Shown piece by piece: positions 1-64,000 of a stretch of 64,000 bases of DNA. The notes below the pieces were generated by a model. The model saw only the letters and a program-made list of their open reading frames with translations, was not told where the DNA came from and ran no database searches. The first letter of the stretch is position 1. Each line of letters starts with the position of its first letter. The stretch comes from Psychromonas ossibalaenae ATCC BAA-1528 (GTDB taxonomy: Bacteria > Pseudomonadota > Gammaproteobacteria > Enterobacterales > Psychromonadaceae): positions 1 to 64,000 of the forward strand of contig NZ_KB906990.1 in assembly GCF_000381745.1 (NCBI RefSeq). The letters are read 5' to 3'. The translations under genes were made by a program, and so were the position numbers.

Positions 1-92
1 AACGCCGCACTAAGCGGCAAAAAAATGCTGGCTAAAATTTGTGAGGCACGAACAAAGCCAGCTGTTTTTTGTCCGATTGAGTGCCTTGTTAG
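1..92 (-). mobile_element. integron attC recombination site, cut by the window edge
   Basis: On the minus strand the stretch begins CTAACAAGGCAC and ends TGCGGCGTT, the outer boxes of an integron cassette attC site of the kind found in marine chromosomal integrons. Between them are nested inverted repeats. AAAAAATGCTGGCT (24-37 on the plus strand) pairs with AGCCAGCTGTTTTTT (56-70). The outer arms GCCGCACTAAGCGGC and GTCCGATTGAGTGCC pair imperfectly with unpaired bases, as attC sites do when folded. The final box runs off the left edge. Read this way, the cassette belonging to this site lies at higher coordinates on the minus strand, and further cassettes would lie to the left. No integrase gene is visible in the window. 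Confidence 0.8.
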
Positions 93-840
93 TTGCAACA
101 CTCCGTGAGTGTTTTAATAAAACAGAACCCCAACAACGAAAAACCAAATTATGCGCTGAATGCCAACAACAAAACAGCAATGTAGCCCGCATAAACAAGC
201 GGGAGATAATGTTGCGAAATTGCAGTTTTATAACGTATGAAGACAACTATTAGCGACTTCATTATTGGGCGGAATGTACCGATACAAACCCGAACAAAGC
301 AAATGCTACCGCCGAATATTCCAGAACAATTCACTGGAATACCACACTATTTTCACAACCTTTTTAATATTAATATTTTGGCAACTAACAGCTTATTGTA
401 ATACAAAATGGCGTATTTCCGGTGGAAAGGCGACAGTCGTTTATTTACTTAAATATGAAGTCAGATTACTTGATTCTGAAAACACATCAATGCATTACAA
501 TTAAAAATCAAAGACAAACCATAGAGAAAGGTGGGAAATTGGCGTAATTACGGCAAACCTCTCACACTGTGTATAAAAACATTACTTTGGATATGAAAAG
601 GAAATAATATAACGTCTACATTTTTGTTCACAGTAACGGAGAATATGCGCTTTACAAACTATATGTAAAAACAACAAGGCAGATTATTACTGTTGAGGAT
701 ACACCGGTTGAATTATGAGATGGAGTGGTCTATTCGTCCCGAGAAAAATCTGCACCGAAAAAGTTTAGATAAGCATCTCATGCAGCCAAGGCTATAAAAC
801 TTATAATTTATAGAAAATAAATTTATAAGCATAACCTGAC
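93..840. other. gene-poor stretch, probable decayed cassette DNA
   Basis: No convincing gene was found. Next to the attC site the minus strand has short open frames (for example 149-334, 61 codons, hydrophobic end) that could be the tail of a cassette gene. On the plus strand about 612-716 gives an open run of some 35 codons ending in VEDTPVEL and a stop, with stops just upstream, which looks like a gene remnant. Composition is AT-rich and unlike the neighbouring bamC. The limits of any cassette cannot be set, because a second attC site was not found before bamC. Confidence 0.4.
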
Positions 841-845
841 AGATA

Positions 846-877
846 AAAAACCAGTAGACAAACCGTCCACTGGTTTA
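846..877 (-). terminator. rho-independent terminator after bamC
   Basis: The near-perfect inverted repeat AACCAGTAGACA / TGTCYACTGGTT-type arms (AACCAGTAGAC...GTCCACTGGTT) is followed on the minus strand by a T-run (TTTTTTATC). It lies just beyond the bamC stop codon, so it should end the dapA-bamC transcript. Confidence 0.75.
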
Positions 878-898
878 ATAAATTAAGAATTTGATAAA

Positions 899-2023
899 TT
901 AAAATTCTATGGTTTGTTTATCATTTAACAGCAGAACATGACGCACCTGATCTGTGATACTTAAATAAATATCACTAACCTGCTGGTTTGATAGCGATTT
1001 TTTATCAGCATCTAGCCAGGTAAGAGAAGTACTGCCGTTAGCTAACTCACCTAACTGAATATAATACTCTTCTTCATCAAGCTCGAACGGATTCAAATTA
1101 TTTTCCGCCCAGTATTCATCATCTGGCTGTTCGAATTTAACTAAGTAATAACCAAGGTTTCTGTCAGCATCCACCTTTTTAAAGCTTAACAAGTTAAACA
1201 GTTCCGGCAGTTTATGCCAGGTCTGTAAAAAGTCTGCATCCACAACCCAGGCAGTCTGATGATTATCATCAAAACCTAGTTTTATCGGCAGAGGCTGAGA
1301 ATCTGCATCTTTTAACTGTTCAGACTCATTAATTTCATAAGCATATTCTAATAGATCATTAACAAAACGAATTTCAATATTTTGTTTATTTTTATCAATT
1401 AAATTTACTTTTAATTTTTTACCATCATTAGTTTCTGAATAAGTCAGTGCTTCAACATTTAAAGCAACACTATGACTGTCTGCCGTTTTTTCAATACTGA
1501 AACGATAGCTGGAATTTTTAATCACGCGGTTTTTATTAAGCGCACTGCCGTAAACTGTTTCCTGGCGGATATTACCTGTCTGCAGCTGCTGCAGCGTTTC
1601 ATCCTGTGAAACAATTTCAACATTATTGACAGCAAGATAAGATTGAAGCATATTCCAGACCTTCAGACTCATATCTTCATCTTGGTTAAACGCATTGAAC
1701 CAGACTTTAGTCTGATACTGATCATTAGCCTCGAGCATTACACCTTCTAATACTGGAATCAGCTGCACAGGAGGACGAATATCAACATTATTAACTACAT
1801 TTCCAATCACTTTCTGCTTTTCAGTTAATGCAGGAATATCAAACTGGTTTCTAGCTTCATCATTGGTTAAAGAGCCAGTCTGGTATTTTTCAATTGACTT
1901 AGCCTGGTCATATTCAAATGAGCCGTTAGCTTCCATGCGTGTATCAAAGCGTATACAACCACTTAGTGACAGACTAATAAGAACAGCCGCTGCGCAGCGT
2001 CTTTGTTTAAATAATTTAATCAT
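899..2023 (-). CDS. bamC: outer membrane protein assembly factor BamC (NlpB)
   Basis: Lipoprotein of the Bam complex that helps insert beta-barrel proteins into the outer membrane. The 374-residue protein starts with a short hydrophobic signal and a lipobox LSLSGC, making Cys23 the lipidated residue. The early part has a BamC-like unstructured stretch ending around [12 protein letters not shown], followed by two domains with conserved [11 protein letters not shown] and a C-terminal half of similar fold. Length matches the family (about 340-370). The start codon overlaps the dapA stop as ATGA (2020-2023), and dapA-bamC is the standard gammaproteobacterial operon. Identification rests on this context and on the lipoprotein architecture. 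Confidence 0.9.
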
Positions 2024-2901
2024 GAATATAATTTTGCTTTAGTTAAGGCATCGCGAACAACAGACTGGTATTGCTCCGAAAGAATAGTTAATGGTAAACG
2101 GCAGTCTGCAGAGGGGATAAGCCCAAGTTCAGCACAAGCCCATTTAACTGGAATAGGGTTAGCTTCAACAAACAATTTCTGATGAACCGGCATTAAGCGG
2201 CTGTTAATCTGCTGCGCATCTTCAGCCTGAGCGCTTAACGCTTTTTCACACATTTCAGCCATCTGCACAGGGGCAACATTACTGGTTACCGAAATAACGC
2301 CATGTCCACCCTGAAGCATAAAATCACAGCCTGTTTCATCGTCACCACTGTATAAAACAAAATCATCAGCAGCCAGTGCCTTAATTTCTGAGAGGCGTTC
2401 TAAATCGCCGGTTGCTTCTTTGATACCGATAATGTTTTTGATTTCAGATAAACGGGCAACCGTTTCAGGAAGCATATCCACGGCCGTGCGGCCTGGTACG
2501 TTATAAAGAATCTGCGGTAAATCACAAGACTCAGCAATTGCTTTAAAATGCAGGAAAAGACCTTCTTGTGTTGGTTTGTTATAATACGGTGTTACATTCA
2601 AACCGGCAACAATGCCGCTGTTAGCAAATAATTTGCTTAAAAATATTGCTTCGGCTGTTGAGTTAGCACCGTTACCTGCAATAACGGGAATACGGCCTGC
2701 AGCAAATTCAAGAGTTTTCATTACAACTTTTACGTGATCTTCCACAACTAACGTTGCAGACTCGCCGGTTGTACCCACTGCTACAATCGCAGAGGTTCCT
2801 GACTTAATATGAAATTCAACAAGTTCTTTTAATGCAGGAAAATTTATTTCACCGTTTTGATCCATTGGTGTCACGAGTGCGACAATACTACCTGTTAACA
2901 T
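2020..2901 (-). CDS. dapA: 4-hydroxy-tetrahydrodipicolinate synthase
   Basis: Condenses pyruvate with aspartate semialdehyde, the first step dedicated to diaminopimelate and lysine. The 293-residue TIM-barrel protein carries the family motifs GTTGESATL, the catalytic YNVPGRT tyrosine and the Schiff-base lysine in GIKEATGD. A longer open frame reaches 2958, but ATG at 2901 is preferred. It begins [12 protein letters not shown] like the family and follows AGGAGC at good spacing. It overlaps bamC by four bases downstream. The divergent cnoX-like gene starts at 3078, so both promoters lie in the 2902-3077 gap. Confidence 0.96.
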
Positions 2902-3077
2902 GTTAAAAGCTCCTATATATTGTTTTTCAATGGTACTTTTGCAGGCTGTTAAAAACAAGCAATAAAGCCAATAGATTTAGCTTCTTAGATCAAAAATTCA
3001 TTATTGGTGGTTAGCTTCTCCTTTTTAGAGGATAATCCTGCTATTAACAATAAAAATAAGATAAGGCTGAGAATAAA

Positions 3078-3929
3078 ATGCAAGTTAATAATTACGACGT
3101 TAGCGTCTCGACTTTTCCACAGATAATTATTGAAGGTTCAAAAGAAAAACCTGTTCTAGTAGTTTTCTGGTCGCAGCAGTGCTCAGTTTGCCATAGCCTG
3201 CTTCCGTTATTAGATAAAATACACGATGAAGACAATCAGGCTTTTACACTAGCGCGTATTAACTGCGACGTAGAGGAGCAGATAGTATCTCATTTCGGAG
3301 TGCAGAGCGTACCAAGTGTATTTATGTTTGTTGACGGTCAGGGAGTAGATGGATTTGCCGGCGAGCAGAGCGAAGAGTTTGTCCGTCTGTTTATAAAAAA
3401 ACACACGCCGGATCAGGCCTTAACGCTGCTGAGTCAGGGGCAGACATTATATGCTCAGGGTCAATTAACAGAAGCCAAAACAGCGATATTACAAGCGGTA
3501 AAATTAGCACCAGATAATAACGATATTAAACTGGCTTTGGCACAGATTTACCTGGGACTTGGCGAACATGAAAATGCACAGCCAATATTAGCGCTAATTC
3601 CCGCAGAAGATCAGACCATGATCTACCACAGTTTGATTTCTCAGTTAGACGTGGCTATGCAGTCTGCACAAACTCCGGAGATTACGGCTTTAGAAGCTTT
3701 ACTGGAAACGGCTGAAGATAAAATAGCTGTCGAATATAAACTTGCTCTTGAATATAAACAGGCGAACAGGAACAGTGAAGCATTAACTTTATTGTATAAA
3801 ATACTGCTAACTGATGTCGGTTATGAAAACGGTGAAGCGAAAAAGACTATGCTAGATCTGTTAGCTGCCGTTGATGATCCCAGTCTGGTGAGTGAATACC
3901 GGCGTAAACTGTACAGTTTATTATACTAG
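3078..3929 (+). CDS. thioredoxin-TPR co-chaperone, YbbN/CnoX family
   Basis: The 283-residue protein has an N-terminal thioredoxin fold (about 1-110) with a redox motif W-SQQ-C35-S-V-C38 and a C-terminal TPR region (about 115-283, with ALAQIYLGLGEHENAQPIL as one repeat). That is the architecture of YbbN/CnoX, which holds unfolded proteins and hands them to GroEL or DnaK under oxidative stress. The E. coli protein has lost the first cysteine. This one keeps both, so it may retain oxidoreductase activity, as reported for some relatives. It stands alone, divergent from dapA. No strong Shine-Dalgarno is seen before the ATG (AAGGCTGAGAATAAAATG). Confidence 0.85.
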   Translation: MQVNNYDVSVSTFPQIIIEGSKEKPVLVVFWSQQCSVCHSLLPLLDKIHDEDNQAFTLARINCDVEEQIVSHFGVQSVPSVFMFVDGQGVDGFAGEQSEEFVRLFIKKHTPDQALTLLSQGQTLYAQGQLTEAKTAILQAVKLAPDNNDIKLALAQIYLGLGEHENAQPILALIPAEDQTMIYHSLISQLDVAMQSAQTPEITALEALLETAEDKIAVEYKLALEYKQANRNSEALTLLYKILLTDVGYENGEAKKTMLDLLAAVDDPSLVSEYRRKLYSLLY

Positions 3930-3946
3930 CTGCTGAACAGAATAAC

Positions 3947-3972
3947 CTGAGCTGTGTATCTCTGCAGCTCAG
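3947..3972. terminator. hairpin between convergent genes
   Basis: CTGAGCTG and CAGCTCAG form an eight-pair stem with a ten-base loop in the 60-base gap between the convergent cnoX-like and Nudix genes. The following TATTTTAC is a weak T-tract, so termination is plausible but not certain. Confidence 0.5.
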
Positions 3973-3990
3973 TATTTTACCCCGCGGCCG

Positions 3991-4392
3991 TTAATCAATC
4001 AGACCTTGAATTTTCAACCACTCCATTACTGCAGCCGTTGCCTTTGAACCTGAACGCAGCTGCTGATAACTTAGAAATTCTAACTGCTCTATCTCATTGT
4101 CCGGACTAAGCTCACCGCTATAATCAGCGACATAACAGGTGAGTTTTACAATAGTACCTTTATTTTTACCGTCTGCCTGCGCAGAAAAAGTTTCTACGTA
4201 GCGAATAGTTTCAGGTACAAGATCAACCGATAATTCTTCTTTAACTTCACGAATTAAAGCCTGATGATCGGACTCTCCTACCTCTCGCTTCCCGCCGGGA
4301 ATATAAAACAGCTCTTTTCCCTTAGAGCGCGCTGTCAGTAATTTCCCTTGTTCAATATATAACCAGGCCAGTTTGTCGATTTGTTTACTCAT
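3991..4392 (-). CDS. small Nudix hydrolase
   Basis: Hydrolyses a nucleoside diphosphate linked to another group; the substrate cannot be told. The 133-residue protein is essentially one Nudix domain. The Nudix box runs from Gly34 (GGKREVGE) through the metal-binding REVKEE at 48-53, where the usual glycine after EE-x is a serine. The ending EQLEFLSYQQLRSGSKATAAVMEWL is typical of family members that act on nucleotides. The gene follows the secreted hydrolase by 20 bases on the same strand, so the two may be co-transcribed, although no functional link is obvious. Confidence 0.85.
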   Translation of the reverse strand: MSKQIDKLAWLYIEQGKLLTARSKGKELFYIPGGKREVGESDHQALIREVKEELSVDLVPETIRYVETFSAQADGKNKGTIVKLTCYVADYSGELSPDNEIEQLEFLSYQQLRSGSKATAAVMEWLKIQGLID

Positions 4393-4412
4393 GTATGTTC
4401 CTTCAAAACTAC

Positions 4413-5396
4413 TTATTTAATTGTCTCTGTTATCCAGGGGCCTATGTAATTCGAAGCTGAAATAATTAAAGAAAAATGATTTTCATTTTCCACCATTCGA
4501 ATCTCTTTGCTGTCTGTTCTGCTGTTATCAGCGGCAAAGCGGGTCACTTTTAACGGATCAAACGCTTCATCTTGTGCGCCGATCCACAGCCCGAATTTTG
4601 CTAGCTCTGCTATCTGCTCGTCTGGAGAATGAGGTGTCACAGCATTAGACATATTAACGGTATTAAAGGTAACTATTTCCGGGTTCTTTTTTAATACACG
4701 TTCAGGAAAGTTGAAATGAATTGCTTTTGCATGACCAAAAAGCAGACCGCCGCTGATAGAGTTTAAAACAAAATCAGAGGTATTTACCGTTGAAAACTCG
4801 AACCGCTCCTTATCGTCTGCATCGTAATTCGTTTCAGATCTGAAGCCAAAATAGGGAGAAAGAAAAACATAACCGGCAGTATCCGCTCTGTCCTCCCAGC
4901 TTGAGTAATTAAGTGCCAGCCCGGCTCCTCCAGAATGACCGCCGACAAAAACAGGCAGATTTGGATATTTACTGCGTGCCTCTTTAATGATGTTGTTGAT
5001 ATCAGACCATACCTGCTCAACCTCAGGAGTATCTCCCCTTTCACCTCCCGATGCACCATGGCCGCGGATATCCGGCATATAAACAGCAACAGAAAAATCA
5101 TCACGTAAACCGATACCGATATGATTATAGGTAAGTCCGCTATGCGCGCCTGCGCCGTGATAGAAAACCAGCACGGCTTTTGCCTGCTCAGGAAGATAAG
5201 CACGATAAGCTAATGACATGCCGTCACTGGCCTGAGTATATTCAAGCGGCTGCAGCGGCTTTTGCTCGGCGCCTTTAATTTCACTAAGAGAGAAAAAGTC
5301 TTTAGGAGGATTTGATGAATTAGAATCAGCCTGAGCGGCTGTCGATGCAAAAGGTAAAACTAAGCTGAGCGTTAATAATAGCGGTCTAAATTTCAT
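4413..5396 (-). CDS. exported alpha/beta hydrolase (monoacylglycerol lipase / S33-like)
   Basis: A 327-residue hydrolase with an N-terminal signal peptide (hydrophobic 4-20, likely cut after AAQA at 23), so probably periplasmic. The oxyanion region is VFYHGAGAHSG, the strand-turn is DIRGHGAS (109-116), and the nucleophile elbow GHSGG places the catalytic serine at 155. The acid is likely in IGAQDEAFDP and the histidine in ENENHFSL. This layout fits the serine aminopeptidase S33 / lysophospholipase group. Substrate is unknown. It sits upstream of the Nudix gene and downstream of the SMC operon, with 37 bases to the Toprim gene. Confidence 0.8.
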   Translation of the reverse strand: MKFRPLLLTLSLVLPFASTAAQADSNSSNPPKDFFSLSEIKGAEQKPLQPLEYTQASDGMSLAYRAYLPEQAKAVLVFYHGAGAHSGLTYNHIGIGLRDDFSVAVYMPDIRGHGASGGERGDTPEVEQVWSDINNIIKEARSKYPNLPVFVGGHSGGAGLALNYSSWEDRADTAGYVFLSPYFGFRSETNYDADDKERFEFSTVNTSDFVLNSISGGLLFGHAKAIHFNFPERVLKKNPEIVTFNTVNMSNAVTPHSPDEQIAELAKFGLWIGAQDEAFDPLKVTRFAADNSRTDSKEIRMVENENHFSLIISASNYIGPWITETIK

Positions 5397-5433
5397 AATT
5401 AATTCCTTTTAATACAATTAATGTCTTCGAAAA

Positions 5434-6294
5434 TTATAATGGATACAAAGCAAGTTTTATATTATGCCCGAGCATATGTTCCTGTTTAAGGGTTTTGCGC
5501 TGTCGGCACATTTCATCAAAAGCCTGCTGACACTTCTCGGCTAAATCTGTTTTTTGTTTCAGGTAAGTGATGCTTTTCTGCTGATTAAACCATTCATTTT
5601 CAGCACCAAGTAATTTCATATTTATGATCGAACTGTCTTGCGGTGTTAACCAGTGATGTGCACCACTGGTCAACGCTATTTCAATACCAGCAGGATCTAA
5701 ATCAGAAAAACAAACTAACTGGTGACTGCCTGCAAAACGACGAAAGAACTGATAAGCCTTCATCGTACTGCGGTCTTCTCGGACTTCACCACGGTATAGC
5801 CATAATGCCTCTTGTAACGACTCCGGCATATTTAACTTATCAAGCACCGCCATAATTTCAAGGTTTTCCACAAAGACAATTTTTTGGTGCTCAATAGAAG
5901 TGATTTGATCGGCATTAATAGTCAAACCGAATGCAGTGAAAGGACTAACGGTGTGCACCTGTTGATTCAGCCGGATCGTATGTAAACTATTAACCAATAC
6001 ATAGTTCCGGCTGACCGGATAGGCATTGTTTTTTTCATTACGATCCCCGCCAGCCACCTCTCTACGGCTTTGCAGATCTGGATAAGGATCGCGAAACAGC
6101 TCTAACCCGTTTTCCTGAAATACTCTTTCAATTAAAGCCTGACGATCATTATCAATAAAGTGAAGATAACCCTCTTTAATATCACCAAAACTATATTCGT
6201 TATTTAAACGGGTCAATGAACTAGACAGTTTAAGCTTGCCGTTACACAGAGTTTTAAATTTCTTCTGGCAAAACTGATACAGGCCTTTGTTCAT
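5434..6294 (-). CDS. Toprim nuclease subunit, JetD/MksG-like
   Basis: Probable DNA-cleaving subunit of the SMC operon. In the 286-residue protein a Toprim fold occupies the C-terminal half, with the first acidic motif VFVEN (Glu143) and the second CFSDLDPAG (Asp198, Asp200), the same spacing and wording as in JetD/MksG. The start chosen is ATG 6294, which overlaps the upstream stop as ATGA; a GTG at 6300 is an alternative. Canonical JetD is about 380-400 residues with a separate N-terminal arm. Here only about 130 residues precede the Toprim part, so the arm is short or different. Role in cutting plasmid DNA is inferred from the family. Confidence 0.75.
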   Translation of the reverse strand: MNKGLYQFCQKKFKTLCNGKLKLSSSLTRLNNEYSFGDIKEGYLHFIDNDRQALIERVFQENGLELFRDPYPDLQSRREVAGGDRNEKNNAYPVSRNYVLVNSLHTIRLNQQVHTVSPFTAFGLTINADQITSIEHQKIVFVENLEIMAVLDKLNMPESLQEALWLYRGEVREDRSTMKAYQFFRRFAGSHQLVCFSDLDPAGIEIALTSGAHHWLTPQDSSIINMKLLGAENEWFNQQKSITYLKQKTDLAEKCQQAFDEMCRQRKTLKQEHMLGHNIKLALYPL

Positions 6295-7553
6295 ATGCAC
6301 CTTTGTATATTATCTTTTAATACAATAACCACATCATTATAACTGTAGTTATGAGTGGTCCCTGACAGTTTTACCCCCTTCATATTAATATCAAGGGCAG
6401 CCTGCTGCTCGTTGGTTAACTTACAATAACAGCTGAAAACCAGCTCAATCCACGCTTTGGGCTCGATACTTTGCGCGCTCTGCGACCAGTCTGTACACTC
6501 ACTCTGCCAGTATTTTATAGCCGAAACAGGTTTACCACTAGTAATCGCCTGTTCAAACAGACGCTCTGTCTGCTCTTCAAAGTAATCATGGCTGGCGGCA
6601 ACTTGTTCAATTTCAGTTAATTCAACCGAGGCGCTTTCCCGCTCTTTAAGCTCTATCGGACTGGCCTGTTTACGCAGCGCCTGCACGATGGCAATTAACG
6701 GTGCCTCAAGTGCACTGTTCCTGGTATCGGCATAGGATTTGAGTTTAAGAGGCGCCGCAAACTTAAGTCTATTATCAAGGCTCTGATCTTCAAAAAGTGT
6801 TTCACTAATTTCAAATTCAGGATGTTTGTGCAGGTAGCGCGCCATATTACGCAGCAAGCTGGCTTGTTTTTCATCACGACGTAAGCGGAACAAACTCAAA
6901 CGCATATTATCAATAATAAAACGCAGACGCGGCAGGGTCTGGTTAAACCAGTACACAAAAGAACTTATTTTACGTGCAAATTCAATCGGACATGCCCAGT
7001 TTGTCCATTCATAACAGGCTTCAGGATCAATCTGCTGCAGTTCAGTTAACAGTTTCTGCGCGTAAACCAAGGCACGTTCATTTTCGCGCACTTTAGCGCT
7101 TAAAGTGCTGACAAAACCAAACTGGCTGGAAATAGCATAATGCATATTATCTAAGCTGACATTAAGATTATCTTTTGCTTCATAAAGCAGGTCGTCGAGC
7201 TGATCCAGATAATATTCGGCATCATCGTACTGACTGTGTAAGATAGACAGTTGATAATCTTTAACGGTATCGTCTAATACATCAATGACTTTACCCATGT
7301 CGCTTAACTGCCGATAGCTGCTTTGTTTACGCATCAGACGATTAAGCATACGTTTCAGCTCAGCGGTAACTCGATACTCTCCGGGCTCGTCATCGGGCCG
7401 CAGCAGCCCCTTTTTATGCAGAATATTGAGCTGCCGGTTGTCTTGTTCGTCAGCAGCCGTCGAGCCGTAAACATAAGCATCGGCAAGCAGCTGGTCGTGA
7501 CAACCAATCTGTCTTAATAACTCCGCAACTTGTCCAGCATCATAACCCGCCAT
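6291..7553 (-). CDS. kleisin-like subunit, JetA/MksF-like
   Basis: Probable kleisin that bridges the two SMC heads. The 420-residue protein starts with a helical N-terminal region resembling a winged helix (QVAELLRQIG...ILHKKGLLRPDDEPGEYRVTAELKRML), followed by long helices (about 90-170) with heptad-like leucines and a mixed C-terminal part. That is the general plan of MksF/MukF kleisins. No motif identifies it on its own. The call depends on position between the MksE-like and Toprim genes and on size. Its start overlaps the upstream stop as TAATG at 7551-7555, indicating tight translational coupling. Confidence 0.6.
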   Translation of the reverse strand: MAGYDAGQVAELLRQIGCHDQLLADAYVYGSTAADEQDNRQLNILHKKGLLRPDDEPGEYRVTAELKRMLNRLMRKQSSYRQLSDMGKVIDVLDDTVKDYQLSILHSQYDDAEYYLDQLDDLLYEAKDNLNVSLDNMHYAISSQFGFVSTLSAKVRENERALVYAQKLLTELQQIDPEACYEWTNWACPIEFARKISSFVYWFNQTLPRLRFIIDNMRLSLFRLRRDEKQASLLRNMARYLHKHPEFEISETLFEDQSLDNRLKFAAPLKLKSYADTRNSALEAPLIAIVQALRKQASPIELKERESASVELTEIEQVAASHDYFEEQTERLFEQAITSGKPVSAIKYWQSECTDWSQSAQSIEPKAWIELVFSCYCKLTNEQQAALDINMKGVKLSGTTHNYSYNDVVIVLKDNIQRCI

Positions 7554-8176
7554 TAAAACAGTAACTCCTCTTGCTGCTGTTGTTCACTCTCCGGCAATTC
7601 AACACGTTCAGAGTCATTTAAAAATTCGATCAGCAGATAGATCAGATCAAAACGCGCCGTTGCATAATAGCGGCTGCTGCCGGCATTTTTACGCACTAAG
7701 TAGCCCGTTTCTTCAAGCTTCTGAAAAATCAGAACCAGCTGTTCACGCGTTTCGACTTTGTTAGTCTTAAAAGGTTTAATCGACGTTAAACGGCGAAGCT
7801 GCTCACGCAGAGTCTGATCATGTTCAAAGGGATCAAATAACTCATTAATATTAACAACCGACTTAGCACGTAACGGCAGATCAGTCTGACTGGCCGTTAA
7901 CAGCAGCTCTAAAAACTCCACCATAGGACGGAATGAGCTGCGGATATCGCTGAAAAGCGCAGTCAGCTCGGCACTGTTATCCTGGTCTACCTGTTGAAAT
8001 GTACAGTAATAGGCATCTGCGCTGTCCAGGTAGGTTAAATTTCTGTCTAAATTAGCTAAGAAATCTTCTACGCGAAGGCTGTTCTCAGGTGCTTTTAAAT
8101 ACTCAAATTCATCAGCAAACGCAGTTTCACAAATAACGGCACCGGTCAGCAGCTGTTCTACAGTTTGTTTAAACAT
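7553..8176 (-). CDS. KITE-type accessory subunit, JetB/MksE-like
   Basis: A 207-residue protein with the size and character of MksE/JetB, the small winged-helix partner of the kleisin. It is helical in the first 100 residues, then has a winged-helix-like stretch (about 130-185: LRRLTSIKPFKTN, LVLIFQKLEETGYLVRKNAGSSRYYATARFDLIYLLIEF). The tail is acidic and Gln/Glu-rich (ESEQQQQEE). It overlaps the SMC stop as TAATG (8174-8178) and the kleisin start as TAATG. The assignment is by fold pattern and operon position; sequence identity to known MksE proteins was not measured. Confidence 0.6.
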   Translation of the reverse strand: MFKQTVEQLLTGAVICETAFADEFEYLKAPENSLRVEDFLANLDRNLTYLDSADAYYCTFQQVDQDNSAELTALFSDIRSSFRPMVEFLELLLTASQTDLPLRAKSVVNINELFDPFEHDQTLREQLRRLTSIKPFKTNKVETREQLVLIFQKLEETGYLVRKNAGSSRYYATARFDLIYLLIEFLNDSERVELPESEQQQQEELLF

Positions 8177-11100
8177 TATTCAATCTCCGCAGATATTTCA
8201 GCAGCTTGCGTTTGGGTCGGGGTTTCCAGAGCAGCGCTCTCGCCGGCCTCTTCAGCCACAGCTGCCTGCTGACGTAAAGCAAGTAATTCATCCAGACGAG
8301 ATACAGGGATTTCTGCATGGAATATTTTGTTATCTTTTAATTTATAATGGCGATCATACAGCGATAGAATATGACGGTCCGTCGAAGGTGAGGCTGACAG
8401 CATAGAAATATTATTATCATTAAACATTTTCAGCAGCAGATCGATATTTTCAGCAGCTAGTTCGCCTAATTCATCAACCGGTAAAATAATCTGTGACGGA
8501 CTTTCACCTGCCCCCCTAAGCATGCCCAGGATACCGGCAAACAGTGACAACATGGCTAGGTATGAAAGACCGGTTGAACTAATCTTTTTCAACTGGCGTG
8601 CATTTCGAGCGTGTTTTAACTGCCCTTTTTCAGTAATGGTAAATTCAATATCAAAGAGATTATTATGCGCCAGTACAAAACCTTCACTAGGCAGATAAGT
8701 AGAGAGCTTCTGCATCGCATAAATAAGATCGTCAGGTATATCGCCGAGCCCTTCCCGCAGATCGTCACGATACTGTTCAAACAGTTTAGCAAACTGCTGC
8801 AGCGGTCCCCAGTATTCAAGTTCTTCCTGCTTCATCACAGTATAAACATTGATATCAGCTAAGGCGTCAAACTTGGCTAATGCTGTGACATTCTGTGACA
8901 GCTGTTTACCGATGATTTTAATACGACGGCCAAAGTTTTCGATATGCTGATAAAACTCATTAATCATATTGGCGTTAACAGTCACCAGCTGATAAGTATT
9001 TTTCTGTTTCTGCTCAGCGCTGCTTAACAGATCGGCAATCGGATTACGGTATTTAAATAACCCCTTCGCCCCCTGATAATTATCATTATCAGAAACTAAC
9101 TTCAGCCAGTTATCATAAAGCTCACTACCGGCGTGATTTTTTCTGAATGATTCATTAAAGCGATTAAGCTGCTCCGTTAAACGTTTTTCAATAGATTTAA
9201 AGTGCTTCAGCCAGTCGAAACAGAAACTGACTGCAAGATCCGCTTCATTTTTCGGTTCCGAGTCACTTTCTAAAATTTCAATACCGCTTAATTCACAAGA
9301 GCGCTGGCTTTCACTAAGCTGAGTGAGCAGATCACCACTGTCACGCAGCTGACTATTAAGTTTTTTTAACAGCTTATGGCAGTTATCGATTAAAGCCGTT
9401 TTTTCTGTGTGCAGATCTTCCAGGCTGTTTTCAAAGCCGCGTTTTTGAATTTCACGATTTTGATTATGCTCAACCAGTTTGTCTCGGTTGACATAACGTT
9501 CATTCATAAACTGACTGTATTCACGCGCTTTACGCGCCCATACAGCACACTGGTCCAGTTCGCACTGGAGCTCTTTACGCTGCTTACTGCGTTTATCAAC
9601 TTCTCCGTCGGGATCAAGTTTAGCTAAATCACTGTTTTTCTGTTTTTTATAATCAGATAAACGGCTTTTCGCACTGCTTTCAATCAGCTCAAGCTGCTGC
9701 GATAATTGATCCAGCTGACTGTCACGGTCCGATTCAACCACCATACGCTGATCCAGCATAATATTGCTCAGTTCAAATCTCTGCTCCTGCTGAGATTCCT
9801 TGAACTCGTCAATTTTTCTGCTGATCTGTTTTTTCTCAGTTGTCAGTTCTTTAATTAACGTTTCAACAGCAGAGCTAGCCTCTTTAACAGCACGATGCTT
9901 TTTCTCAAAAAGGCTCTGCTGCTGCACTTTAAGCTGCTCAAGTTTTAATTCGTTTTGATTAAGTTTCTGCTTTACTTCGCTAATGGCGACTTTCTGCTGT
10001 TCAATCTGTTTGTGAACAGCAGTAAGCTGCTGATCCAGAGTTTCAATTTTCTGGACCAGCTGTTCGCGTTTTATATCTAAAGCAGCGGCTTTTTCACGCA
10101 GCTCATTTTCGTTAAGCTGCAGATCATTATCCTGAAGCAGCTGCAGATCTAACTGCAGACCGTAAAAGCTGTCAGAATTTCCAACCCATTTAGGATCTAA
10201 GTCTTTGCGGCTAAGCTGCTGTGCAGATAACAGGCGGCCGATATTATCCTTCCAGCCGACAGCGTCAGCTTCATTGCATAAATAATGCTGCAGAGACCCG
10301 GCTTCCGGCAGCAGCTGCTGCTCTACCGCATAGCACTGCTGTTTAAGCTGTTCTAGATAACGATTATCCTGCTTATGCTGCTCAAGTAATTTCTCACGCT
10401 GTTTTTCCAACAACGACAGGTGCTGATTTTCCTCATTACTTTTCTGCAGGATCAGCATCTGATCTTCATTAGTCTGGCTAAGGCTGCTTTGGTTAACTTC
10501 AATTGCAGTTAACAGCTGCTTGTCAATAAGCGGGTTCTGCTGCTGCAGCGCCGCCTGATGAAGTTTGTTATCAACTGTCTGCTGCTGCATATTAAGTTTT
10601 AGAAATGTATCATTCAGCTGTTCGTTTAACTGTGCAAGCTGCGCCTGATAGGTTTCATTAATCACGGTTAACTGCACATTTGCCGACTCTTTAATAGTGG
10701 CTGACTGCTCTTTATTAGCAGCTGTATCTTTAACTTTCTGTAACTGCAGTTCCTGAATTAATTTTTCAAACTTGTTATGAACCTTACTGATATTACCTTC
10801 AAAAGCTTCAATAACAGCATTGATCTCGTTGAGCAGGATCTGCAGACGCGGAGCTTGATCCGCCTGCAGCTGAAAACTGGCGGCATCCTGATCATCATAA
10901 TTTAATTTATCTTGATCCAGCAGATCAATACGGCTCTGGTCTGCTTCTATCTCGGCAGTTAATTTAGCGATATCCTGTCGTAACGACGAGCTGCTCTCTT
11001 TAAGCTGCGCTTCCAGCTGTTCCAACTCAGAACGCGTCTGTTCTTTTGTCTCTTTGCGCTGGCTCTGTTTAGTTTCAAGATGCTGCTGATGGTTAATAAT

Positions 11101-11922
11101 TTCAAAATGCAGATGCTGCAGCTTAATTAACAAGCTGTCGAGATTATTAAAATCGCTCTGCCATACCGTAATTTTATCGGCAACTTTCTGAATAGCACGG
11201 CTAGCCTGAATATCTGCAAGCCAGTGGCTGATATCTTCTTTATTAAGGCTGATCTGCTCTTTTTCTTCAATGCTGCTGCGGGCAAGATGATCGCTGGCAA
11301 TCGCCACCAGCATACGTTTTACAGCATCAAAATCGAGATTCTTTTCAATCGTACCGTTAACGACTTTGTCGATATGTGAGGTAGGCTGCTCACTAAATGC
11401 AAAACGGCTTTGTAACTGGCGGATATCTTTAAGTTTACGGCCGCCGCGAAGGTTCTGAATTACCTGACGGTATTTATCTATACCTAAATAACTAGAGCAG
11501 ACACTGCCGGCACTACGGTAAATACGTTCGACTTCATTAACCGATAACGGCTGCTTGTCGCTGCCGATAAAGTGGTCACTGTTATAAGCACCATCTATCA
11601 GTTTAAAATGCACACCGCGTCCGTCACTCTTAGCCAGCATCATACAAGTTTGCCCATAGGGACGCTGGTATTCATATACCAGCATGCTTGAGTCACGAGG
11701 CAGATAATAATCGGCAAAATTTCGCGCTTGATCTACCTTGCTGACAATATCACTGGGACGCATGCCGTAAAATAGCGGTAATAAGCGCATCAAAGATGTT
11801 TTACCCGCTCCGTTTGTGCCTTCAAGCTGAGTATGACCAGTTAAATTAAGTTCATTAACCTGGCCTTTCCAGAAACTGTCGATGATGATAATGCGCAGTA
11901 ATTGATAGGCTTGCTGAGCCAT
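8176..11922 (-). CDS. SMC-like ATPase, JetC/MksB-like
   Basis: The motor of the operon, 1248 residues. A Walker A motif GTNGAGKTS lies at residues 35-43. Very long coiled-coil arms (about 260-1000, rich in Gln, Leu, Lys and Glu) flank a central hinge region. The C-terminal head has a signature loop KISSTGLSY (about 1115) and a Walker B IILPVDELGE (Asp1150, Glu1151). This is the MukB/MksB/JetC plan. The start at ATG 11922 is chosen because AAGGA sits eight bases upstream; the open frame extends to a TTG at 11952. The last 40 residues are Ala/Glu-rich. It is the first gene of the operon, whereas in Wadjet operons the SMC is normally third. Confidence 0.85.
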   Translation of the reverse strand: MAQQAYQLLRIIIIDSFWKGQVNELNLTGHTQLEGTNGAGKTSLMRLLPLFYGMRPSDIVSKVDQARNFADYYLPRDSSMLVYEYQRPYGQTCMMLAKSDGRGVHFKLIDGAYNSDHFIGSDKQPLSVNEVERIYRSAGSVCSSYLGIDKYRQVIQNLRGGRKLKDIRQLQSRFAFSEQPTSHIDKVVNGTIEKNLDFDAVKRMLVAIASDHLARSSIEEKEQISLNKEDISHWLADIQASRAIQKVADKITVWQSDFNNLDSLLIKLQHLHFEIINHQQHLETKQSQRKETKEQTRSELEQLEAQLKESSSSLRQDIAKLTAEIEADQSRIDLLDQDKLNYDDQDAASFQLQADQAPRLQILLNEINAVIEAFEGNISKVHNKFEKLIQELQLQKVKDTAANKEQSATIKESANVQLTVINETYQAQLAQLNEQLNDTFLKLNMQQQTVDNKLHQAALQQQNPLIDKQLLTAIEVNQSSLSQTNEDQMLILQKSNEENQHLSLLEKQREKLLEQHKQDNRYLEQLKQQCYAVEQQLLPEAGSLQHYLCNEADAVGWKDNIGRLLSAQQLSRKDLDPKWVGNSDSFYGLQLDLQLLQDNDLQLNENELREKAAALDIKREQLVQKIETLDQQLTAVHKQIEQQKVAISEVKQKLNQNELKLEQLKVQQQSLFEKKHRAVKEASSAVETLIKELTTEKKQISRKIDEFKESQQEQRFELSNIMLDQRMVVESDRDSQLDQLSQQLELIESSAKSRLSDYKKQKNSDLAKLDPDGEVDKRSKQRKELQCELDQCAVWARKAREYSQFMNERYVNRDKLVEHNQNREIQKRGFENSLEDLHTEKTALIDNCHKLLKKLNSQLRDSGDLLTQLSESQRSCELSGIEILESDSEPKNEADLAVSFCFDWLKHFKSIEKRLTEQLNRFNESFRKNHAGSELYDNWLKLVSDNDNYQGAKGLFKYRNPIADLLSSAEQKQKNTYQLVTVNANMINEFYQHIENFGRRIKIIGKQLSQNVTALAKFDALADINVYTVMKQEELEYWGPLQQFAKLFEQYRDDLREGLGDIPDDLIYAMQKLSTYLPSEGFVLAHNNLFDIEFTITEKGQLKHARNARQLKKISSTGLSYLAMLSLFAGILGMLRGAGESPSQIILPVDELGELAAENIDLLLKMFNDNNISMLSASPSTDRHILSLYDRHYKLKDNKIFHAEIPVSRLDELLALRQQAAVAEEAGESAALETPTQTQAAEISAEIE

Positions 11923-12148
11923 AGATAATCCTTGTGAACGGTTTTTATACAATCTGTTATTGATTTGAATATTTTGCGCTAATTTATAAGGATAGAGCGG
12001 ATTTGTCGATGATTTTTAATGAAGATTGGGCTTTTAAATGCAGGTTAAGCGGGCTTTATGGCTAATTTAGCACGGCATGACAGCGAGTTGACCTCAACCC
12101 GCTACATTATTGCACAGTTTAGACACAGTCGGCCTTTAATGTAATAGA

Positions 12149-12165
12149 AAAGATAAACAGGCCCT
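12149..12165. repeat. single end of the AGGGCCTGTTTATCTTTG repeat
   Basis: AAAGATAAACAGGCCCT matches 17 of the 18 bases forming the inverted ends of the element at 22893-23157. Here it stands alone and overlaps the nagK stop codon. It may be a solo end left by an old insertion. Confidence 0.5.
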
Positions 12166-13069
12166 AGGGTATATAATTCAAAATTGCCGCGCCGCGCACT
12201 CCGCCGGTACCTCCGAATTTTGCTGTGGTAATTTTAGGTAACAAAACGTTCGGTAACAGATGCTCCGGCAGACGTTTAGGCAGTTCTTCATGTAATACTT
12301 CAAAGCTCGATAACCCGCCGCCAAATACAATCACATCGGGATCTAAGACTAAAATTGCCGTGCCTAAACCGGCAGCCAGAATATCAAAATAAATATCCAC
12401 GACTTTACAGGCAAGTTGATCACCGGCCCGGTACTTTTCAATAATTTCAGGTCCTTTTAAGACTTCCTTAGCATAATGCAGATACAAGTTGCCTAACCCG
12501 GTTCCGGACATATAGGTTTCTAAACACATTTGACGACCGCAGCCGCAGGTTATATTCGGTAAATCAGGATGCTGTAAAAATAGTGTTGCAGGCAGCGGAT
12601 AATGGCCCACTTCACCGGCAAAGGAATTATAACCGCTATGAATCGCACCATTAACAAAAATTGCACCACCGACACCAGTACCAAGTGTGATGCCGATAGC
12701 CGTTGAACATCCGTCCGCACTACCGCCGTAACACTCTGAAAGCAGAAAACAGTTAGCATCATTCTCTAATTTAACCGGGCGATCCAGAAGATCTGACAAA
12801 TCAGCGGCTAAATTACGCCCTTTAATGGCAGGCACGTTTGCACAATATAAGGTCTTATCCTGTTGATTTATTGCCCCGGGAAATCCCATACCAACGGCAC
12901 CGATGCAGTCAAACTGCTGATCTGCATTTTTGACCATAGCGCAGACAATCTGCAGAAATGAATCATAATCATCAGGTGTCGGCCGCTGATCTTCGAACAG
13001 ACAGTTCAACGCCTGATCATAAACAGAAAAAGCAATTTTAGTACCGCCAACATCAAATCCGTACAACAT
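12164..13069 (-). CDS. nagK: N-acetylglucosamine kinase (ROK family)
   Basis: Phosphorylates N-acetyl-D-glucosamine from wall recycling or chitin breakdown. The 301-residue protein opens with the ATP-binding MLYGFDVGGTKIAF, has the catalytic ENDANCF (Asp), the glycine-rich ITLGTGVGG, the ROK signature, a zinc site in CGCGRQMCLETY, and a closing GGTGGVRGAAIL. Length and motifs match NagK (about 303). ATG 13069 follows AAAAGGAAC and starts exactly at the family N-terminus; the frame upstream to 13114 lacks such support. It stands alone on the minus strand, downstream of a 265-base gap. Other ROK sugar kinases, such as fructokinase, remain possible. Confidence 0.85.
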   Translation of the reverse strand: MLYGFDVGGTKIAFSVYDQALNCLFEDQRPTPDDYDSFLQIVCAMVKNADQQFDCIGAVGMGFPGAINQQDKTLYCANVPAIKGRNLAADLSDLLDRPVKLENDANCFLLSECYGGSADGCSTAIGITLGTGVGGAIFVNGAIHSGYNSFAGEVGHYPLPATLFLQHPDLPNITCGCGRQMCLETYMSGTGLGNLYLHYAKEVLKGPEIIEKYRAGDQLACKVVDIYFDILAAGLGTAILVLDPDVIVFGGGLSSFEVLHEELPKRLPEHLLPNVLLPKITTAKFGGTGGVRGAAILNYIP

Positions 13070-13334
13070 AGAAGTTCCTTTTAGCATTAGGTTATATAAG
13101 TTTCTGTAGGTCACTTTAATAAGAAGCTGACTCTAAGGAAACTATTCATCAGTAACAGGCAGCTAACTGCGCACTGAAAAGTTCAAACAATCAACTTATC
13201 CTGCAGATACATATTTTACAGCGTCTTGTCTGAACCGCTTAATTCGAGGTGCGAATATACCATAAGGGAAAAAGCATGCATTATTAACAATGCAATTGGC
13301 GGTTTTTTATGGTGAAAATGAGGCGAATGTCATA

Positions 13335-13886
13335 TTAGCTGTTTCTTAAGCAAGCGCCTAATAACTCAGCAAAAAATTTACTGCCTTTCCTGCGCGCAAA
13401 CTCAATATTGCGTTGTGGTATGGCATCGGGATCCGGATGAGCGGCTAAAGCTTTCTCCATACTGGACTCACGTATAATATGCAGTGTCGGATAGGGTGAG
13501 CGGTTAGTATAATTAGCAGGATCATCTGCAGGTTCACCGGCAAAACAATAGCCGGGGTGAAAACTCGCCAGCTGATAGATACCTTCATAATCCTGATCGA
13601 ATAACAAATCATTAGCTAAATCGACTAAATCCAAGAAGTTATCCAGCTCCTGCACAGCATCAGCCATAATAAACAGGGTTGTTTCAGTCTTCTGGTGTTT
13701 ATCTAAATACAGGCATTCACTAATAAGCTCTGCTAACAGATCCTCAATTTCACTCTTACTGGCAACAGCATAACGAATGGAGCCCCGCTCAACCTCCTTC
13801 CGGGCAAACGGACAGATATTATATTTAACAATAACCTGCTTAACCCAGTTTTCTGTCTGGGTGATAATTGTGCTGTTCTTTTCCAT
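13335..13886 (-). CDS. DUF1415 family protein
   Basis: A 183-residue protein of unknown function matching the DUF1415 family, which is widespread in gammaproteobacteria. Recognisable features are the opening VKQVIVKYNICPFARKE, the middle YQLASFHPGYCFAG and the run DDPANYTNRSPYPTLHIIRE. Conserved His, Cys and Arg residues in these stretches hint at an enzyme or metal site, but nothing is proven. ATG 13886 follows TAGGAAA and is preferred over a TTG at 13904. It lies 56 bases upstream of a membrane-protein gene on the same strand. Confidence 0.8.
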   Translation of the reverse strand: MEKNSTIITQTENWVKQVIVKYNICPFARKEVERGSIRYAVASKSEIEDLLAELISECLYLDKHQKTETTLFIMADAVQELDNFLDLVDLANDLLFDQDYEGIYQLASFHPGYCFAGEPADDPANYTNRSPYPTLHIIRESSMEKALAAHPDPDAIPQRNIEFARRKGSKFFAELLGACLRNS

Positions 13887-13942
13887 TATTTTCCTATGTA
13901 ACAATATGTCTGCGACAACATTAACACTGCCGTTGTTTAAAA

Positions 13943-14425
13943 TTAAAATCGATAACCGTGTGCACCAAACATAGCACCAACAACAGTCACTAAACTGATG
14001 CTCAATAATACTATGTGCATCAGCTGCACACGGCGAAAAGTTTTATCACTGTCAATCAGTGCCTGCTTTCTAAACCAGTCATGTAAAAACCACGGTTCAA
14101 ATACGAATAATACCAGGGTGAAGAGCAGCCAGACCAGCACCATAAGATGCATCCACCAGAATTCAACTTGTAGAAAACGGTCCCAGATCTGCATTGTTTC
14201 TATAAGGTAAACACCGGATACAAACGTCAGTACTGTAGTGATCCGTGCCTGAATAGAAAATTTTCCTTCCAGTTTTTCAAACAGCTCAAGACGGTTGTGA
14301 ATATCCGGGATCTGTTTTAAAGAAGGGATTAAAACAGTGGTAACAAACGCCACTCCGCCTATCCACAACACAACGGCAAAAATATGTACTGCACGCGCAA
14401 AAATATAACTATTAACACTATCCAT
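13943..14425 (-). CDS. four-helix membrane protein, CopD-like
   Basis: A 160-residue integral membrane protein with about four transmembrane helices (near 8-30, 58-78, 90-112 and 136-156). The start ARAVHIFAVVLWIGGVAF, with a histidine in the first helix, and another conserved His in the third (WWMHLMVLVWLL) resemble CopD and related small haem- or copper-associated membrane proteins. Function is not known. Its start is unambiguous at ATG 14425. It is followed on the same strand by the DUF1415 gene, so the two could share a transcript. Confidence 0.65.
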   Translation of the reverse strand: MDSVNSYIFARAVHIFAVVLWIGGVAFVTTVLIPSLKQIPDIHNRLELFEKLEGKFSIQARITTVLTFVSGVYLIETMQIWDRFLQVEFWWMHLMVLVWLLFTLVLFVFEPWFLHDWFRKQALIDSDKTFRRVQLMHIVLLSISLVTVVGAMFGAHGYRF

Positions 14426-14498
14426 AACTGTCCCAGTAAGAATTCAACAAATCCCGAGTATTATACTCAGGTATTAAAGACAGTAAGCCTGATCACGA

Positions 14499-15644
14499 TC
14501 AATCACAAGCGTCTTTAAATGAATCCATAATTTTCAGCACTTTAGATCTATTATTAAGCAGCGCATTAACACAATCACTGTCTAATTTTATACCCGATAG
14601 GCGTTTTAACTCCGCGAAGGCATCATCTATTGTCCAGGCTTTTTTGTAAGGGCGCTCGCTGGTTAATGCATCAAATATATCAGCTACTGCAACAATGCGG
14701 GCCTCTATCTCAATCTGGTGAGCAGTTAAATGGTCAGGATAACCCGTGCCGTCTATTTTCTCATGGTGGGAGCGGACAATGGTTATAAGAGAACTGATAA
14801 ACGGAAGGTCGGAGAGTTTATACACTTCAATCAGTTTCTTAATCAAGTCATCGCCGCTAGCCGTATGACCCTGCATAACAGAAAACTCTTTATCCGTCAG
14901 CGACCCGTTTTTTAAAAGTATATGATCAGGTACGGCTAACTTACCTAAATCATGCATCGGCGCATAAAGATATATATAACTGATAAACAGATCTGAAAGC
15001 TCATAAATATCAGCAATTTCCCGCGCAATCAATAATGAATAACTGGCCATTCTCTGTAGATGCTCTCCAGTTTCCGGATCGCGGTGAGAGCTGATGATTT
15101 TCATTGATTCAATTGTTGATTTAAGTACATTAATTCGAGCGGTATCCCGATGCAGCAGCAGGGTTATTACCATAGACAGCAGCCTTAACCTTTGTACGAC
15201 CTCTTCCGTAAACACATTTTTAGTTCTTGAATTGACAAATAAAAAGCCAAGCAGCTGACCTTCCAGTAATAAAGGGATGGTGAGACTTGAAAGATAGCCT
15301 GCCTGGCGTACTAATGCTGTATGAGTATGGCTGCTGTGATCAAATATTGAAATATCATTAACTACCCTTTCCTGTGCACAGGAGGCTAAATGCTGAAGAG
15401 AGCTGCATTCAGACAGGATCGCTTCATAGTTATGCAGATCTGACGGTCGGTCTTCATCAAAAGCATGGGTTTTAATCACATCTCTCTCTACATCATAAAG
15501 TGCGATAGCAACCCGGTTAATAAAAGGAAAAGACTTACTTAGATCCTTACGAATTTCATGTATTTTCCCCTGCAGATCCGAATGATGTTCAAGATAAGAT
15601 GAAACATCAATCTCTTGTGCTTTATTATTCCTGATCATATCCAT
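14499..15644 (-). CDS. GAF-HD-GYP cyclic-di-GMP phosphodiesterase
   Basis: Cytoplasmic signalling protein of 381 residues predicted to break down cyclic di-GMP. A GAF sensor domain (about 20-165, with LTIPLLLEGQLLGFLFVNSR) is followed by an HD-GYP domain. The metal-binding residues are visible: RDPETGEH (about 188-195), His231-Asp232 in MHDLGKLAVPD, the second histidine in MQGHTASG (260), His293-His294, and GTGYP at 299-303. The HD-GYP set looks complete, so activity is likely. The signal sensed by GAF is unknown. It is transcribed alone, with an AT-rich upstream gap. Confidence 0.88.
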   Translation of the reverse strand: MDMIRNNKAQEIDVSSYLEHHSDLQGKIHEIRKDLSKSFPFINRVAIALYDVERDVIKTHAFDEDRPSDLHNYEAILSECSSLQHLASCAQERVVNDISIFDHSSHTHTALVRQAGYLSSLTIPLLLEGQLLGFLFVNSRTKNVFTEEVVQRLRLLSMVITLLLHRDTARINVLKSTIESMKIISSHRDPETGEHLQRMASYSLLIAREIADIYELSDLFISYIYLYAPMHDLGKLAVPDHILLKNGSLTDKEFSVMQGHTASGDDLIKKLIEVYKLSDLPFISSLITIVRSHHEKIDGTGYPDHLTAHQIEIEARIVAVADIFDALTSERPYKKAWTIDDAFAELKRLSGIKLDSDCVNALLNNRSKVLKIMDSFKDACD

Positions 15645-15748
15645 GATGCTTAGTTATCCTGTTATAAATATATACAGTTTAGTCCATTGACTTTGATATT
15701 TAATATATATCAGTCAAGTTTAAGTAAACATATCACTTATTAAACTTT

Positions 15749-16633
15749 TTAGGGCAGGTAATGCTGCGCTTTTTTATAGCCTAATGCGATCATTTCACAA
15801 GCATGGTCAAATTCCAGTGTACCGCAGGCGTTTCTGGCTATTTCAATATTATAATCCGCCGGGTAGGCGGCTAATTTCTGACGTGCTATGGTACTCTGCA
15901 TGGCATCGAATGCCTGGTTAGCAATATCATAGGCATCCCAGTCCTGCGCTTTCTGTTCCTTTTTCTCACTTCGGAAACGGCTGATGAATTGGTAAATACT
16001 TTCATGAATTTTCAGCCCCTGTGAACCGGGCTTTGACTGCTGTTGTTTTGATAGTTCAATTGGGGCTTCTGTGACTGTTCCGCCAAGATTTACAGCAATA
16101 GTCAGGTCTGTATCGTCACTGAAAGTAGGAGCGATTGGTACAGGGTTGAGTACTCCTCCGTCGATCAGTTCAACTCCATTGCGTGTTACAGGAGTAAAAA
16201 ACAAAGGCAGGGATATTGATGCCCGAATAGCATCAAAAAGAGATCCTGAATTTATCCACACCTCTTTTTCATTTTTGATATCAGCGGCAACTGCCGTATA
16301 CCTGACAGCCAGCTCTTCAATCTGCTGATCACCTAATAACTCAACTAACGTATTGATGACTTTATCACCGCGTACTAAGCCGCTGGACTTCCATGAAATA
16401 TCCAGCAGGGAAATAATATCCAGTTTGTCTATTTCACAAATCCACTTTTCAAAAATATCTAATTTTCCGGCTGCATACACGCCGCCGATAAGTGCCCCTA
16501 TCGAACACCCGGAAATAGAGCGTATTTCATAGTTATTTTCTACTAACCACTTAATAATACCGATATGAGCAAGCCCGCGCGCACCACCGCTTCCTAATAC
16601 CAGTGAAACAGTTGTCTTTTTAACACTGTGCAT
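15749..16633 (-). CDS. patatin-like phospholipase (RssA-like)
   Basis: A 294-residue serine hydrolase acting on lipid acyl chains. The oxyanion loop GSGGARG (14-20), the nucleophile GCSIG with Ser44 and the catalytic Asp158 in LIDGGVLNP complete the Ser-Asp dyad of patatins. It lacks a signal peptide and transmembrane helices, so it is cytoplasmic or peripheral, as RssA proteins are. ATG 16633 is chosen over 16684, because AGGTG lies five bases upstream and the family begins there. The C-terminal part (about 190-294) is less conserved. It is transcribed away from the DUF2913-like gene. Confidence 0.85.
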   Translation of the reverse strand: MHSVKKTTVSLVLGSGGARGLAHIGIIKWLVENNYEIRSISGCSIGALIGGVYAAGKLDIFEKWICEIDKLDIISLLDISWKSSGLVRGDKVINTLVELLGDQQIEELAVRYTAVAADIKNEKEVWINSGSLFDAIRASISLPLFFTPVTRNGVELIDGGVLNPVPIAPTFSDDTDLTIAVNLGGTVTEAPIELSKQQQSKPGSQGLKIHESIYQFISRFRSEKKEQKAQDWDAYDIANQAFDAMQSTIARQKLAAYPADYNIEIARNACGTLEFDHACEMIALGYKKAQHYLP

Positions 16634-16863
16634 AATCACCTCAGTTGTGTGAAACAAATACTTATTATAAAAGTAATTATCCATTTTAATTTAACCTAAT
16701 ATCTCATTTTACTGATGCAGTGCAGCTGCCTTACAAAAACATTGCAATTAGTTGCATTTATCTACTTGTGAGTGTGTTTATTGCCTGTCATAATTTTAAC
16801 CTGCACCGTTTTATTACGGTTATTTTAATATGTCTTCATTTTACGAAGCAAAATAGGAATTAC

Positions 16864-17526
16864 ATGGTTCTCTTCTCTCAGGAAATATATAAACTAATCA
16901 CTAGCGCGCTCACTGAATTATCAGCTTCTCAGGTCTCAGGAAGAACGCCGCAAAACCCGCTCAGTGAAGCACATTATCTGGGGGCATGGGTCACCACTGC
17001 CATGAAACAAAAACGTTTTGACAGTGTTGTTTTAGAAACATTAAAAGGATGGCAGCGTCAGGCCCGCAGTCTGGGTAAAAATGCAGGTTTAAAAAGGCAG
17101 TTTATCTATTTAGAGAAATGCTACAGCCAGGTTTTAAATGCAGAAAAGCAAGTACAGCCAGTAAGTGTTGAACAACTTAATGCGCTTTACGCTGCACTAA
17201 CTGATGATCAGTGGATGGTAACAACAGATCTGCCGGTCGGTGATAAGCTAAATCGTCACAGCGGTGGTAAACAATCGTTAATTGTCTGTGCAGAGCAGAT
17301 CAGCACTTGTTTTGATTCACAGGGAACACTGATAAAACCAATTTCTTTGTACATTCGCGGTACGCAGCAGGAAATCATTGACTTAGCATTTGCACAGGAT
17401 CTACTGTTATATAAAATAACAGACTACAAATCTAAAGTTAAATATCATGGTGAATTTATTGTTTACCCGAATAACGACGGAACAGCTTTACCGGAATTTC
17501 CGATCGATTCGAGCGAACAGGAATAA
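16864..17526 (+). CDS. DUF2913-like protein
   Basis: A 220-residue protein without membrane segments. The central AWVTTAMKQKRF...WQRQARSLGKNAGLKRQFIYLEKCY resembles the DUF2913 family of gammaproteobacteria, and this is a recollection of the pattern, not a search. Function is unknown. The open frame begins at 16720, but the first 48 codons encode a hydrophobic stretch without family resemblance. ATG 16864 has AGGAA at good distance, so it is preferred. It is followed after 13 bases by the receiver-EAL-like gene, so the two are probably co-transcribed and may work together. Confidence 0.6.
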   Translation: MVLFSQEIYKLITSALTELSASQVSGRTPQNPLSEAHYLGAWVTTAMKQKRFDSVVLETLKGWQRQARSLGKNAGLKRQFIYLEKCYSQVLNAEKQVQPVSVEQLNALYAALTDDQWMVTTDLPVGDKLNRHSGGKQSLIVCAEQISTCFDSQGTLIKPISLYIRGTQQEIIDLAFAQDLLLYKITDYKSKVKYHGEFIVYPNNDGTALPEFPIDSSEQE

Positions 17527-17539
17527 CTGTAGGTAGTAT

Positions 17540-18934
17540 ATGCCGATAATTAAACAGCAAGGTTCAATATTGACAGAACAGGAACTGGCGTTCCTGGCAA
17601 CGCAGTCTGTTCAGAAAAAAAATAATAACGTTGCTGTTTATTCATTTCAACTAACCCTTGAGTTCGATAATTATTCGGTCTATCCGTCTGAGAATCTTGA
17701 AGAGCTAATATTGATGATCACTGCCAGCCCGCGCGGCATCGCACTGATTTTACCTGATCATATAGAATCTGAGCCCCTGTTAGACAAACTGCTTAAACTA
17801 CTAAAAATTCGCGCAGATATTCATGTTTTCTGGGTGGGAAGAATGCCGAGTATGGATATTGATCTGTCCACTTTCGAATACTGCAGCAGCCTTAAACAAC
17901 TTACTGTTAATCTGGATCGCTGGCAGCTGCACGTCGCGCATATTTTTAAGCAGTGGCTGGAGATGTACCGGGTAGCTTTTATTGCCGATAATCCAATTCA
18001 GAAAAAAAAGCATCAGGCGGCTTTTAGTGAAATAGGCCTGCAGCACGTGGAATATTTTGATAATAAAAATGCACAGAAAAAAATTAACAATCAACAGTTA
18101 TTAATTATCGATTTGACGGTTAATGAACTGCATCTGATCGACATCCTTACACAGTTATCCGCACGCAATGAATTTCCTATTGTACTTCTGTTCGGTAAGC
18201 TGCCGGCAAATGTTTGCAGGGCTGCTTACCAGCTCACTAAAAACTATGGTTTTACTATCTTAGCCAGCCTGACCTGCGTCCCGGATCAAAAACAGTGGTC
18301 GCAGTTATTGGAGTCCCTGTTTTCTAAAGTTTATCTTAAACACTGGATAAATGAAGAGCCGGTTAAAACGGGTGCTTACGGCTTGTATAATCTTGAGAGA
18401 CAGACGCTAAACAGTTATTTTTGTCTGTTTGGAATGAGTAAAAATCAAATTGCAGCACTACCGGAGAAACAAGATTCGCGTAAAATAATCAGTGCTCGCA
18501 GCCTGCAGGACTGGTTTCCCGATGGCATCAAACGGGATCTCAAAAATGAATTAGCCGCAGGGTTAAATACGTCACTAGAAGAGATTGATCTGTGCATCGA
18601 GTATCCGGAAAAAATTCAGACAAGCTCGGTATTTTTTGCATCCTTAGTGATGGCGCGCCTATCTTCAATCCGAATTTACTGGCTGGTACACGATGAAACT
18701 CAGCTTTCCATCGATGTTCTGAATAATTTTCCCGTTTCAGATTTAATTCTCTCTGAGAAGTTAAGCCACCAGCTGCTCGGCAATCCCTCAGACGAATTAC
18801 TGGGTTTTATCGATCAGGCAAAAAAACAGGAAGTCAGTTTATGTGCAACACTGCAGCAGAACCAAACCACTAAAGATGCAATGTCGATGTACGGCATAGA
18901 GTTTGTTCTCGATAAACAAACCTATATCGAATAA
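17540..18934 (+). CDS. receiver-like / degenerate EAL-like protein
   Basis: A 464-residue protein not recognised as a named family. Residues about 20-140 and 143-270 both look like receiver folds. The second has RVAFIADN, then LLIIDLTV at the position of the phospho-acceptor strand, then PIVLLFGK. The last 170 residues follow the EAL strand pattern: DLCIEYPEK for the ELTE strand, RIYWLVHDETQLSIDVLNN where active enzymes have DDFGTG, then PVSDLILSEKL and SLCATLQQNQTTKDAMSMYGIEFV. The acidic metal ligands of active EAL enzymes are missing, so cyclic di-GMP hydrolysis is unlikely. A binding or scaffold role is inferred. Confidence 0.5.
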   Translation: MPIIKQQGSILTEQELAFLATQSVQKKNNNVAVYSFQLTLEFDNYSVYPSENLEELILMITASPRGIALILPDHIESEPLLDKLLKLLKIRADIHVFWVGRMPSMDIDLSTFEYCSSLKQLTVNLDRWQLHVAHIFKQWLEMYRVAFIADNPIQKKKHQAAFSEIGLQHVEYFDNKNAQKKINNQQLLIIDLTVNELHLIDILTQLSARNEFPIVLLFGKLPANVCRAAYQLTKNYGFTILASLTCVPDQKQWSQLLESLFSKVYLKHWINEEPVKTGAYGLYNLERQTLNSYFCLFGMSKNQIAALPEKQDSRKIISARSLQDWFPDGIKRDLKNELAAGLNTSLEEIDLCIEYPEKIQTSSVFFASLVMARLSSIRIYWLVHDETQLSIDVLNNFPVSDLILSEKLSHQLLGNPSDELLGFIDQAKKQEVSLCATLQQNQTTKDAMSMYGIEFVLDKQTYIE

Positions 18935-18998
18935 CTAGCTGCCGCTAGCCAACACCCAATTTTTAAACCTCTCCGAGTTAATGAAACTGCTCTATTAA

Positions 18999-19541
18999 TC
19001 AACCCGCTTTCTGCTCCTTGGCCTGCGGAAGCAGTTCCTCGGCAATCAGTTTTAATAGAAAGGTTTCACGCTCTATGGACATGCCCTTCTTGGCACTGTT
19101 TTTAATAGTATGCTCATTATGTTTGATCGCATCGTTGACATCCAACCAGACTGCTTTCATACCGTTTTTGATTTCGTAATCTTCCAGCTTTGTTTTGCCG
19201 AGACGGCTGTCAATATCACAAACATAGCAGTAGGATTTCATATGCATGATCTCGAAATCGTCTTTATACCAGGGACGATACTCTTCATATAAGCCGAACT
19301 CTTCGATATTGCGGATATTCTGTGCACCGGTTTCTTCCTGCAGTTCACGAATTAATCCCTGCTCCAGGTTCTCACCAGCATCAACACCCCCGCCGGGCAG
19401 AGTGTAGTCATGATAACGCTCTGTATAAAGCATTAAAATTTTATCACCTTTTAAAATAATCGCGCGGGCGGCCGTGCGGGTAAAGGTACTTTGATCTAAA
19501 CAAGTGATATCAGGATGAACGGTGGATTTAAGCAGGCGCAT
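18999..19541 (-). CDS. Nudix hydrolase
   Basis: A 180-residue Nudix protein. The box GGGVDAGENLEQGLIRELQEETGA is complete, including the metal-binding REXXEE and the following glycine. An N-terminal strand FTRTAARAIILKGDKILMLYTERY precedes it, and EDYEIKNGMKAVWLDVNDAI follows. Substrate is unknown. The open frame reaches a TTG at 19595, but ATG 19541 (MRLLKSTVHPD) is the more natural start, although its Shine-Dalgarno is weak. The gene lies 137 bases downstream of trmK on the same strand. The bases near 19575 contain TATACCC, which resembles the ends of the repeats elsewhere in the window. Confidence 0.8.
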   Translation of the reverse strand: MRLLKSTVHPDITCLDQSTFTRTAARAIILKGDKILMLYTERYHDYTLPGGGVDAGENLEQGLIRELQEETGAQNIRNIEEFGLYEEYRPWYKDDFEIMHMKSYCYVCDIDSRLGKTKLEDYEIKNGMKAVWLDVNDAIKHNEHTIKNSAKKGMSIERETFLLKLIAEELLPQAKEQKAG

Positions 19542-19678
19542 TAATAACTCATATCTGGCAAAACGGGCGCAGAGTATATACCCAAACGACTTCAAGACGC
19601 AAATTCAGAGCTTCGCCCGGATGCTGCAATAAAGTGGAGCATGGTGAACTTTCGCGCGAAACATCTGAAGGTAAATTA

Positions 19679-20356
19679 TTATTGATACAGCCTTTGGTAC
19701 TGTTCGATCACTGTCTGCGTATTGTTTACCGGACTTTTCGCGATTCGCTGGTAATGTTGAATAGTTTTGTCCAGATAGTTAATGTGATTTTTATTGTTAA
19801 AATCCCACATGATTGACCCCACATTAGAGACAGGCAGCGGAGCATCGACCGCGACATGCAGTACTTCATAATAACGTTTGTTGTCACAAATAAGAGACTC
19901 ATTAATCAAACCCAGCTTTTGCTCTATTAAAAACTGCCTGACTTTATAGTTATGGTGAACCGGACATAATAGAAACTCGACCTGGTAATCTGAAAACCGC
20001 TCTAGTAAAGATAACATCAGCTCAATCAGCAGCTCGCCGCCGACACCGGCTATAATAACCAGATGCTTGTCTTTAAGCGGCTCATTTGAATACAAATCAA
20101 CGGGTAAGGCAGCCGCATCAACACAATGGGCATGCCATGTATTGAGCTGAAGCTTTTTTGCAAAGTCACTGTTGAGCCTATCTTCTATCTGCTTTAAAAG
20201 ATCCGGCACAATATCAACAAAATGCACTGTTTTCGCGGCCCGGCGTTGAAGTAGATTTATACCTAAAAATCCATGGTCGCAGCAGCAGTCCCAAATATGA
20301 TCATATTCTCTGTTAACCATGCTGTCTATCTGCTGCAGACGTAAACTAAGTTTCAC
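19679..20356 (-). CDS. trmK: tRNA (adenine22-N1)-methyltransferase, TrmK family
   Basis: A 225-residue SAM-dependent enzyme of the TrmK family, which methylates adenine 22 of tRNA in Bacillus. Family features are IWDCCCDHGFLGI (normally D-x-GSDHG-L, the SAM loop), VHFVDIVPDL, and LVIIAGVGGELLIELM. The CCC at the SAM loop replaces the usual glycine-serine and is unusual but tolerated in marine relatives. The start is GTG at 20356, preceded by GAGAA. The tandem repeat at 20379-20700 lies directly upstream, so its promoter region and the 3' end of tex are one and the same. Confidence 0.8.
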   Translation of the reverse strand: MKLSLRLQQIDSMVNREYDHIWDCCCDHGFLGINLLQRRAAKTVHFVDIVPDLLKQIEDRLNSDFAKKLQLNTWHAHCVDAAALPVDLYSNEPLKDKHLVIIAGVGGELLIELMLSLLERFSDYQVEFLLCPVHHNYKVRQFLIEQKLGLINESLICDNKRYYEVLHVAVDAPLPVSNVGSIMWDFNNKNHINYLDKTIQHYQRIAKSPVNNTQTVIEQYQRLYQ

Positions 20357-20378
20357 TATTTATTCTCATTATTAACAC

Positions 20379-20700
20379 GCATACTTAACGCGATTCTATT
20401 GCGCTGCAGATCAACTTCTACAACTCGGGCTTGAAACTCGCTTTTTAACTATGCTGAAGGCGCATACTTAATGCAATTCTATTGTGCTGCAGATCAACTT
20501 CTACAACTCGGACTTGAAACTCGCTTTTTAACTATGCTGAAGGCGCATACTTAATGCAATTCTATTGCGCTGCAGATCAACTTCTACAACCCGTACTTTA
20601 AACTCGCTTTTTAACTATGCTGAAGGCGCATACTTAATGCAATTCTATTGCGTTGCAGATCAACTTCTACAACCCGTACTTTAACTATCTGCCCTGCTTT
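20379..20700. repeat. 83-bp tandem repeat at the 3' end of tex
   Basis: GCATACTTAA recurs at 20379, 20462, 20545 and 20628, each exactly 83 bases apart, giving almost four units. On the minus strand each unit holds the last codons of tex (VVEVDLQRNRIAL) and a short spacer. The unit nearest tex carries the used stop at 20611. Copies differ at a few bases, the leftmost most, so the array is not brand new. Since 83 is not a multiple of three, extra units are not added to the protein. Confidence 0.9.
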
Positions 20701-22794
20701 TACAATCTGAAAAGGATCACTGACAAACTTATCGGCAAGCTGTGAAATATGCACGAGTCCATCCTGATGTACACCAATATCTACAAAAGCGCCGAAACTG
20801 GTTACATTAGAGATAACACCTTGTAACACCATATCGTTAAGCAGATCAGCTGGTTTGTTAATTCCCTCTGCGAAGCTGACCGTTTTAAACTCAGGACGAG
20901 GATCTCGTCCGGGTTTAGTAAGTTCACTGAGGATATCTCTGATACTGAGCAGACCGAACTGTGTTGTGACAAACTGTTCGGCATTAATATTGTTTAGTAA
21001 AACCGGGTTATTGACCAGCTCTCTAACTTGTCTGCCCTGTTGTGAGGCTATTTCCTTAACCAGTGCGTAAGCTTCCGGGTGCACCGCTGAATTATCTAAA
21101 GGATTGGCTGCTTCACTAATACGTAAAAAACCCGCTGACTGCTGAAAAGCTTTGTCACCTAAACGTGCAACTTTTTTGAGCACATTTCGAGATTTAAAAG
21201 CGCCGTGAACATCACGGTAATCCACAATGTTCTGCGCAATGGTTTTATTTAATCCGGCAATAAAACTCAATAAAGACACTGATGCACTGTTTAAATCGAC
21301 GCCGACTGCATTTACACAGTCTTCTACCACAGTCTGCAGACGTCTAGCCAGTTTAGTCTGATTAAGATCGTGCTGATATAAACCAACCCCGATCGCTTTT
21401 GCATCAATTTTGACCAGCTCAGCTAATGGATCCTGGAGACGGCGGGCAATTGAAACGGCCCCTCGAATGGAAACATCAAGATCCGGAAATTCCTGTGACG
21501 CAAGCTCTGAAGCAGAGTAAACCGATGCCCCTGCTTCACTAACGATTAAGCTAGGAATAGTTAAATCGTTATCCTGAAGCAGATCTCGGATAAAACTATC
21601 TGATTCCCGCGATGCGGTACCGTTACCGATAGCGATTAGATTCACTTTGTGTTTTTTTATCAGTTTTATGATCTCATGTGCTGACTGATCTACTTTCAAA
21701 GCAGGTGCATGGGGATAGATGGTTGCAAAATCGAGCAGCTTGCCTGTTTCACTGATTACAGCTGCTTTACAACCGGTGCGCAGCCCCGGATCTAACCCGA
21801 GTACTACTTTCCTGCCGGCAGGTGCCGCCATCAGCAGCTCTTTTAAATTACCGGCAAAAATATCAATGGCACTGTCAAATGCTGTTTCTTTCATTGATGA
21901 GATTAGCTGTGTTTCCAGAAGTGTCGATATTTTACTTTTCCAGGCCTTTTTGACAGCGGCCTTTCGCCAGCAGTCTGGCGCCAGACTTTTTAACGAAAAG
22001 CCTAGATGGTTCGCTATCAATGTTTCACAATAGGAGTCTTTAATACTCTTATCCTGCTTGGGATCCGCATTAAGCTTAAGTTTTAACAATCCTTCGCTTT
22101 TACCGCGCAGCAGTGCTAATAAACGATGTGAAGATATTTTCTTCAGGGCTTGTTGAAATTCAAAATAATCTTTAAATTTTAATGCATTCTGCTCCTGCCC
22201 TTTAACCACCACAGAAACCAGGGCTGCATTATTAAACAAATGCTTACGTAATTTTTCCAGCAGTGTTACATCAGACGAAATTCGTTCAACTATGATGATC
22301 TGCGCACCAGTCAATACGCTTTTTGTGTCAGGAAAACCTTTGCTGTTGTTTATATAGCGTTTGGCCAGCAATTCTGCATCAGCTTCACTCTGAAACCATA
22401 ACTTGTCCGCAAGCGGTTCCAGTCCGGCTTCTATCGCTAACTGCCCTTTACTGATTCGTTTACTTTTAAAAGGCTGGTATAAATCTTCAAGCGTGGTTTT
22501 ATCGGATGCTGCATTTATCTGCCCTTTTAATTTATCAGATAGATTGCCCTGCTCGCTTAGCGCTTTTAAAACCGCAGTTCTGCGCAGCGCTAATTCACGA
22601 AGATAGGTAAGACGCGTTTCTAATAAACGAAGCTGTACATCATCGAGCCCGTTGGTGACCTCTTTGCGGTAACGCGCAATAAACGGCACGGTATTACCAT
22701 CATCGTAGAGTGAAACAAAAGCATTAACCTGAGCCACTGTCACTGAAGATTCAGCAGCCAGCTGCGAAGCAATTGACGATAAATTTGAATTCAT
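20611..22794 (-). CDS. tex: RNA-binding transcription accessory protein Tex
   Basis: A 727-residue nucleic-acid-binding protein of the Tex/YhgF family, related to Spt6, thought to act on stalled transcription complexes. The helical N-terminus is followed by a YqgF-like RNase H fold (VVLGLDPGLRTGCKAAVI, about 325-460), helix-hairpin-helix segments (VGVDLNSASVSLLSFIAGLNKTIAQNIV) and a C-terminal S1 domain (VLQGVISNVTSFGAFVDIGVHQDGLVHISQLADKFV...IVKVRVVEVDLQRNRIALSMRL). ATG 22794 is preferred over a TTG at 22818. The protein ends soon after S1, about 40 residues earlier than E. coli YhgF, within the 83-bp repeat array. Confidence 0.92.
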   Translation of the reverse strand: MNSNLSSIASQLAAESSVTVAQVNAFVSLYDDGNTVPFIARYRKEVTNGLDDVQLRLLETRLTYLRELALRRTAVLKALSEQGNLSDKLKGQINAASDKTTLEDLYQPFKSKRISKGQLAIEAGLEPLADKLWFQSEADAELLAKRYINNSKGFPDTKSVLTGAQIIIVERISSDVTLLEKLRKHLFNNAALVSVVVKGQEQNALKFKDYFEFQQALKKISSHRLLALLRGKSEGLLKLKLNADPKQDKSIKDSYCETLIANHLGFSLKSLAPDCWRKAAVKKAWKSKISTLLETQLISSMKETAFDSAIDIFAGNLKELLMAAPAGRKVVLGLDPGLRTGCKAAVISETGKLLDFATIYPHAPALKVDQSAHEIIKLIKKHKVNLIAIGNGTASRESDSFIRDLLQDNDLTIPSLIVSEAGASVYSASELASQEFPDLDVSIRGAVSIARRLQDPLAELVKIDAKAIGVGLYQHDLNQTKLARRLQTVVEDCVNAVGVDLNSASVSLLSFIAGLNKTIAQNIVDYRDVHGAFKSRNVLKKVARLGDKAFQQSAGFLRISEAANPLDNSAVHPEAYALVKEIASQQGRQVRELVNNPVLLNNINAEQFVTTQFGLLSIRDILSELTKPGRDPRPEFKTVSFAEGINKPADLLNDMVLQGVISNVTSFGAFVDIGVHQDGLVHISQLADKFVSDPFQIVKAGQIVKVRVVEVDLQRNRIALSMRLQHS

Positions 22795-22892
22795 AATTTT
22801 CTTTTTAGTTTTATACAATTATGGATGCATTTCAGCATATTTAATGATTTTAATCGAGCTTCATGATTGTTAATATCCACTTTCATGTAATA

Positions 22893-23157
22893 AGGGCCTG
22901 TTTATCTTTGCTCTTTGTTCCTGCTGTAGGCTATTTTTATGCTCAGCAAGGCAGAAGTCATGCAGTGTAGTCACTCTACATTAATGACTGATAACACAGT
23001 TGAGTGTATAAATAGCCCCTGCCCTTCGGGTTGAGGCTGAAAATCCCTCACTCTGCGTTGCTCATCACTCATTTAGAACACTAAACTTCATTCTTCGCGC
23101 CTTGATTGAGCAGCTTTCAGGCTCAACAGGCGCAATTTTCAAAGATAAACAGGCCCT
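22893..23157. mobile_element. MITE-like element with 18-bp perfect inverted ends
   Basis: AGGGCCTGTTTATCTTTG (22893-22910) is repeated exactly inverted at 23140-23157. The 265-base element has no open frame of use and contains internal direct and inverted patches (CACTCTACATTAATGACTG; GTTGAGGCTGAAAATCCCTCAC). This is the shape of a miniature inverted-repeat element mobilised by a transposase encoded elsewhere. A target-site duplication could not be fixed, though TAA/TA flank the ends. It fills the gap between tex and the oxidoreductase, whose ATG is only 20 bases away. Single ends occur at 12149 and 35386. Confidence 0.7.
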
Positions 23158-23177
23158 ACTAACCGGGATTTTATAAA

Positions 23178-24161
23178 ATGATTAATTTTGCAGTTATCGG
23201 CACCAACTGGATCAGCGAAGAATTTGTTAATGCCACCTTAATAAATAACAAACTACAGCTTAACGCAGTATATTCCCGTCATATCGAAACAGCTGAAAAA
23301 TTTGCAGCCAAGTATCAGGTTAAAAACTGTTTCAATGACCTCAATAAGTTAAGCAAAAGCGATACGGTACAGGCAGTATATATAGGAAGTCCGAACTCAC
23401 TGCATTTTGAACAAGCATTAATGATGTTAAATCAAGGCAAACATGTTATTTGTGAAAAGCCTTTAGCATCAAACGCGAAGCAGGTTGAAATTCTTTATCA
23501 GACGGCTGTTGATAATAATGTCGTTTTATTCGAAGCCTATAAAACCGCTTGTCTGCCGAACTTTGTGCAGATAAAAAACAACATTGCTAAACTTGGAAAA
23601 CTGCGCAAGGCACATATTCATTACTGCCAGTATTCATCACGCTACCAAAAATATTTAAACGGCGAAAACCCAAATACCTTTAACCCAGAGTATTCTAACG
23701 GATCGATTATGGATATTGGTTATTACTGTGTGGCATTTACCGTTGCACTGTTTGGCAAACCGGAGCAGATTCTCGCAACAGCAACCCTGCTTGACTCTGG
23801 GGTTGACGGAGCAGGAGCTGTTCTGCTCAATTACGGGCAGTTTACTGTCAGTATTGATCATTCAAAAATAAGTGACTCGGTACTGCCCAGCGAAATACAA
23901 GGTGAACAAGGTAACCTGGTTATCAAGCATATTTCACTGTGTGAGCAGGTCAACCTGCATCAGAAACAACAGATTACCGATCTCACTCTACCTCAGCCGG
24001 AAAACAGCATGGTTTACGAAGCCGACTTTTTTGCACAGCAGATTCAGCAGGGGAAAATGGATGAAAAGACGGTTTTACGCTCTAAGCAGACAGCAGACGT
24101 GATCACGCAGATCAGAGCCTTAACTAAGGTGAAATTCCCGGCGGATGAATTATTCAGTTAA
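23178..24161 (+). CDS. Gfo/Idh/MocA family oxidoreductase
   Basis: An NAD(P)-dependent oxidoreductase of 327 residues. The N-terminal Rossmann fold is FAVIGTNWISEEFVNATL, where the usual G-x-G-x-x-G reads G-T-N-W-I. The family motifs SPNSLHFEQALMML and GKHVICEKPLASN (with the catalytic lysine in EKP) follow, and the C-terminal substrate domain covers about 125-327. Such enzymes act on sugars, inositol or related compounds, and which one is not visible. It is transcribed alone, immediately after the repeat element, so the element may carry or disturb its promoter. Confidence 0.85.
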   Translation: MINFAVIGTNWISEEFVNATLINNKLQLNAVYSRHIETAEKFAAKYQVKNCFNDLNKLSKSDTVQAVYIGSPNSLHFEQALMMLNQGKHVICEKPLASNAKQVEILYQTAVDNNVVLFEAYKTACLPNFVQIKNNIAKLGKLRKAHIHYCQYSSRYQKYLNGENPNTFNPEYSNGSIMDIGYYCVAFTVALFGKPEQILATATLLDSGVDGAGAVLLNYGQFTVSIDHSKISDSVLPSEIQGEQGNLVIKHISLCEQVNLHQKQQITDLTLPQPENSMVYEADFFAQQIQQGKMDEKTVLRSKQTADVITQIRALTKVKFPADELFS

Positions 24162-24210
24162 GGAGAGCTAACCCGGCGCTTATCGTTCCGGGTCTAGTAC
24201 AGTGCTGCTG

Positions 24211-25386
24211 CTAATGCTTTATATTCCACTTAACATAGGATTCTATGCTTAATATTTTAATCTCATCCTGCTCTGCTAAATTAATCAGTTTTCTCGGCAC
24301 ATAACAGCGTTTTTTGGTATTAACAAATACTTCAACCTGCGGCTTAAGCATATTGTCACTGATATCAATAACGGTTGCTAAATGCTGGTTACTTAACAGA
24401 ACTAAACTACCGGCGGGATAAATACCCACAGCCTGAATAAATTTGCGCACTAAAGCCGGATTAAAATGCGTACCGCTCCATTTTAACAGCAGCTTTAACA
24501 CTTCCGAAGGCTCTTTTCCTACGTGATAACAACGATCCGCAGTCAGTGCATCATAAACATCCACAATAGCAGCCATCTGCCCGTAAACACTTATCTGCTC
24601 ACCTTTTAAACCAAGTGGATAACCATTACCGTCAAATTTCTCATGATGCTGGGCGGCGATATCCATGGATACCTGCGACAGACCTTTGGTTTTTTCTAAT
24701 ATCAGGCGACTGTCAACGACATGTTTTTTCATGATAACGAATTCTTCGTCGGTTAATTTCCCGGGTTTATTGAGAATTTCATCCGGCGTTAAGGTTTTGC
24801 CTATATCATGCAGCAGTCCGCCAATACCTACGTTATTGATTATTTCAATAGATAACCCCATACTTTTTGCAAAGGACATCAATAGGACGGAAAAGCTTAC
24901 CGAATGTTCAAAGGTATATTTATCCATTGCCCTAATGCGTGACAGGCCTAATAAGGCATTGGGATTACGTAAAATTGAGGCACTCATTTTATTGATAACT
25001 GGGTTCACTTGTTCTAATTCTACATGCTGCCCCATTTTTGCATTAGCCATCATATCAGTGATAAATTCACCTGCTTCAGCAAATGCGATTTTTGCCGGAC
25101 CTAGTTCCTGCATTACACTGACTTTTACAGGCAGATTTTCACTACGCTGATCAACCACCTTACGTAACGGGCCGTTTTCCGCTTTACGTTTTTCGACAAA
25201 TATATCTAGTCCTTTTTTTATATCTATCTCAATCTCTTTTACACCGGCTGCAATAATCTGTCGAATCTCACTATCAGATTTTATTTTAAAACGATTAACC
25301 GTAAATGGATGATTCATCCAGCCGCATTTTAGGTCATTTATATACATACCGACACGCAGCTGCGTTACTTTAATCTTTTTTAACAT
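24211..25386 (-). CDS. DUF3391-HD-GYP cyclic-di-GMP phosphodiesterase
   Basis: A 391-residue protein. Residues 1-95 form the DUF3391 domain common before HD-GYP domains (LKKIKVTQLRVGMYINDL, AAGVKEIEIDIKKGLD). The HD-GYP domain has His193-Asp194 (LLHDIGKTLTPDE), His247-His248, and GNGYP at 253-257, plus MKKHVVDSR and DVYDALTADRCYH. All metal-binding residues seem present, so cyclic di-GMP or 3',3'-cGAMP cleavage is likely. With the GAF-HD-GYP protein and a diguanylate cyclase at 51408, the window holds three turnover enzymes of this messenger. Confidence 0.88.
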   Translation of the reverse strand: MLKKIKVTQLRVGMYINDLKCGWMNHPFTVNRFKIKSDSEIRQIIAAGVKEIEIDIKKGLDIFVEKRKAENGPLRKVVDQRSENLPVKVSVMQELGPAKIAFAEAGEFITDMMANAKMGQHVELEQVNPVINKMSASILRNPNALLGLSRIRAMDKYTFEHSVSFSVLLMSFAKSMGLSIEIINNVGIGGLLHDIGKTLTPDEILNKPGKLTDEEFVIMKKHVVDSRLILEKTKGLSQVSMDIAAQHHEKFDGNGYPLGLKGEQISVYGQMAAIVDVYDALTADRCYHVGKEPSEVLKLLLKWSGTHFNPALVRKFIQAVGIYPAGSLVLLSNQHLATVIDISDNMLKPQVEVFVNTKKRCYVPRKLINLAEQDEIKILSIESYVKWNIKH

Positions 25387-25454
25387 AATTTTTCATACTT
25401 AAGTCTTAGAGGTTTATCTGCAATGGCCTCTGCAAAATTATTTAACGCAATATA

Positions 25455-25793
25455 CTAACGGCCAAAATACTGGTTGATAATTGCTTCAAGGTTATCTTCT
25501 AATAACTCTTCGAAATGATCTAAATCTTCACCGAATACATTCAGATACTGCCCTGCTTTGCTTCGTGTTAATTTTTTAGACGAAACTTGAAATTCCATTT
25601 CAGCTAAGCTTTTATCTAATCGAGGTACAATTGACCACTTTATATAGGGACTAGCACAGGCCTGCAGCTGCATTTGTGCAAAATCACAGAATTCATTGAT
25701 GTATTCACTGCCGTCGGGCCCCAACGAGCCTGGCTCCATACGAAATATCACAAACATTTTTCTATTATCCGGAATGCCGCTGGCAAACGTCAT
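25455..25793 (-). CDS. conserved hypothetical protein, 112 residues
   Basis: Not recognised. The protein is soluble, mixed alpha/beta, beginning MTFASGIPDNRKMFVIFRMEPGSLGPDGSEYI and rich in Glu/Asp near its end (FGEDLDHFEELLEDNLEAIINQYFGR). There are no signal peptide, membrane segment or known motifs. ATG 25793 has AAGGA seven bases upstream and is preferred over the TTG at 25829. It lies 69 bases upstream of the HD-GYP gene on the same strand and could be co-transcribed with it. Confidence 0.6.
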   Translation of the reverse strand: MTFASGIPDNRKMFVIFRMEPGSLGPDGSEYINEFCDFAQMQLQACASPYIKWSIVPRLDKSLAEMEFQVSSKKLTRSKAGQYLNVFGEDLDHFEELLEDNLEAIINQYFGR

Positions 25794-25829
25794 TTGCTTT
25801 TCCTTATGCTGATAATAATATACAAGCAA

Positions 25830-26415
25830 CCCGCTTAAAGATGCAGATTCGCAGTTTTCATGGATGCCGAACCAAGCAAAGTAGAATGCTTATTTCTTTT
25901 ACCTGCACCTTGAGACGACTGAATATAACCGCCATATTTGAATGCCGACAAGCATATACAGCAGGACTTTACAAAGCGACAAAATGATCTCAAAAACATA
26001 TGCCGTTTCAAACTAATCTGTGTAAACGCATAAAAAACGTTCTATTACAGCCTGCTGTGCTAACCGGCACTTGTCCGAGTAAAGCTATTAAATACTTTTG
26101 AGTATATACCCAAACATATACAGCCGTTGTCAATCCAGATGCAATAAACGCAAGTCTTGATCTATTTAAAATCAAGAACAACATACCGGTTAATTCGGCA
26201 CTCCATAACAACGAGCAGAATTCATCTCTCGCTTTGTCCAAAGCACAACCGCTCTAAAGGCTGACGATTACCTCCTTAAGATTTCACACAAACCTTGCCA
26301 TCATTAAAATTGAATCTGAGCATAGATATTATCAAATATTATTATGATTATATTTCTTCTATTGTAATTGGGCGTTACAGACTAACGCCGATATTTATTC
26401 ATTAAGGAGAAGTTT
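25830..26415. other. intergenic stretch without a recognised gene
   Basis: No gene could be supported in these 586 bases. A 77-codon minus frame (26008-26241) is hydrophobic but has neither start signal nor family features. GAGTATATACCCAAAC at about 26099 resembles the ends of the TATACCC repeat family. The final 20 bases hold a strong AAGGAG ribosome site for the leader ORF at 26416, so the focA promoter should lie within roughly 26300-26395. Confidence 0.5.
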
Positions 26416-26490
26416 ATGAAAATTGCGCAGACCATTATTAAACCGCTGTATAGAGGCGTGCACAGCCACGACGTTCATTATGAGTTCTAA
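26416..26490 (+). CDS. 24-codon leader ORF overlapping focA-CBS start
   Basis: ATG 26416 follows TTAAGGAGAAGTTT, the best ribosome site in the neighbourhood, and opens a 24-codon frame beginning MKIAQTIIKPLYRG, ending with TAA at 26488-26490. The start codon of the transporter (26480) lies inside it in another frame and has no ribosome site of its own. This is the arrangement of translational coupling or a control peptide. Whether the peptide itself has a function is unknown. An ancient frameshift at the focA N-terminus is the alternative. Confidence 0.55.
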   Translation: MKIAQTIIKPLYRGVHSHDVHYEF

Positions 26491-27973
26491 TATGCATTAC
26501 CCTGTCAGGCTGGTGAACAATGACCAGCAGAAACCGCCTGAAGCAAACAGTGTTATTGCGCAGGTAGAACAATACGGTTTAAAAAAAGTGCAAAAATCTG
26601 TATCAAAGTCATTCGCTCTTGCGGTCTTTGCCGGTGCATTTATTGCCATTGCATTTGTTTTTTATATCACTGTAACAACCGGTGCAAGTGGTGCCCCCTG
26701 GGGCTTAGTTAGACTTTCAGGCGGGCTTGCATTCAGCGTAGGTCTTATATTAGTCGTCGTATGCGGCGGAGAACTGTTTACCAGCACGGTATTAAGTACT
26801 GTGGCCTGGGCACAGGGCCTGTTTTCAACCGGGCAGCTGCTTAAATGCTGGCTGCGTGTATATCTAGGCAACCTGGCCGGTGCGGCTTTAATGCTGGCAC
26901 TGATTGTGACGGCGCAGATGCACCTGCTGGACGGCGGAGCATGGGGAATTAACGCCCTGCAGATTGCACAGCATAAGCTCCATCACAGCTGGGCACAGGC
27001 TTTTGCTCTAGGGATCCTGTGTAACATTCTAGTGTGTTTGGGTATCTGGATGACATTCAGCTGTAAGGATGCGTTAGCAAAATCGATGCTGCTTGTACTG
27101 CCTGTCGCGATGTTTGTCAGCAGCGGTTTTGAACACAGTATCGCGAACATGTTTATGGTGCCGCTAGGCATCGCTATTAATGCAGTTAGCGAGCCGCAGT
27201 TTTATATAAACCATGGGCTGTCAGCCGCTGATTTTTCAGACTTGACCTGGTCTAACTTCATTTTCCACAACCTGATTCCTGTCACCCTGGGCAATATAGT
27301 CGGCGGCGGTTTATTAGTCGGACTTGGTTACTGGTTAATTGACGGTGGCAGTAAAGGTAAAGACAACAATAAAGACAATAGCAATAACAACAATATATTC
27401 GAAACAAACAATCAGTTAACTAAACTTGGAGAGACTCACATTATGAAAAACACATTAAACAGCCTTACAGTAAGTCAGATTATGGATAAAGAGCCGCTAG
27501 TATTTTTACAGAACAAGTGTATTTACCAGTCTTTAGCTTTATTAACTGACCATGAGATTGATGCGGCCCCTGTTATTGATGATAAGCAGCAGCTGATCGG
27601 CTTCATCTCACAACAGGATATTTTAAGACTATTATGGTCAGAGGAATACTCAACTGATTTAACCTATAAAGTAGAAGATGCAATGCAGACAGAAATTCTA
27701 ACTGTTGATGCACACCAGCCGGTAGCAACCCTGCTCGAGTTCATGGTTGTAGATAAAGAAAGACTGTTCCCGGTTAATGACGGCGGCATGCTGACCAGCC
27801 GTAGTTACCAGAGTTATGAACAGCGTCTTAAAAGTGCATCAGCACAGCGCCCTTCCATCTATCCAGTTATAAACAACGGTTTAATGTGCGGTGTGATAAG
27901 CCGCCGTCAGATGGCAGCACTAGTTGTTAACCAATACCTGCCGGATGACAAAGTAGAAGCTCAGGTCGCTTAA
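26480..27973 (+). CDS. FocA-type formate/nitrite channel fused to paired CBS domains
   Basis: A 497-residue protein. Residues about 35-290 are a formate/nitrite channel with six membrane helices. They carry the FocA wording IAIAFVFYITVTTG, the loop GFEHSIANMFMVP with the pore histidine, and FHNLIPVTLGNIVGG. After an Asn-rich linker (about 300-318) come two CBS domains (about 326-480), which in other channels bind adenine nucleotides. E. coli FocA is 285 residues with no CBS. Nucleotide control of formate flow is inferred. ATG 26480 or 26492 are the likely starts, both inside the leader ORF. An internal start at 27443 could make a CBS-only product. Confidence 0.8.
   Translation: MSSNMHYPVRLVNNDQQKPPEANSVIAQVEQYGLKKVQKSVSKSFALAVFAGAFIAIAFVFYITVTTGASGAPWGLVRLSGGLAFSVGLILVVVCGGELFTSTVLSTVAWAQGLFSTGQLLKCWLRVYLGNLAGAALMLALIVTAQMHLLDGGAWGINALQIAQHKLHHSWAQAFALGILCNILVCLGIWMTFSCKDALAKSMLLVLPVAMFVSSGFEHSIANMFMVPLGIAINAVSEPQFYINHGLSAADFSDLTWSNFIFHNLIPVTLGNIVGGGLLVGLGYWLIDGGSKGKDNNKDNSNNNNIFETNNQLTKLGETHIMKNTLNSLTVSQIMDKEPLVFLQNKCIYQSLALLTDHEIDAAPVIDDKQQLIGFISQQDILRLLWSEEYSTDLTYKVEDAMQTEILTVDAHQPVATLLEFMVVDKERLFPVNDGGMLTSRSYQSYEQRLKSASAQRPSIYPVINNGLMCGVISRRQMAALVVNQYLPDDKVEAQVA
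27428..27445 (+). promoter_or_regulatory. internal ribosome site before the CBS domains
   Basis: GGAGAG followed after nine bases by an in-frame ATG (27443, codon 322), exactly where the Asn-rich linker meets the first CBS domain. The site looks like the former start region of a separate CBS gene now fused to focA. Use of this start is untested. Confidence 0.5.
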
Positions 27974-27991
27974 TTCTATTTCTGCAGATAT

Positions 27992-28021
27992 GAATAAAAC
28001 AAGCCTCGGCTTGTTTTATTC
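27992..28021 (+). terminator. rho-independent terminator after focA-CBS
   Basis: GAATAAAACAAGCC and GGCTTGTTTTATTC are perfect inverted arms around a two- to three-base loop, with the T-rich arm as tail. It ends focA-CBS and, being symmetric, could also stop the convergent LysR gene. Confidence 0.88.
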
Positions 28022-28089
28022 ATTTTCGATTAAGGATCACAACACAAAAGCCAGGCTTTATGTGTTCCCTCTCTGTGCATGACTAACCT

Positions 28090-28989
28090 TTAGAGTTTCA
28101 AACTAGAAATTAAGCGTCTTGCCTCTGCGATGATACAATCCCGCAGCGGGTTTTCACCAGCATCATTACGCCAGGCAAATGATAAATTACGCTTCATATT
28201 TAAATCTGGTGTTTCTAATATAACCAGTTCTCCATTAGCGACTTCTTTGGCGATATCTAGTTTAGGTAAACAGCCCAGATAAAAACCATTTTTTACCAGC
28301 TCTTTAATAACCGGAATACTGTCATACATTTTCCATACATCAATATTTTCAATTAATCCATGTACCGCACCATCAAATATATGACGGGTTCCCGCTCCCA
28401 TTTCGCGTAAGATCCATTTTGCCTGCTCTAATTGCGCCAGACTGACCTTCGGATATTTAGCATAAGGATGATGAGCACTGGTAAATATAACTAAATTATC
28501 TTCTGTCAAATCATGCTGAAATATTCTGCTGTCATCATTACGCCCTTCTATCAGACCTAAATCATATTCATGATTAATCAAGCCCTGCACAACATGCTCG
28601 GTATTTTCAATGCTAACTTCTATCCGCAGCTCTGGGAAATCAGTATCAATTTTACTGATTAACTGCGGCAGTATATGTTCGGCAATGGTCTGGCTAGAGC
28701 ATAGTACTAAATTACCGCTGATAATCTGCTGGTCATGGAGCCCGAATTCAATCTGCTGGGCATCCTGCAGTAAACGTTTTGCTTTAGGACGAAGCCAGCG
28801 TCCCCAGTGACTTAACGTCAGGCGATTACCCTGACGAATAAACAAAGGACGGTCTAGGACATTCTCAAACTGCGAAAGAGACATGCTGACAGCAGACTGC
28901 GTCATCGACAATTTTCGTGCAGCGGCGCTGACACTTTCCTGGCTGGCAACAGCATCGAAAACAGCTAATTGTTTCAATGAATACTTCAT
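28090..28989 (-). CDS. LysR-type transcriptional regulator
   Basis: A 299-residue DNA-binding regulator. The N-terminal winged helix-turn-helix (about 1-65) has AVASQESVSAAARKLSMTQSAVSMSLSQFE, the LysR pattern. The effector domain begins about residue 90 (ISGNLVLCSSQTIAEHILPQLI). The end matches the CysB/CbbR-type substrate-binding fold. Target and ligand are unknown. Its neighbour focA-CBS is convergent, so it is not an obvious target. Upstream, 224 bases separate it from the SprA-type gene. Confidence 0.88.
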   Translation of the reverse strand: MKYSLKQLAVFDAVASQESVSAAARKLSMTQSAVSMSLSQFENVLDRPLFIRQGNRLTLSHWGRWLRPKAKRLLQDAQQIEFGLHDQQIISGNLVLCSSQTIAEHILPQLISKIDTDFPELRIEVSIENTEHVVQGLINHEYDLGLIEGRNDDSRIFQHDLTEDNLVIFTSAHHPYAKYPKVSLAQLEQAKWILREMGAGTRHIFDGAVHGLIENIDVWKMYDSIPVIKELVKNGFYLGCLPKLDIAKEVANGELVILETPDLNMKRNLSFAWRNDAGENPLRDCIIAEARRLISSLKL

Positions 28990-29166
28990 TTTTCATTCCT
29001 AAATAACAAATCAGATCTCATCAAGTATCAATTTTACTGATACTGAATTTTAAGGTGATTTTATAGTGATTTATCATATAAAACAAAAAAATCGGAACGA
29101 TTTATTAATTTCTATGCAGCTGTGAATTTAGAACTGCGTCTGCAAGAAAGAATTAACCTTAAATAT

Positions 29167-29283
29167 CGGAAGAATCTCGGTAAACGTCACTGATTTGTGT
29201 GTTACGGTGAATTCAGATCTGTGTCTGGAAGGTCGAATTCTCTTTAATAACGGAAGAATCTCGGTAAACGTCACTGATTTGTG
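29167..29283. repeat. 84-bp duplication at the 3' end of the SprA-type gene
   Basis: A 33-base string starting CGGAAGAATCTCGG occurs at 29167-29199 and again at 29251-29283. Weaker similarity continues on both sides with the same offset (GAATTTAGAACTGCGTCTG at 29124, GAATTCAGATCTGTGTCTG at 29209). The second copy is the true end of the gene, and the first is its decaying duplicate just downstream of the stop. Confidence 0.85.
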
Positions 29284-30076
29284 CACTACGGTTAACTAGC
29301 TGTGGTGCATTAGTTTCTTCTGCGAGATGCTCCTGGCCGGTAAAATGTTCCGGTACATGTGACTCATAACGTCTTGAAGATATACTTTCCTCACCATCCC
29401 CCTGAAGCTCCTGCTGGATGTCGCTGCGGGCTTCTGCCGCCATCTGCCCGGCCTTAGCTGCTACACGGCGGTCCTGACTGGAGGGTTCTGCCGGCGCTAA
29501 TGCAGCGGCTTTAATCTGCTGCGCTTTACGCAGTGTAGCCTGAGGATCATTAGGCACTCTTGAAGTATCTATGGATACTTCCCCGGACACCGCATATTTA
29601 ACACCGTCCGGTCCAGTTTGATAATTGTAATGTGGAGAGCCGGCATACTGCCCGCCGACCGAGGCATGCGCTCTTTCATGTGTGATCACTTCAGCATCGA
29701 GCACCTGCAGATTACTAATCTGCTTCAGTTCTGTTTCGCTGTACTGCTCATTTTCCTGATTCGAATCAGGTTCATTTGTTTTTTTATCTGCACCTTCTAC
29801 AGTCTGCGGATCAACTTCAGTCTGCTTTTCTTGTGCATCAGAGGGCTGTCCGCCGACAGACTTGTCTGCCTTTTCGGGGGCAAGGTTGACCGGTTTTTGA
29901 TAGGTAGGATTCTCGCTGATATTGTCAGCACTAGTAGTTCCAGGGGAGACGGATATATCAACTTGAGGTGCACTGACCGGTATTACAGGTGAAGCTGAAA
30001 CCTCAACTGAATGCCTGCTCTGCACAGTTGAAGATGCGGCAAGATGCACTGCTGATGATGCTGTTGAAATATTCAT
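29213..30076 (-). CDS. SprA-related putative metalloprotease
   Basis: A 287-residue protein. The first 115 residues are low-complexity Ser/Thr/Pro/Glu-rich. The core (about 118-215) has a zinc-protease-like helix EVITHERAHASVGG with HERAH at 133-137 (HExxH), followed by YNYQTGPDGVKYAVSGEVSID, where Glu166 could be the third ligand. This is the pattern of the SprA-related / putative metalloprotease CJM1_0395 family. No signal peptide is evident. Protease activity is not proven for the family. It is the second gene after a small Gln-rich gene (30089-30361). Confidence 0.75.
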   Translation of the reverse strand: MNISTASSAVHLAASSTVQSRHSVEVSASPVIPVSAPQVDISVSPGTTSADNISENPTYQKPVNLAPEKADKSVGGQPSDAQEKQTEVDPQTVEGADKKTNEPDSNQENEQYSETELKQISNLQVLDAEVITHERAHASVGGQYAGSPHYNYQTGPDGVKYAVSGEVSIDTSRVPNDPQATLRKAQQIKAAALAPAEPSSQDRRVAAKAGQMAAEARSDIQQELQGDGEESISSRRYESHVPEHFTGQEHLAEETNAPQLVNRSAQISDVYRDSSVIKENSTFQTQI

Positions 30077-30088
30077 AAAAACAGCTAA

Positions 30089-30361
30089 TTACACACGTAC
30101 GTCTACCAGACTACCGACCGCTTCATCTGCTGTCACTTGTTTGCCTGATGCTAATGCCTGGTGCTCAGAAACCCTTGCATTAACCACATCTTCGCTGAGT
30201 TTTTTTGGCTGTTGAACCGGCTGTTCGGTTGTGACTTTATCAATACTCTGCGTCTGCTTCTGAATTTCAGTTTCCTGACGCTGCAGAGTTGATTCATTCT
30301 GCACGTTCCGCTGCGGTGCTATCTGCTGACTGGAAGCACTTGATGTTCCTGAAATGTCCAT
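30089..30361 (-). CDS. small Gln/Ser-rich protein upstream of SprA-type gene
   Basis: A 90-residue polar protein, beginning MDISGTSSASSQQIAPQRN, Gln/Thr-rich through residue 60, then a more ordered end KLSEDVVNARVSEHQALASGKQVTADEAVGSLVDVRV. Not recognised. ATG 30361 follows GAGGAACAGCAA; the frame upstream to 30406 has no ribosome site. It ends 12 bases before the SprA-type start, so the two are very likely one operon. Confidence 0.6.
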   Translation of the reverse strand: MDISGTSSASSQQIAPQRNVQNESTLQRQETEIQKQTQSIDKVTTEQPVQQPKKLSEDVVNARVSEHQALASGKQVTADEAVGSLVDVRV

Positions 30362-30445
30362 TTGCTGTTCCTCAAAATAAACCTGTACACTGTAATTATC
30401 GTACAATAGTCAATAAAGTACTAACTCTACAGGTTCATTTTTTAA

Positions 30446-30808
30446 TCAACTCAATATCGCCTGCTCAAATTTTTCAGCTAGCTTTCCTAAAGCCTCATCA
30501 CTTATCACTTCCACATTGTCTGCATCAATTATTTTTCCTTTTTTAATCAATACAGTACGCGGATAACCTGGCCCCCCCAGAAGAGTTGTTAACTCTTGAT
30601 GCGCATCAGACAGGAAATCATTTTTTACTTTTTGGACATTTACTTGATAGACAGCAATACCTTTCTCGGTAAAACTATGCGCAAATTGAGGGAAGTTATC
30701 AGCTTGTTGTGTACAATCAGAACACCATTCTGCAACTATATTAATAATACAGGTATTAGTAGAGGTTATCAGCTCATGTGCTTGAGCCGCATTAATATAT
30801 TTAATCAT
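30446..30808 (-). CDS. thioredoxin-like protein
   Basis: A 120-residue single thioredoxin fold with active site AEWCSDC (Cys29, Cys32) and a cis-proline stretch GGPGYPRTVLIKKGKII (about 78-94). There is no signal peptide, so it is cytoplasmic. WCSDC differs from the WCGPC of classical thioredoxin and is common in thioredoxin-like proteins of unknown partner. It is 40 bases upstream of the small Gln-rich gene on the same strand, but a shared function is not evident. Confidence 0.8.
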   Translation of the reverse strand: MIKYINAAQAHELITSTNTCIINIVAEWCSDCTQQADNFPQFAHSFTEKGIAVYQVNVQKVKNDFLSDAHQELTTLLGGPGYPRTVLIKKGKIIDADNVEVISDEALGKLAEKFEQAILS

Positions 30809-30866
30809 AGGTACTCTCAGTAGCTTTTACATTTTTATAGTGTAAGTCAATTCTGGAATTTTTATT

Positions 30867-30899
30867 AAAAAAAACGGCTATTCATTTCTGAATAACCGT
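30867..30899 (-). terminator. rho-independent terminator after the CstA-family gene
   Basis: On the minus strand ACGGTTATTC, a six-base loop and GAATAGCCGT form a ten-pair stem followed by eight T residues. It lies 30 bases past the transporter stop and should end its transcript. Confidence 0.9.
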
Positions 30900-30928
30900 C
30901 ATAATCATATAATATTCTTGAAGAATAT

Positions 30929-32428
30929 TTAAATTGATTCTAATTTCGCTTTATTTTCAACGATGTCATTCTCGCCGTCAACACTTTCGTCTTCAATATA
31001 TCGGCCTTTAGAACGTTTTATCACATAAACGGTAATCATCAGCATTGCTAAAATTCCCGTAACCGTTGATACATTCATCGCTAGACCAAATCCTAATGTA
31101 GTGTTATTAAGAATAAAGGTAATTATTACCGTGGTCATAAACATTGCCGGAGCAGTTGCTACCCAATGGAATTTATTATGGCGAAGCAGATAAGCTGACG
31201 CTGTCCACAACATCATCACAGCTGTAGTCTGGTTAGCAAAACCAAAGTATCGCCAGATAATCCCAAAATCAACCTGTGTCAGAATCGCGCCGATAACAAA
31301 TAGAGGAAGCGCCATTAGTAAACGGTTACGAATAGATTTCTGCTCAAGATTAAAATACTCTGCAAGGATTAAACGGCTTGAACGGAAGGCTGTATCACCA
31401 GAGGTTATCGGTAAGATAACCACACCTAGAAATGCAACAATACCACCGAATACACCTAACAGACCAATCGATGTATCGTATACCACGCTGCCGGGTCCGC
31501 CAGTGCTGACCGCGTCAGATAACGCACCAACTGAGCCGAAGAAGGACAGTGCCAGCGCACACCAGATTAAGGCTATAATACCTTCACCAATCATAGCGCC
31601 GTAAAATACAAAACGTCCGTTACTTTCATTTTCTAAACAGCGAGCCATTAGTGGTGACTGAGTCGCATGAAACCCTGAAATAGCACCGCAGGCAATAGTG
31701 ATAAACAGCGCCGGCCATAACGGCAGATCATTCGGGTTCATATTAGTGAACATCTGACTCATTTCATAGTCACCTAATAAAGTATGTTCACTTGAGAAAC
31801 CGAGCGCAACAACTAATCCTACCGACATAAAGATTAACAGCGCACCAAAAAACGGATATAAGCGGCCGATGATTTTATCGATAGGTACAATTGTCGCAAT
31901 CACATAATATGAGAAAATGATAATAACCATAGTAAGCAGCGGCATTGCCAGATCTGTCTGCTGATTAACCAGATTAGTTAACATACCGGCAGGTGCGGAT
32001 ACAAAGACCACGCCGACTAACAGAAGTAACACTAAAGCAAAGATGTTCATAAAGTGCTTTGCATTTTTTCCTAGATATTTGCCGGTAATAGTCGGTACGG
32101 ATGCACCGCCGTTACGAATCGACAACATGCCGGAGAAATAATCATGAACAGCGCCGGCAAATATACAGCCAAGCACGATCCACAACATAGCGGCCGGGCC
32201 GTATAAAGCGCCCATAATCGGACCGAATATCGGACCGACTCCGGCGATATTCAGTAACTGTACCAGGTAAACTCTTTTAGTCGACATAGGAACATAATCA
32301 ACACCATCCTGCTTGCTATAAGCAGGTGTTTTACGTGTCTCTTTAATGCCGAATACTTTTTCAATAAACGCCCCGTAGATAAAATATCCGCCGAGCAGTG
32401 CTGCAACACAAAATAGGAACCAAAGCAT
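30929..32428 (-). CDS. CstA-family pyruvate/peptide transporter, BtsT-like
   Basis: A 499-residue inner-membrane protein with about 13 hydrophobic helices. CstA motifs are present: LLNIAGVGPIFGPIMGALYGP, GAVHDYFSGMLSIRNGG, and FHATQSPLMARCLENE. E. coli CstA and BtsT are about 700 residues, so this is the short form. The neighbours downstream on the coding map are a btsS/btsR pair. In E. coli that pair controls btsT, a proton-driven pyruvate importer. Pyruvate uptake is therefore the favoured role, by context and not by residue evidence. The 279 bases upstream to btsR should carry the regulated promoter. Confidence 0.82.
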   Translation of the reverse strand: MLWFLFCVAALLGGYFIYGAFIEKVFGIKETRKTPAYSKQDGVDYVPMSTKRVYLVQLLNIAGVGPIFGPIMGALYGPAAMLWIVLGCIFAGAVHDYFSGMLSIRNGGASVPTITGKYLGKNAKHFMNIFALVLLLLVGVVFVSAPAGMLTNLVNQQTDLAMPLLTMVIIIFSYYVIATIVPIDKIIGRLYPFFGALLIFMSVGLVVALGFSSEHTLLGDYEMSQMFTNMNPNDLPLWPALFITIACGAISGFHATQSPLMARCLENESNGRFVFYGAMIGEGIIALIWCALALSFFGSVGALSDAVSTGGPGSVVYDTSIGLLGVFGGIVAFLGVVILPITSGDTAFRSSRLILAEYFNLEQKSIRNRLLMALPLFVIGAILTQVDFGIIWRYFGFANQTTAVMMLWTASAYLLRHNKFHWVATAPAMFMTTVIITFILNNTTLGFGLAMNVSTVTGILAMLMITVYVIKRSKGRYIEDESVDGENDIVENKAKLESI

Positions 32429-32707
32429 ATTATTCTCTCTCTGTTTAAGTTAATAACGATAACAGCAGTTAGAGAGTTTAAATTAGAGACGCTTAGTTAT
32501 TTCCATTCATCAATATTGTTATCATTAATATTAGTGAACGGCTATAACAAAACGACTGATAACTTGTAAAACCATCCAAATCCGTCTGTCATGAGTAGCA
32601 CTCTACCGGATAGATAGTTAGATACACGGCATAAATAACTCAGCGGTCATATTCGGATTTAAACGGTCAACAGCATTTTTAAGTGGTTTTAAGAATCGGC
32701 CAAAAAG

Positions 32708-33436
32708 TTAACTTAACGAAAATCGATCTTTTAATGCTTTGAGATAACGGCGGCTGACCGGAGCCGTTGAACCGTTGCAGGTAATGATTTCAGCCAGTGA
32801 ATTCTCTAATAGTTTAATTTCTCGAATTGCTGTGGGATTAATCAAATACTGGCGGTGACAGCGGATCAGGCAGGTTTTCTCCTCCAGCACTTTTAAGCTT
32901 AGAGAACAGCCTGCTGTCTGCTCAGTGCTGCTGTGTATATTAGTTAACACATGGACACCGGACTGATCTGAAAAAGCCATTTCAATCTCATCGGGTTTAA
33001 CTAATATAAAACGGTTATAACCGGCACAGGGAATTAACTCTAACTGTTCCTGAAGCAGGCCGCTGTAATCACGTTTAGTGATACTCGACTTTAAACGTTT
33101 AACGGTTTTACTTAAGCGCCAGGGTTCGACTGGTTTCAATATGTAATCAAAAGCATTATCTTCAAAGGCCTGTAAAGCATATTCATCATAGGCAGTAACA
33201 AAAACAACGTGCGGCATAGTATCCGGATCCAGCATGCTGAGCATCTCTAAACCGGTTATCTGCGGCATCTGGATATCCAGAAATATAACATCAGGTTTTA
33301 AACTGTTTACCTTTTGTAACCCTTCAACCGCATTGCTGCAGGATGCAATAATATCTACCTCAGTAGTCTCCCTTAATAACTCGATCAACTCCTCGCGTGC
33401 ATACAGTTCGTCATCTATCACAATCGCTTTAAGCAT
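32708..33436 (-). CDS. btsR: LytTR response regulator, BtsR-like
   Basis: A 242-residue regulator: receiver domain (1-120) with phospho-acceptor Asp54 in IFLDIQMPQITGLEML and conserved Lys in LKPVEPWRL, then a LytTR DNA-binding domain (about 135-240) with CHRQYLINPTAIREIKLLENSLAEI and SRRYLKALKDRF. Wording follows E. coli BtsR (YehT) closely throughout, for example CSNAVEGL, GLEMLSMLDP and AFDYILKP. It overlaps the kinase gene by eight bases and precedes the CstA-family gene, its likely target. Confidence 0.9.
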   Translation of the reverse strand: MLKAIVIDDELYAREELIELLRETTEVDIIASCSNAVEGLQKVNSLKPDVIFLDIQMPQITGLEMLSMLDPDTMPHVVFVTAYDEYALQAFEDNAFDYILKPVEPWRLSKTVKRLKSSITKRDYSGLLQEQLELIPCAGYNRFILVKPDEIEMAFSDQSGVHVLTNIHSSTEQTAGCSLSLKVLEEKTCLIRCHRQYLINPTAIREIKLLENSLAEIITCNGSTAPVSRRYLKALKDRFSLS

Positions 33437-35138
33437 TTTTTTTGTTAACTCCTTTTATTTCCAGCAGCGGAAAAGTAATCTGTGCTGTACAAGAAACTCC
33501 CTTTTCACAGAACATTTGTAATCCGTATGACTGCCCGAAGGCATTCTTTAAACGTTTATCAACAATCTGCTGCCCTAAGCCTGTTTCATTTTCTTTTACA
33601 ATATAGTTACCGGCGTTATCAATAACCAGCAGTTCCACCATGGGCTGAGCCGCATCTGTAATGACACGTCCTAAGACCTGTATTCTGCCGTTATGCAGTA
33701 ATGTTGAAGTTCCGTGTTTAACCGCATTTTCAACCAGGGGCTGCAGAGTAAAGGTGGGTACAACAACATTAAGCAGCTCAGGATCAACCTCAAAATCAAC
33801 TTCTAATCTGTCGGAAAAACGCGCCAGTTCAACTTCGAGGTACGCCGTGATATGCGCCAGTTCCTCTTTAATAGTCACAGATTCAATATTATGTTTCAAA
33901 TTTCGTCTGAAAAATTGTGAAAGATGCTGGATCAGCTCTCGTGCTTTATCCGGATCGCGACGGATCACCGCACTGATAGTATTGAGTGAATTAAATAAAA
34001 AATGCGGATTTACCTGCGCCTGCAGAAGGCGTAGTTCAGCTTGGGTCAATAGCGTCTGTTGTTCGATATAGCGGCCGGTTAAGATCTGATTTGATAACAG
34101 CTTTGCCAGCCCTTCTCCTAAATGACGGTTAAGCGTTGAGAACAGCTTCTGTTTCGGTTCATAAAGCTTAATAGTGCCCAGCACTTCATCTTCCCCGCCA
34201 ACCAGCGGAATAACTAACGCTGAGCCTAATTTACATTTTTCATGCAGTGAACACTGATAGGCAACTTCGTAACCGTCAGCGTAAATTAATTCACGGTTTT
34301 GAATCGCCTGTCTGGTGCACTCCGATGAAATAGGCGTACCAGGCAGGTGATGGTCGTCACCGATACCAATAAACGCCATGATTTTTTCTCTGTCGGTAAT
34401 AGAAACCGCACCGACTCCCGTTTCTTCATAAATTATCTGTGCAATTTTTTTGGTACTCTGCTGATTGAAACCGCTACTTAAGATACCTACAGAGCGTTCT
34501 GCGATTTTTAATGCTTTACTGGAAAAGGCCGCTGAATATTTTTCATAAATTGCCTTTCGGTCCTGGATAATACTCATAAATAAAGCAGCACCAATACTGT
34601 TAGCGATAATCATAGGTAAAGCGATTGCTTTAACCAGATGCAGCGCCTGCTCAAAGGGCTGTGCAACAAGCAGTATAATTGTCATCTGCATCACTTCAGC
34701 GGCCAGAAGCACCACAAATGCGACACTCGGTTTAAATATCTTGTCCACCAGCCCGCGCCGCACGTAATAACTGTGGATTATGCCGCCTAATAAACCTTCG
34801 GCAGTGGTTGATATTGCACAGGCGGTGTCAGTAAAGCCTCCCATCGTATAACGATGTATGCCGCCGGTAAGCCCTACGGCGAAACCAACCAGCGGCCCCC
34901 CCAGTAGTCCGCCCATTACCGCACCAATAGCCCGGGTATTAGCGATGGCATTCTCAATGGCTAAACCAAAATAGGTTCCCAACACACAAAACAGACTAAA
35001 CACCACATAACAGGCCAAACGCTGCGAAAAATGACCGGAGACTGTGGTTAACGGCATAAATAACGGCGTTTTACTTAACAAATACGCAATCACTAAGTAC
35101 ACACTGAGCTGCTGCAGTAATGAAAATATTAATTCCAT
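33429..35138 (-). CDS. btsS: LytS-type sensor histidine kinase, BtsS-like
   Basis: A 569-residue membrane kinase. About six helices form the 5TM-5TMR_LYT sensor (1-195: GAVMGGLLGGPLVGFAVGLTGGIHRYTMGGFTDTAC). A GAF-like region follows (about 225-350), then the histidine kinase with His379 in QAQVNPHFLFNSLNTISA and the ATP-binding PLVENAVKHG around 468-475. Length matches E. coli BtsS (561), a high-affinity pyruvate sensor. It overlaps btsR by eight bases. Its ATG at 35138 lacks a clear ribosome site. Pyruvate sensing is inferred from the ortholog. Confidence 0.9.
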   Translation of the reverse strand: MELIFSLLQQLSVYLVIAYLLSKTPLFMPLTTVSGHFSQRLACYVVFSLFCVLGTYFGLAIENAIANTRAIGAVMGGLLGGPLVGFAVGLTGGIHRYTMGGFTDTACAISTTAEGLLGGIIHSYYVRRGLVDKIFKPSVAFVVLLAAEVMQMTIILLVAQPFEQALHLVKAIALPMIIANSIGAALFMSIIQDRKAIYEKYSAAFSSKALKIAERSVGILSSGFNQQSTKKIAQIIYEETGVGAVSITDREKIMAFIGIGDDHHLPGTPISSECTRQAIQNRELIYADGYEVAYQCSLHEKCKLGSALVIPLVGGEDEVLGTIKLYEPKQKLFSTLNRHLGEGLAKLLSNQILTGRYIEQQTLLTQAELRLLQAQVNPHFLFNSLNTISAVIRRDPDKARELIQHLSQFFRRNLKHNIESVTIKEELAHITAYLEVELARFSDRLEVDFEVDPELLNVVVPTFTLQPLVENAVKHGTSTLLHNGRIQVLGRVITDAAQPMVELLVIDNAGNYIVKENETGLGQQIVDKRLKNAFGQSYGLQMFCEKGVSCTAQITFPLLEIKGVNKKNA

Positions 35139-35385
35139 ATAAGATACCGTTTACTAAAAATTAAGTCTGAATTCATAAATCTGCTGTAAAACAAAGAGGA
35201 AAAATAAACAGGCAGATCAAAAAAATAGATAGTGTAAGACCCGTCAAATAATATTATCGTAGTCGGATTATTAGCGGCATTACAAAATGGGTTATTGTGA
35301 ACAGCGCTAAAATAGCACAACGGTGATCTGTTGTGCGTACCAAGCCGTATTTTCGTGATCCGCTTTTAATAAATCAACAGTAACT

Positions 35386-35403
35386 AGGAGCTGTTTATCT
35401 TTG
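35386..35403. repeat. single end of the AGGGCCTGTTTATCTTTG repeat
   Basis: AGGAGCTGTTTATCTTTG agrees at 16 of 18 positions with the ends of the element at 22893-23157. No matching inverted partner lies nearby, so this looks like a solo end. Confidence 0.4.
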
Positions 35404-35432
35404 AGAACTGCCGATGCTAACCCTGCATATAT

Positions 35433-35759
35433 TTACTGGTATGCTGCCTTGCGTTTTTTCAATTTTTTCAGTGCACATTTGCATAATCCTGAGTTTAAAG
35501 CCGGGCAGTTTTTACAAGGCGTTGATTTAATTGGACGTGAAGCAAACTCTGTTGTACAGATAGTAGACTGAATAATTTGCGAATTAGTTGTGATTTTCAT
35601 TTCAGTAGAGGTGACTAGATAAACAGACTGCTTTTGTTTCTCTAATTTACGATTATGTTTAATTTTTTTCTCTGCTGACACACACCACCGATAACAATTA
35701 TCATTTGCATAAAGTATAATAAATAAACGTTTAAACAGCAACTTGATAATGGCATGCAT
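35433..35759 (-). CDS. small basic cysteine-rich protein
   Basis: An open frame ending in a conserved-looking block KSTPCKNCPALNSGLCKCALKKLKKRK: four closely spaced cysteines in a basic context, which could bind a metal. The start is unclear. ATG 35759 (108 residues, hydrophobic start) and ATG 35600 (55 residues, containing the Cys block) are both possible, and neither has a good ribosome site. I lean to the short form as the functional part. It is divergent from the DEAD-box gene. Function unknown. Confidence 0.45.
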   Translation of the reverse strand: MHAIIKLLFKRLFIILYANDNCYRWCVSAEKKIKHNRKLEKQKQSVYLVTSTEMKITTNSQIIQSTICTTEFASRPIKSTPCKNCPALNSGLCKCALKKLKKRKAAYQ

Positions 35760-35841
35760 TTTATTAATGCCCAATAAGCCAGAGCTGTTATACTCGCGCC
35801 CAATAATTTAATTCGTATGTGTAATAAGAGTGGTGATGTAA

Positions 35842-37143
35842 ATGAGTGTTGATGCAATAGGTTTATCTTCTGAGTTATTAAAGGCTGTAAAAGCTTGTGG
35901 TTATAAAAACCTGACTCCTATACAGCAGCAGGCGATACCACTTATCCGTACTGGTACAGACCTGCTGGCGAGTGCGCAGACAGGGACAGGTAAAACAGCT
36001 GCTTTTACGCTGCCGATTTTAGATATCTTAGCAAAAAACAGCAGTGCAAAACCGTCTAACAATACAACGGTCAAAGCGCTGATCTTAACTCCGACACGTG
36101 AACTTGCCCTGCAGGTTGCTAAAAATGTTACTGACTACAGCGAATTTTTACCGCTGACTTCGGGTGTTGTCAGTGGCGGCACAAATATGCCTGCACAGAC
36201 TAAAATGCTTAAAACTGGTGTTGATGTGCTGGTTGCGACCCCAGGCCGCCTTATTGAACACCTGACACTGAGAAACGTAGATCTCTCACATGTGAAATAC
36301 CTAGTCTTAGATGAAGCCGACCGTATGCTGGATATGGGCTTTCTTCAGGATATTGAGAAGTTAATGGAAGTTATCAAGCAGAAACACCAGACACTGATGT
36401 TCTCCGCAACCTTCTCGAATAAAGTTAAAACTCTAGCCAACAAGCTGTTAACCACACCAAAAACCCTGGAGATCTCACCGCAGAACTCCACATCGGGTAA
36501 AGTAAAGCAGCAGGTCTACTGGGTATCGGAGCAGCGTAAACGTGAACTGCTGTCGGAGCTGATCGGTGTTAAAAACTGGAAACAGGTACTGGTCTTTGCC
36601 GGTACTAAAGAAAGTGCAAACCTACTAGCTAAAGAGCTGCAGTTAGATGGAATTAAAACCGCTTTATGCCATGGTGATAAAGCCCAGGGCGCACGTAATA
36701 AAGCAATTGAAAAATTCACCGAAGGCAGCGTAAGAGTATTAGTGGCAACCGACGTGGCGGCTCGTGGTTTAGACATTCCGGATCTTCCCTACGTGGTAAA
36801 CTTCCATCTGCCGTTTTTAGCAGAGGATTATGTTCATCGTATCGGACGTACCGGCCGGGCAGGGAAAAACGGTATGGCGGTTTCATTAGTCAGCCCTAAA
36901 GATGAGCAGTTCTTAGATAATATCGAAGAGTTAATCGGACGCAAGTTTGAACGCATTGTTTACCCGGGTTACGAATTCAATGCGCAGTCATCTTCACAAT
37001 ATAATGATTCTGACGCTAAACCGCTTAAAAAAAGTCGTTATAAAGCAACCCAGGAGCGTAACCAGATGATCGCCCGTAAGAAAGAAGAAAATAGCCCGGC
37101 TGCGGTTCGCCGCGCTAAAGCAAAACGTAGAAAAGCCAGATAG
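35842..37143 (+). CDS. DEAD-box RNA helicase, RhlE-like
   Basis: ATP-dependent RNA helicase of 433 residues. Q motif LTPIQQQAIP (24-33), Walker A AQTGTGKT (45-52), PTRELA, DEAD at 157-160, SAT, then the second core domain with ARGLDIPDLPYVVNF and HRIGRTGRAGKNG. A short basic tail (about 400-433, rich in Lys and Arg) may grip RNA. The compact size and tail resemble RhlE. The paralogue cannot be settled by eye. The gene stands alone between divergent and convergent neighbours. Confidence 0.9.
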   Translation: MSVDAIGLSSELLKAVKACGYKNLTPIQQQAIPLIRTGTDLLASAQTGTGKTAAFTLPILDILAKNSSAKPSNNTTVKALILTPTRELALQVAKNVTDYSEFLPLTSGVVSGGTNMPAQTKMLKTGVDVLVATPGRLIEHLTLRNVDLSHVKYLVLDEADRMLDMGFLQDIEKLMEVIKQKHQTLMFSATFSNKVKTLANKLLTTPKTLEISPQNSTSGKVKQQVYWVSEQRKRELLSELIGVKNWKQVLVFAGTKESANLLAKELQLDGIKTALCHGDKAQGARNKAIEKFTEGSVRVLVATDVAARGLDIPDLPYVVNFHLPFLAEDYVHRIGRTGRAGKNGMAVSLVSPKDEQFLDNIEELIGRKFERIVYPGYEFNAQSSSQYNDSDAKPLKKSRYKATQERNQMIARKKEENSPAAVRRAKAKRRKAR

Positions 37144-37214
37144 TTCATAAAGCAGGGGGATTTTTATCCCCCGACAAGCTTATTATAGTGGAAAAGAAAT
37201 CCCAAATAAGAATC

Positions 37215-37790
37215 TTAGCCTTCAATAACAAATGTTGAAAAACGATACAGCGTCATATTTTCACTCCAGTAATCTCTGTCCCAGCCCCCTTTATGTTTTA
37301 ATGCCTGCACAAAAGTGATAGGTGTTGTTAAAGAATTCCATACAGTTGGCAAAAATATGGCACTTTGACTGCCCTCTTTCAGTAATAAACCGTCAGTTCC
37401 AACTTTCAGCTCTTTTAATAAAGCTTGTTCACCATTATTCGGGATAGACTCCAGTTCCGATAGAACGGATATTTCAAAGGATAAATACGGAAGTTCATTG
37501 CGCTGCAGAGGCACAAAGCGCCGATCTTGACTAGCACTGTAATAACTGTAATCACAAACATTAAGCCACAGCGGTTTTTCAATAGCATAAGTACCGATGC
37601 AGCCGCGCAGCTGCTTGTTAATATATAAGGTTACAAAACAAGCTCGACGAGTCAGAAGGCAGGCTGATAAAGGAGGCTTTGGAAGCACTAAACAATGCTT
37701 TCTAGTGGTCGTATCAACAACCTGTTTTACCAGTTCTTTTAACTCGTTTTGTTCTGCTGCAGTAAAATTAATAGAGAATGAAACCGGCAT
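37215..37790 (-). CDS. AMMECR1-domain protein (AmmeMemoRadiSam system protein A)
   Basis: A 191-residue AMMECR1-domain protein of unknown chemistry. Family wording: LRGCIGTY in a conserved strand, DRRFVPLQRNELPYLSFEISVLSELESI, and GLLLKEGSQSAIFLPTVW. It partners with a MEMO-family protein in a system whose third member is a radical SAM enzyme, not seen here. The open frame reaches 37814, but ATG 37790 has AGGTGG upstream and the family starts about there. The first codons lie in a duplication of the 3' end of the MEMO gene, described separately. Confidence 0.85.
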   Translation of the reverse strand: MPVSFSINFTAAEQNELKELVKQVVDTTTRKHCLVLPKPPLSACLLTRRACFVTLYINKQLRGCIGTYAIEKPLWLNVCDYSYYSASQDRRFVPLQRNELPYLSFEISVLSELESIPNNGEQALLKELKVGTDGLLLKEGSQSAIFLPTVWNSLTTPITFVQALKHKGGWDRDYWSENMTLYRFSTFVIEG

Positions 37791-38001
37791 AACCCACCAC
37801 CTGTTATTTGTCATCTAAATTATCACCTGAACTTCGTCTTTATATGTAAGCTAGTAAAGAATTAAACTGGATTATTATCCCGTCGCCTACTGCTGTTTGT
37901 TAAAATATCATCTAAATTTTATTTATAACTGCTGAAACTAATAAAGAACGAAACTGGCATAGCCAACCACCTGCTGCTTATCGCCTAAAGTATCACCTGA
38001 A
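37771..38001. repeat. duplicated 60-bp segment joining the MEMO and AMMECR1 genes
   Basis: Bases 37771-37830 match 37941-38000 at 48 of 60 positions, offset 170. The right copy is the coding end of the MEMO gene. The left copy holds the AMMECR1 start codon in a different frame. The gap between them is 108 bases of ordinary sequence. Confidence 0.8.
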
Positions 38002-38720
38002 TTAGCCTGTGCAGTTAATTTAATTTTCCAGCCCTTTTTAGCCGCATAATCTAACAAACCGTTAACAGCGTAACAGCCGCAGGCATCTTGTCCATGCAGA
38101 TTATTGTCATTACTTAATATTTTTTCTATGCTTTGGCTGTCTAAAAGCTGTGCTTGACGGTAACTGTGGTAATGGCTGAGATCCGTACTGACAACCACCA
38201 GAGTAGAAGGTTGATCTGCCTCTAATGTATTTAGCAGATCGCTAACCAGACTTGGCGGACACTGCCCGACAACAATCGGTACTATGGTAAAATCCTGCAG
38301 ACAAGACTGTAAAAATGGGAGCTGTACTTCCAAAGAATGTTCAAAGAGATGCGCCGAATCGCAAAAACTTACCAGAGCAGATTTCAGCAGCTTCTTGTAA
38401 CAGTCACTGGCCACATGTATTTTACCCAGCGGCGTACTGAATACATCATAATTTGAAATAGCACAGCCCTGCAGAGGAACTCGGTGGCTAGGGCCCAGTA
38501 CGATAACACGCTTAATCTCAGATGCTATCGCGTTAAGATAAACATAAGCCTCTCCGGCAACCGCGCCCGAATAACAGTAACCAGCATGCGGTACAATCAG
38601 CGCATGCGGGATAAGATTCTGCTCTGGTGAAACAGCCAAAAATGTGTGCAGCTGGGTATTTAACTGTTCAGGTGAAGCCGGATAAAAACTTCCAGCCACA
38701 ACCGGCCCTCTGTATTTCAT
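37938..38720 (-). CDS. MEMO-family protein (AmmeMemoRadiSam system protein B)
   Basis: A 260-residue protein of the MEMO family, which has the fold of non-haem-iron dioxygenases such as LigB. The metal-ligand-type stretches are visible: IVPHAGYCYSG, LGPSHRV, HSLEVQLPFLQ, VVSTDLSHYH and the cysteine pair DACGCYAVNG. Family starts MKYRGPVVAGSFYPASPEQL as here. The AMMECR1 gene follows 147 bases downstream on the same strand. The enzymatic role of this family is unsettled. Confidence 0.88.
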   Translation of the reverse strand: MKYRGPVVAGSFYPASPEQLNTQLHTFLAVSPEQNLIPHALIVPHAGYCYSGAVAGEAYVYLNAIASEIKRVIVLGPSHRVPLQGCAISNYDVFSTPLGKIHVASDCYKKLLKSALVSFCDSAHLFEHSLEVQLPFLQSCLQDFTIVPIVVGQCPPSLVSDLLNTLEADQPSTLVVVSTDLSHYHSYRQAQLLDSQSIEKILSNDNNLHGQDACGCYAVNGLLDYAAKKGWKIKLTAQANSGDTLGDKQQVVGYASFVLY

Positions 38721-38939
38721 ATAAACCTCACTTCAACAAACGACACATTGATTAAATGTACTCGGACCTAAAAACAGGTGTAACTCTGCACTAAAAGTAT
38801 AGTCAAGTGGTGTATGAAATGATCAAAGACAGGTGAACAAATAAAGTTTTTTTATACTGCGCTTAAATAACAAACAGAGGGGATTGAAATGGAACAGACG
38901 GTGACAGTAGACTGGTCACCGCAATTGTTCATGCTTATT

Positions 38940-39284
38940 TTAAATGCCGTAATAAGCATCTGATAAGTCGTCGACTTTTGCATCAACAATAAATACGTTG
39001 TTTTTTAACCAGGCATCAAAAGCACTGCGGTCTTCTTCTGTTGCTGAGCCGTAACGATCATGTGAACTGATATAAAGGTTAAAAGTATCAGTACCGCCCG
39101 CCCCTCCCATAATGAGATTTCTCGACTCAGTGAAACTGCAGATTTCATCAAAAAAAGAATCAAAACTCTTTTCATCAATATTTTCAAATCTGAATGATAC
39201 GTCGAATCCTAGTACCGAATATTCACCGACATATAACTTTTTACGCAGACGACGGCTTCTTTTTACCTGTTCATTACTTTTCAT
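38940..39284 (-). CDS. yggL: ribosome-associated YggL family protein (DUF469)
   Basis: A 114-residue protein of the YggL/DUF469 family, which associates with the large ribosomal subunit in E. coli. Basic start KRSRRLRKKLYVGEYSVLGFDVSF, then FDEICSFTESRNLIMGGAGG and the acidic end FIVDAKVDDLSDAYYGI. AGGAGAG lies ahead of the ATG. It stands alone. E. coli YggL is 108 residues, so the length fits. Confidence 0.9.
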   Translation of the reverse strand: MKSNEQVKRSRRLRKKLYVGEYSVLGFDVSFRFENIDEKSFDSFFDEICSFTESRNLIMGGAGGTDTFNLYISSHDRYGSATEEDRSAFDAWLKNNVFIVDAKVDDLSDAYYGI

Positions 39285-40105
39285 GATTTACTCTCCTGAT
39301 CGACATACCCGGCTTAACTGCAGCTTGGTAATAAAAATATAAAACAGCCTAAATTGCTGAAGCGACAGTCAGAGTACCTGTAAATAAAACAATTAACAGC
39401 TGTTTTACAGATTATCGGCTGCCCGCTTAATTATTCTACTAAGTTTCGCTCTTTTCCTGACCGTATTCAATATTCTTCGGCTTATGCTTTTGACTTACTA
39501 GCCCCCCCGTGAATACCACCATAATACTTATCCACTGATCTATGTTGAGGGCTTCACCTAAAAATAGTGAAGATAACAGCAGAGCAAAAATAGGCACTAA
39601 ATTTGAAAAAGCAGCCGCTGTTAGGACAGATACTTTGCTTAAGGCATAGTTATACATTCCATAAGCCCCCAATGTTACAACCATACCTAGCTAGAAAATG
39701 TTAAGCAGTGCATTTGTATCATGGACTTGCGGTATACCAGTGAAAACAAAAATGGCCCGAAAAACAGTGTGCCGCTGAGTCCCTGTAAAGCTATCAATGA
39801 CAATGGAGCGTAGCGGGCAGCCAAATATTTAACACTGACAGAGTAATAGGCAGCACAAACCATCGCCAGAAACTCCAGGAAATTACCTGAAGCGGGGTTA
39901 GGTGCATGCTCAAAACTGGAGAAACAAGGGTTAACAAAATACTGCCGCCGATACATAGACTAAAACCGACAATAATCGCTTTAGAAATATGTTCTTTAAG
40001 CATAAAAAAGGCAAGCAGTGCGATAACAATCGGCAGACAGGAGACTAGAATACCAGCCTGAGAAGCAGAGGTATTTTGTAATGCATAACCTTTAAATAGA
40101 AAATA

Positions 40106-40479
40106 TATACCCGTTACCAATCAAAATGCATTTATCAGTCACTAGCTCGAACACCAAGACAAGGCGTAACATGATGACAAATGCATTTATCAGTCACTAG
40201 CTCGAACACCAAGACAAGGCGTAACATGATGACAAATGCATTTATCAGTCACTAGCTCGGACACTAAGACAAGGCGTAACATGATGACAATGGCTAGCCC
40301 TTATCAAGTGTTGCAACGCAGTATTGGTTTTCGAGCTAGTGACCCAAGGGCCAGCCGTGAGGCAAACATCTTCGTTGTTATAAAGCCTCTATTTAACCCG
40401 TTATATCTTCAGCTTCACGCCTAGAACCTGTTCAGCTCTCGACTTGCTGATTTTTGCATCTTGAATGATAACGGGTATA
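40106..40479. mobile_element. TATACCCGTT repeat element, copy A, inserted in the EamA gene
   Basis: The left end TATACCCGTTACCAATCAAA and right end TGCATCTTGAATGATAACGG-GTATA form imperfect inverted ends. The 374-base body has no gene and includes three 55-bp direct repeats at its left. Related elements lie at 58052 and 63589, all within or next to gene ends. The flanking TA could be a target duplication. It interrupts an otherwise readable transporter gene, which shows it moved. Confidence 0.8.
40124..40289. repeat. three 55-bp direct repeats inside copy A
   Basis: AAATGCATTTATCAGTCACT starts at 40124, 40179 and 40234, 55 bases apart. The units are almost identical and include AAGACAAGGCGTAACATGAT. 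The related element at 63589 has a single unit, so the tripling occurred in this copy. Confidence 0.85.
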
Positions 40480-40977
40480 AACACGGCTCTGCCAGTGACA
40501 TACTCAGTAGATATTTCCAGTCCCCTGCTGATATTTAAAACGTTTTACCCAGAGCCACAAACATAAACAAATTGAAAAAGTGGGCAGCATACGTAAAAAT
40601 ATGACAAAAGTCGGATCATAAAAATTAACAGCATACTTCAATGCGGCAAATGAACTGCCCCATAATAAAGCTGCAATAAATAAACACAGACCTGCTGGCA
40701 TAAACGACTTTATCGACAAATGAAAAGAAGCGAATATTAGCAGTTATAATATAGCGTTAATACTGTAATCAAAAAATTTGCCGGCTAAACATTCAGCAAA
40801 GTAAATATCATATATTTCCCCTGACAAAGCACTAAATCTTTAGTAAAACAGTCAATAATAGTCCCAGCTTGACTGGCAGAAGGTGCGCTTGTTGTGATTT
40901 TGCGCTTCCTGCAGGCAGTTTATTACAAATAATATGTCCGACGTTCTATAATGGTGAAATAAAATCAAGACATTGAG

Positions 40978-41742
40978 ATGAAACCTATGAAACTTACTTA
41001 CATCTTGTTTTTTATATTATTCAGCAGCTTCAGCTATCCAGGTACTGACAAGAGCATTGAAATGGTCACAGATCAATGGGAGCCTTATTACGGCGGTAAA
41101 ATGCATAATCAAGGCCCAGTCACTGAAATAACCCGCCGGGTACTGAATAAATTAGGTTATCAGGTAAATGTCACGTTTGTTCCCTGGAAACGGGCTATAG
41201 AGCACACCAAACAAGGTCACTATGATGCGGTTTTAGGCGCTTATTTCAGCAATGAACGATCAGCTTTCTTCTGGCGCTCTGATGCGGTTGCCAGCAGTCA
41301 TGTGGTTTTATTCAGCCATTCGGATAACTATAGAGAAACGCCAGATCTCAGCGCTATTTACGGGCACAGTGTCTGCGTTATTAACGGTTATTATTATAGT
41401 GATGAATTTACCAGCAGCAGGTTGTTCTCTAAGGTCAAATCAAATAGTTTAAAGCACTGTTTTGAAAGATTAATTGCACGTAGAGTCGATTATGTTGCTG
41501 CCGATAAACTGGTTGGACAGGCCTTGTTGGAAAAACAGTTTCCAGCAGATAAAAGCAGGCTGACCACCCTGCCTATCATTATCTCACAGCAGACAATTCA
41601 TATTCTATGGTCAAAAAAAATACCAGGCAGCTTCCGGTTAAATGAATCCTTTAACCGGACTTTACAGGAGCTTAAAAAATCCTCTGAAATTGCCCCGATC
41701 TGGCAGAAACACGGCTTTCAACCAGCAGCAGAAAACAAATGA
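40978..41742 (+). CDS. periplasmic substrate-binding protein (bacterial extracellular solute-binding family 3)
   Basis: A 254-residue secreted protein. Signal peptide: LTYILFFILFSSFSYPG within the first 25 residues. The body follows the family-3 fold: IEMVTDQWEPYYGGKMHNQGPVTEI, VNVTFVPWKRAIEHTKQGHYDAVLGAYFSNERS, and a hinge near residue 125. No permease or ATPase gene is adjacent, so it could be an orphan binding protein or a sensory one. ATG 40978 or 40987 may be the start. Ligand unknown, perhaps an amino acid. Confidence 0.75.
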   Translation: MKPMKLTYILFFILFSSFSYPGTDKSIEMVTDQWEPYYGGKMHNQGPVTEITRRVLNKLGYQVNVTFVPWKRAIEHTKQGHYDAVLGAYFSNERSAFFWRSDAVASSHVVLFSHSDNYRETPDLSAIYGHSVCVINGYYYSDEFTSSRLFSKVKSNSLKHCFERLIARRVDYVAADKLVGQALLEKQFPADKSRLTTLPIIISQQTIHILWSKKIPGSFRLNESFNRTLQELKKSSEIAPIWQKHGFQPAAENK

Positions 41743-41842
41743 ATGTAAATGACTTAGTTATGACTGGATAAAGGTTGGGAGACTGATTTTCACCATGTAA
41801 AATCAGCCCTTATATTACTTTTTCCAACAATCAGGTTTTTAA

Positions 41843-42562
41843 ATGACATTCACATTTACTATTCACGATAAAAAAATGGATCTTTTGTGCGGTGCGCTAT
41901 TTGCTTCCTGCCTTGCTTTATTACTGCTTTTGCTGCCTTCTCCGGATCTTCAGGCTCCTTTGTCTCCACTATTTGGACAGTTCCTAACGGTGTTCACAGC
42001 TACTGCAGGCAATCCATTTTTTCTAGTTACGACTATTGTTCTTTGTTGCCTGCTGTTAACTACCGAGGTAAATCTTAAACAAGGTCTAATAATTTGTACT
42101 CAGTTCGGCATTCTTTTATTGCTGAGTTTTATGCTTAAAAGCGGATTAAAACATATTACTGAGGTACCTCGCCCTTATACACAGGAACTGGCTCAATTAC
42201 AGCTGGTCAGTTCTGCACAGCAGTTCTACGGCTTAACAACCGAGCAGAAAGAGCAGGTTATTACACAGGCAGAGGAAAAGTTCAGCCCATGGCGGGTGCA
42301 GAACTGGCATGGTGAAACAAATTATTCATTACCGTCAGGCCATACTATTTTTACAGCCGTGTGTGTTTTATTCTGGGGAGGTTTTTTATTTCGACGTAGA
42401 AAGTATTTAGCAGCAGTACTGCTTATCAGCTGGGGAACCGGCGTTGCATTAAGCCGAATCTGGCTAGGTATGCATTGGCCTTCTGACGTATTAACATCTA
42501 TAGTCTGCGCTTCACTGCTGATTTTACTGGTACCGAAAATCGGAGTAAGTGAAAAAAGTTAA
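41843..42562 (+). CDS. PAP2-family membrane phosphatase, PgpB-like
   Basis: A 239-residue membrane phosphatase. Acid phosphatase motifs are all there: K103...RP111 (LKHITEVPRPY), PSGH at 164-167, and S204-R-x5-H211-x3-D215 (LSRIWLGMHWPSD). About six helices. E. coli PgpB has 254 residues and removes phosphate from phosphatidylglycerophosphate and undecaprenyl pyrophosphate; one of these is the likely substrate. AGGTTTTTAA precedes ATG 41843. Confidence 0.85.
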   Translation: MTFTFTIHDKKMDLLCGALFASCLALLLLLLPSPDLQAPLSPLFGQFLTVFTATAGNPFFLVTTIVLCCLLLTTEVNLKQGLIICTQFGILLLLSFMLKSGLKHITEVPRPYTQELAQLQLVSSAQQFYGLTTEQKEQVITQAEEKFSPWRVQNWHGETNYSLPSGHTIFTAVCVLFWGGFLFRRRKYLAAVLLISWGTGVALSRIWLGMHWPSDVLTSIVCASLLILLVPKIGVSEKS

Positions 42563-42580
42563 AGGAATTATTAATATGCA

Positions 42581-42620
42581 CTGCCTCTATCTCTGTCAAC
42601 AAAGACAAAGATAGAGACAG
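42581..42620. terminator. strong bidirectional hairpin terminator
   Basis: CTGCCTCTATCTCTGTC and GACAAAGATAGAGACAG pair over a short AACAAA loop, followed by TTTTATTTT in the plus direction. It sits between the convergent phosphatase and amylase genes. Confidence 0.88.
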
Positions 42621-42640
42621 TTTTATTTTAACGCTGTTTG

Positions 42641-44833
42641 TTACTCAGCACATTTACTAACCATCATCTTATTTGGATCCCCTTCATTGGTTACACTGAA
42701 ACTAAATACATAACTGCCTGCCTCAGGAATAGCAATTGAGGACTCGGTTCCGGCTCCAGCAGCTACGGCAGCAGTCTGCTCCTGTGCAATAACAACAGCG
42801 GCACTGCCGGCAACAGCAAACTCTTTTGACCAGTCATCAGCGGCAAATTTAAAGCTGTAAGAAGTCACAGCAGATTCAGTGACCACTACCTGGTAGGTAT
42901 TCTGCCCTTTGTAACTGAATTGACGCGCTGCCGGCGTTTCAGCAAAATTACCACCTCCGGTATAACTGCCGCGAATATACATTGCTTTACCTAGCGGATC
43001 GGCATCACTTGAGTCTGGATTATCACAGGTAGCCATAAAGCCTGTGCCTGTAAGAGAGCCACCGTTAGATGACTGTGGTCCCTCTGCAGTTGGAGAATCA
43101 ATATTCAGAAACAGTGACTCAAATGGTGCTAAGGTCAGTGAATAAACATCACCGGCGACGGCATGGCTTTTACCTAAAACCAGATCGGTTAATGTTCCGT
43201 CACTGCCGATCGCGCTGCCGTTAATGGTAAGTGAAACAGAATTCCCTTTGGCATTAAGTACATAAAGCACATGATTATCGCTTGTATCTTTACGGTCAAT
43301 GTAGACATTCTCGTCCGAGAAGATGTGGGTACGTGCACCATTATAAAGTGCCGGGTTGGCACTGCGGACTTTCATCAATGAGCCGAGGTAATTTTTCAGA
43401 TCTGCTTGGGTTGAATTTATTGTTACATTTACACCGTCTATTTTAGCACTGGTTCGCGCAACATGGTCATCACAAAGCCCGGAATCTCCTGAGCAGGGAT
43501 CTACCTTATCAGCATAGCCCGGCAGTTCATCACCTATCTCTTCACCGTAATAGAAAGTAATAGGACCGGAATAAGCACTCATAAAGCTGAATGCACCTTT
43601 ATGTCTTGCCCAGTACTCTTCATTATTTGTTTCGCTTATATCTCCGCGCTGTAGCAGATCACCAAAACGGACCAAGTCATGATTACCTAACATCAAATTC
43701 GGCATTGCATGATCCGGGTAAGCCAGGTGACTCATAAAACCGCTGTTTAAATTCGAAGCGAATCGATCGCCGTTACCGCTTTCTTCTACTGCAAAGGTCT
43801 GCACAGTGTTATAACGCATTGGAAAATCAAACGCAGAGTCTAGTGCGGGAGTACCTGTACTGCCGTAGGCTTTTTCAGCAATCTCATTCTGTCCTTTCCA
43901 GATTTCACCAACCATATACCCTAGTGGATTAACTGACTCGCCGGATGCATTTTGGTAAGTGACCGCGGCAGATGCAGCTTCAACTGTTTTACGTAACTCA
44001 ATCCACTGAGCTGTCGGCACCTGGTAGGCTTGGTCTAAACGCCAGCCGTCAATTTTCAGTTCATTAATCCAGTAAGCAGCCACCTCTTTATAAAAAGCTA
44101 AATCTGCCGGGTAGCTCGCTTCAAATCCATCACCTTGAGCGGTGCCGTTGGTTGGAGTCAGCCCGTTGGGTGATGCTGCTACATTACCTTTATGATGACC
44201 AAAAACTCCATCAAAAAAGACATATAAACCTTTGGCGTGCGCAGCCTCAACCATCTCTTTCGCTTTAGCCAGATCACCAAAATTGCTGTCTATTTTAAAG
44301 TAATCACTGGTAAAATAACCCGTTGCATCCAGACGATCCACCCACTCAGTTTGCCCCTGTTTAGGCGTGGACTGAAAAATAGGCGTCAGCCAGATAGCAT
44401 TCACACCTAAGCTTTTAATATAATCAAGCGAGTCAATGACCCCCTGCAGATCACCTTCATGATGGCTGCTTCCATACCCTGTGCCGTAACCAATATTACT
44501 GTCACCATCAATAAATGATTCCACCATTATCTGATAGGTAACCAGTCCACAGGTTTGCGAAACCGAATCTAAGCCCTGATAACAGGCAAGTCTGCTGTCC
44601 TGCGCCGCGCTGGCCTGCACAATATCAATAGTGACATCGTTTCCATCGGACAATGGCTCAACTATTATTTCAGGTATTACTTCTGGTGTTGGTGTTGGTG
44701 CTGGAGTAGGTGTCGGCGTAGGTGTCGGCGTAGGTGTCGGAATCACGGAATCTGTACTGTCGCTGCTGTTACATGCACTCAAGGTCAGTGCAAGCGATAA
44801 TGCCAGGGATACTTTTGAAAATGCGTATTTCAT
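42641..44833 (-). CDS. lipoprotein alpha-amylase (GH13)
   Basis: Starch- or maltodextrin-degrading enzyme tethered to the cell surface. The 730 residues begin with a lipobox LTLSAC (Cys21), a threonine-proline linker (32-50), then the GH13 barrel. The nucleophile Asp267 lies in DGWRLDQ, the acid/base Glu310 in GEIWKG, and the transition-state pair is His385-Asp386 in NHDLVRF. After the barrel come a beta-rich domain and a C-terminal domain (about 590-730) that may bind starch. Two LacI-type operators lie 370 bases upstream. Its own regulator is not in the window. Confidence 0.88.
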   Translation of the reverse strand: MKYAFSKVSLALSLALTLSACNSSDSTDSVIPTPTPTPTPTPTPAPTPTPEVIPEIIVEPLSDGNDVTIDIVQASAAQDSRLACYQGLDSVSQTCGLVTYQIMVESFIDGDSNIGYGTGYGSSHHEGDLQGVIDSLDYIKSLGVNAIWLTPIFQSTPKQGQTEWVDRLDATGYFTSDYFKIDSNFGDLAKAKEMVEAAHAKGLYVFFDGVFGHHKGNVAASPNGLTPTNGTAQGDGFEASYPADLAFYKEVAAYWINELKIDGWRLDQAYQVPTAQWIELRKTVEAASAAVTYQNASGESVNPLGYMVGEIWKGQNEIAEKAYGSTGTPALDSAFDFPMRYNTVQTFAVEESGNGDRFASNLNSGFMSHLAYPDHAMPNLMLGNHDLVRFGDLLQRGDISETNNEEYWARHKGAFSFMSAYSGPITFYYGEEIGDELPGYADKVDPCSGDSGLCDDHVARTSAKIDGVNVTINSTQADLKNYLGSLMKVRSANPALYNGARTHIFSDENVYIDRKDTSDNHVLYVLNAKGNSVSLTINGSAIGSDGTLTDLVLGKSHAVAGDVYSLTLAPFESLFLNIDSPTAEGPQSSNGGSLTGTGFMATCDNPDSSDADPLGKAMYIRGSYTGGGNFAETPAARQFSYKGQNTYQVVVTESAVTSYSFKFAADDWSKEFAVAGSAAVVIAQEQTAAVAAGAGTESSIAIPEAGSYVFSFSVTNEGDPNKMMVSKCAE

Positions 44834-45285
44834 CTTTTTTCCTTTTAATTGTAATTATCTTCCCGGCGCAGATTTAAGCATATGAATAAAAAAGGTGAAG
44901 AGCAGGTCAGTAATATCATTCTGTTAAGTTGATCTCCTTAACAAAAAAACCATAAAAAACACAGGTAGTTTGAAGTCAGACGTAATTTATAAAGAGCAAA
45001 AACATGAGCAGAGAGTTATATTTTTTATAGCAGCTGGTTTTAATAAATATTAATTATAATTAATCACACTGAAAGCCACACCTCCAAAAAAACAAAATAA
45101 AAACTTTAAATACAAAGACATAGGATTAAATCGCGATTTTTACCAGTAATATACCGTGTTAAAGAACATTCTTGATATATATCAGCTTTAACTAAAGCGA
45201 GTAAACGTTTACATTAAACCTTTAATGCAAAAACAGGTAAACGTTTACATTAAACCAACTTTGCATCTGATTGATTCTTTCCTCC
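44834..45285. other. amylase upstream region
   Basis: No gene is seen in 452 bases. The half nearest the amylase is AT-rich and could hold its promoter, and the far end carries the two palindromic operators. A poly-A/T patch at about 45085-45110 (AAAAAAACAAAATAAAAAC) is the only other visible feature. Confidence 0.5.
45201..45248. promoter_or_regulatory. paired LacI-family operators upstream of the amylase
   Basis: GTAAACGTTTAC is a perfect 12-base palindrome at 45201-45212 and 45237-45248, each followed by ATTAAACC; the copies are 36 bases apart. This is the operator shape used by LacI/GalR regulators. The pair lies 368-415 bases upstream of the amylase start and just past the pilin gene end, with the amylase the likely target. 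No LacI-family gene is in the window. Confidence 0.65.
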
Positions 45286-45840
45286 CTAATTAGGATCAGA
45301 GTCCGTAATAACGCTGCCGTCGCGTGAATCGTAATATATAGACAACGAAGGTAACGGGTTGTAGACAAAACGACATTGGTCCGGTGAGATATACGTAACT
45401 AAATAGTCTGAATCAGCCTTATCTGAAGAAAGCGATACGGTAGGTCCGTCTTCTAAAACCGTGATCCAGACCGAAATACAGTCTTCGGTATTATCTAGTC
45501 TTGGGCTTGTTTCTACAGGAGGCCAACTCTGAGCAGGCCAGCCCCACTGGTTAATGTCTAACTGTCCATCCACACCCGTTCCATATACCTGTAAATTATC
45601 TACAGGTCCAGAGCCGCCCGTAGAAATCCATTTCATATTAGCCAGATTAACCGCGGCAGAAAAAGCACCGCCAGTGGATTTTACAACTGCGGCATGTGCA
45701 TCCTCGCTCATATCAAAAAACTTCGGCAGTGCAGTCGCGGCTAATATGCCGAGAATGACAATAACAACCACAAGTTCAATAAGAGTAAACCCTCGTACTT
45801 TATTTATAGTGTCGCTTTTATTACACATACTGCTGTCCAT
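45286..45840 (-). CDS. type IV prepilin, MSHA-like
   Basis: A 184-residue prepilin. The class III-type leader of 17 residues ends in VRG, followed by FTLIELVVVIVILGILAATALPKFFDMSEDAH with Glu at +5: the mature N-methylated pilin helix. The body (ANMKWISTGG, DNTEDCISVWITVLED) has two widely spaced cysteines, like MshA/MshB pilins. ATG 45840 follows GAGAGATAT. No other msh gene is near, so this is a lone pilin gene or minor pilin whose machinery lies elsewhere. Confidence 0.85.
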   Translation of the reverse strand: MDSSMCNKSDTINKVRGFTLIELVVVIVILGILAATALPKFFDMSEDAHAAVVKSTGGAFSAAVNLANMKWISTGGSGPVDNLQVYGTGVDGQLDINQWGWPAQSWPPVETSPRLDNTEDCISVWITVLEDGPTVSLSSDKADSDYLVTYISPDQCRFVYNPLPSLSIYYDSRDGSVITDSDPN

Positions 45841-46542
45841 GATATCTCTCTATATATAATTTTAGCGTTTTACAGAAACTTTTCTTAAATTTATTCTATT
45901 CAATTAAGCAGCAGACAATCGCCGTTAATACAGTTAATGATTTGATGACTGTATTAACGAACTGTAGCTTTAATAACCTGCACAGAAGACTAAAGCTTAT
46001 TAACAATTAAAACGATAGTTTTATTTTGACTGTTCAGTAGCGTTTTGAAACTCAGTACCACCAAAAAATTAACTGTCATCTACTGATGAGAAGCTGATGG
46101 ACACTAGTATAACAATTAAATATACTATGTCGGTTAGCATTATTAATTGCTTTTACCATCCATCTTAACCTTAAAAATAACAAACACACATAAACTCTCA
46201 GTTACAGAAAAAACACCATCCAAACTTAGCCTTACAATATATTTTACCAACAAACCAATGCCATTTAAACGATTAAATTCAAGTAGATATGACAATTTCA
46301 TGACTAAGCGGCACCACTTTGCAGCATTACCTTTTCAACACACTCCCGACAGCCTGCCAATCAATCTTATATCACTATGCAGCACCATATAGCGGCAACA
46401 TTTAGCGGCATGACGCCGTAATACATTTCCCTGTCAGTACCACGCATATACTGTTATGACTAATTAATAACCTGTTGCGCTATGGCAGGCTAGTTTGTTA
46501 TAAAAGTATTTCCGATAAACGAACCTGTCTCATGGAGAATTT
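45841..46542. other. AT-rich gap without recognised gene
   Basis: No gene could be supported in 702 bases. The plus frame 46147-46392 (81 codons) has no ribosome site or recognisable family and is probably chance. A promoter for the MatP-like gene is expected in the last 150 bases, where TTGCGC and TTATAAAAG-like boxes can be read around 46475-46505. Confidence 0.4.
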
Positions 46543-47130
46543 ATGCATGCAGCGACGAGTTATATACCTAAAGAATTTAAGTGGAATGAAAGTAATATTA
46601 ACTGGCTGAAAAGTTACCTGATTCAGAAAACCCCCCTTCTCAACCAGATAAGCAGCGGTATTGGTATCGATATTCACAATCTCAATTTACTGCGCTTTAA
46701 TGAATTATGTGAGCTGCTTGATAAATCTGCAGAAGGCCGTGAATTAAGAACACGTTTGTTTAAAGCCTGGCGAAGCAAGAAATCTAGGGACAGTAACAAC
46801 GGAAAAAAACTGTTTACCTTTAATCTGGATATCCAGGCCGGCATTCAACTGAAAAAGCTGGCTAAAAACCGTACCATCAACGGTACTCTTGAAGATTTAA
46901 TATACGGTACTTATCAATCCGAAGAAATTAAGCGAAGCGAAGCAAAACAGTTGAAAGCCGAACAACAAGAGGTTAGGCAGCGAGAAGCGGACAAAAAGGA
47001 ACTCGAAGATGAAGCAGCCAAAAATTATGATGTAAAAGAACTGGCAGGCCAGGAAAAATCAGAATTAATCCGCACTATATTAAAATTACATAAACAGCTT
47101 AGAGATTATGAAAAACAGCTTGATGAGTAG
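46543..47130 (+). CDS. MatP-like ribbon-helix-helix DNA-binding protein
   Basis: A 195-residue protein. The middle (about 70-125) reads RLFKAWRSKKSRDSNNGKKLFTFNLDIQAGIQLKKLAKNRTINGTLEDLIYG. It parallels the MatP core, where a basic RARRKRHF stretch leads into the ribbon strand and helices [31 protein letters not shown]. The tail (125-195) is a charged coiled coil. E. coli MatP has about 150 residues, so the tail is longer here. DNA binding is likely; a role in Ter macrodomain organisation is speculative. The gene is transcribed alone after an AT-rich gap. Confidence 0.55.
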   Translation: MHAATSYIPKEFKWNESNINWLKSYLIQKTPLLNQISSGIGIDIHNLNLLRFNELCELLDKSAEGRELRTRLFKAWRSKKSRDSNNGKKLFTFNLDIQAGIQLKKLAKNRTINGTLEDLIYGTYQSEEIKRSEAKQLKAEQQEVRQREADKKELEDEAAKNYDVKELAGQEKSELIRTILKLHKQLRDYEKQLDE

Positions 47131-47210
47131 CTGCATATTAGAAACGAGGTTAACTAATTAGTGTTGCATTAAAGCAGTCAGACTGATCAGGCATTTATAA
47201 TTCTACGCAT

Positions 47211-47243
47211 AAAAAAGCAGGCGCTAGTTTCAATAGCCCCTGC
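47211..47243 (-). terminator. rho-independent terminator after the chemoreceptor
   Basis: On the minus strand GCAGGGGCTA...TAGCGCCTGC forms a stem of nine to ten pairs, followed by six T residues. It lies 20 bases past the chemoreceptor stop. Confidence 0.85.
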
Positions 47244-47260
47244 TCTTTGGTTGATAAACA

Positions 47261-49213
47261 TTACTCCGTTTTAAACTGACTGACATGTGCGGTAAGCTGG
47301 TCTGATAACTCCTCAAGTGACTGTGCGTGTTTCCCAGCTTCAGAAGAAGCGGCATTCGCTTCATTGGCACCGGTTTGAATTTCTACCACATTACGGTTTA
47401 TCTCTTCTGCAACAAGATGCTGCTCCTCTGCCGAAGTCGCAATTTGAGTTGTCATGTCGCGAATTGTTTTGACCGACAGCTGAATGGACTCAAAAATAGA
47501 CTCGGTAGATGCCGTATGCTCAGCAGTTTGTTTTGAATGAACCATGCTGCTTGATAATTTACTTGCGACAACTTCTGTGCGCTGACGTAAACTGCTTAAA
47601 CGCTGATCTATCTCCTGCGTAGACTCAGCTGTGCGCCCTGCCAGAGTTCGCACTTCATCTGCGACTACAGCAAAGCCCCTTCCCTGTTCTCCAGCTCTCG
47701 CAGCCTCAATAGCCGCATTTAGCGCAAGCAGGTTGGTCTGTTCGGCAATTCCCCGAATTGTATCTAAAATAACCGTAATATTATTCGACTCTTCTGCAAG
47801 TTCAGCCATTGCCTCGTTAGATTCCGCTAGAATATTTTCCAGCGATGCTACAGCATCAACTGTTCCCTGAATTAACTCCCTGCCTTGATCGACCTGCTGG
47901 TCGCCGTTATCGGCAGCAGAAGCGGCTTCGGTACAGTTTAATGCAACTTCATTAGCTGTTGCGACCATTTCATGAAATGCCGTAGTAACCTGATCTATTG
48001 AGGCAAGCTGATTATGAGATACCACATCCACTTCCGCAGATGCATTTCTAGCCTGCGTTGAGATGCTGTTCATTTCCTTACTGGTGGCAGTCACTTTGCT
48101 GACAATCTGATAAATATTACTGATAAAGGTGTTAAATGCACTGGCCATTTCACCAGATTCATCTTTTGTTTTAATATCAAGTCGACGGGTTAAATCTCCT
48201 TCTCCCGAAGCAATATCCTGCAGCCCTTCTGTTATTGCACTCATGGGTTTAGTGATCATACCCGATAACCAGAATCCAGCAGCAATAAATATCAGCAGCA
48301 ATATAGCACTGATAAACAGCATTTTGCTAGTCATGCTGTTTGCCTGCGCATACACCTCATCGGTATTTACCAGGCCGATAAATTTCCATCCCAGATCCGG
48401 AGATACATAAATATTTGCAAACCACTCACTACCGTCAAGTTCAATAGGATGCAGCCCCTGAGGTAGATTTGCCAGATCAGCATAAGCGCCTCCCAGCGAG
48501 TTAAGCTGTTTGAAATTATGATCCGGGTTGCGCGGATCAGCTAAAACGTTACCGGTATCTTCTACCAGAATGACATAACCAGATTCGGCAAAAGTCACAT
48601 TTTTTACCATTTCAGTAAGCTTTGACAAAGTAACATCCACACCTACAGTACCAAACGATCCGTCCTTTCCTTCAAAGCGCTGCAGATAATCAAGCAGCGG
48701 CGTTCCTGTTACTGAATCAGCATAAGCCGGCACACGAACTGGTGTCGTTGAATTAATTGAGCTGGTATACCAGGGACGCACGCGAGGATCATAGTGATCC
48801 GCACTTTTACTGGTCGGCCACTGAATATAACCGCCATGATCCATACCAAGATAAACGTAAGCAAGATCCGGCCGGGCTTCCCCGAAAGCAGTCATCATTT
48901 CAAATGCAGTCGCCTCAACGGCAGAGTTACTCAGGGGCGTCATATCTTGTGAAGGCAAATCGACATAACTGATTACAGACTTGTCCAGCTGGCGTATCTG
49001 CATGACATTTGCCAGAAACCTGGCATCTTCAGCCAGGCCGTTTAGATAGAGCGTAAAAGCGGTATCAACATGGGTAATTTCAGAAGAGCTTGAATGCTGA
49101 AAAGATAAAACAGCATTATCACGAATACTCTTTATTGCGACTGCAGATAATAGCAGCACCGGAAATAATACACTTGCAGCAATAGCAAGCTGGAACTTAG
49201 TACGTATTTTCAT
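47261..49213 (-). CDS. methyl-accepting chemotaxis protein with dCache sensor
   Basis: A 650-residue chemoreceptor. One helix near the start (8-28), a periplasmic double-Cache sensor (about 35-275, with [22 protein letters not shown] and [11 protein letters not shown]), a second helix (about 290-312), HAMP (about 315-370), and a cytoplasmic signalling coil with the hairpin [37 protein letters not shown]. The C-terminus lacks a CheR-binding pentapeptide. Cache domains of this wording often bind amino acids or other small molecules; the ligand is not predictable here. It is transcribed alone. Confidence 0.92.
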
Positions 49214-49513
49214 AGATTACCTTCTTCGAGTTACATCCTTTTATTGAGCTTTACAATTCTATTACAGCTGTTAACTCAACCCCTTTCTATAATTTTTAGA
49301 TTAGGATAAATGCACAGAATAACCAGTATTCGCACTGTTTTAGATCTGTACAGGAAAAAAAGCGCTAATCACCAGTTAACTTATGACAAAGCAGGTGTAC
49401 CTCAAAGTGTTGTAGACAACAGATAAAAATAAGGTTCGGCCGGAAATAGATTCTATTAAAGAGAGAGTTAAATACTTTGAAAACACTGCTTACTGTGAAA
49501 TATAAGCGTGCAT

Positions 49514-50086
49514 TTAAAGCACGGGTATATTGCTTATGCATTTATTAGGGGGTCTCTTAACTCTATATATATAAACAGGTGATTTATAAAAGTCATTCAG
49601 GCGGATCACTTTCACCGGCGTCCATGTGGGGAGCGCAAAATTATTGCTGATCAGATAATTAACCTTCCCCGGCTGTTCCGCCAGCTTTTTTTCGATTTTA
49701 TGCATAGCCTTCGGTTCTAAATAGCAGATTAATAGTGAAGCTTCATAAAAATCTGCCTTATAAAAATCCTGCTTATACAAAGTTAAATTTTTCAAACCCA
49801 GGCATTTTCTGATTATTTTAGTTGTTAACCAGGGTAATAAAGACAGCTCATAACCGATTACTTGTCTTTGCGGGTATCTGCGCGCCAGACGTATAACCAG
49901 ATTGCCCCAACCGCAGCCCAAATCTACTACTGTACCAGTGCTGCTTTCATCGATCAGCTGACTTACTGCTTTAAACGCTGTGCTTGAGCTTGGCATGGGG
50001 GATATGCCTAATTTTATGGTGTTATAGATAATAGAAATAGTCATTAACAACAGTAATGAAAACAATGAAATATAAAAAAACGGCAC
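49514..50086 (-). CDS. class I SAM-dependent methyltransferase
   Basis: A 190-residue protein with an N-terminal helix (1-28, hydrophobic, probably membrane-anchoring) and a SAM-binding Rossmann fold: GTVVDLGCGWGNLVIRLARRYPQRQVIGYELSLLPW. Later ASLLICYLEPKAM is the fourth strand of the fold. Substrate unknown. The gene is isolated in an otherwise gene-poor region, with gaps of 300 and 637 bases on its two sides. Confidence 0.75.
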   Translation of the reverse strand: MPFFYISLFSLLLLMTISIIYNTIKLGISPMPSSSTAFKAVSQLIDESSTGTVVDLGCGWGNLVIRLARRYPQRQVIGYELSLLPWLTTKIIRKCLGLKNLTLYKQDFYKADFYEASLLICYLEPKAMHKIEKKLAEQPGKVNYLISNNFALPTWTPVKVIRLNDFYKSPVYIYRVKRPPNKCISNIPVL

Positions 50087-50723
50087 AATAAAGATCTCTT
50101 CTGTTGAAGTGAAAAGTCTAATAATTCTTCAGCCTATTATTAACCATAAAATAGATAATGCAGATTTTTATCTTTAAAAAATCAGTACTATTTTATTACT
50201 GTGAATTCAGTCGCTTAACTCTCAGAAGTGTTTACATATGAAAACGCCGAAAGTCCCCTGTTTACAATTAAACATGGAAAGACGGGGATGTGGGAGCCGT
50301 TAACCTTTTTTAAACGTGATGGTTTTGCTGTACATATGATGCAGAACTACGATCTGTAGAGAATTCTTAGTCAAATAATTTAATCCGCAGCTACTGGTTA
50401 ACCTGCCGTATAATTTGCTGTTTACTGTTTAAAACAGACAACAAATTCAATAGAGGAGACAGTGACGGAGTTATCTTTTTACACAGCCAGTTACGCAGGG
50501 AGGCACAAAATAATGTATTTCAAATCAAGGGATATGATCAGACACATACTTCAATAATAAACAGTGAAATAATGTCTGCTGATTTACTCCAATTATTTTT
50601 ATTATCAGAATAACCATAACAGAACGGCTGATAAAGAAAGGCCGTTACTATGTACGCTAAAAAAGCAGATTATGTAACGGCCGGGCACCTATAACCGAGA
50701 GAGCCCGGTTATCAAAGATACTT
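50087..50723. other. gene-poor gap
   Basis: No gene supported in 637 bases. An open frame near 50370-50612 encodes about 80 codons without an ATG, GTG or TTG start, so it was not called. GGCCGTTAC (about 50641) and GTAACGGCC (about 50677) form a stem with a loop of about 27 bases, perhaps a terminator for the AAA-like gene on the minus strand. Confidence 0.4.
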
Positions 50724-51182
50724 TTACACGCTGGGAAAACGGATAACAACATCTACTTTTGATGACATAGCAGCAGTTAATGTCTGCGCTTTTTCAGTCG
50801 CTAAAATTACTATACCGTTGTGTTTTGCGATGTTCTTAAATAAATTATTAATATCAAAACTGCTTTCTTGTTCATGCGAATTTCGAACGGCAGTTTTTCT
50901 CTCAAATAACAGATCTGTTTTGTCAAATTGTATTATATCTCTACTGCTTCGAGCTTTGCTGAATAACTCAGCAACATGAGATTCCGATTGCTTATCTGCA
51001 ACCGCGCTCGATAACTCCACCTCTTTACTGGTATAAGTTCTAATATCATTGGTTGCTGCACTAAGATCACTCGGGGAAGCACCGTTAAATGTGATCAGGA
51101 AACGTCTCGGATGAGTAGAGTGCTGAGGCAAATCTTGTAAAAAGCGATTATAGCTTTTGCTGAGGTATTCTATGATTATCAT
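50724..51182 (-). CDS. stand-alone degenerate AAA+ ATPase domain
   Basis: A 152-residue protein. DIIQFDKTDLLFERKTAVRNSHEQESSFDINNLFKNIAKHNGIVILATEKAQTLTAAMSSKVDVVIRFPSV follows the AAA+ Walker B-to-arginine-finger stretch found in Cdc48-like ATPases (ILFFDEADALFGKR...LLQRIEEYDGLVILATN...RFDFVVEFP). The Walker B acid is changed: FDKTD replaces FDEAD. The upstream RRFLITFNGASPSDLSAA stands where GPPGTGKT is expected, so nucleotide binding is probably lost. Function is unknown; a regulatory partner of an active AAA+ protein is a guess. The gene stands alone. Confidence 0.65.
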   Translation of the reverse strand: MIIIEYLSKSYNRFLQDLPQHSTHPRRFLITFNGASPSDLSAATNDIRTYTSKEVELSSAVADKQSESHVAELFSKARSSRDIIQFDKTDLLFERKTAVRNSHEQESSFDINNLFKNIAKHNGIVILATEKAQTLTAAMSSKVDVVIRFPSV

Positions 51183-51407
51183 TTTGTATCCATCTGCTTG
51201 ATGCTAAAGCATCATATTGTATGTAGTTGTATTTTAAAACAGCTTCTAAGCGCAGTTTAACAGTTTATTGAGCAAAAAGTTTAAATTAACTGTTTTGCAT
51301 TCAGCTTAATATTCGCGCTTTACTGCTACTATTAATGAATGATCTTATATATCTTATTTTTCCTCAGACAATATACACAAGGTCAGAGATAAGAACAGGC
51401 AGGGAAT

Positions 51408-52529
51408 ATGATCACTAAATTAGCGGATGTAGAAATTAACGAGCAAATGCATTTTCGTGCCAATAAAGACATTGTCAGCCGCTCTTTTAACGGCACCTTC
51501 ATCTATTTACTTGTCTGGTTTGCTCTGATTACTCCTACTCAATTCTACAGCAGTGCCCCCTCTATCTGCCTTGCCTTTACTTCGATTTTTATTTTCCTTT
51601 CTTTATCCCGCATTGCTTTAACACTGAATTTTGAACGATTATTTAAAAAACAACCTAGATTATGGAGACAATTATTCCCCCCTTTAGTATGGGGCTCAGC
51701 CTTAAGCTGGGGCGTTTTATGTGCAATGGCTTTAGTGCTTCCCATTTTTGAGCCCATTTCCTTAGCTGTCATTATTTCTACCGCCGGTTTTTGCGGCGGC
51801 GGAGTGGCGGCCTTAGTTCCTGATCGTTCTTTAACTATCGGACTTATTGCAGGCTACCTGCTTCCGTCAATTATTACCTTATTATTTTTTAACACTCAAT
51901 CTGTTTCAATCCTGCTGCTTTTTATTATTTTTGCTGTTGGAATGTTCATTGTGACAAAAATCCAATACAAAGAGTACTGGCTGGGGCTATCATCGTATTT
52001 TATAGCAAAGGAGCAGGCCGAAAAGCTGAAGATGCTGAACACAATGGATGCTTTGACAGGCCTTAAAAATCGCGCTTTTTTTGATGATTATTTAACGCTT
52101 TCAATTAAAAAAGCAGTCCGTTCTCAATCTGCACTCTCTTTACTGCTTATCGATATCGATCACTTTAAAAAAATTAATGATAACTACGGGCATTTGGTGG
52201 GAGATGAATGTTTAAGGCAATTATCAATCTTATTAAAAAAGCAGGTTAAACGAGAAAATGATGTAGTCGCGCGTTATGGAGGAGAGGAATTTGCGGTAAT
52301 ACTACCTGATACGAGCAGGCAGGATACTTTAAACCTGGCTGAACAAATTAGAAATAGTGTTACTAATATGGTTTTTCGGCATAAGACGCTGGAGCTGCAT
52401 ATTACCATCAGTATCGGCATTTCCAATTCAACCCCCGCTTTTGATGAAAGCAAAGATGATTTTTTTGAAAAAGCAGATACTGCTTTATATCAAGCAAAAA
52501 ATGCAGGCAGAAATCAAGTCATTATGTAA
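51408..52529 (+). CDS. membrane diguanylate cyclase (GGDEF)
   Basis: Makes cyclic di-GMP. The 373-residue protein has about six helices in its first 185 residues (no recognised sensor name) and a GGDEF domain in its last 170. The active site is RYGGEEFAVILP with GGEEF at 291-295. The product-inhibition I-site RxxD is present as Arg282-Glu-Asn-Asp285, five residues ahead. The full set of residues suggests an active and feedback-controlled enzyme. ATG 51408 follows a weak GGCAGGGAAT. It is transcribed alone. Confidence 0.92.
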   Translation: MITKLADVEINEQMHFRANKDIVSRSFNGTFIYLLVWFALITPTQFYSSAPSICLAFTSIFIFLSLSRIALTLNFERLFKKQPRLWRQLFPPLVWGSALSWGVLCAMALVLPIFEPISLAVIISTAGFCGGGVAALVPDRSLTIGLIAGYLLPSIITLLFFNTQSVSILLLFIIFAVGMFIVTKIQYKEYWLGLSSYFIAKEQAEKLKMLNTMDALTGLKNRAFFDDYLTLSIKKAVRSQSALSLLLIDIDHFKKINDNYGHLVGDECLRQLSILLKKQVKRENDVVARYGGEEFAVILPDTSRQDTLNLAEQIRNSVTNMVFRHKTLELHITISIGISNSTPAFDESKDDFFEKADTALYQAKNAGRNQVIM

Positions 52530-52949
52530 TGAGAACTGCATTCAAAAATTATTTTATCGCCATTCAATAGAGCCGCCCATATTCGCATTATCTAATGCGC
52601 CTCGATATTGAAGCTCACTCTGCTGTTAAAAACAAAGAAATCAGGGATGCAGAGCGCACCGTATTGTCTACCGACCATTTGTGTTTCATCAATCTGATAA
52701 GGCTAAGTCAAACCGTATTAAGCAGCACATACGGGCAGTGACTACAGATAAACATGATTAATAAACCTTTATCTCCAACTACAGGCTCATGGTATAACTT
52801 TTATCATCTGCATTTTGTAAAGTAAACTCAGCGTTTTTCCAACCAAAATCACAAAGCGGAGGTTCAAGTAACATGGTTTATTTTTCGAGCATAAAGCCTG
52901 AACTGCTTCCAGATCAGGCAGCTTTCATTGAGTAAAACCGTGGCTGGGA
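52530..52949. other. gap with a possible thioredoxin-like gene remnant
   Basis: No intact gene. On the minus strand, bases 52874 to about 52780 encode MLLEPPLCDFGWKNAEFTLQ and a little more before a stop, the wording of a peroxiredoxin/thioredoxin-type N-terminus. Nothing matching the rest of such a protein follows, so this is probably a remnant. The rest of the gap shows no feature. Confidence 0.35.
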
Positions 52950-53606
52950 TTATAAAACCTGCATCACCTGCCCGGCGGCTAAACGTGATTTAGGCAGTGC
53001 CGCATTATAATCTTCGACACTGTCATGATAACCAATCGCCAGTGCGACATCACAAGTATAGCCGCCTAACTCGTCAGCAAACATCTCACTGATCATGGCG
53101 CTGTCTATACCTTCCATGGTAGTGGAATCAATACCAAGACGCGCTAACACATGCAGTGTATTACCCAGTGCTAGATAGGTTTGAGCCTTAGTCCAGGAAG
53201 CATTGCGGCCTGTTTTATCGGTATTTAAATCCGCAAACGCAAAAGCGCCGAATGCTTGTTCACGATCTTGTGATTTTGTACGCTTTGCTGCAATATCGCT
53301 GTCAATTACTTTAGCATAATCTTTCCGTTTATATTCCGGGTTATATGCAAACAAAATAATATGCGAAGCGGCTTTGGCATGAGGCTGATTAAACTGAAAT
53401 TTATGCGCAAAAGTATCATGCAGGCGCTGCTTAGCCTGTTCACTTTCAATCACGATAAACTTCCATGGCTGAGAATTAATTGAAGAAGCAGACAAACGCA
53501 TTGCTTCATAAATCACCTCTAAATTCTGCTGCGATATACGTTTTGACGGGTCATATTTTTTTGCTGTATAGCGGTTTTGTAAATCGGTAATAATTGGGTG
53601 TGTCAT
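52950..53606 (-). CDS. NfsB-type nitroreductase
   Basis: FMN- and NAD(P)H-dependent reductase of 218 residues. Family wording: RYTAKKYDPSKRIS at the start, MRLSASSINSQPWKFIVIES, then GIDSTTMEGIDSAMISEMF and CDVALAIGYHDSVED. ATG 53606 has GGAGAGAG directly ahead and is preferred over 53630. A decayed monooxygenase gene sits immediately upstream on the same strand, and a LysR gene is divergent from that. The intact form of this set would be a small regulated operon. Substrates are probably quinones or nitroaromatics. Confidence 0.88.
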   Translation of the reverse strand: MTHPIITDLQNRYTAKKYDPSKRISQQNLEVIYEAMRLSASSINSQPWKFIVIESEQAKQRLHDTFAHKFQFNQPHAKAASHIILFAYNPEYKRKDYAKVIDSDIAAKRTKSQDREQAFGAFAFADLNTDKTGRNASWTKAQTYLALGNTLHVLARLGIDSTTMEGIDSAMISEMFADELGGYTCDVALAIGYHDSVEDYNAALPKSRLAAGQVMQVL

Positions 53607-53639
53607 ATCTCTCTCCAGTTTAACTCTCACTGTATACGG

Positions 53640-53958
53640 TCGTGACCGGTAGTACTTTCAGGTGCAGCCCTTGCTGTTTGCGTCATTCCATCTAATGCAA
53701 ACTCCTCAACCGTACCAGCGGCGGCAGCTATCTAATCAGCTAAGTACTGACTATCCATGTCTACCCGCTATAGTTCACGAATCGTCCAGTTTTCATAAAA
53801 TATCAAATGCACAGGATTATCATTATTCTGCTTTAAATAAGAATTAATGCAGCCTTGTTCAGCGCGAGTTATATCGAAAAGTTTAATACCTCAGCTTTAT
53901 CTAGTTCAATTTTTCCTGATTTTGCAGCAATGCCGACAACGATACTTAATGTAGTCAT
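53640..53958 (-). pseudogene. remnant of an antibiotic-biosynthesis-type monooxygenase (YgiN-like)
   Basis: ATG 53958, preceded by CAGGAGAATATT, starts MTTLSIVVGIAAKSGKIELDK, the start of the ABM/YgiN family. A deletion and frameshift near 53870 is followed by ITRAEQGCINSYLKQNNDNPVHLIFYENWTIREL in another frame, the conserved ABM core (EEGCL...FYENW). Stops at about 53770 and 53730 end any reading. The region then gives AAAGTVEEFALDGMTQT, the normal C-terminus. The gene was evidently whole once and has at least three lesions. It would have been the first gene of the nitroreductase operon. Confidence 0.75.
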
Positions 53959-54386
53959 AATATTCTCCTGTGTATTTATATTTGTGTTTACGTACTAAAC
54001 AATAGCGTTAGTTGCATCGTCTATAAACAGCCTGCTGTTTGAATTATTATCAAATTAAAATTGATAGTAGTAAAAACCTTCGAATACTTTTTCCAGGATA
54101 GTCCCACATAGCGACGCTATACATCTGCACTGGTTATTGCTCTCGCTAACTGCGCCTATAACTTGAAACACTTCATTAAATTTATCCGCACTAGTTATAA
54201 CTTCGATCAGTAAATCCCCCCACGGGTTGAGTTAACTAAAACTAATCTGTGCTTAACAGCTAAGTATCTGAAACTGCATTATTGATGTATCTCCAGTGTA
54301 TTATTGACTGATGTTAGTAGTTGAGGTTGATCAGGCATCTTTGAACAGTATAATATTTTAAATATTATCAAATTAGATTAGACAAT
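53959..54386. other. divergent control region of the LysR/monooxygenase pair
   Basis: 428 bases without a gene between the decayed monooxygenase and the LysR gene. LysR regulators usually bind such divergent intergenic DNA, so operators are expected. No palindrome was singled out with confidence. The last 30 bases (TTTTAAATATTATCAAATT) are AT-rich before ATG 54387. Confidence 0.4.
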
Positions 54387-55322
54387 ATGTTATTAGAAGA
54401 TCTGCAGGTTATCCTGAAAGTCGCTGAGTTTCGCAGTATCACTGCAGCAGCTGAAAATTTAGATATGCGTACAGCAACGGCCAGTGCGGCTGTTAAACGT
54501 GTCGAGAAATCATTAGGATTCGAATTATTTATTCGGACAACACGGCAGCTTCGCCTGTCCAGCGCAGGTGAGCGGTATATCCCACAATGTGAGCAGGCAT
54601 TAGTGATGTTAGATCTCGCAAAAAAAAACATGAAGGATGATTTGGATATCATTGACGGTGAACTGCGTATTGCACTGTCATCAGACTTAGGAAGAAATAG
54701 AGTGATTCCCTGGCTGGATGATTTTATGGCTGCTCATCCTAATGTTAGTTTAAGAGTCAATATTAGTGACAGTAATGTCGATTTTTACCGCGATTCTGTA
54801 GATATAGCATTACGTTACGGGTCACCTTCGGATGCCGGTATTTACGGGTTTAAAATATGTAATGTTCCAGGAATATTATGTGCAACGCCTGAATATTTAG
54901 AAAAACACGGTACACCTGAACACCCTCATGACTTAGCTGCACATAACGGACTTTTTTATCAGCTTCATGATATCGTTCATAATGTCTGGCGATTTTCAGA
55001 TAAAGATAAAGACTATAAAATAAAAATGAGCAGCAACCGCATTGCCAATGATGCTGAGCTAGTAAGGCGCTGGTGTGTTGCCGGACACGGATTGGCGGTT
55101 AAATCCTGTCTTGATATGTCTGCAGATTTATTATCGGGAAAACTCGTTAATGTAATGCCTGAGTTTAAACCGAAACCCACTGAGTTATGGCTGATTTGCC
55201 CAAGTCGGCAGTCCATTACGCCTGCGGTGCGTTTATTAAGAGATACATTTAGAACGCAGAGTAAAGCCGTGTTAAAACAATTGATAGAACAGGGTATTTT
55301 AGATGAAAAGGTGCTTATCTAG
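54387..55322 (+). CDS. LysR-type transcriptional regulator
   Basis: A 311-residue regulator with the LysR helix-turn-helix (about 1-65: VAEFRSITAAAENLDMRTATASAAVKRVEKSL) and effector domain starting ELRIALSSDLGRNRVIPWLDDFMAAHPNVSLRVNISDSNVDFY. It is divergent from the decayed monooxygenase and nitroreductase, the arrangement of a LysR gene with its target operon. With the first target broken, what remains to control is the nitroreductase. Inducer unknown. Confidence 0.9.
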   Translation: MLLEDLQVILKVAEFRSITAAAENLDMRTATASAAVKRVEKSLGFELFIRTTRQLRLSSAGERYIPQCEQALVMLDLAKKNMKDDLDIIDGELRIALSSDLGRNRVIPWLDDFMAAHPNVSLRVNISDSNVDFYRDSVDIALRYGSPSDAGIYGFKICNVPGILCATPEYLEKHGTPEHPHDLAAHNGLFYQLHDIVHNVWRFSDKDKDYKIKMSSNRIANDAELVRRWCVAGHGLAVKSCLDMSADLLSGKLVNVMPEFKPKPTELWLICPSRQSITPAVRLLRDTFRTQSKAVLKQLIEQGILDEKVLI

Positions 55323-55414
55323 CGCCCGCTCTAATTAAGTTATGTAATATAAAGCGATATTGGTGCAGATGAAGCTTTATTATGAGTTCAATTACCCGGC
55401 TTAATTCAGACCAG

Positions 55415-55798
55415 CTAAATTAAACACTTTTCCTGAGCTTTTTCTAAAAAGGCTAATGCTTCATCCCGCTGAGAAAATATATGTAGATTCCAGTTGTTAT
55501 CTCGTGTGAGTGAGTGCAGATAATGAGTAGATACTGTGCTGAAGTTATTGTAGGAAACGACTGCTAATACGTTAATTTCAGGAAGACTGGTAATTTCCAT
55601 TTGTGCCTCAAATGTATAACTGTAGGAGTTTAATTTATTAATAAGCAGCGAAAACGGCTGAGTCAAATGAGAAAGCAAAAACGCATGCGTCTGCTTTACC
55701 ATTTCTACATTAACTTCGATACGGTCATTGACGATCACTTCTGCGATATCATCACGCAATAAAATAATTTTTACAAAAGACAGATCATATAGATTCAT
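55415..55798 (-). CDS. STAS/SpoIIAA-like protein
   Basis: A 127-residue protein. RDDIAEVIVNDRIEVNVEMVKQTHAFLLSHLTQPFSLLINKLNSYSYTFEAQ, then EINVLAVVSYNNFS and WNLHIFSQRDEALAFLEKA, follow the strand-helix order of small STAS/SpoIIAA-like proteins (DUF7793-type in memory). The phospho-serine of antisigma-factor antagonists cannot be located with confidence. It stands alone. Function unknown. Confidence 0.55.
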   Translation of the reverse strand: MNLYDLSFVKIILLRDDIAEVIVNDRIEVNVEMVKQTHAFLLSHLTQPFSLLINKLNSYSYTFEAQMEITSLPEINVLAVVSYNNFSTVSTHYLHSLTRDNNWNLHIFSQRDEALAFLEKAQEKCLI

Positions 55799-56281
55799 AA
55801 AATATCCTTTTTAATGATTCAAGTTCTGTTCCGGTTGATCAGTACTATTGCTGATCAGATCAAGCCAATCACAAAAATATCACGCTTCATATAATTTTTC
55901 ATCAACTGAAATCTGTTTGAATAAATATAGACCAGCAGTGTAGAGATAACAATATAGTTACAACATAACAAAGAGTATACATCCTGTACGTTTAATTAAG
56001 CGTAATAAGCCCAGCAGATACTACGTACCCAGGCCGGGCATAAAGCCGTCAATCTATGCTCTTCAAACCACCGGCAATCTGTCAATCGCACAAAATGATT
56101 TCTTTTACAAATTTTCTACAACTTAATAATTCCTCAACAATACAGCACGGCGCCTTAATACACTAAATAACTATCTGTTATTAAGGATAAAGGTACTTTT
56201 ATTTAAGCACTGACCGGAGTATTGTTAAGCTTCTTGGAAATATCATACAAATTATTAACAATATTAATCACGGAGCATGTT
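55799..56281. other. upstream region of malic enzyme
   Basis: 483 bases with no gene. An open frame extends the maeA frame back to 56222, but nothing in it resembles the family. Candidate promoter elements were not separated from the AT-rich background. CACGGAGCATGTT before ATG 56282 is the ribosome site. Confidence 0.4.
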
Positions 56282-57997
56282 ATGAGCACAGGTAAATACT
56301 TAAGATGGAAAGATTCTCAGGGTAATGAATTCAGACCCGTTTCAATTAAAGGCACAGAACTGCTCAATGACAGAACATTAAATAAAAGTACAGCCTTCAG
56401 TTACCAGGAACGCGAAGAGTTTTCACTAAACGGCCTGCTCCCGCCGCGTGTACAAACTTTTGAAGATCAACTTAAGCGTGTTTACCACGGCTTTCGTAAT
56501 GCATCCACCGACATTGAAAAATATCTGTTTCTGCGGGCACTGCAGGATAGAAATGAAACCTTGTTTTACGCACTGATTTCACGTCATATCGAAGAGATGA
56601 CTCCTATCATTTATACTCCAACCGTGGGCAAAGCCTGTCAGGAGTTCAGTCACCGATATCAGAAAGCCAGAGGCCTTTATGTAACTGCTGATAATGTTAA
56701 TGATCTCGGCGATATGGCCCGCCAGTTTGCGGGTAAAGATATTAAAATTATCGTAGTAACGGACAGTCAGGGAATTCTAGGGCTTGGCGATCAGGGCGTC
56801 GGCGGTATGGGGATTCCAATTGGTAAATTATCCCTTTATACCTTAGGCGCAGGCATCCACCCGGATCATTGTTTACCTATCGCGTTAGACATAGGTACAG
56901 ACAATCAAGACTTACTCTCCGATCCTATGTATTTAGGCGTTCCGAATAAGCGCTTAACTGGTGAAGCTTACAAGGTGTTTATTAAAAAGTTTGTTGAACA
57001 GGTACAACTGCACTTTCCTAAAGCTGTGCTGCAGTGGGAAGATTTCAGTAAATCTAATGCTTTTGACAATTTAAGCAACTACGAAGATCAACTTCCGTCA
57101 TTCAACGATGATATACAAGGCACTGGTGCGGTAGTACTTGCCGGCATAATCGGCGCGACCAAAATTAAAAGTGAAAGCTTAGCTACCCAGACTTATGCGG
57201 TTTATGGTGCTGGAGCCGGCGGCGTAGGGGTTGCAGATCAAATATTTGCCGGCCTGCTTAAAGAAGGTATATCTCATCAGGAAGCACGGGACAGAATATT
57301 TATTCTCGACTCTCGCGGCGTTGTATTTGACGACAGAGCGGATCTGGATGAATACAAAAAGCGTTTTGCAAAACCTGCACAGTTAGCTGCAGACTGGGAG
57401 CTGGCGGTACCGAACAAAGCGACTCTAACAGAATTAATAAATAACACAGCGATCACCGTTCTGCTGGGGTGCAGCGGTGTCGGCGGTGCATTCAAAGAGC
57501 AGCATATCAAGAAAATGCTCGATTACACTGCAAGACCGATGATCTTCCCTCTTTCTAATCCAACCAGTAATTGTGAAGCATTACCGGAAGATATTTATAA
57601 CTGGAGTGACGGTCAGGCTATAGTAGCAACAGGCAGCCCCTTTGATGATGTACAGTTTAACGATCAGTGCTACCGTATCGGTCAGGGTAATAATGTCTTT
57701 ATTTTCCCAGGTGTCGGTCTGGCGGCAATTACTGCTGATGTTAAGAAAATCACCATGGAGATGTTTACTACCGCCTCATTTGCTCTGGCAGATTTTGTTT
57801 CACAGGAAGATCTAGATGCAGGCTGCGTGTTCCCTAAAATCAGCAGTCTGCGGGACGTTTCTATTCATGTTGCTACGGCAATTCTTGAACAGATTCAGCA
57901 GACAGATGCACAGAGCCAGCTGCGCGATAAAGATATCAATACTGAGCTTGAAGCCCATATCTGGGAGCCGGTTTATCTGCCTTACCGCAGAGTGTAG
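56282..57997 (+). CDS. maeA: NAD-dependent malic enzyme
   Basis: Oxidative decarboxylation of malate to pyruvate. The 571-residue protein begins MSTGKYLRWKDSQGNEFRPV and carries the malic-enzyme signature FNDDIQGTGAVVLAGI, the tyrosine loop YTPTVGKACQEF, and the dinucleotide fold AVYGAGAGGVGVADQI. MIFPLSNPTSNCEALPEDIYNW follows as in the family. The length fits SfcA/MaeA (565) and not the multi-domain MaeB. ATG 56282 is preferred over the 56222 start because the family N-terminus and CGGAGC ribosome site lie here. In E. coli this enzyme prefers NAD. Confidence 0.94.
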   Translation: MSTGKYLRWKDSQGNEFRPVSIKGTELLNDRTLNKSTAFSYQEREEFSLNGLLPPRVQTFEDQLKRVYHGFRNASTDIEKYLFLRALQDRNETLFYALISRHIEEMTPIIYTPTVGKACQEFSHRYQKARGLYVTADNVNDLGDMARQFAGKDIKIIVVTDSQGILGLGDQGVGGMGIPIGKLSLYTLGAGIHPDHCLPIALDIGTDNQDLLSDPMYLGVPNKRLTGEAYKVFIKKFVEQVQLHFPKAVLQWEDFSKSNAFDNLSNYEDQLPSFNDDIQGTGAVVLAGIIGATKIKSESLATQTYAVYGAGAGGVGVADQIFAGLLKEGISHQEARDRIFILDSRGVVFDDRADLDEYKKRFAKPAQLAADWELAVPNKATLTELINNTAITVLLGCSGVGGAFKEQHIKKMLDYTARPMIFPLSNPTSNCEALPEDIYNWSDGQAIVATGSPFDDVQFNDQCYRIGQGNNVFIFPGVGLAAITADVKKITMEMFTTASFALADFVSQEDLDAGCVFPKISSLRDVSIHVATAILEQIQQTDAQSQLRDKDINTELEAHIWEPVYLPYRRV

Positions 57998-58026
57998 CCT
58001 TATCAGCAGCTAGACGCGGAATTAAT

Positions 58027-58050
58027 AAGCCCTGCTGACCTGCAGGGTTT
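58027..58050 (+). terminator. rho-independent terminator after maeA
   Basis: AAGCCCTGC, a six-base loop and GCAGGGTTT make a nine-pair stem followed by TATATA. It lies 30 bases after the maeA stop. Confidence 0.8.
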
Positions 58051-58051
58051 A

Positions 58052-58195
58052 TATACCCGTTATCATTCAAGATGCAAAAATCAGCAAGTCGCAGGTGAAC
58101 AAATTCTAGGCGTGAAGGTGAAGATCTAACGGGTTAAATCGAAATTTCACAACAACGAAGGTGTTTGCCTCGCGGCTTGCCCTGCGGGTATATTA
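58052..58195. mobile_element. TATACCCGTT repeat element, copy B (one-ended)
   Basis: Begins TATACCCGTTATCATTCAAG and follows the reverse of copy A (AAAATCAGCAAGTCG, TTCTAGGCGTGAAG, AACGGGTTAAATCG, TTTGCCTCGCGGCTTG) for about 145 bases, then diverges. It has no clear second end, so it is either truncated or a divergent family member. It lies right after the maeA terminator and 80 bases before the hydrolase gene. Confidence 0.7.
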
Positions 58196-58275
58196 TTGAA
58201 CGACGGCTGATTTTTAAGTAGAATAACCGAGCAGACAGTGATTCACTTCTTTATTCCCAGTATATTAGACATCTC

Positions 58276-59163
58276 ATGCCAGCAGACACTTCGATACAAG
58301 AAATTCATTATCAAATAGATACTTTATCAATACACGGACTTGCGTGCGGTGATCCACAAAGTGAGATTATTTTATGTCTGCACGGCTGGCTGGATAATGC
58401 GGCGAGTTTTTCTTCACTTATGCCCTGTTTAAGCGGTAGACGAGTTATCGCAGTTGATCTGCCTGGCCATGGCCTTTCATCGCACAGGAGTCCAGATGCG
58501 CACTATCATTTTGTTGACTGGGTTTATGATCTTCTACAGTTATTTGCAGTCAACGACTGGAATAAAATCGATATCGTAGGACACTCAATGGGGGGCATGA
58601 TTGCCTCGGCTTTTGCGGCTGCCTTTCCTGAAAAAGTAAAATCGTTAACCTTAATAGACTCAATTGGTTTTATCTGCAGTGAAGAAATTCATACCAGCAG
58701 ACAGCTTCGCCAGGGTTTGCTCAGCCGTTTGAAAGGAGCTAATGCTGCAGAATCAAACTTAAAACATAAATCGGCACAGAAAAGAAGAAATCATGCAACG
58801 ATCGAGTCAGCAGTAAATGCGCGTATAATTGTTTCTGGTCTGGACCGTGAATATGCGCAGATAATTGTCAAACGCGGACTGCGCAGAGAAGAGAGCGGTT
58901 ATGCCTGGTGCACAGATCAACGCCTTAAAATGCTGTCACCATATCGCTTAACAACAAAGCAGGCGGAACAGCTTATTGGTGATATTCAATGTCCTGTACT
59001 GTTAATCTACGCCAGTCAAGGGCTGGACATGGTAAGTAGAGCTCTCGATCATTTCGCTTCCTTTTTCAAAGATCTACGCTGCCGTCAGCTGCCGGGCGGT
59101 CATCATATTCATATGGAGCATCCTGAGCATACAGCCGAACTGATCCACTCATTTATCCTATAA
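58276..59163 (+). CDS. alpha/beta hydrolase
   Basis: A 295-residue cytoplasmic hydrolase. HGWLDN at 36-41 is the oxyanion region, DLPGHGLS follows, and VGHSMGG (Ser104) is the nucleophile elbow. The histidine is likely in GGHHIHMEHP near 276. The HGWLDN and GHSMGG pair is common in hydrolases related to serine hydrolase-like proteins. Substrate unknown. No strong ribosome site precedes ATG 58276. Confidence 0.85.
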   Translation: MPADTSIQEIHYQIDTLSIHGLACGDPQSEIILCLHGWLDNAASFSSLMPCLSGRRVIAVDLPGHGLSSHRSPDAHYHFVDWVYDLLQLFAVNDWNKIDIVGHSMGGMIASAFAAAFPEKVKSLTLIDSIGFICSEEIHTSRQLRQGLLSRLKGANAAESNLKHKSAQKRRNHATIESAVNARIIVSGLDREYAQIIVKRGLRREESGYAWCTDQRLKMLSPYRLTTKQAEQLIGDIQCPVLLIYASQGLDMVSRALDHFASFFKDLRCRQLPGGHHIHMEHPEHTAELIHSFIL

Positions 59164-59421
59164 TCAATTAATACTCAAACCTCCATCACGTGTAAATACG
59201 AGCTATAAATCAGGTGGTTAATGATTATAACAATTAGCTCAGCTTGCTTTAACAGAGCATTGGCGGGCATCTTAGTGCAGATATTAAGTAACACTACAGC
59301 ACGCTATTGAAATGACAAAAATTACACACAACCGCATTCACAACACCTTACCAGCTTAGTTAATGGTTGAAATATACAGCTTAAAATAAATAACTTTTTG
59401 TCTCTTAAAGTATGAAAAATT

Positions 59422-59520
59422 CCTCACCTTCCGGGCGCTCACGGTGATCCTTTGTTTGAAGATGCCCATCAGGCAGTGAGCACAAAGATACATAAATTGT
59501 TCGGATATGATTTGTTGTAA
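59422..59520 (+). pseudogene. possible C-terminal remnant of a lost gene
   Basis: The open run PHLPGAHGDPLFEDAHQAVSTKIHKLFGYDLL-stop has unusually protein-like composition for such a short stretch, and stops and shifts precede it. The parent family was not identified. It may equally be chance. Confidence 0.3.
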
Positions 59521-59540
59521 ATGCAGTTTCGAAAATTAAA

Positions 59541-59568
59541 AAGGCCGTTAAATTACTTTGACAGCCTT
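59541..59568 (-). terminator. hairpin terminator after the nucleoside transporter
   Basis: AAGGC and GCCTT arms with a weakly structured 18-base centre, followed on the minus strand by TTTTTAATTTTC. The stem is short, so moderate confidence. Confidence 0.5.
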
Positions 59569-59604
59569 ATTTAATAACCCAGTAATATATACCGGGATTT
59601 TACA

Positions 59605-60813
59605 TTAAAGTGTGATAAAAATACCGGCTAATGCGGCACTCATCAGGTTAGCTAAAGTGGCGGCAAGTACCGCTTTGAAGCCAAGACTTGCCACATCGGT
59701 GCGGCGTTCAGGTGCCATAATACCGATACTGCCAAGCTGAATAGCAATAGAACCGATATTAGCAAACCCACAAAGCGCAAAGGTAATAATAACCTGAGAA
59801 TGTGCTGACATTGTTTCTTTCATAGAAGTAAAATCTAGAAAAGCAACAAATTCATTAAGAATCACTTTCTGACCAATAAAGCCACCAGCCTGCATCATTT
59901 CACTGGCAGGCACACCAATAATATAAGCCACTGGTGCAAAGATATAACCCAATATGCTCTGCATGGTCATACCTTCTATATTAAACCATAACCCCACATG
60001 CTCGAGCCCGGCATTAAACATCGCCATCACACTAATAAACGCCAGCAGCATGGTACCTATCGCAACGGCAACACGCATACCATTCATTGCGCCTGATGCT
60101 ATAGCATCAACTGCATTGCTGTGTTCACTTTTACCAAGATCAATGCCCTGCTGACACTGCGGGGCATCTATTTCAGGTACCAGCATCTTCGCCATCAGCA
60201 GACTACCAGGTGCGGCCATAAAACTGGCTGCAATCAGGTACTTAAGCTCTACGCCTAAACCGGCATAGCCCCCCAAGACACTCCCCGCTACTGAAGCCAT
60301 TCCGCCGGTCATCACTGCAAACAGCTCCGAGCGGGTCATTTTGGGCAGGAATGGTTTAACCAGCATCGGGGATTCGCCCTGACTTAAAAATATATTACCC
60401 GTTGCAACCAGAGACTCAGCACGGCTTATCCCGAGCAGTCTCTGTAGAGCCCCGCCCAGTACTTTAATAACCAGCTGCATGATTCCGAAATAATAAAGCA
60501 GTGAAATTAATGCACTGATAAAGATGACTAGAGGTAATACCTTAATCGCAAACACAAACCCGCTAGTAGCAAGATTACCAAACAGGAAATTGATCCCCTG
60601 ATCGGCAAAACCAAGCAAGGAGGCAACACCTTGGCTCACCGAGCCTAGTACCAGCTGCCCCATTGGTACATATAAAACCAGAGCGGCAAACCCGGCTTGT
60701 AAAGCAAAAGCGCCGAAAATGGTGCGCCAGTTAACTGCGCGGCGGTTTTCAGAGAAAACCCAGGCACAAAAGAAAAGAAAGAAAATCCCTGCGAAACTTA
60801 TTAACAACTGCAT
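59605..60813 (-). CDS. concentrative nucleoside transporter (CNT/NupC family)
   Basis: Imports nucleosides with a proton or sodium ion. The 402-residue protein has about ten hydrophobic helices and CNT signatures: NLATSGFVFAIKVLPLVIFISALISLLYYFG, the loop LSQGESPMLVKPFLPKMTRSELFAVMTGGMASVAGSVLGGYAGLG, and LNEFVAFLDF with the ion-site motif. E. coli NupC has 400 residues. An inosine-guanosine kinase gene lies 1.4 kb away, so the pair could serve salvage. Start ATG 60813 follows a weak ribosome site. Confidence 0.9.
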   Translation of the reverse strand: MQLLISFAGIFFLFFCAWVFSENRRAVNWRTIFGAFALQAGFAALVLYVPMGQLVLGSVSQGVASLLGFADQGINFLFGNLATSGFVFAIKVLPLVIFISALISLLYYFGIMQLVIKVLGGALQRLLGISRAESLVATGNIFLSQGESPMLVKPFLPKMTRSELFAVMTGGMASVAGSVLGGYAGLGVELKYLIAASFMAAPGSLLMAKMLVPEIDAPQCQQGIDLGKSEHSNAVDAIASGAMNGMRVAVAIGTMLLAFISVMAMFNAGLEHVGLWFNIEGMTMQSILGYIFAPVAYIIGVPASEMMQAGGFIGQKVILNEFVAFLDFTSMKETMSAHSQVIITFALCGFANIGSIAIQLGSIGIMAPERRTDVASLGFKAVLAATLANLMSAALAGIFITL

Positions 60814-61135
60814 TTTTTATCCATTTAGTATAACAAAGGGTAAGTTTCAGGTGAGTTCAAAGCTGCGCGGGCGGCTGATACTAATCATCAGCTCTAAATG
60901 GGACATTTAGATCATATTTTCCGGCCGCAAAAACAAGCAATAGAGTCACCTTAAAACTTACAAAAGTCTTGCCGGTCCAACTCCGTGGGTCGATAACTTA
61001 TCCATGTTACGGCTAGTATTAAAGGTGGCTAAACCCTCAGGTTTAAGCCGGAAACGGATTATACGAATTAAATAATAAATGGCTAATCAAATAAAAAACA
61101 AAACTTCGCTTGAATAATATACTGAATCAGATCTT
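60814..61135. other. gap upstream of the nucleoside transporter
   Basis: 322 bases with no gene. No CRP or other operator was identified with confidence. CTAAACCCTCAGGTTTAAG at about 61031 is a small inverted patch. Confidence 0.35.
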
Positions 61136-61912
61136 TCAACTTTTCTTAATATGATATAAGTGATTGATCATGTTATCAAAATCTATACCAGATGAATTAT
61201 TTCCATTTTTATTACTGACAAATAACTGTTCTTTTGCAGGAATCGGTAAATCACTGACAATCAGCACTATATTCTTATAATCGGTAAATTCAATTAATGC
61301 AGAGTAACTGAATACATTGTGCACGCCCTGTAAAATGTCCAGCAGCTGCAGCTCGGTTTCTACAAAAAGGTTAATTAATGCGACACCTGATTGTTTCATG
61401 CTTTTATGTAAATTCTGATAAAAATTCAAATCATTGATACATTGACAGTGTTTATGTTCGATAAAAATATCACATAAAACAATGTCATATTGATTATGGT
61501 TCTGCTCAATAAACTGCTGCGCTGATTGTATATATACCTGCACAGTGTCGGGCAGGAAAAAATAGTTTCTAGCCATAGCGGCTATCTGCGGATCCTGTTC
61601 AACAGAAGTAACATTTATGTGGGGAGAGACCTGTAATGCTCGTTCAAAGCCGCCGGCTCCCATTCCCAGATTCAGTATCTGTAAATTTTCCCCTTTCCAT
61701 AATAAAAACAGCAGCATTGACTGATAAACAGGCAGTACAATTTTTTTCGTACAATGAAGATCCATTAACGACTGTACAGACGAACCGCCTAAATGAAACC
61801 ATCGAAAACCGTCCATTTCACGCACCACTAGGTGTTTGTGCAGCGTAAATTCTTGGTGTATTAAAGTCCCCGTATCAGGGTTGAATATTGACAGATTCAA
61901 AACAAAGCTCAA
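61136..61912 (-). CDS. spermidine synthase-like methyltransferase-fold protein
   Basis: About 258 residues with a spermidine synthase-type Rossmann fold: LQILNLGMGAGGFERALQVSPHINVTSVEQDPQIAAMARNYFFL, then YDIVLCDIFIEHKHCQCINDLNFYQNLHKSM. Active SpeE has GGGDGG and an acidic D-Y/F pair; here the loop is GMGAGG, so polyamine synthesis is doubtful. The start is uncertain: TTG 61912 is the farthest, and no ATG lies in the first 30 codons. No polyamine gene is near. Confidence 0.7.
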   Translation of the reverse strand: MSFVLNLSIFNPDTGTLIHQEFTLHKHLVVREMDGFRWFHLGGSSVQSLMDLHCTKKIVLPVYQSMLLFLLWKGENLQILNLGMGAGGFERALQVSPHINVTSVEQDPQIAAMARNYFFLPDTVQVYIQSAQQFIEQNHNQYDIVLCDIFIEHKHCQCINDLNFYQNLHKSMKQSGVALINLFVETELQLLDILQGVHNVFSYSALIEFTDYKNIVLIVSDLPIPAKEQLFVSNKNGNNSSGIDFDNMINHLYHIKKS

Positions 61913-62243
61913 AAAAGATAAGTAAAGGAAAGATACAGTTAAGCGAGTATAAGAAGGACTATTAATTGAATCTGTTGTACCATTTTTGTAGTCAGATCAC
62001 GCTATAGTCAATAATAGAAGCACAAACTAAGAAATACCTAGCGATAAAACTTCCCGCTCCGATAACCTGCAATTACTGGCAAACTTTAATCAGTCTATCT
62101 CAAACAAAAATAAAATTGTACAAATACAAATCACTTGTATAGCAACATTCCTTATTTATCCTGAAAACAGATGATATTGGCATGTAATTTCCTGTGCTTT
62201 TTATGCTATATTCGCCCGCTAAATTTTCCTTAAGTCAGTATCT
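61913..62243. other. divergent control region
   Basis: 331 bases between the divergent SpeE-like gene and gsk. No gene. TTATGCTATATTCG around 62200 could be a -10 box for gsk. No other feature stands out. Confidence 0.35.
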
Positions 62244-63548
62244 ATGAAATTTCCAGGTCAACGCAAGTCGCAACATTATTTTCCGTCGTCTTCCCGTAAT
62301 CTTACGGCAGAAATCACACAGACTCAGCCGCGCTTAAATCAGTCGCCGGTTATTGGTATCGGACAGACGATTGTCGATATCGAAGCACATGTTGATGATG
62401 CTTTTTTACAAAAGCATCAGCTAAGTAAGGGACATTCTCTAGTATTAGATGAAGATAAAGCCGATGCTTTATACCATGAACTGGTCGAAAAAGATCTTAT
62501 CACCCATCAGTATCCCGGTGACACGATTGGTAATACCATTCATAACTATTCCGTACTGGCTGATAGTAAATCGGTATTATTAGGCGTAATGTCCCGACAT
62601 ATTGAAGTCGGCACCTACGCTTATCGATATTTGTGCAATACTTCTGCACGGGTAAACCTGAATTACCTTGAAAAGGTAGACGGCCCGATCGGCCGCTGCT
62701 ATACGTTGATCACCGCTGACGGAGAGCGGACCTTTGCGATCAATGAAGGGCAAATGAACCAGTTATCGCCAGAAAGCGTTCCGGAATCTATCTTTAAAAA
62801 TGCATCTGCAGTGGTAGTTTCATCTTATCTGATGCGCGGCAAACCGGAAGATCCAATGCCTAAAGCTGTACAGCGGGCAGTGCAGTATGCCAAAAAACAT
62901 CAGGTACCTGTGGTCCTCACATTAGGCACAAAATGGGTTATCGAAGGTAATGAAGTCTGGTGGCAGGACTATCTCAAAGAAAATATTACTGTGGTTGCGA
63001 TGAACGAAGAAGAAGGTGAATCATTAACCGGTTTTAATTCACCGCTGCTGGCGGCAGAAAAAGCGCTGGACTGGGTTGACCTGGTATTATGCACAGCAGG
63101 TCCTGACGGTTTGTATATGGCAGGCTATACCGAACAGGAAGTAAGAAGAAAAACATCATTACCTTTATTAAACGCTGATATAAGCGCTTTTAACCAGTTT
63201 GAATTCAGCCGCTCAATGCGCAAAGCAGACTGCAGCAATCCGCACAAAGTATTTTCTTTTATCGCCCCTTACCTTGGCGGCCCTTTAGAGATAAAAAATA
63301 CCAATGGCGCAGGAGACGGCGCACTTTCCGCACTACTGCATGATATGGCGGCAAACCGTTATCATCAGGCCAATGTCAAAGAGTCTGACAAACACTCTCA
63401 TCCGTTCCTGACATATTCATCTCTTTCACAGGTCTGCCGTTATGCCAACCGGGTAAGTTATGAAGTGCTGCTGCAGCATTCTCCACGTTTAACCAGGGCA
63501 TTACCGGAGCGCGAAGAGTGTTTAGAAGAGACTTACTGGGACAGGTAA
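62244..63548 (+). CDS. gsk: inosine-guanosine kinase
   Basis: Phosphorylates inosine and guanosine in purine salvage. The 434 residues equal E. coli Gsk (434). PfkB-fold motifs: GIGQTIVDIEAHVDDAFL, AMNEEEGESLTG and the C-terminal signature NTNGAGDGAL with catalytic Asp358. The basic, polar N-terminus (KFPGQRKSQHYFPSSSRN) matches Gsk. Alone on its strand, with terminator at 63561. Confidence 0.95.
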   Translation: MKFPGQRKSQHYFPSSSRNLTAEITQTQPRLNQSPVIGIGQTIVDIEAHVDDAFLQKHQLSKGHSLVLDEDKADALYHELVEKDLITHQYPGDTIGNTIHNYSVLADSKSVLLGVMSRHIEVGTYAYRYLCNTSARVNLNYLEKVDGPIGRCYTLITADGERTFAINEGQMNQLSPESVPESIFKNASAVVVSSYLMRGKPEDPMPKAVQRAVQYAKKHQVPVVLTLGTKWVIEGNEVWWQDYLKENITVVAMNEEEGESLTGFNSPLLAAEKALDWVDLVLCTAGPDGLYMAGYTEQEVRRKTSLPLLNADISAFNQFEFSRSMRKADCSNPHKVFSFIAPYLGGPLEIKNTNGAGDGALSALLHDMAANRYHQANVKESDKHSHPFLTYSSLSQVCRYANRVSYEVLLQHSPRLTRALPEREECLEETYWDR

Positions 63549-63560
63549 AATAGAATATAA

Positions 63561-63587
63561 ACGGCTGGTGTAAAAAGCACCAGCCGT
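63561..63587 (+). terminator. rho-independent terminator after gsk
   Basis: ACGGCTGGTG and CACCAGCCGT form a ten-pair stem around TAAAAAG. It sits 13 bases past the gsk stop and next to repeat copy C, whose first bases overlap its right edge. Confidence 0.85.
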
Positions 63588-63588
63588 A

Positions 63589-63829
63589 TATACCCGTTAT
63601 CAATCAAAATGCATTTATCAGTCGCTAGCTCGGACATCAAGACAAGACGCGACATGATGACCTTTCGAGCGATTCACTTCGTGATTCCTCTATCGACATT
63701 GATTAAATGCAAGCATTTAACAATTCGTTGTGAAGTCTCGATTTAACCCGTTAGATCTTCACCTTCACGCCTAGAATCTGTTCACCTTACGACTTGCTGA
63801 TTTCTGCATCTTGAATGATAACGGCTATA
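63589..63829. mobile_element. TATACCCGTT repeat element, copy C (both ends)
   Basis: TATACCCGTTATCAATCAAA at the left and GCATCTTGAATGATAACGG at the right are the same inverted ends as copy A. The 241-base body holds one AGTCGCTAGCTCGGACAT unit, the relative of the 55-bp repeat, and no gene. It lies between gsk and the last gene. Confidence 0.8.
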
Positions 63830-63837
63830 TATTACTC

Positions 63838-64000
63838 TTATTTGTTTTTCAATCCCCAAGGATCAGACGGATCGTCGCTTTTTGTCGATTTTTTACGAGG
63901 CTGACTGCTTTTCTTTGCAGGTTTAAAGTCGCGATTACTTCTGGGGCTGTGTCTTTGTGACGTTTTTTCTTTATGAGCAGAAGCCGCTTTTGCCTGAGAA
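63838..64000 (-). CDS. C-terminal end of an unidentified basic protein, cut by the window
   Basis: The last 53 residues of a minus-strand gene are visible, ending KSDDPSDPWGLKNK and a TAA at 63838-63840. Upstream the run is Lys/Ser/Arg-rich (KTSQRHSPRSNRDFKPAKKSSQPRKKS), like the disordered RNA-binding tails of DEAD-box helicases or pseudouridine synthases. The family cannot be told from the tail. Confidence 0.55.
   Translation of the reverse strand, partial: SQAKAASAHKEKTSQRHSPRSNRDFKPAKKSSQPRKKSTKSDDPSDPWGLKNK

Follow-up and report, generated by a model that had tools for sequence, protein, structure and literature searches.

Operons of the Wadjet/MksBEFG group (JetABCD, EptABCD) encode an SMC ATPase, a kite subunit of the MksE family and a kleisin together with a Toprim nuclease, the parts of a DNA-looping machine that as a rule defends its bacterial host against plasmids; for MksBEFG, the cited part of PMC10123090 gives the gene order as mksFEBG. 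A nuclease-free complex of the Mks group with a chromosomal role, MksBEF, coexists with Smc in Pseudomonas aeruginosa, as described in one section of PMC7485682. MukBEF has replaced Smc-ScpAB as the chromosomal SMC complex in enterobacteria and their relatives (stated in part of PMC10586767), and is presented without a nuclease in the cited portion of PMC7617805.

We analyzed a four-gene operon in a window of DNA from the marine genus Psychromonas, i.e., the whole stretch of 64,000 nt. The operon has the four parts of Wadjet/MksBEFG, including the MksE-family kite, and differs in several respects: the SMC belongs to DUF3584, the nuclease has 286 aa and belongs to DUF7281, the gene order is SMC-kite-kleisin-nuclease in place of the kleisin-kite-SMC-nuclease order of Wadjet type I and MksBEFG, PADLOC makes no convincing call, and the complex is universal in a genus in which no other SMC complex was found. 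P. aeruginosa MksBEF, compared here by description, stands beside Smc, whereas most Psychromonas genomes retain the nuclease and no Smc was found in the genus. With MukBEF, the operon may share a kleisin of the MukF kind, to judge from a low-confidence predicted fold; however, the MukB profile is not matched by the SMC, and MatP was found in none of 24 Psychromonas genomes. The muk gene order, judged by ORF size in eight loci, is F-E-B. With Smc-ScpAB, the complex would share a chromosomal function, whereas no ScpA and, among the SMC_N matches listed, no canonical Smc was found in Psychromonas.

Composition of the operon

ORF calls in the window place all four genes where the first-pass annotation had put them (Table 1) and confirm that the operon is real. 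Its products are an SMC ATPase, a Toprim nuclease, a kite of the MksE type and a putative kleisin resembling MukF/JetA. The junctions read exactly as had been claimed, and the four genes are translationally coupled. Alternative in-frame starts are possible for the SMC gene (TTG at 11952) and for the nuclease gene (GTG at 6300).

Table 1. Genes of the Psychromonas operon in the 64,000-nt window
Product	Position	Strand	Length	Start, junction and other features
SMC ATPase (PF12128/DUF3584)	8176-11922	-	1248 aa	ATG with AAGGA ahead
Kite, MksE family	7553-8176	-	207 aa	TAATG coupling to the SMC gene
Putative kleisin, MukF/JetA kind	6291-7553	-	420 aa	TAATG coupling; predicted winged helices at both ends and helical middle (model)
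Toprim nuclease (PF23947/DUF7281), JetD/MksG-like	5434-6294	-	286 aa	ATG; ATGA coupling

The SMC protein matches PF12128 over its full length (1133.9 bits in a Pfam profile search) and consists of N- and C-terminal head halves and two coiled-coil-like stretches; composition and conserved positions point to a hinge probably located near residues 535-600. As previously claimed, the protein carries the Walker A motif GTNGAGKTS (residue 35), the signature SSTG (residue 1115) and a Walker B motif with Asp-Glu (residue 1145, a start that counts the flanking IILPV). Profile searches gave no match to the MukB N-terminal domain PF04310, and the protein is not among the matches listed for SMC_N (PF02463). 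In PADLOC, it matched JetC2 at E 0.0075 and mad8 at E 0.0052; profile-profile comparison of the heads gave a probability of 16 for MukB and of 62 for Smc, where just 30 columns were aligned. A RecF/SbcC identity, which the first-pass annotation had named as the case against its own assignment, is ruled out by a distinct SbcC gene, which lies next to SbcD elsewhere in genome G000 and has a homologue in the 20 further Psychromonas genomes read.

The nuclease contains not only the VEN and DLD motifs claimed for it, but VEN, YRG, DLDPAG and QE altogether. It scores 20.5 bits (E 3e-4) against JetD_C, just below the cut-off of 22, and matches the PADLOC model JetD1 at E 2.8e-5. Nine JetD models are matched by some of 15 members of the nuclease family; the resemblance is weak and concerns types 1 and 3 and, for one member, type 2. 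This weak but consistent likeness indicates a nuclease of the probable JetD/MksG Toprim type.

The kite subunit is assignable by homology to the MksE/JetB family: 16 of 17 aligned kites match PF21980 (MksE) at E 0.01 or better, and the window kite, the sole exception, joins the family through its homology to the other 16. Its predicted structure (mean pLDDT 67) has a confident C-terminal winged helix, and the two best Foldseek matches are JetABC chains, both weak (E 0.11 and 0.17). Profile-profile comparison to MukE was not informative (probability 3.1), and the nearest PDB sequence was a weak Smc5 fragment (0.042). For the kleisin, profile and PDB sequence searches gave no meaningful match, and profile-profile comparison to MukF was not informative (probability 1.5). 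Its putative MukF/JetA identity comes from a low-confidence model (mean pLDDT 61.9, pTM 0.36), for which the ten best PDB matches in Foldseek are all MukBEF, MukE-MukF, MukF or JetABC entries, each of them weak (E 0.005-0.37, TM 0.10-0.25 on the query). PDB sequence searches with the operon proteins found no Muk or Jet chain. Taken together, the MksE matches, the MukBEF/JetABC fold ranks and the weak JetD likeness bear out the earlier view of a diverged branch with the make-up of the Mks/Wadjet group.

Gene order and distribution of the family

The SMC gene is first and the kleisin gene third, in agreement with the C-B-A-D order given previously. The accompanying proposal that this order is a rearrangement peculiar to the locus did not stand, C-B-A-D being the usual layout of the family across the order and in mobile relatives. 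The SMC-kite-kleisin order was found in 33 of 34 loci from other genomes (22 from the genus and 12 from the order), and the 34th locus ends inside the SMC gene. This recurrence is far beyond chance. A scan of genome contigs gave at least six loci.

Members of the family occur in genomes throughout the order, in a cyanophage and on plasmids; homologous four-gene sets were present in all five mobile records opened, one of them with a split SMC gene. In a class-wide sample of 274 genomes, which includes G000 and G029, PF12128 exceeded the cut-off in seven. The window operon gave no JetA or JetB match in PADLOC, and JetA-D of one type never matched together. Among ten proteins of mobile relatives, PADLOC recognized one kite as JetB1 (3e-4) and one nuclease as JetD2 (0.0014); the single SMC scanned from these relatives matched AriA (8e-5) and PtuA (3e-4), and not JetC. 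Thus, the family DUF3584-MksE-kleisin-DUF7281 with the order C-B-A-D is barely recognized by PADLOC models. For five loci of a second DUF3584 clade (L023, L025, L029, L035 and L040), a BLAST search of the flanking DNA with the nuclease from the window as query revealed no nuclease, a search that distant copies can escape.

SMC complexes and inheritance in Psychromonas

Each of the 24 Psychromonas genomes examined has one PF12128 match, with the gene interrupted by a contig end in draft G001. In profile searches of the same 24 genomes, ScpA (PF02616) was not detected, no full copy of MukB was found, and no SMC gene of the genus matched MukB. A possible MukB in G003 was rejected, with 23.8 bits over 55 positions of a 544-aa ORF that is too short for an SMC. 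No canonical Smc was among the SMC_N matches listed (to E ~2e-17), which are ORFs of RecF size (359-376 aa) and RecN size (559-602 aa), one of 431 aa and one of 544 aa. For the 36 other genomes of the order, the matches listed include Smc ORFs of 1113-1212 aa in 18 (best E 2e-30 or better) and Smc pieces in two more; ScpA was found in 18 and full MukB in 12. Altogether, 30 of the 36 have full Smc or MukB and two have Smc pieces, and G025, G046, G050 and G057 have neither Smc nor MukB among the matches listed. For G025 and G050, profile searches also gave no PF12128 and no ScpA.

Long P-loop ORFs among the AAA_29 matches listed, which cover 21 of the 24 Psychromonas genomes, were considered as a second large SMC and rejected: in all 21 genomes these ORFs are SbcC, assigned in G000 by the neighboring SbcD and in the other 20 by homology to the G000 protein. 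At the smc site itself, the order cysZ-smc-zipA-ligA was read in 4/4 Smc-bearing genomes, and cysZ-zipA-ligA without smc in 4/4 Psychromonas genomes. A takeover common to Ferrimonas (44% SMC identity) was rejected, as ORFs for a canonical Smc are present in the two Ferrimonas genomes.

The nuclease is present in 22 of the 24 genomes, with the VEN, YRG, DxDPxG and QE motifs intact in all 22 copies. It was not found in G004 and G007, where SMC, kite and kleisin are intact. In G006 and G021, an apparent loss was rejected, the gene being located about 5 kb downstream, separated from the core genes.

The operon has been inherited largely vertically in Psychromonas. A DUF1415 or ROK-type neighbor lies upstream in 20 of the 22 genus loci fetched, and identity ranks track those of RpoB (Spearman 0.84 for SMC, 0.79 for kite and 0.86 for kleisin; 153 pairs). 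The rpoB and core trees have 11 of 19 bipartitions in common, but of the 12 rpoB bipartitions with good support the core tree recovers only 7. The core diverges faster than RpoB, with mean identities of 0.70-0.80 for SMC, kite and kleisin versus 0.93, and the nuclease changes faster than the core (0.455). In six close pairs, dN/dS was 0.022-0.113 for SMC, 0.005-0.036 for kite, 0.012-0.080 for kleisin and 0.087-0.243 for the nuclease. It should be noted that the RpoB values (0.014-0.045) are no fair yardstick because RpoB dS is low. Purifying selection on the three core genes is strong.

Possible functions of the complex

As the only SMC complex found in Psychromonas, the operon product most likely stands in for Smc-ScpAB or MukBEF. 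Based on these sequence comparisons, we consider the best explanation, with a probability of roughly 0.55, to be that a complex of the Wadjet/Mks group is the sole chromosomal SMC complex of the genus and probably still cuts small circular DNA. We infer loop extrusion, a chromosomal role and plasmid cutting: the SMC dimer would be an ATP-driven motor, with the kleisin closing the complex and the kite assisting, and the complex would extrude chromosomal loops and help to segregate sister chromosomes. The nuclease, kept in most species, would most likely cut small circular DNA once the loop has consumed the entire molecule; we propose that the chromosome escapes cutting because its size prevents full extrusion. 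The first-pass annotation had read the locus mainly as a defence operon, a view that finds no support for this copy: it is universal, single-copy, largely vertical and the only SMC complex found in the genus.

Conversely, the operon could be purely an anti-plasmid defence that was fixed in the genus by selection, with Psychromonas organizing its chromosome without an SMC complex, which we consider unlikely. According to the cited part of a review, SMC complexes are absent from a few bacteria (PMC4255302). The lack of other SMC complexes is no proof of a takeover, because two genomes of this order, G025 and G050, seem to have no recognized SMC complex at all. The occurrence of four-gene relatives on plasmids and in a phage also stands against a takeover, and so does the retention of the nuclease with invariant catalytic motifs in most of the genus, which is what one would expect of pure defence; in addition, the nuclease evolves fastest, like arms-race genes. 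Defence systems are usually patchy in distribution. This family is indeed patchy outside the genus, yet it is found in every Psychromonas genome examined, mostly in a conserved neighborhood and with low dN/dS of SMC, kite and kleisin, and smc is gone from its site in the four genomes read. Moreover, the three core subunits survive in the two genomes where the nuclease was not found, which pure defence should not long allow.

The role of the nuclease may differ from that in the preferred reading of a chromosomal complex that still cuts intruders: the fourth subunit of a chromosomal condensin might have left defence for chromosome maintenance, e.g., cutting or resolving entangled sister DNA. The Toprim domain bears a distant resemblance to the Topo VI/Spo11 Toprim, whose model one plasmid homologue matches weakly and below the cut-off (0.0057), and both the purifying selection on the nuclease and its separation from the core in G006 and G021 are compatible with such a role. 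Its fast sequence change, its apparent absence from two genomes and the known relative MksG, which acts in plasmid defence in the cited part of PMC10123090, make this quite improbable. It is still less probable, to the point of being very doubtful, that the chromosome is in the care of a second SMC complex that escaped recognition. The searches were loose first-look searches that covered PF12128, ScpA, MukB, MatP, SMC_N and AAA_29, and the SMC_N and AAA_29 matches listed omit the window SMC, so that an equally diverged second SMC could escape. However, the same searches recovered a full Smc or MukB, or else pieces of Smc, in most of the other genomes. Furthermore, the listed Psychromonas ORFs with a long P-loop protein are SbcC, the smc site is empty in the four genomes read and PF12128 finds a single copy.

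These results suggest the recruitment of a defence system to a housekeeping function, with its DNA-cutting part retained. More tentatively, Psychromonas may carry a present-day transitional form between an immune system and a chromosome-organizing one. In this view, a nuclease-armed Wadjet-type complex would have replaced Smc-ScpAB or MukBEF as the cell's sole SMC complex, and a single machine would both organize the large chromosome and destroy invading small circles. With a nuclease-bearing Wadjet/Mks-group complex as the only SMC complex found, the genus makes this question testable by deletion, Hi-C and plasmid assays. The finding also points to a DUF3584-MksE-kleisin-DUF7281 family that PADLOC barely detects despite its occurrence on plasmids and in a phage.

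Composition and relatives of the operon

The four genes lie on the minus strand where the first-pass annotation placed them, and the overlapping junctions TAATG, TAATG and ATGA that it described are present in the sequence; the best start of the SMC gene is the ATG at 11922, which is preceded by AAGGA. Using Pfam profile searches, we found that the SMC matches PF12128 (DUF3584) over its full length (1133.9 bits) and the nuclease matches PF23947 (DUF7281, E 8e-45), with JetD_C at 20.5 bits, slightly under the 22-bit cut-off. None of the four operon proteins had an NCBIfam match above cut-off, and PADLOC returned only mad8 (0.0052) and JetC2 (0.0075) for the SMC, and only JetD1 (2.8e-5) for the nuclease. 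The motifs GTNGAGKT, SSTG and VDELGE are invariant among 12 aligned SMC proteins (10 from Psychromonas and 2 from f2, another family of the order). A second PF12128 clade within the order has GTNASGKTT and SSSHG in place of GTNGAGKT and SSTG. This clade (GTNASGKTT, SSSHGMAY) includes five SMC-kite-kleisin loci, L023, L025, L029, L035 and L040, which lie in Smc-bearing genomes and have flanks without a nuclease match by BLAST.

The kite family PF21980 (MksE) was matched at E 0.01 or better by 16 of 17 aligned kites from the order, Methylobacter, Ferrimonas, plasmids and a phage (best 1e-12), the kite of the window being the sole exception. In the model of the window kite (mean pLDDT 67), a winged helix at the C-terminus is predicted with confidence; the two top-ranked Foldseek hits, both weak (E 0.11 and 0.17), are JetABC chains. 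Sequence-level searches with the kleisin gave no meaningful match. The low-confidence kleisin model (mean pLDDT 61.9, pTM 0.36) has winged helices at both ends, and its ten best PDB matches are all MukBEF, MukE-MukF, MukF or JetABC entries, weak ones with low TM-scores and E from 0.005 to 0.37, none reaching 0.001. In the draft genome G001, the kleisin appears as a shortened ORF. Taken as a set, the operon parts belong to the Mks/Wadjet group.

The order with the SMC first and the kleisin third, also noted at first pass, recurs in 33 of 34 loci from other genomes (22 from Psychromonas and 12 from other genomes of the order), the 34th stopping within the SMC gene; for 23 of the 33, the sequence fetched also contains a nuclease gene after the core (BLAST with the window copy). 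In tblastn searches, the SMC matched 43 plasmid records and one phage, every one below 60% identity, and the five inspected, in which genes were recognised with profiles built from the chromosomal set, all carry the four genes in this order. The SMC gene of the Enterobacter set is split by an IS256-type insertion sequence, and the neighbours of this set include a WYL regulator gene and genes for Tn7-type transposition. The 209-kb cyanophage Dfl-JY45, in which all four genes are annotated as hypothetical, carries a phage-borne Wadjet-like system. In a class-wide sample, PF12128 was above cut-off in 7/274 genomes, the sample including G000 of Psychromonas and G029 from elsewhere in the order.

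Positions of the operon genes, of related sets on mobile elements and of a ligase-like locus
Feature	Record	Positions	Content
SMC	NZ_KB906990.1	8176-11922 (-)	operon gene
Kite	NZ_KB906990.1	7553-8176 (-)	operon gene
Kleisin	NZ_KB906990.1	6291-7553 (-)	operon gene
Nuclease	NZ_KB906990.1	5434-6294 (-)	operon gene
Rhodoferax plasmid			four-gene set, same order
Vibrio breoganii plasmid			four-gene set, same order
Marinobacter plasmid, typed conjugative			four-gene set, same order
Enterobacter hormaechei IncC plasmid (L131)	NZ_OR497351.1	1-14727	four-gene set, same order
Dolichospermum phage Dfl-JY45 (L132)	PP438435.1	5968-12323	four-gene set, same order
Ligase-like locus of Psychromonas genome G006	G006:C1	2840701-2842479	NAD-dependent DNA ligase matches, all below cut-off

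The complement of SMC complexes in Psychromonas

We compared 24 Psychromonas genomes, three of which (G001, G004 and G013) are less than 90% complete, with 36 other genomes of the order. PF12128 was found in 24/24 Psychromonas genomes, with one match apiece, and in 12/36 of the others. Conversely, profile searches found no ScpA (0/24 versus 18/36), no MatP (0/24 versus 9/36) and no MukB in Psychromonas except a partial match (23.8 bits) within one G003 ORF of 544 aa (12/36 in the others); SeqA is present in 23/24, one copy containing in-frame stops. Full MukB without a MatP match in G034, G058 and G047 indicates that MukBEF and MatP are not always paired in the order. SMC_N detected Smc ORFs of 1113-1212 aa in 18/36 of the other genomes (best E 2e-30 or better) and pieces in G035 and G039; the Psychromonas matches listed (to ~2e-17) were ORFs of RecF size (359-376 aa) or RecN size (559-602 aa), plus one of 431 aa and one of 544 aa. 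Thus, full Smc or MukB occurs in 30/36 of the other genomes and Smc pieces in 2/36; neither was found in four (G025, G046, G050 and G057). The searches of G025 and G050, both of family f3, detected neither a canonical Smc nor PF12128, ScpA, MukB, MatP or SeqA, and this family is possibly without any known SMC complex.

One missing family is not decisive, since G049 has an Smc ORF and no ScpA match; in Psychromonas, unlike G049, all the searched families are missing together. The site of smc points the same way. The gene lies between cysZ and zipA-ligA in G024, G056, G028 and Ferrimonas senticii; in the Psychromonas genomes G000, G007, G011 and G022, zipA-ligA follows cysZ by ~150-430 bases and smc is absent, an arrangement shared by the MukBEF genome G034. 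NCBIfam confirmed CysZ and ZipA in both G000 and G024, as well as LigA in the former and Smc in the latter, and the genes of the other genomes were tied to these by BLAST. In single-contig G006, the usual ligA was not found, the best NAD-dependent ligase match being 277.7 bits against a family cut-off of 444.

A second SMC might nevertheless be present, though this is unlikely. Among the AAA_29 matches listed, one long ORF type occurs in 21/24 Psychromonas genomes; it is SbcC, adjoining SbcD in G000 and homologous in the 20 others, and was rejected as a second SMC. The SMC of the window is itself absent from the SMC_N and AAA_29 matches listed, and therefore these profiles could miss another SMC of comparable divergence. 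All four named non-Psychromonas genomes searched that encode relatives of this SMC (two Ferrimonas, Methylobacter and Vreelandella) have a canonical Smc ORF; thus, the state in which this complex is the only one is so far peculiar to Psychromonas.

Inheritance, selection and the nuclease

Psychromonas forms one clade in the rpoB tree, and its neighbours, joined by weakly supported deeper links, have either MukBEF or Smc plus this Wadjet-like complex. The upstream neighbour is what we take to be a DUF1415 or ROK-type gene in 20/22 fetched Psychromonas loci. Mean identity over 153 Psychromonas pairs is 0.80 for the kite, 0.73 for the kleisin, 0.70 for the SMC, 0.455 for the nuclease and 0.93 for RpoB, and identity ranks track RpoB (Spearman 0.79-0.86). 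The core and rpoB trees have 11/19 bipartitions in common, and 7/12 well supported rpoB bipartitions recur; therefore, as far as such trees tell, inheritance has been mainly but not strictly vertical. In six close pairs, dN/dS was 0.022-0.113 for the SMC, 0.005-0.036 for the kite, 0.012-0.080 for the kleisin and 0.087-0.243 for the nuclease; the RpoB value (0.014-0.045) is a loose yardstick because its dS is several-fold lower in most pairs.

The Toprim motifs of the nuclease (E-N, YRG, DxDPxG and a C-terminal QE) are kept in 22/22 Psychromonas copies, and nine different JetD models were matched by some of the 15 aligned members. A profile search covering ten genomes, eight of them Psychromonas, found no nuclease in G004, G007 and G049; in G006 and G021, it placed the gene downstream at a distance of ~5 kb. 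Although the G004 assembly is just 79% complete, the contig bearing the locus measures 1.38 Mb and the locus on it is intact. In G006 (L012/L119) and G021 (L013/L120), several genes, presumably including a kbl/tdh-like pair, separate the kleisin from the nuclease, which is thus not adjacent to the core. The kleisin gene of G007 is followed by what we assume to be an FKBP-type gene, whereas G006 and G021 have that gene on the downstream side of their nuclease; therefore, the absence in G007 looks like a deletion.

A possible dual function

We found no literature on the SMC-kite-kleisin-DUF7281 family, none on Psychromonas with MukB and SMC, and no paper on DUF7281; judged by title, no DUF3584 paper concerns this SMC complex and the Psychromonas SeqA papers are off-topic. 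The family (DUF3584-MksE-kleisin-DUF7281) may already be in the operon list of the 2025 Mks/Wadjet-group census, which reports the nuclease missing from several members (PMC7617805). A Borrelia paper mentions bacteria encoding only MukBEF and MksBEF (PMC10406323), and therefore cells with Mks alone may not be unprecedented. In the literature accessible to us, we found no description of a nuclease-bearing complex as the only SMC complex of a cell.

In SMC complexes, ATP-driven head engagement and a kleisin-closed ring result in loop extrusion. Our analysis establishes the make-up of the operon, its distribution, the lack of other SMC complexes at the sensitivity of the searches, selection on the genes and the conservation of the nuclease motifs; we infer that the Psychromonas complex extrudes, acts on the chromosome and cuts plasmids. 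The Wadjet nuclease is thought to fire once extrusion has recognised a small circle (PMC12287153, PMC10586767). A chromosome would be too large for full extrusion and would be spared by the nuclease, so that a single machine could serve chromosome organisation without losing the ability to cleave plasmids. By contrast, Clostridium cellulovorans from which jetABCD had been deleted is reported to show no change in growth or morphology (PMC12287153). Chromosome organisation combined with plasmid cutting is, in our view, the likeliest state of Psychromonas, and it is the apparent sole-SMC state of this genus that deserves attention.
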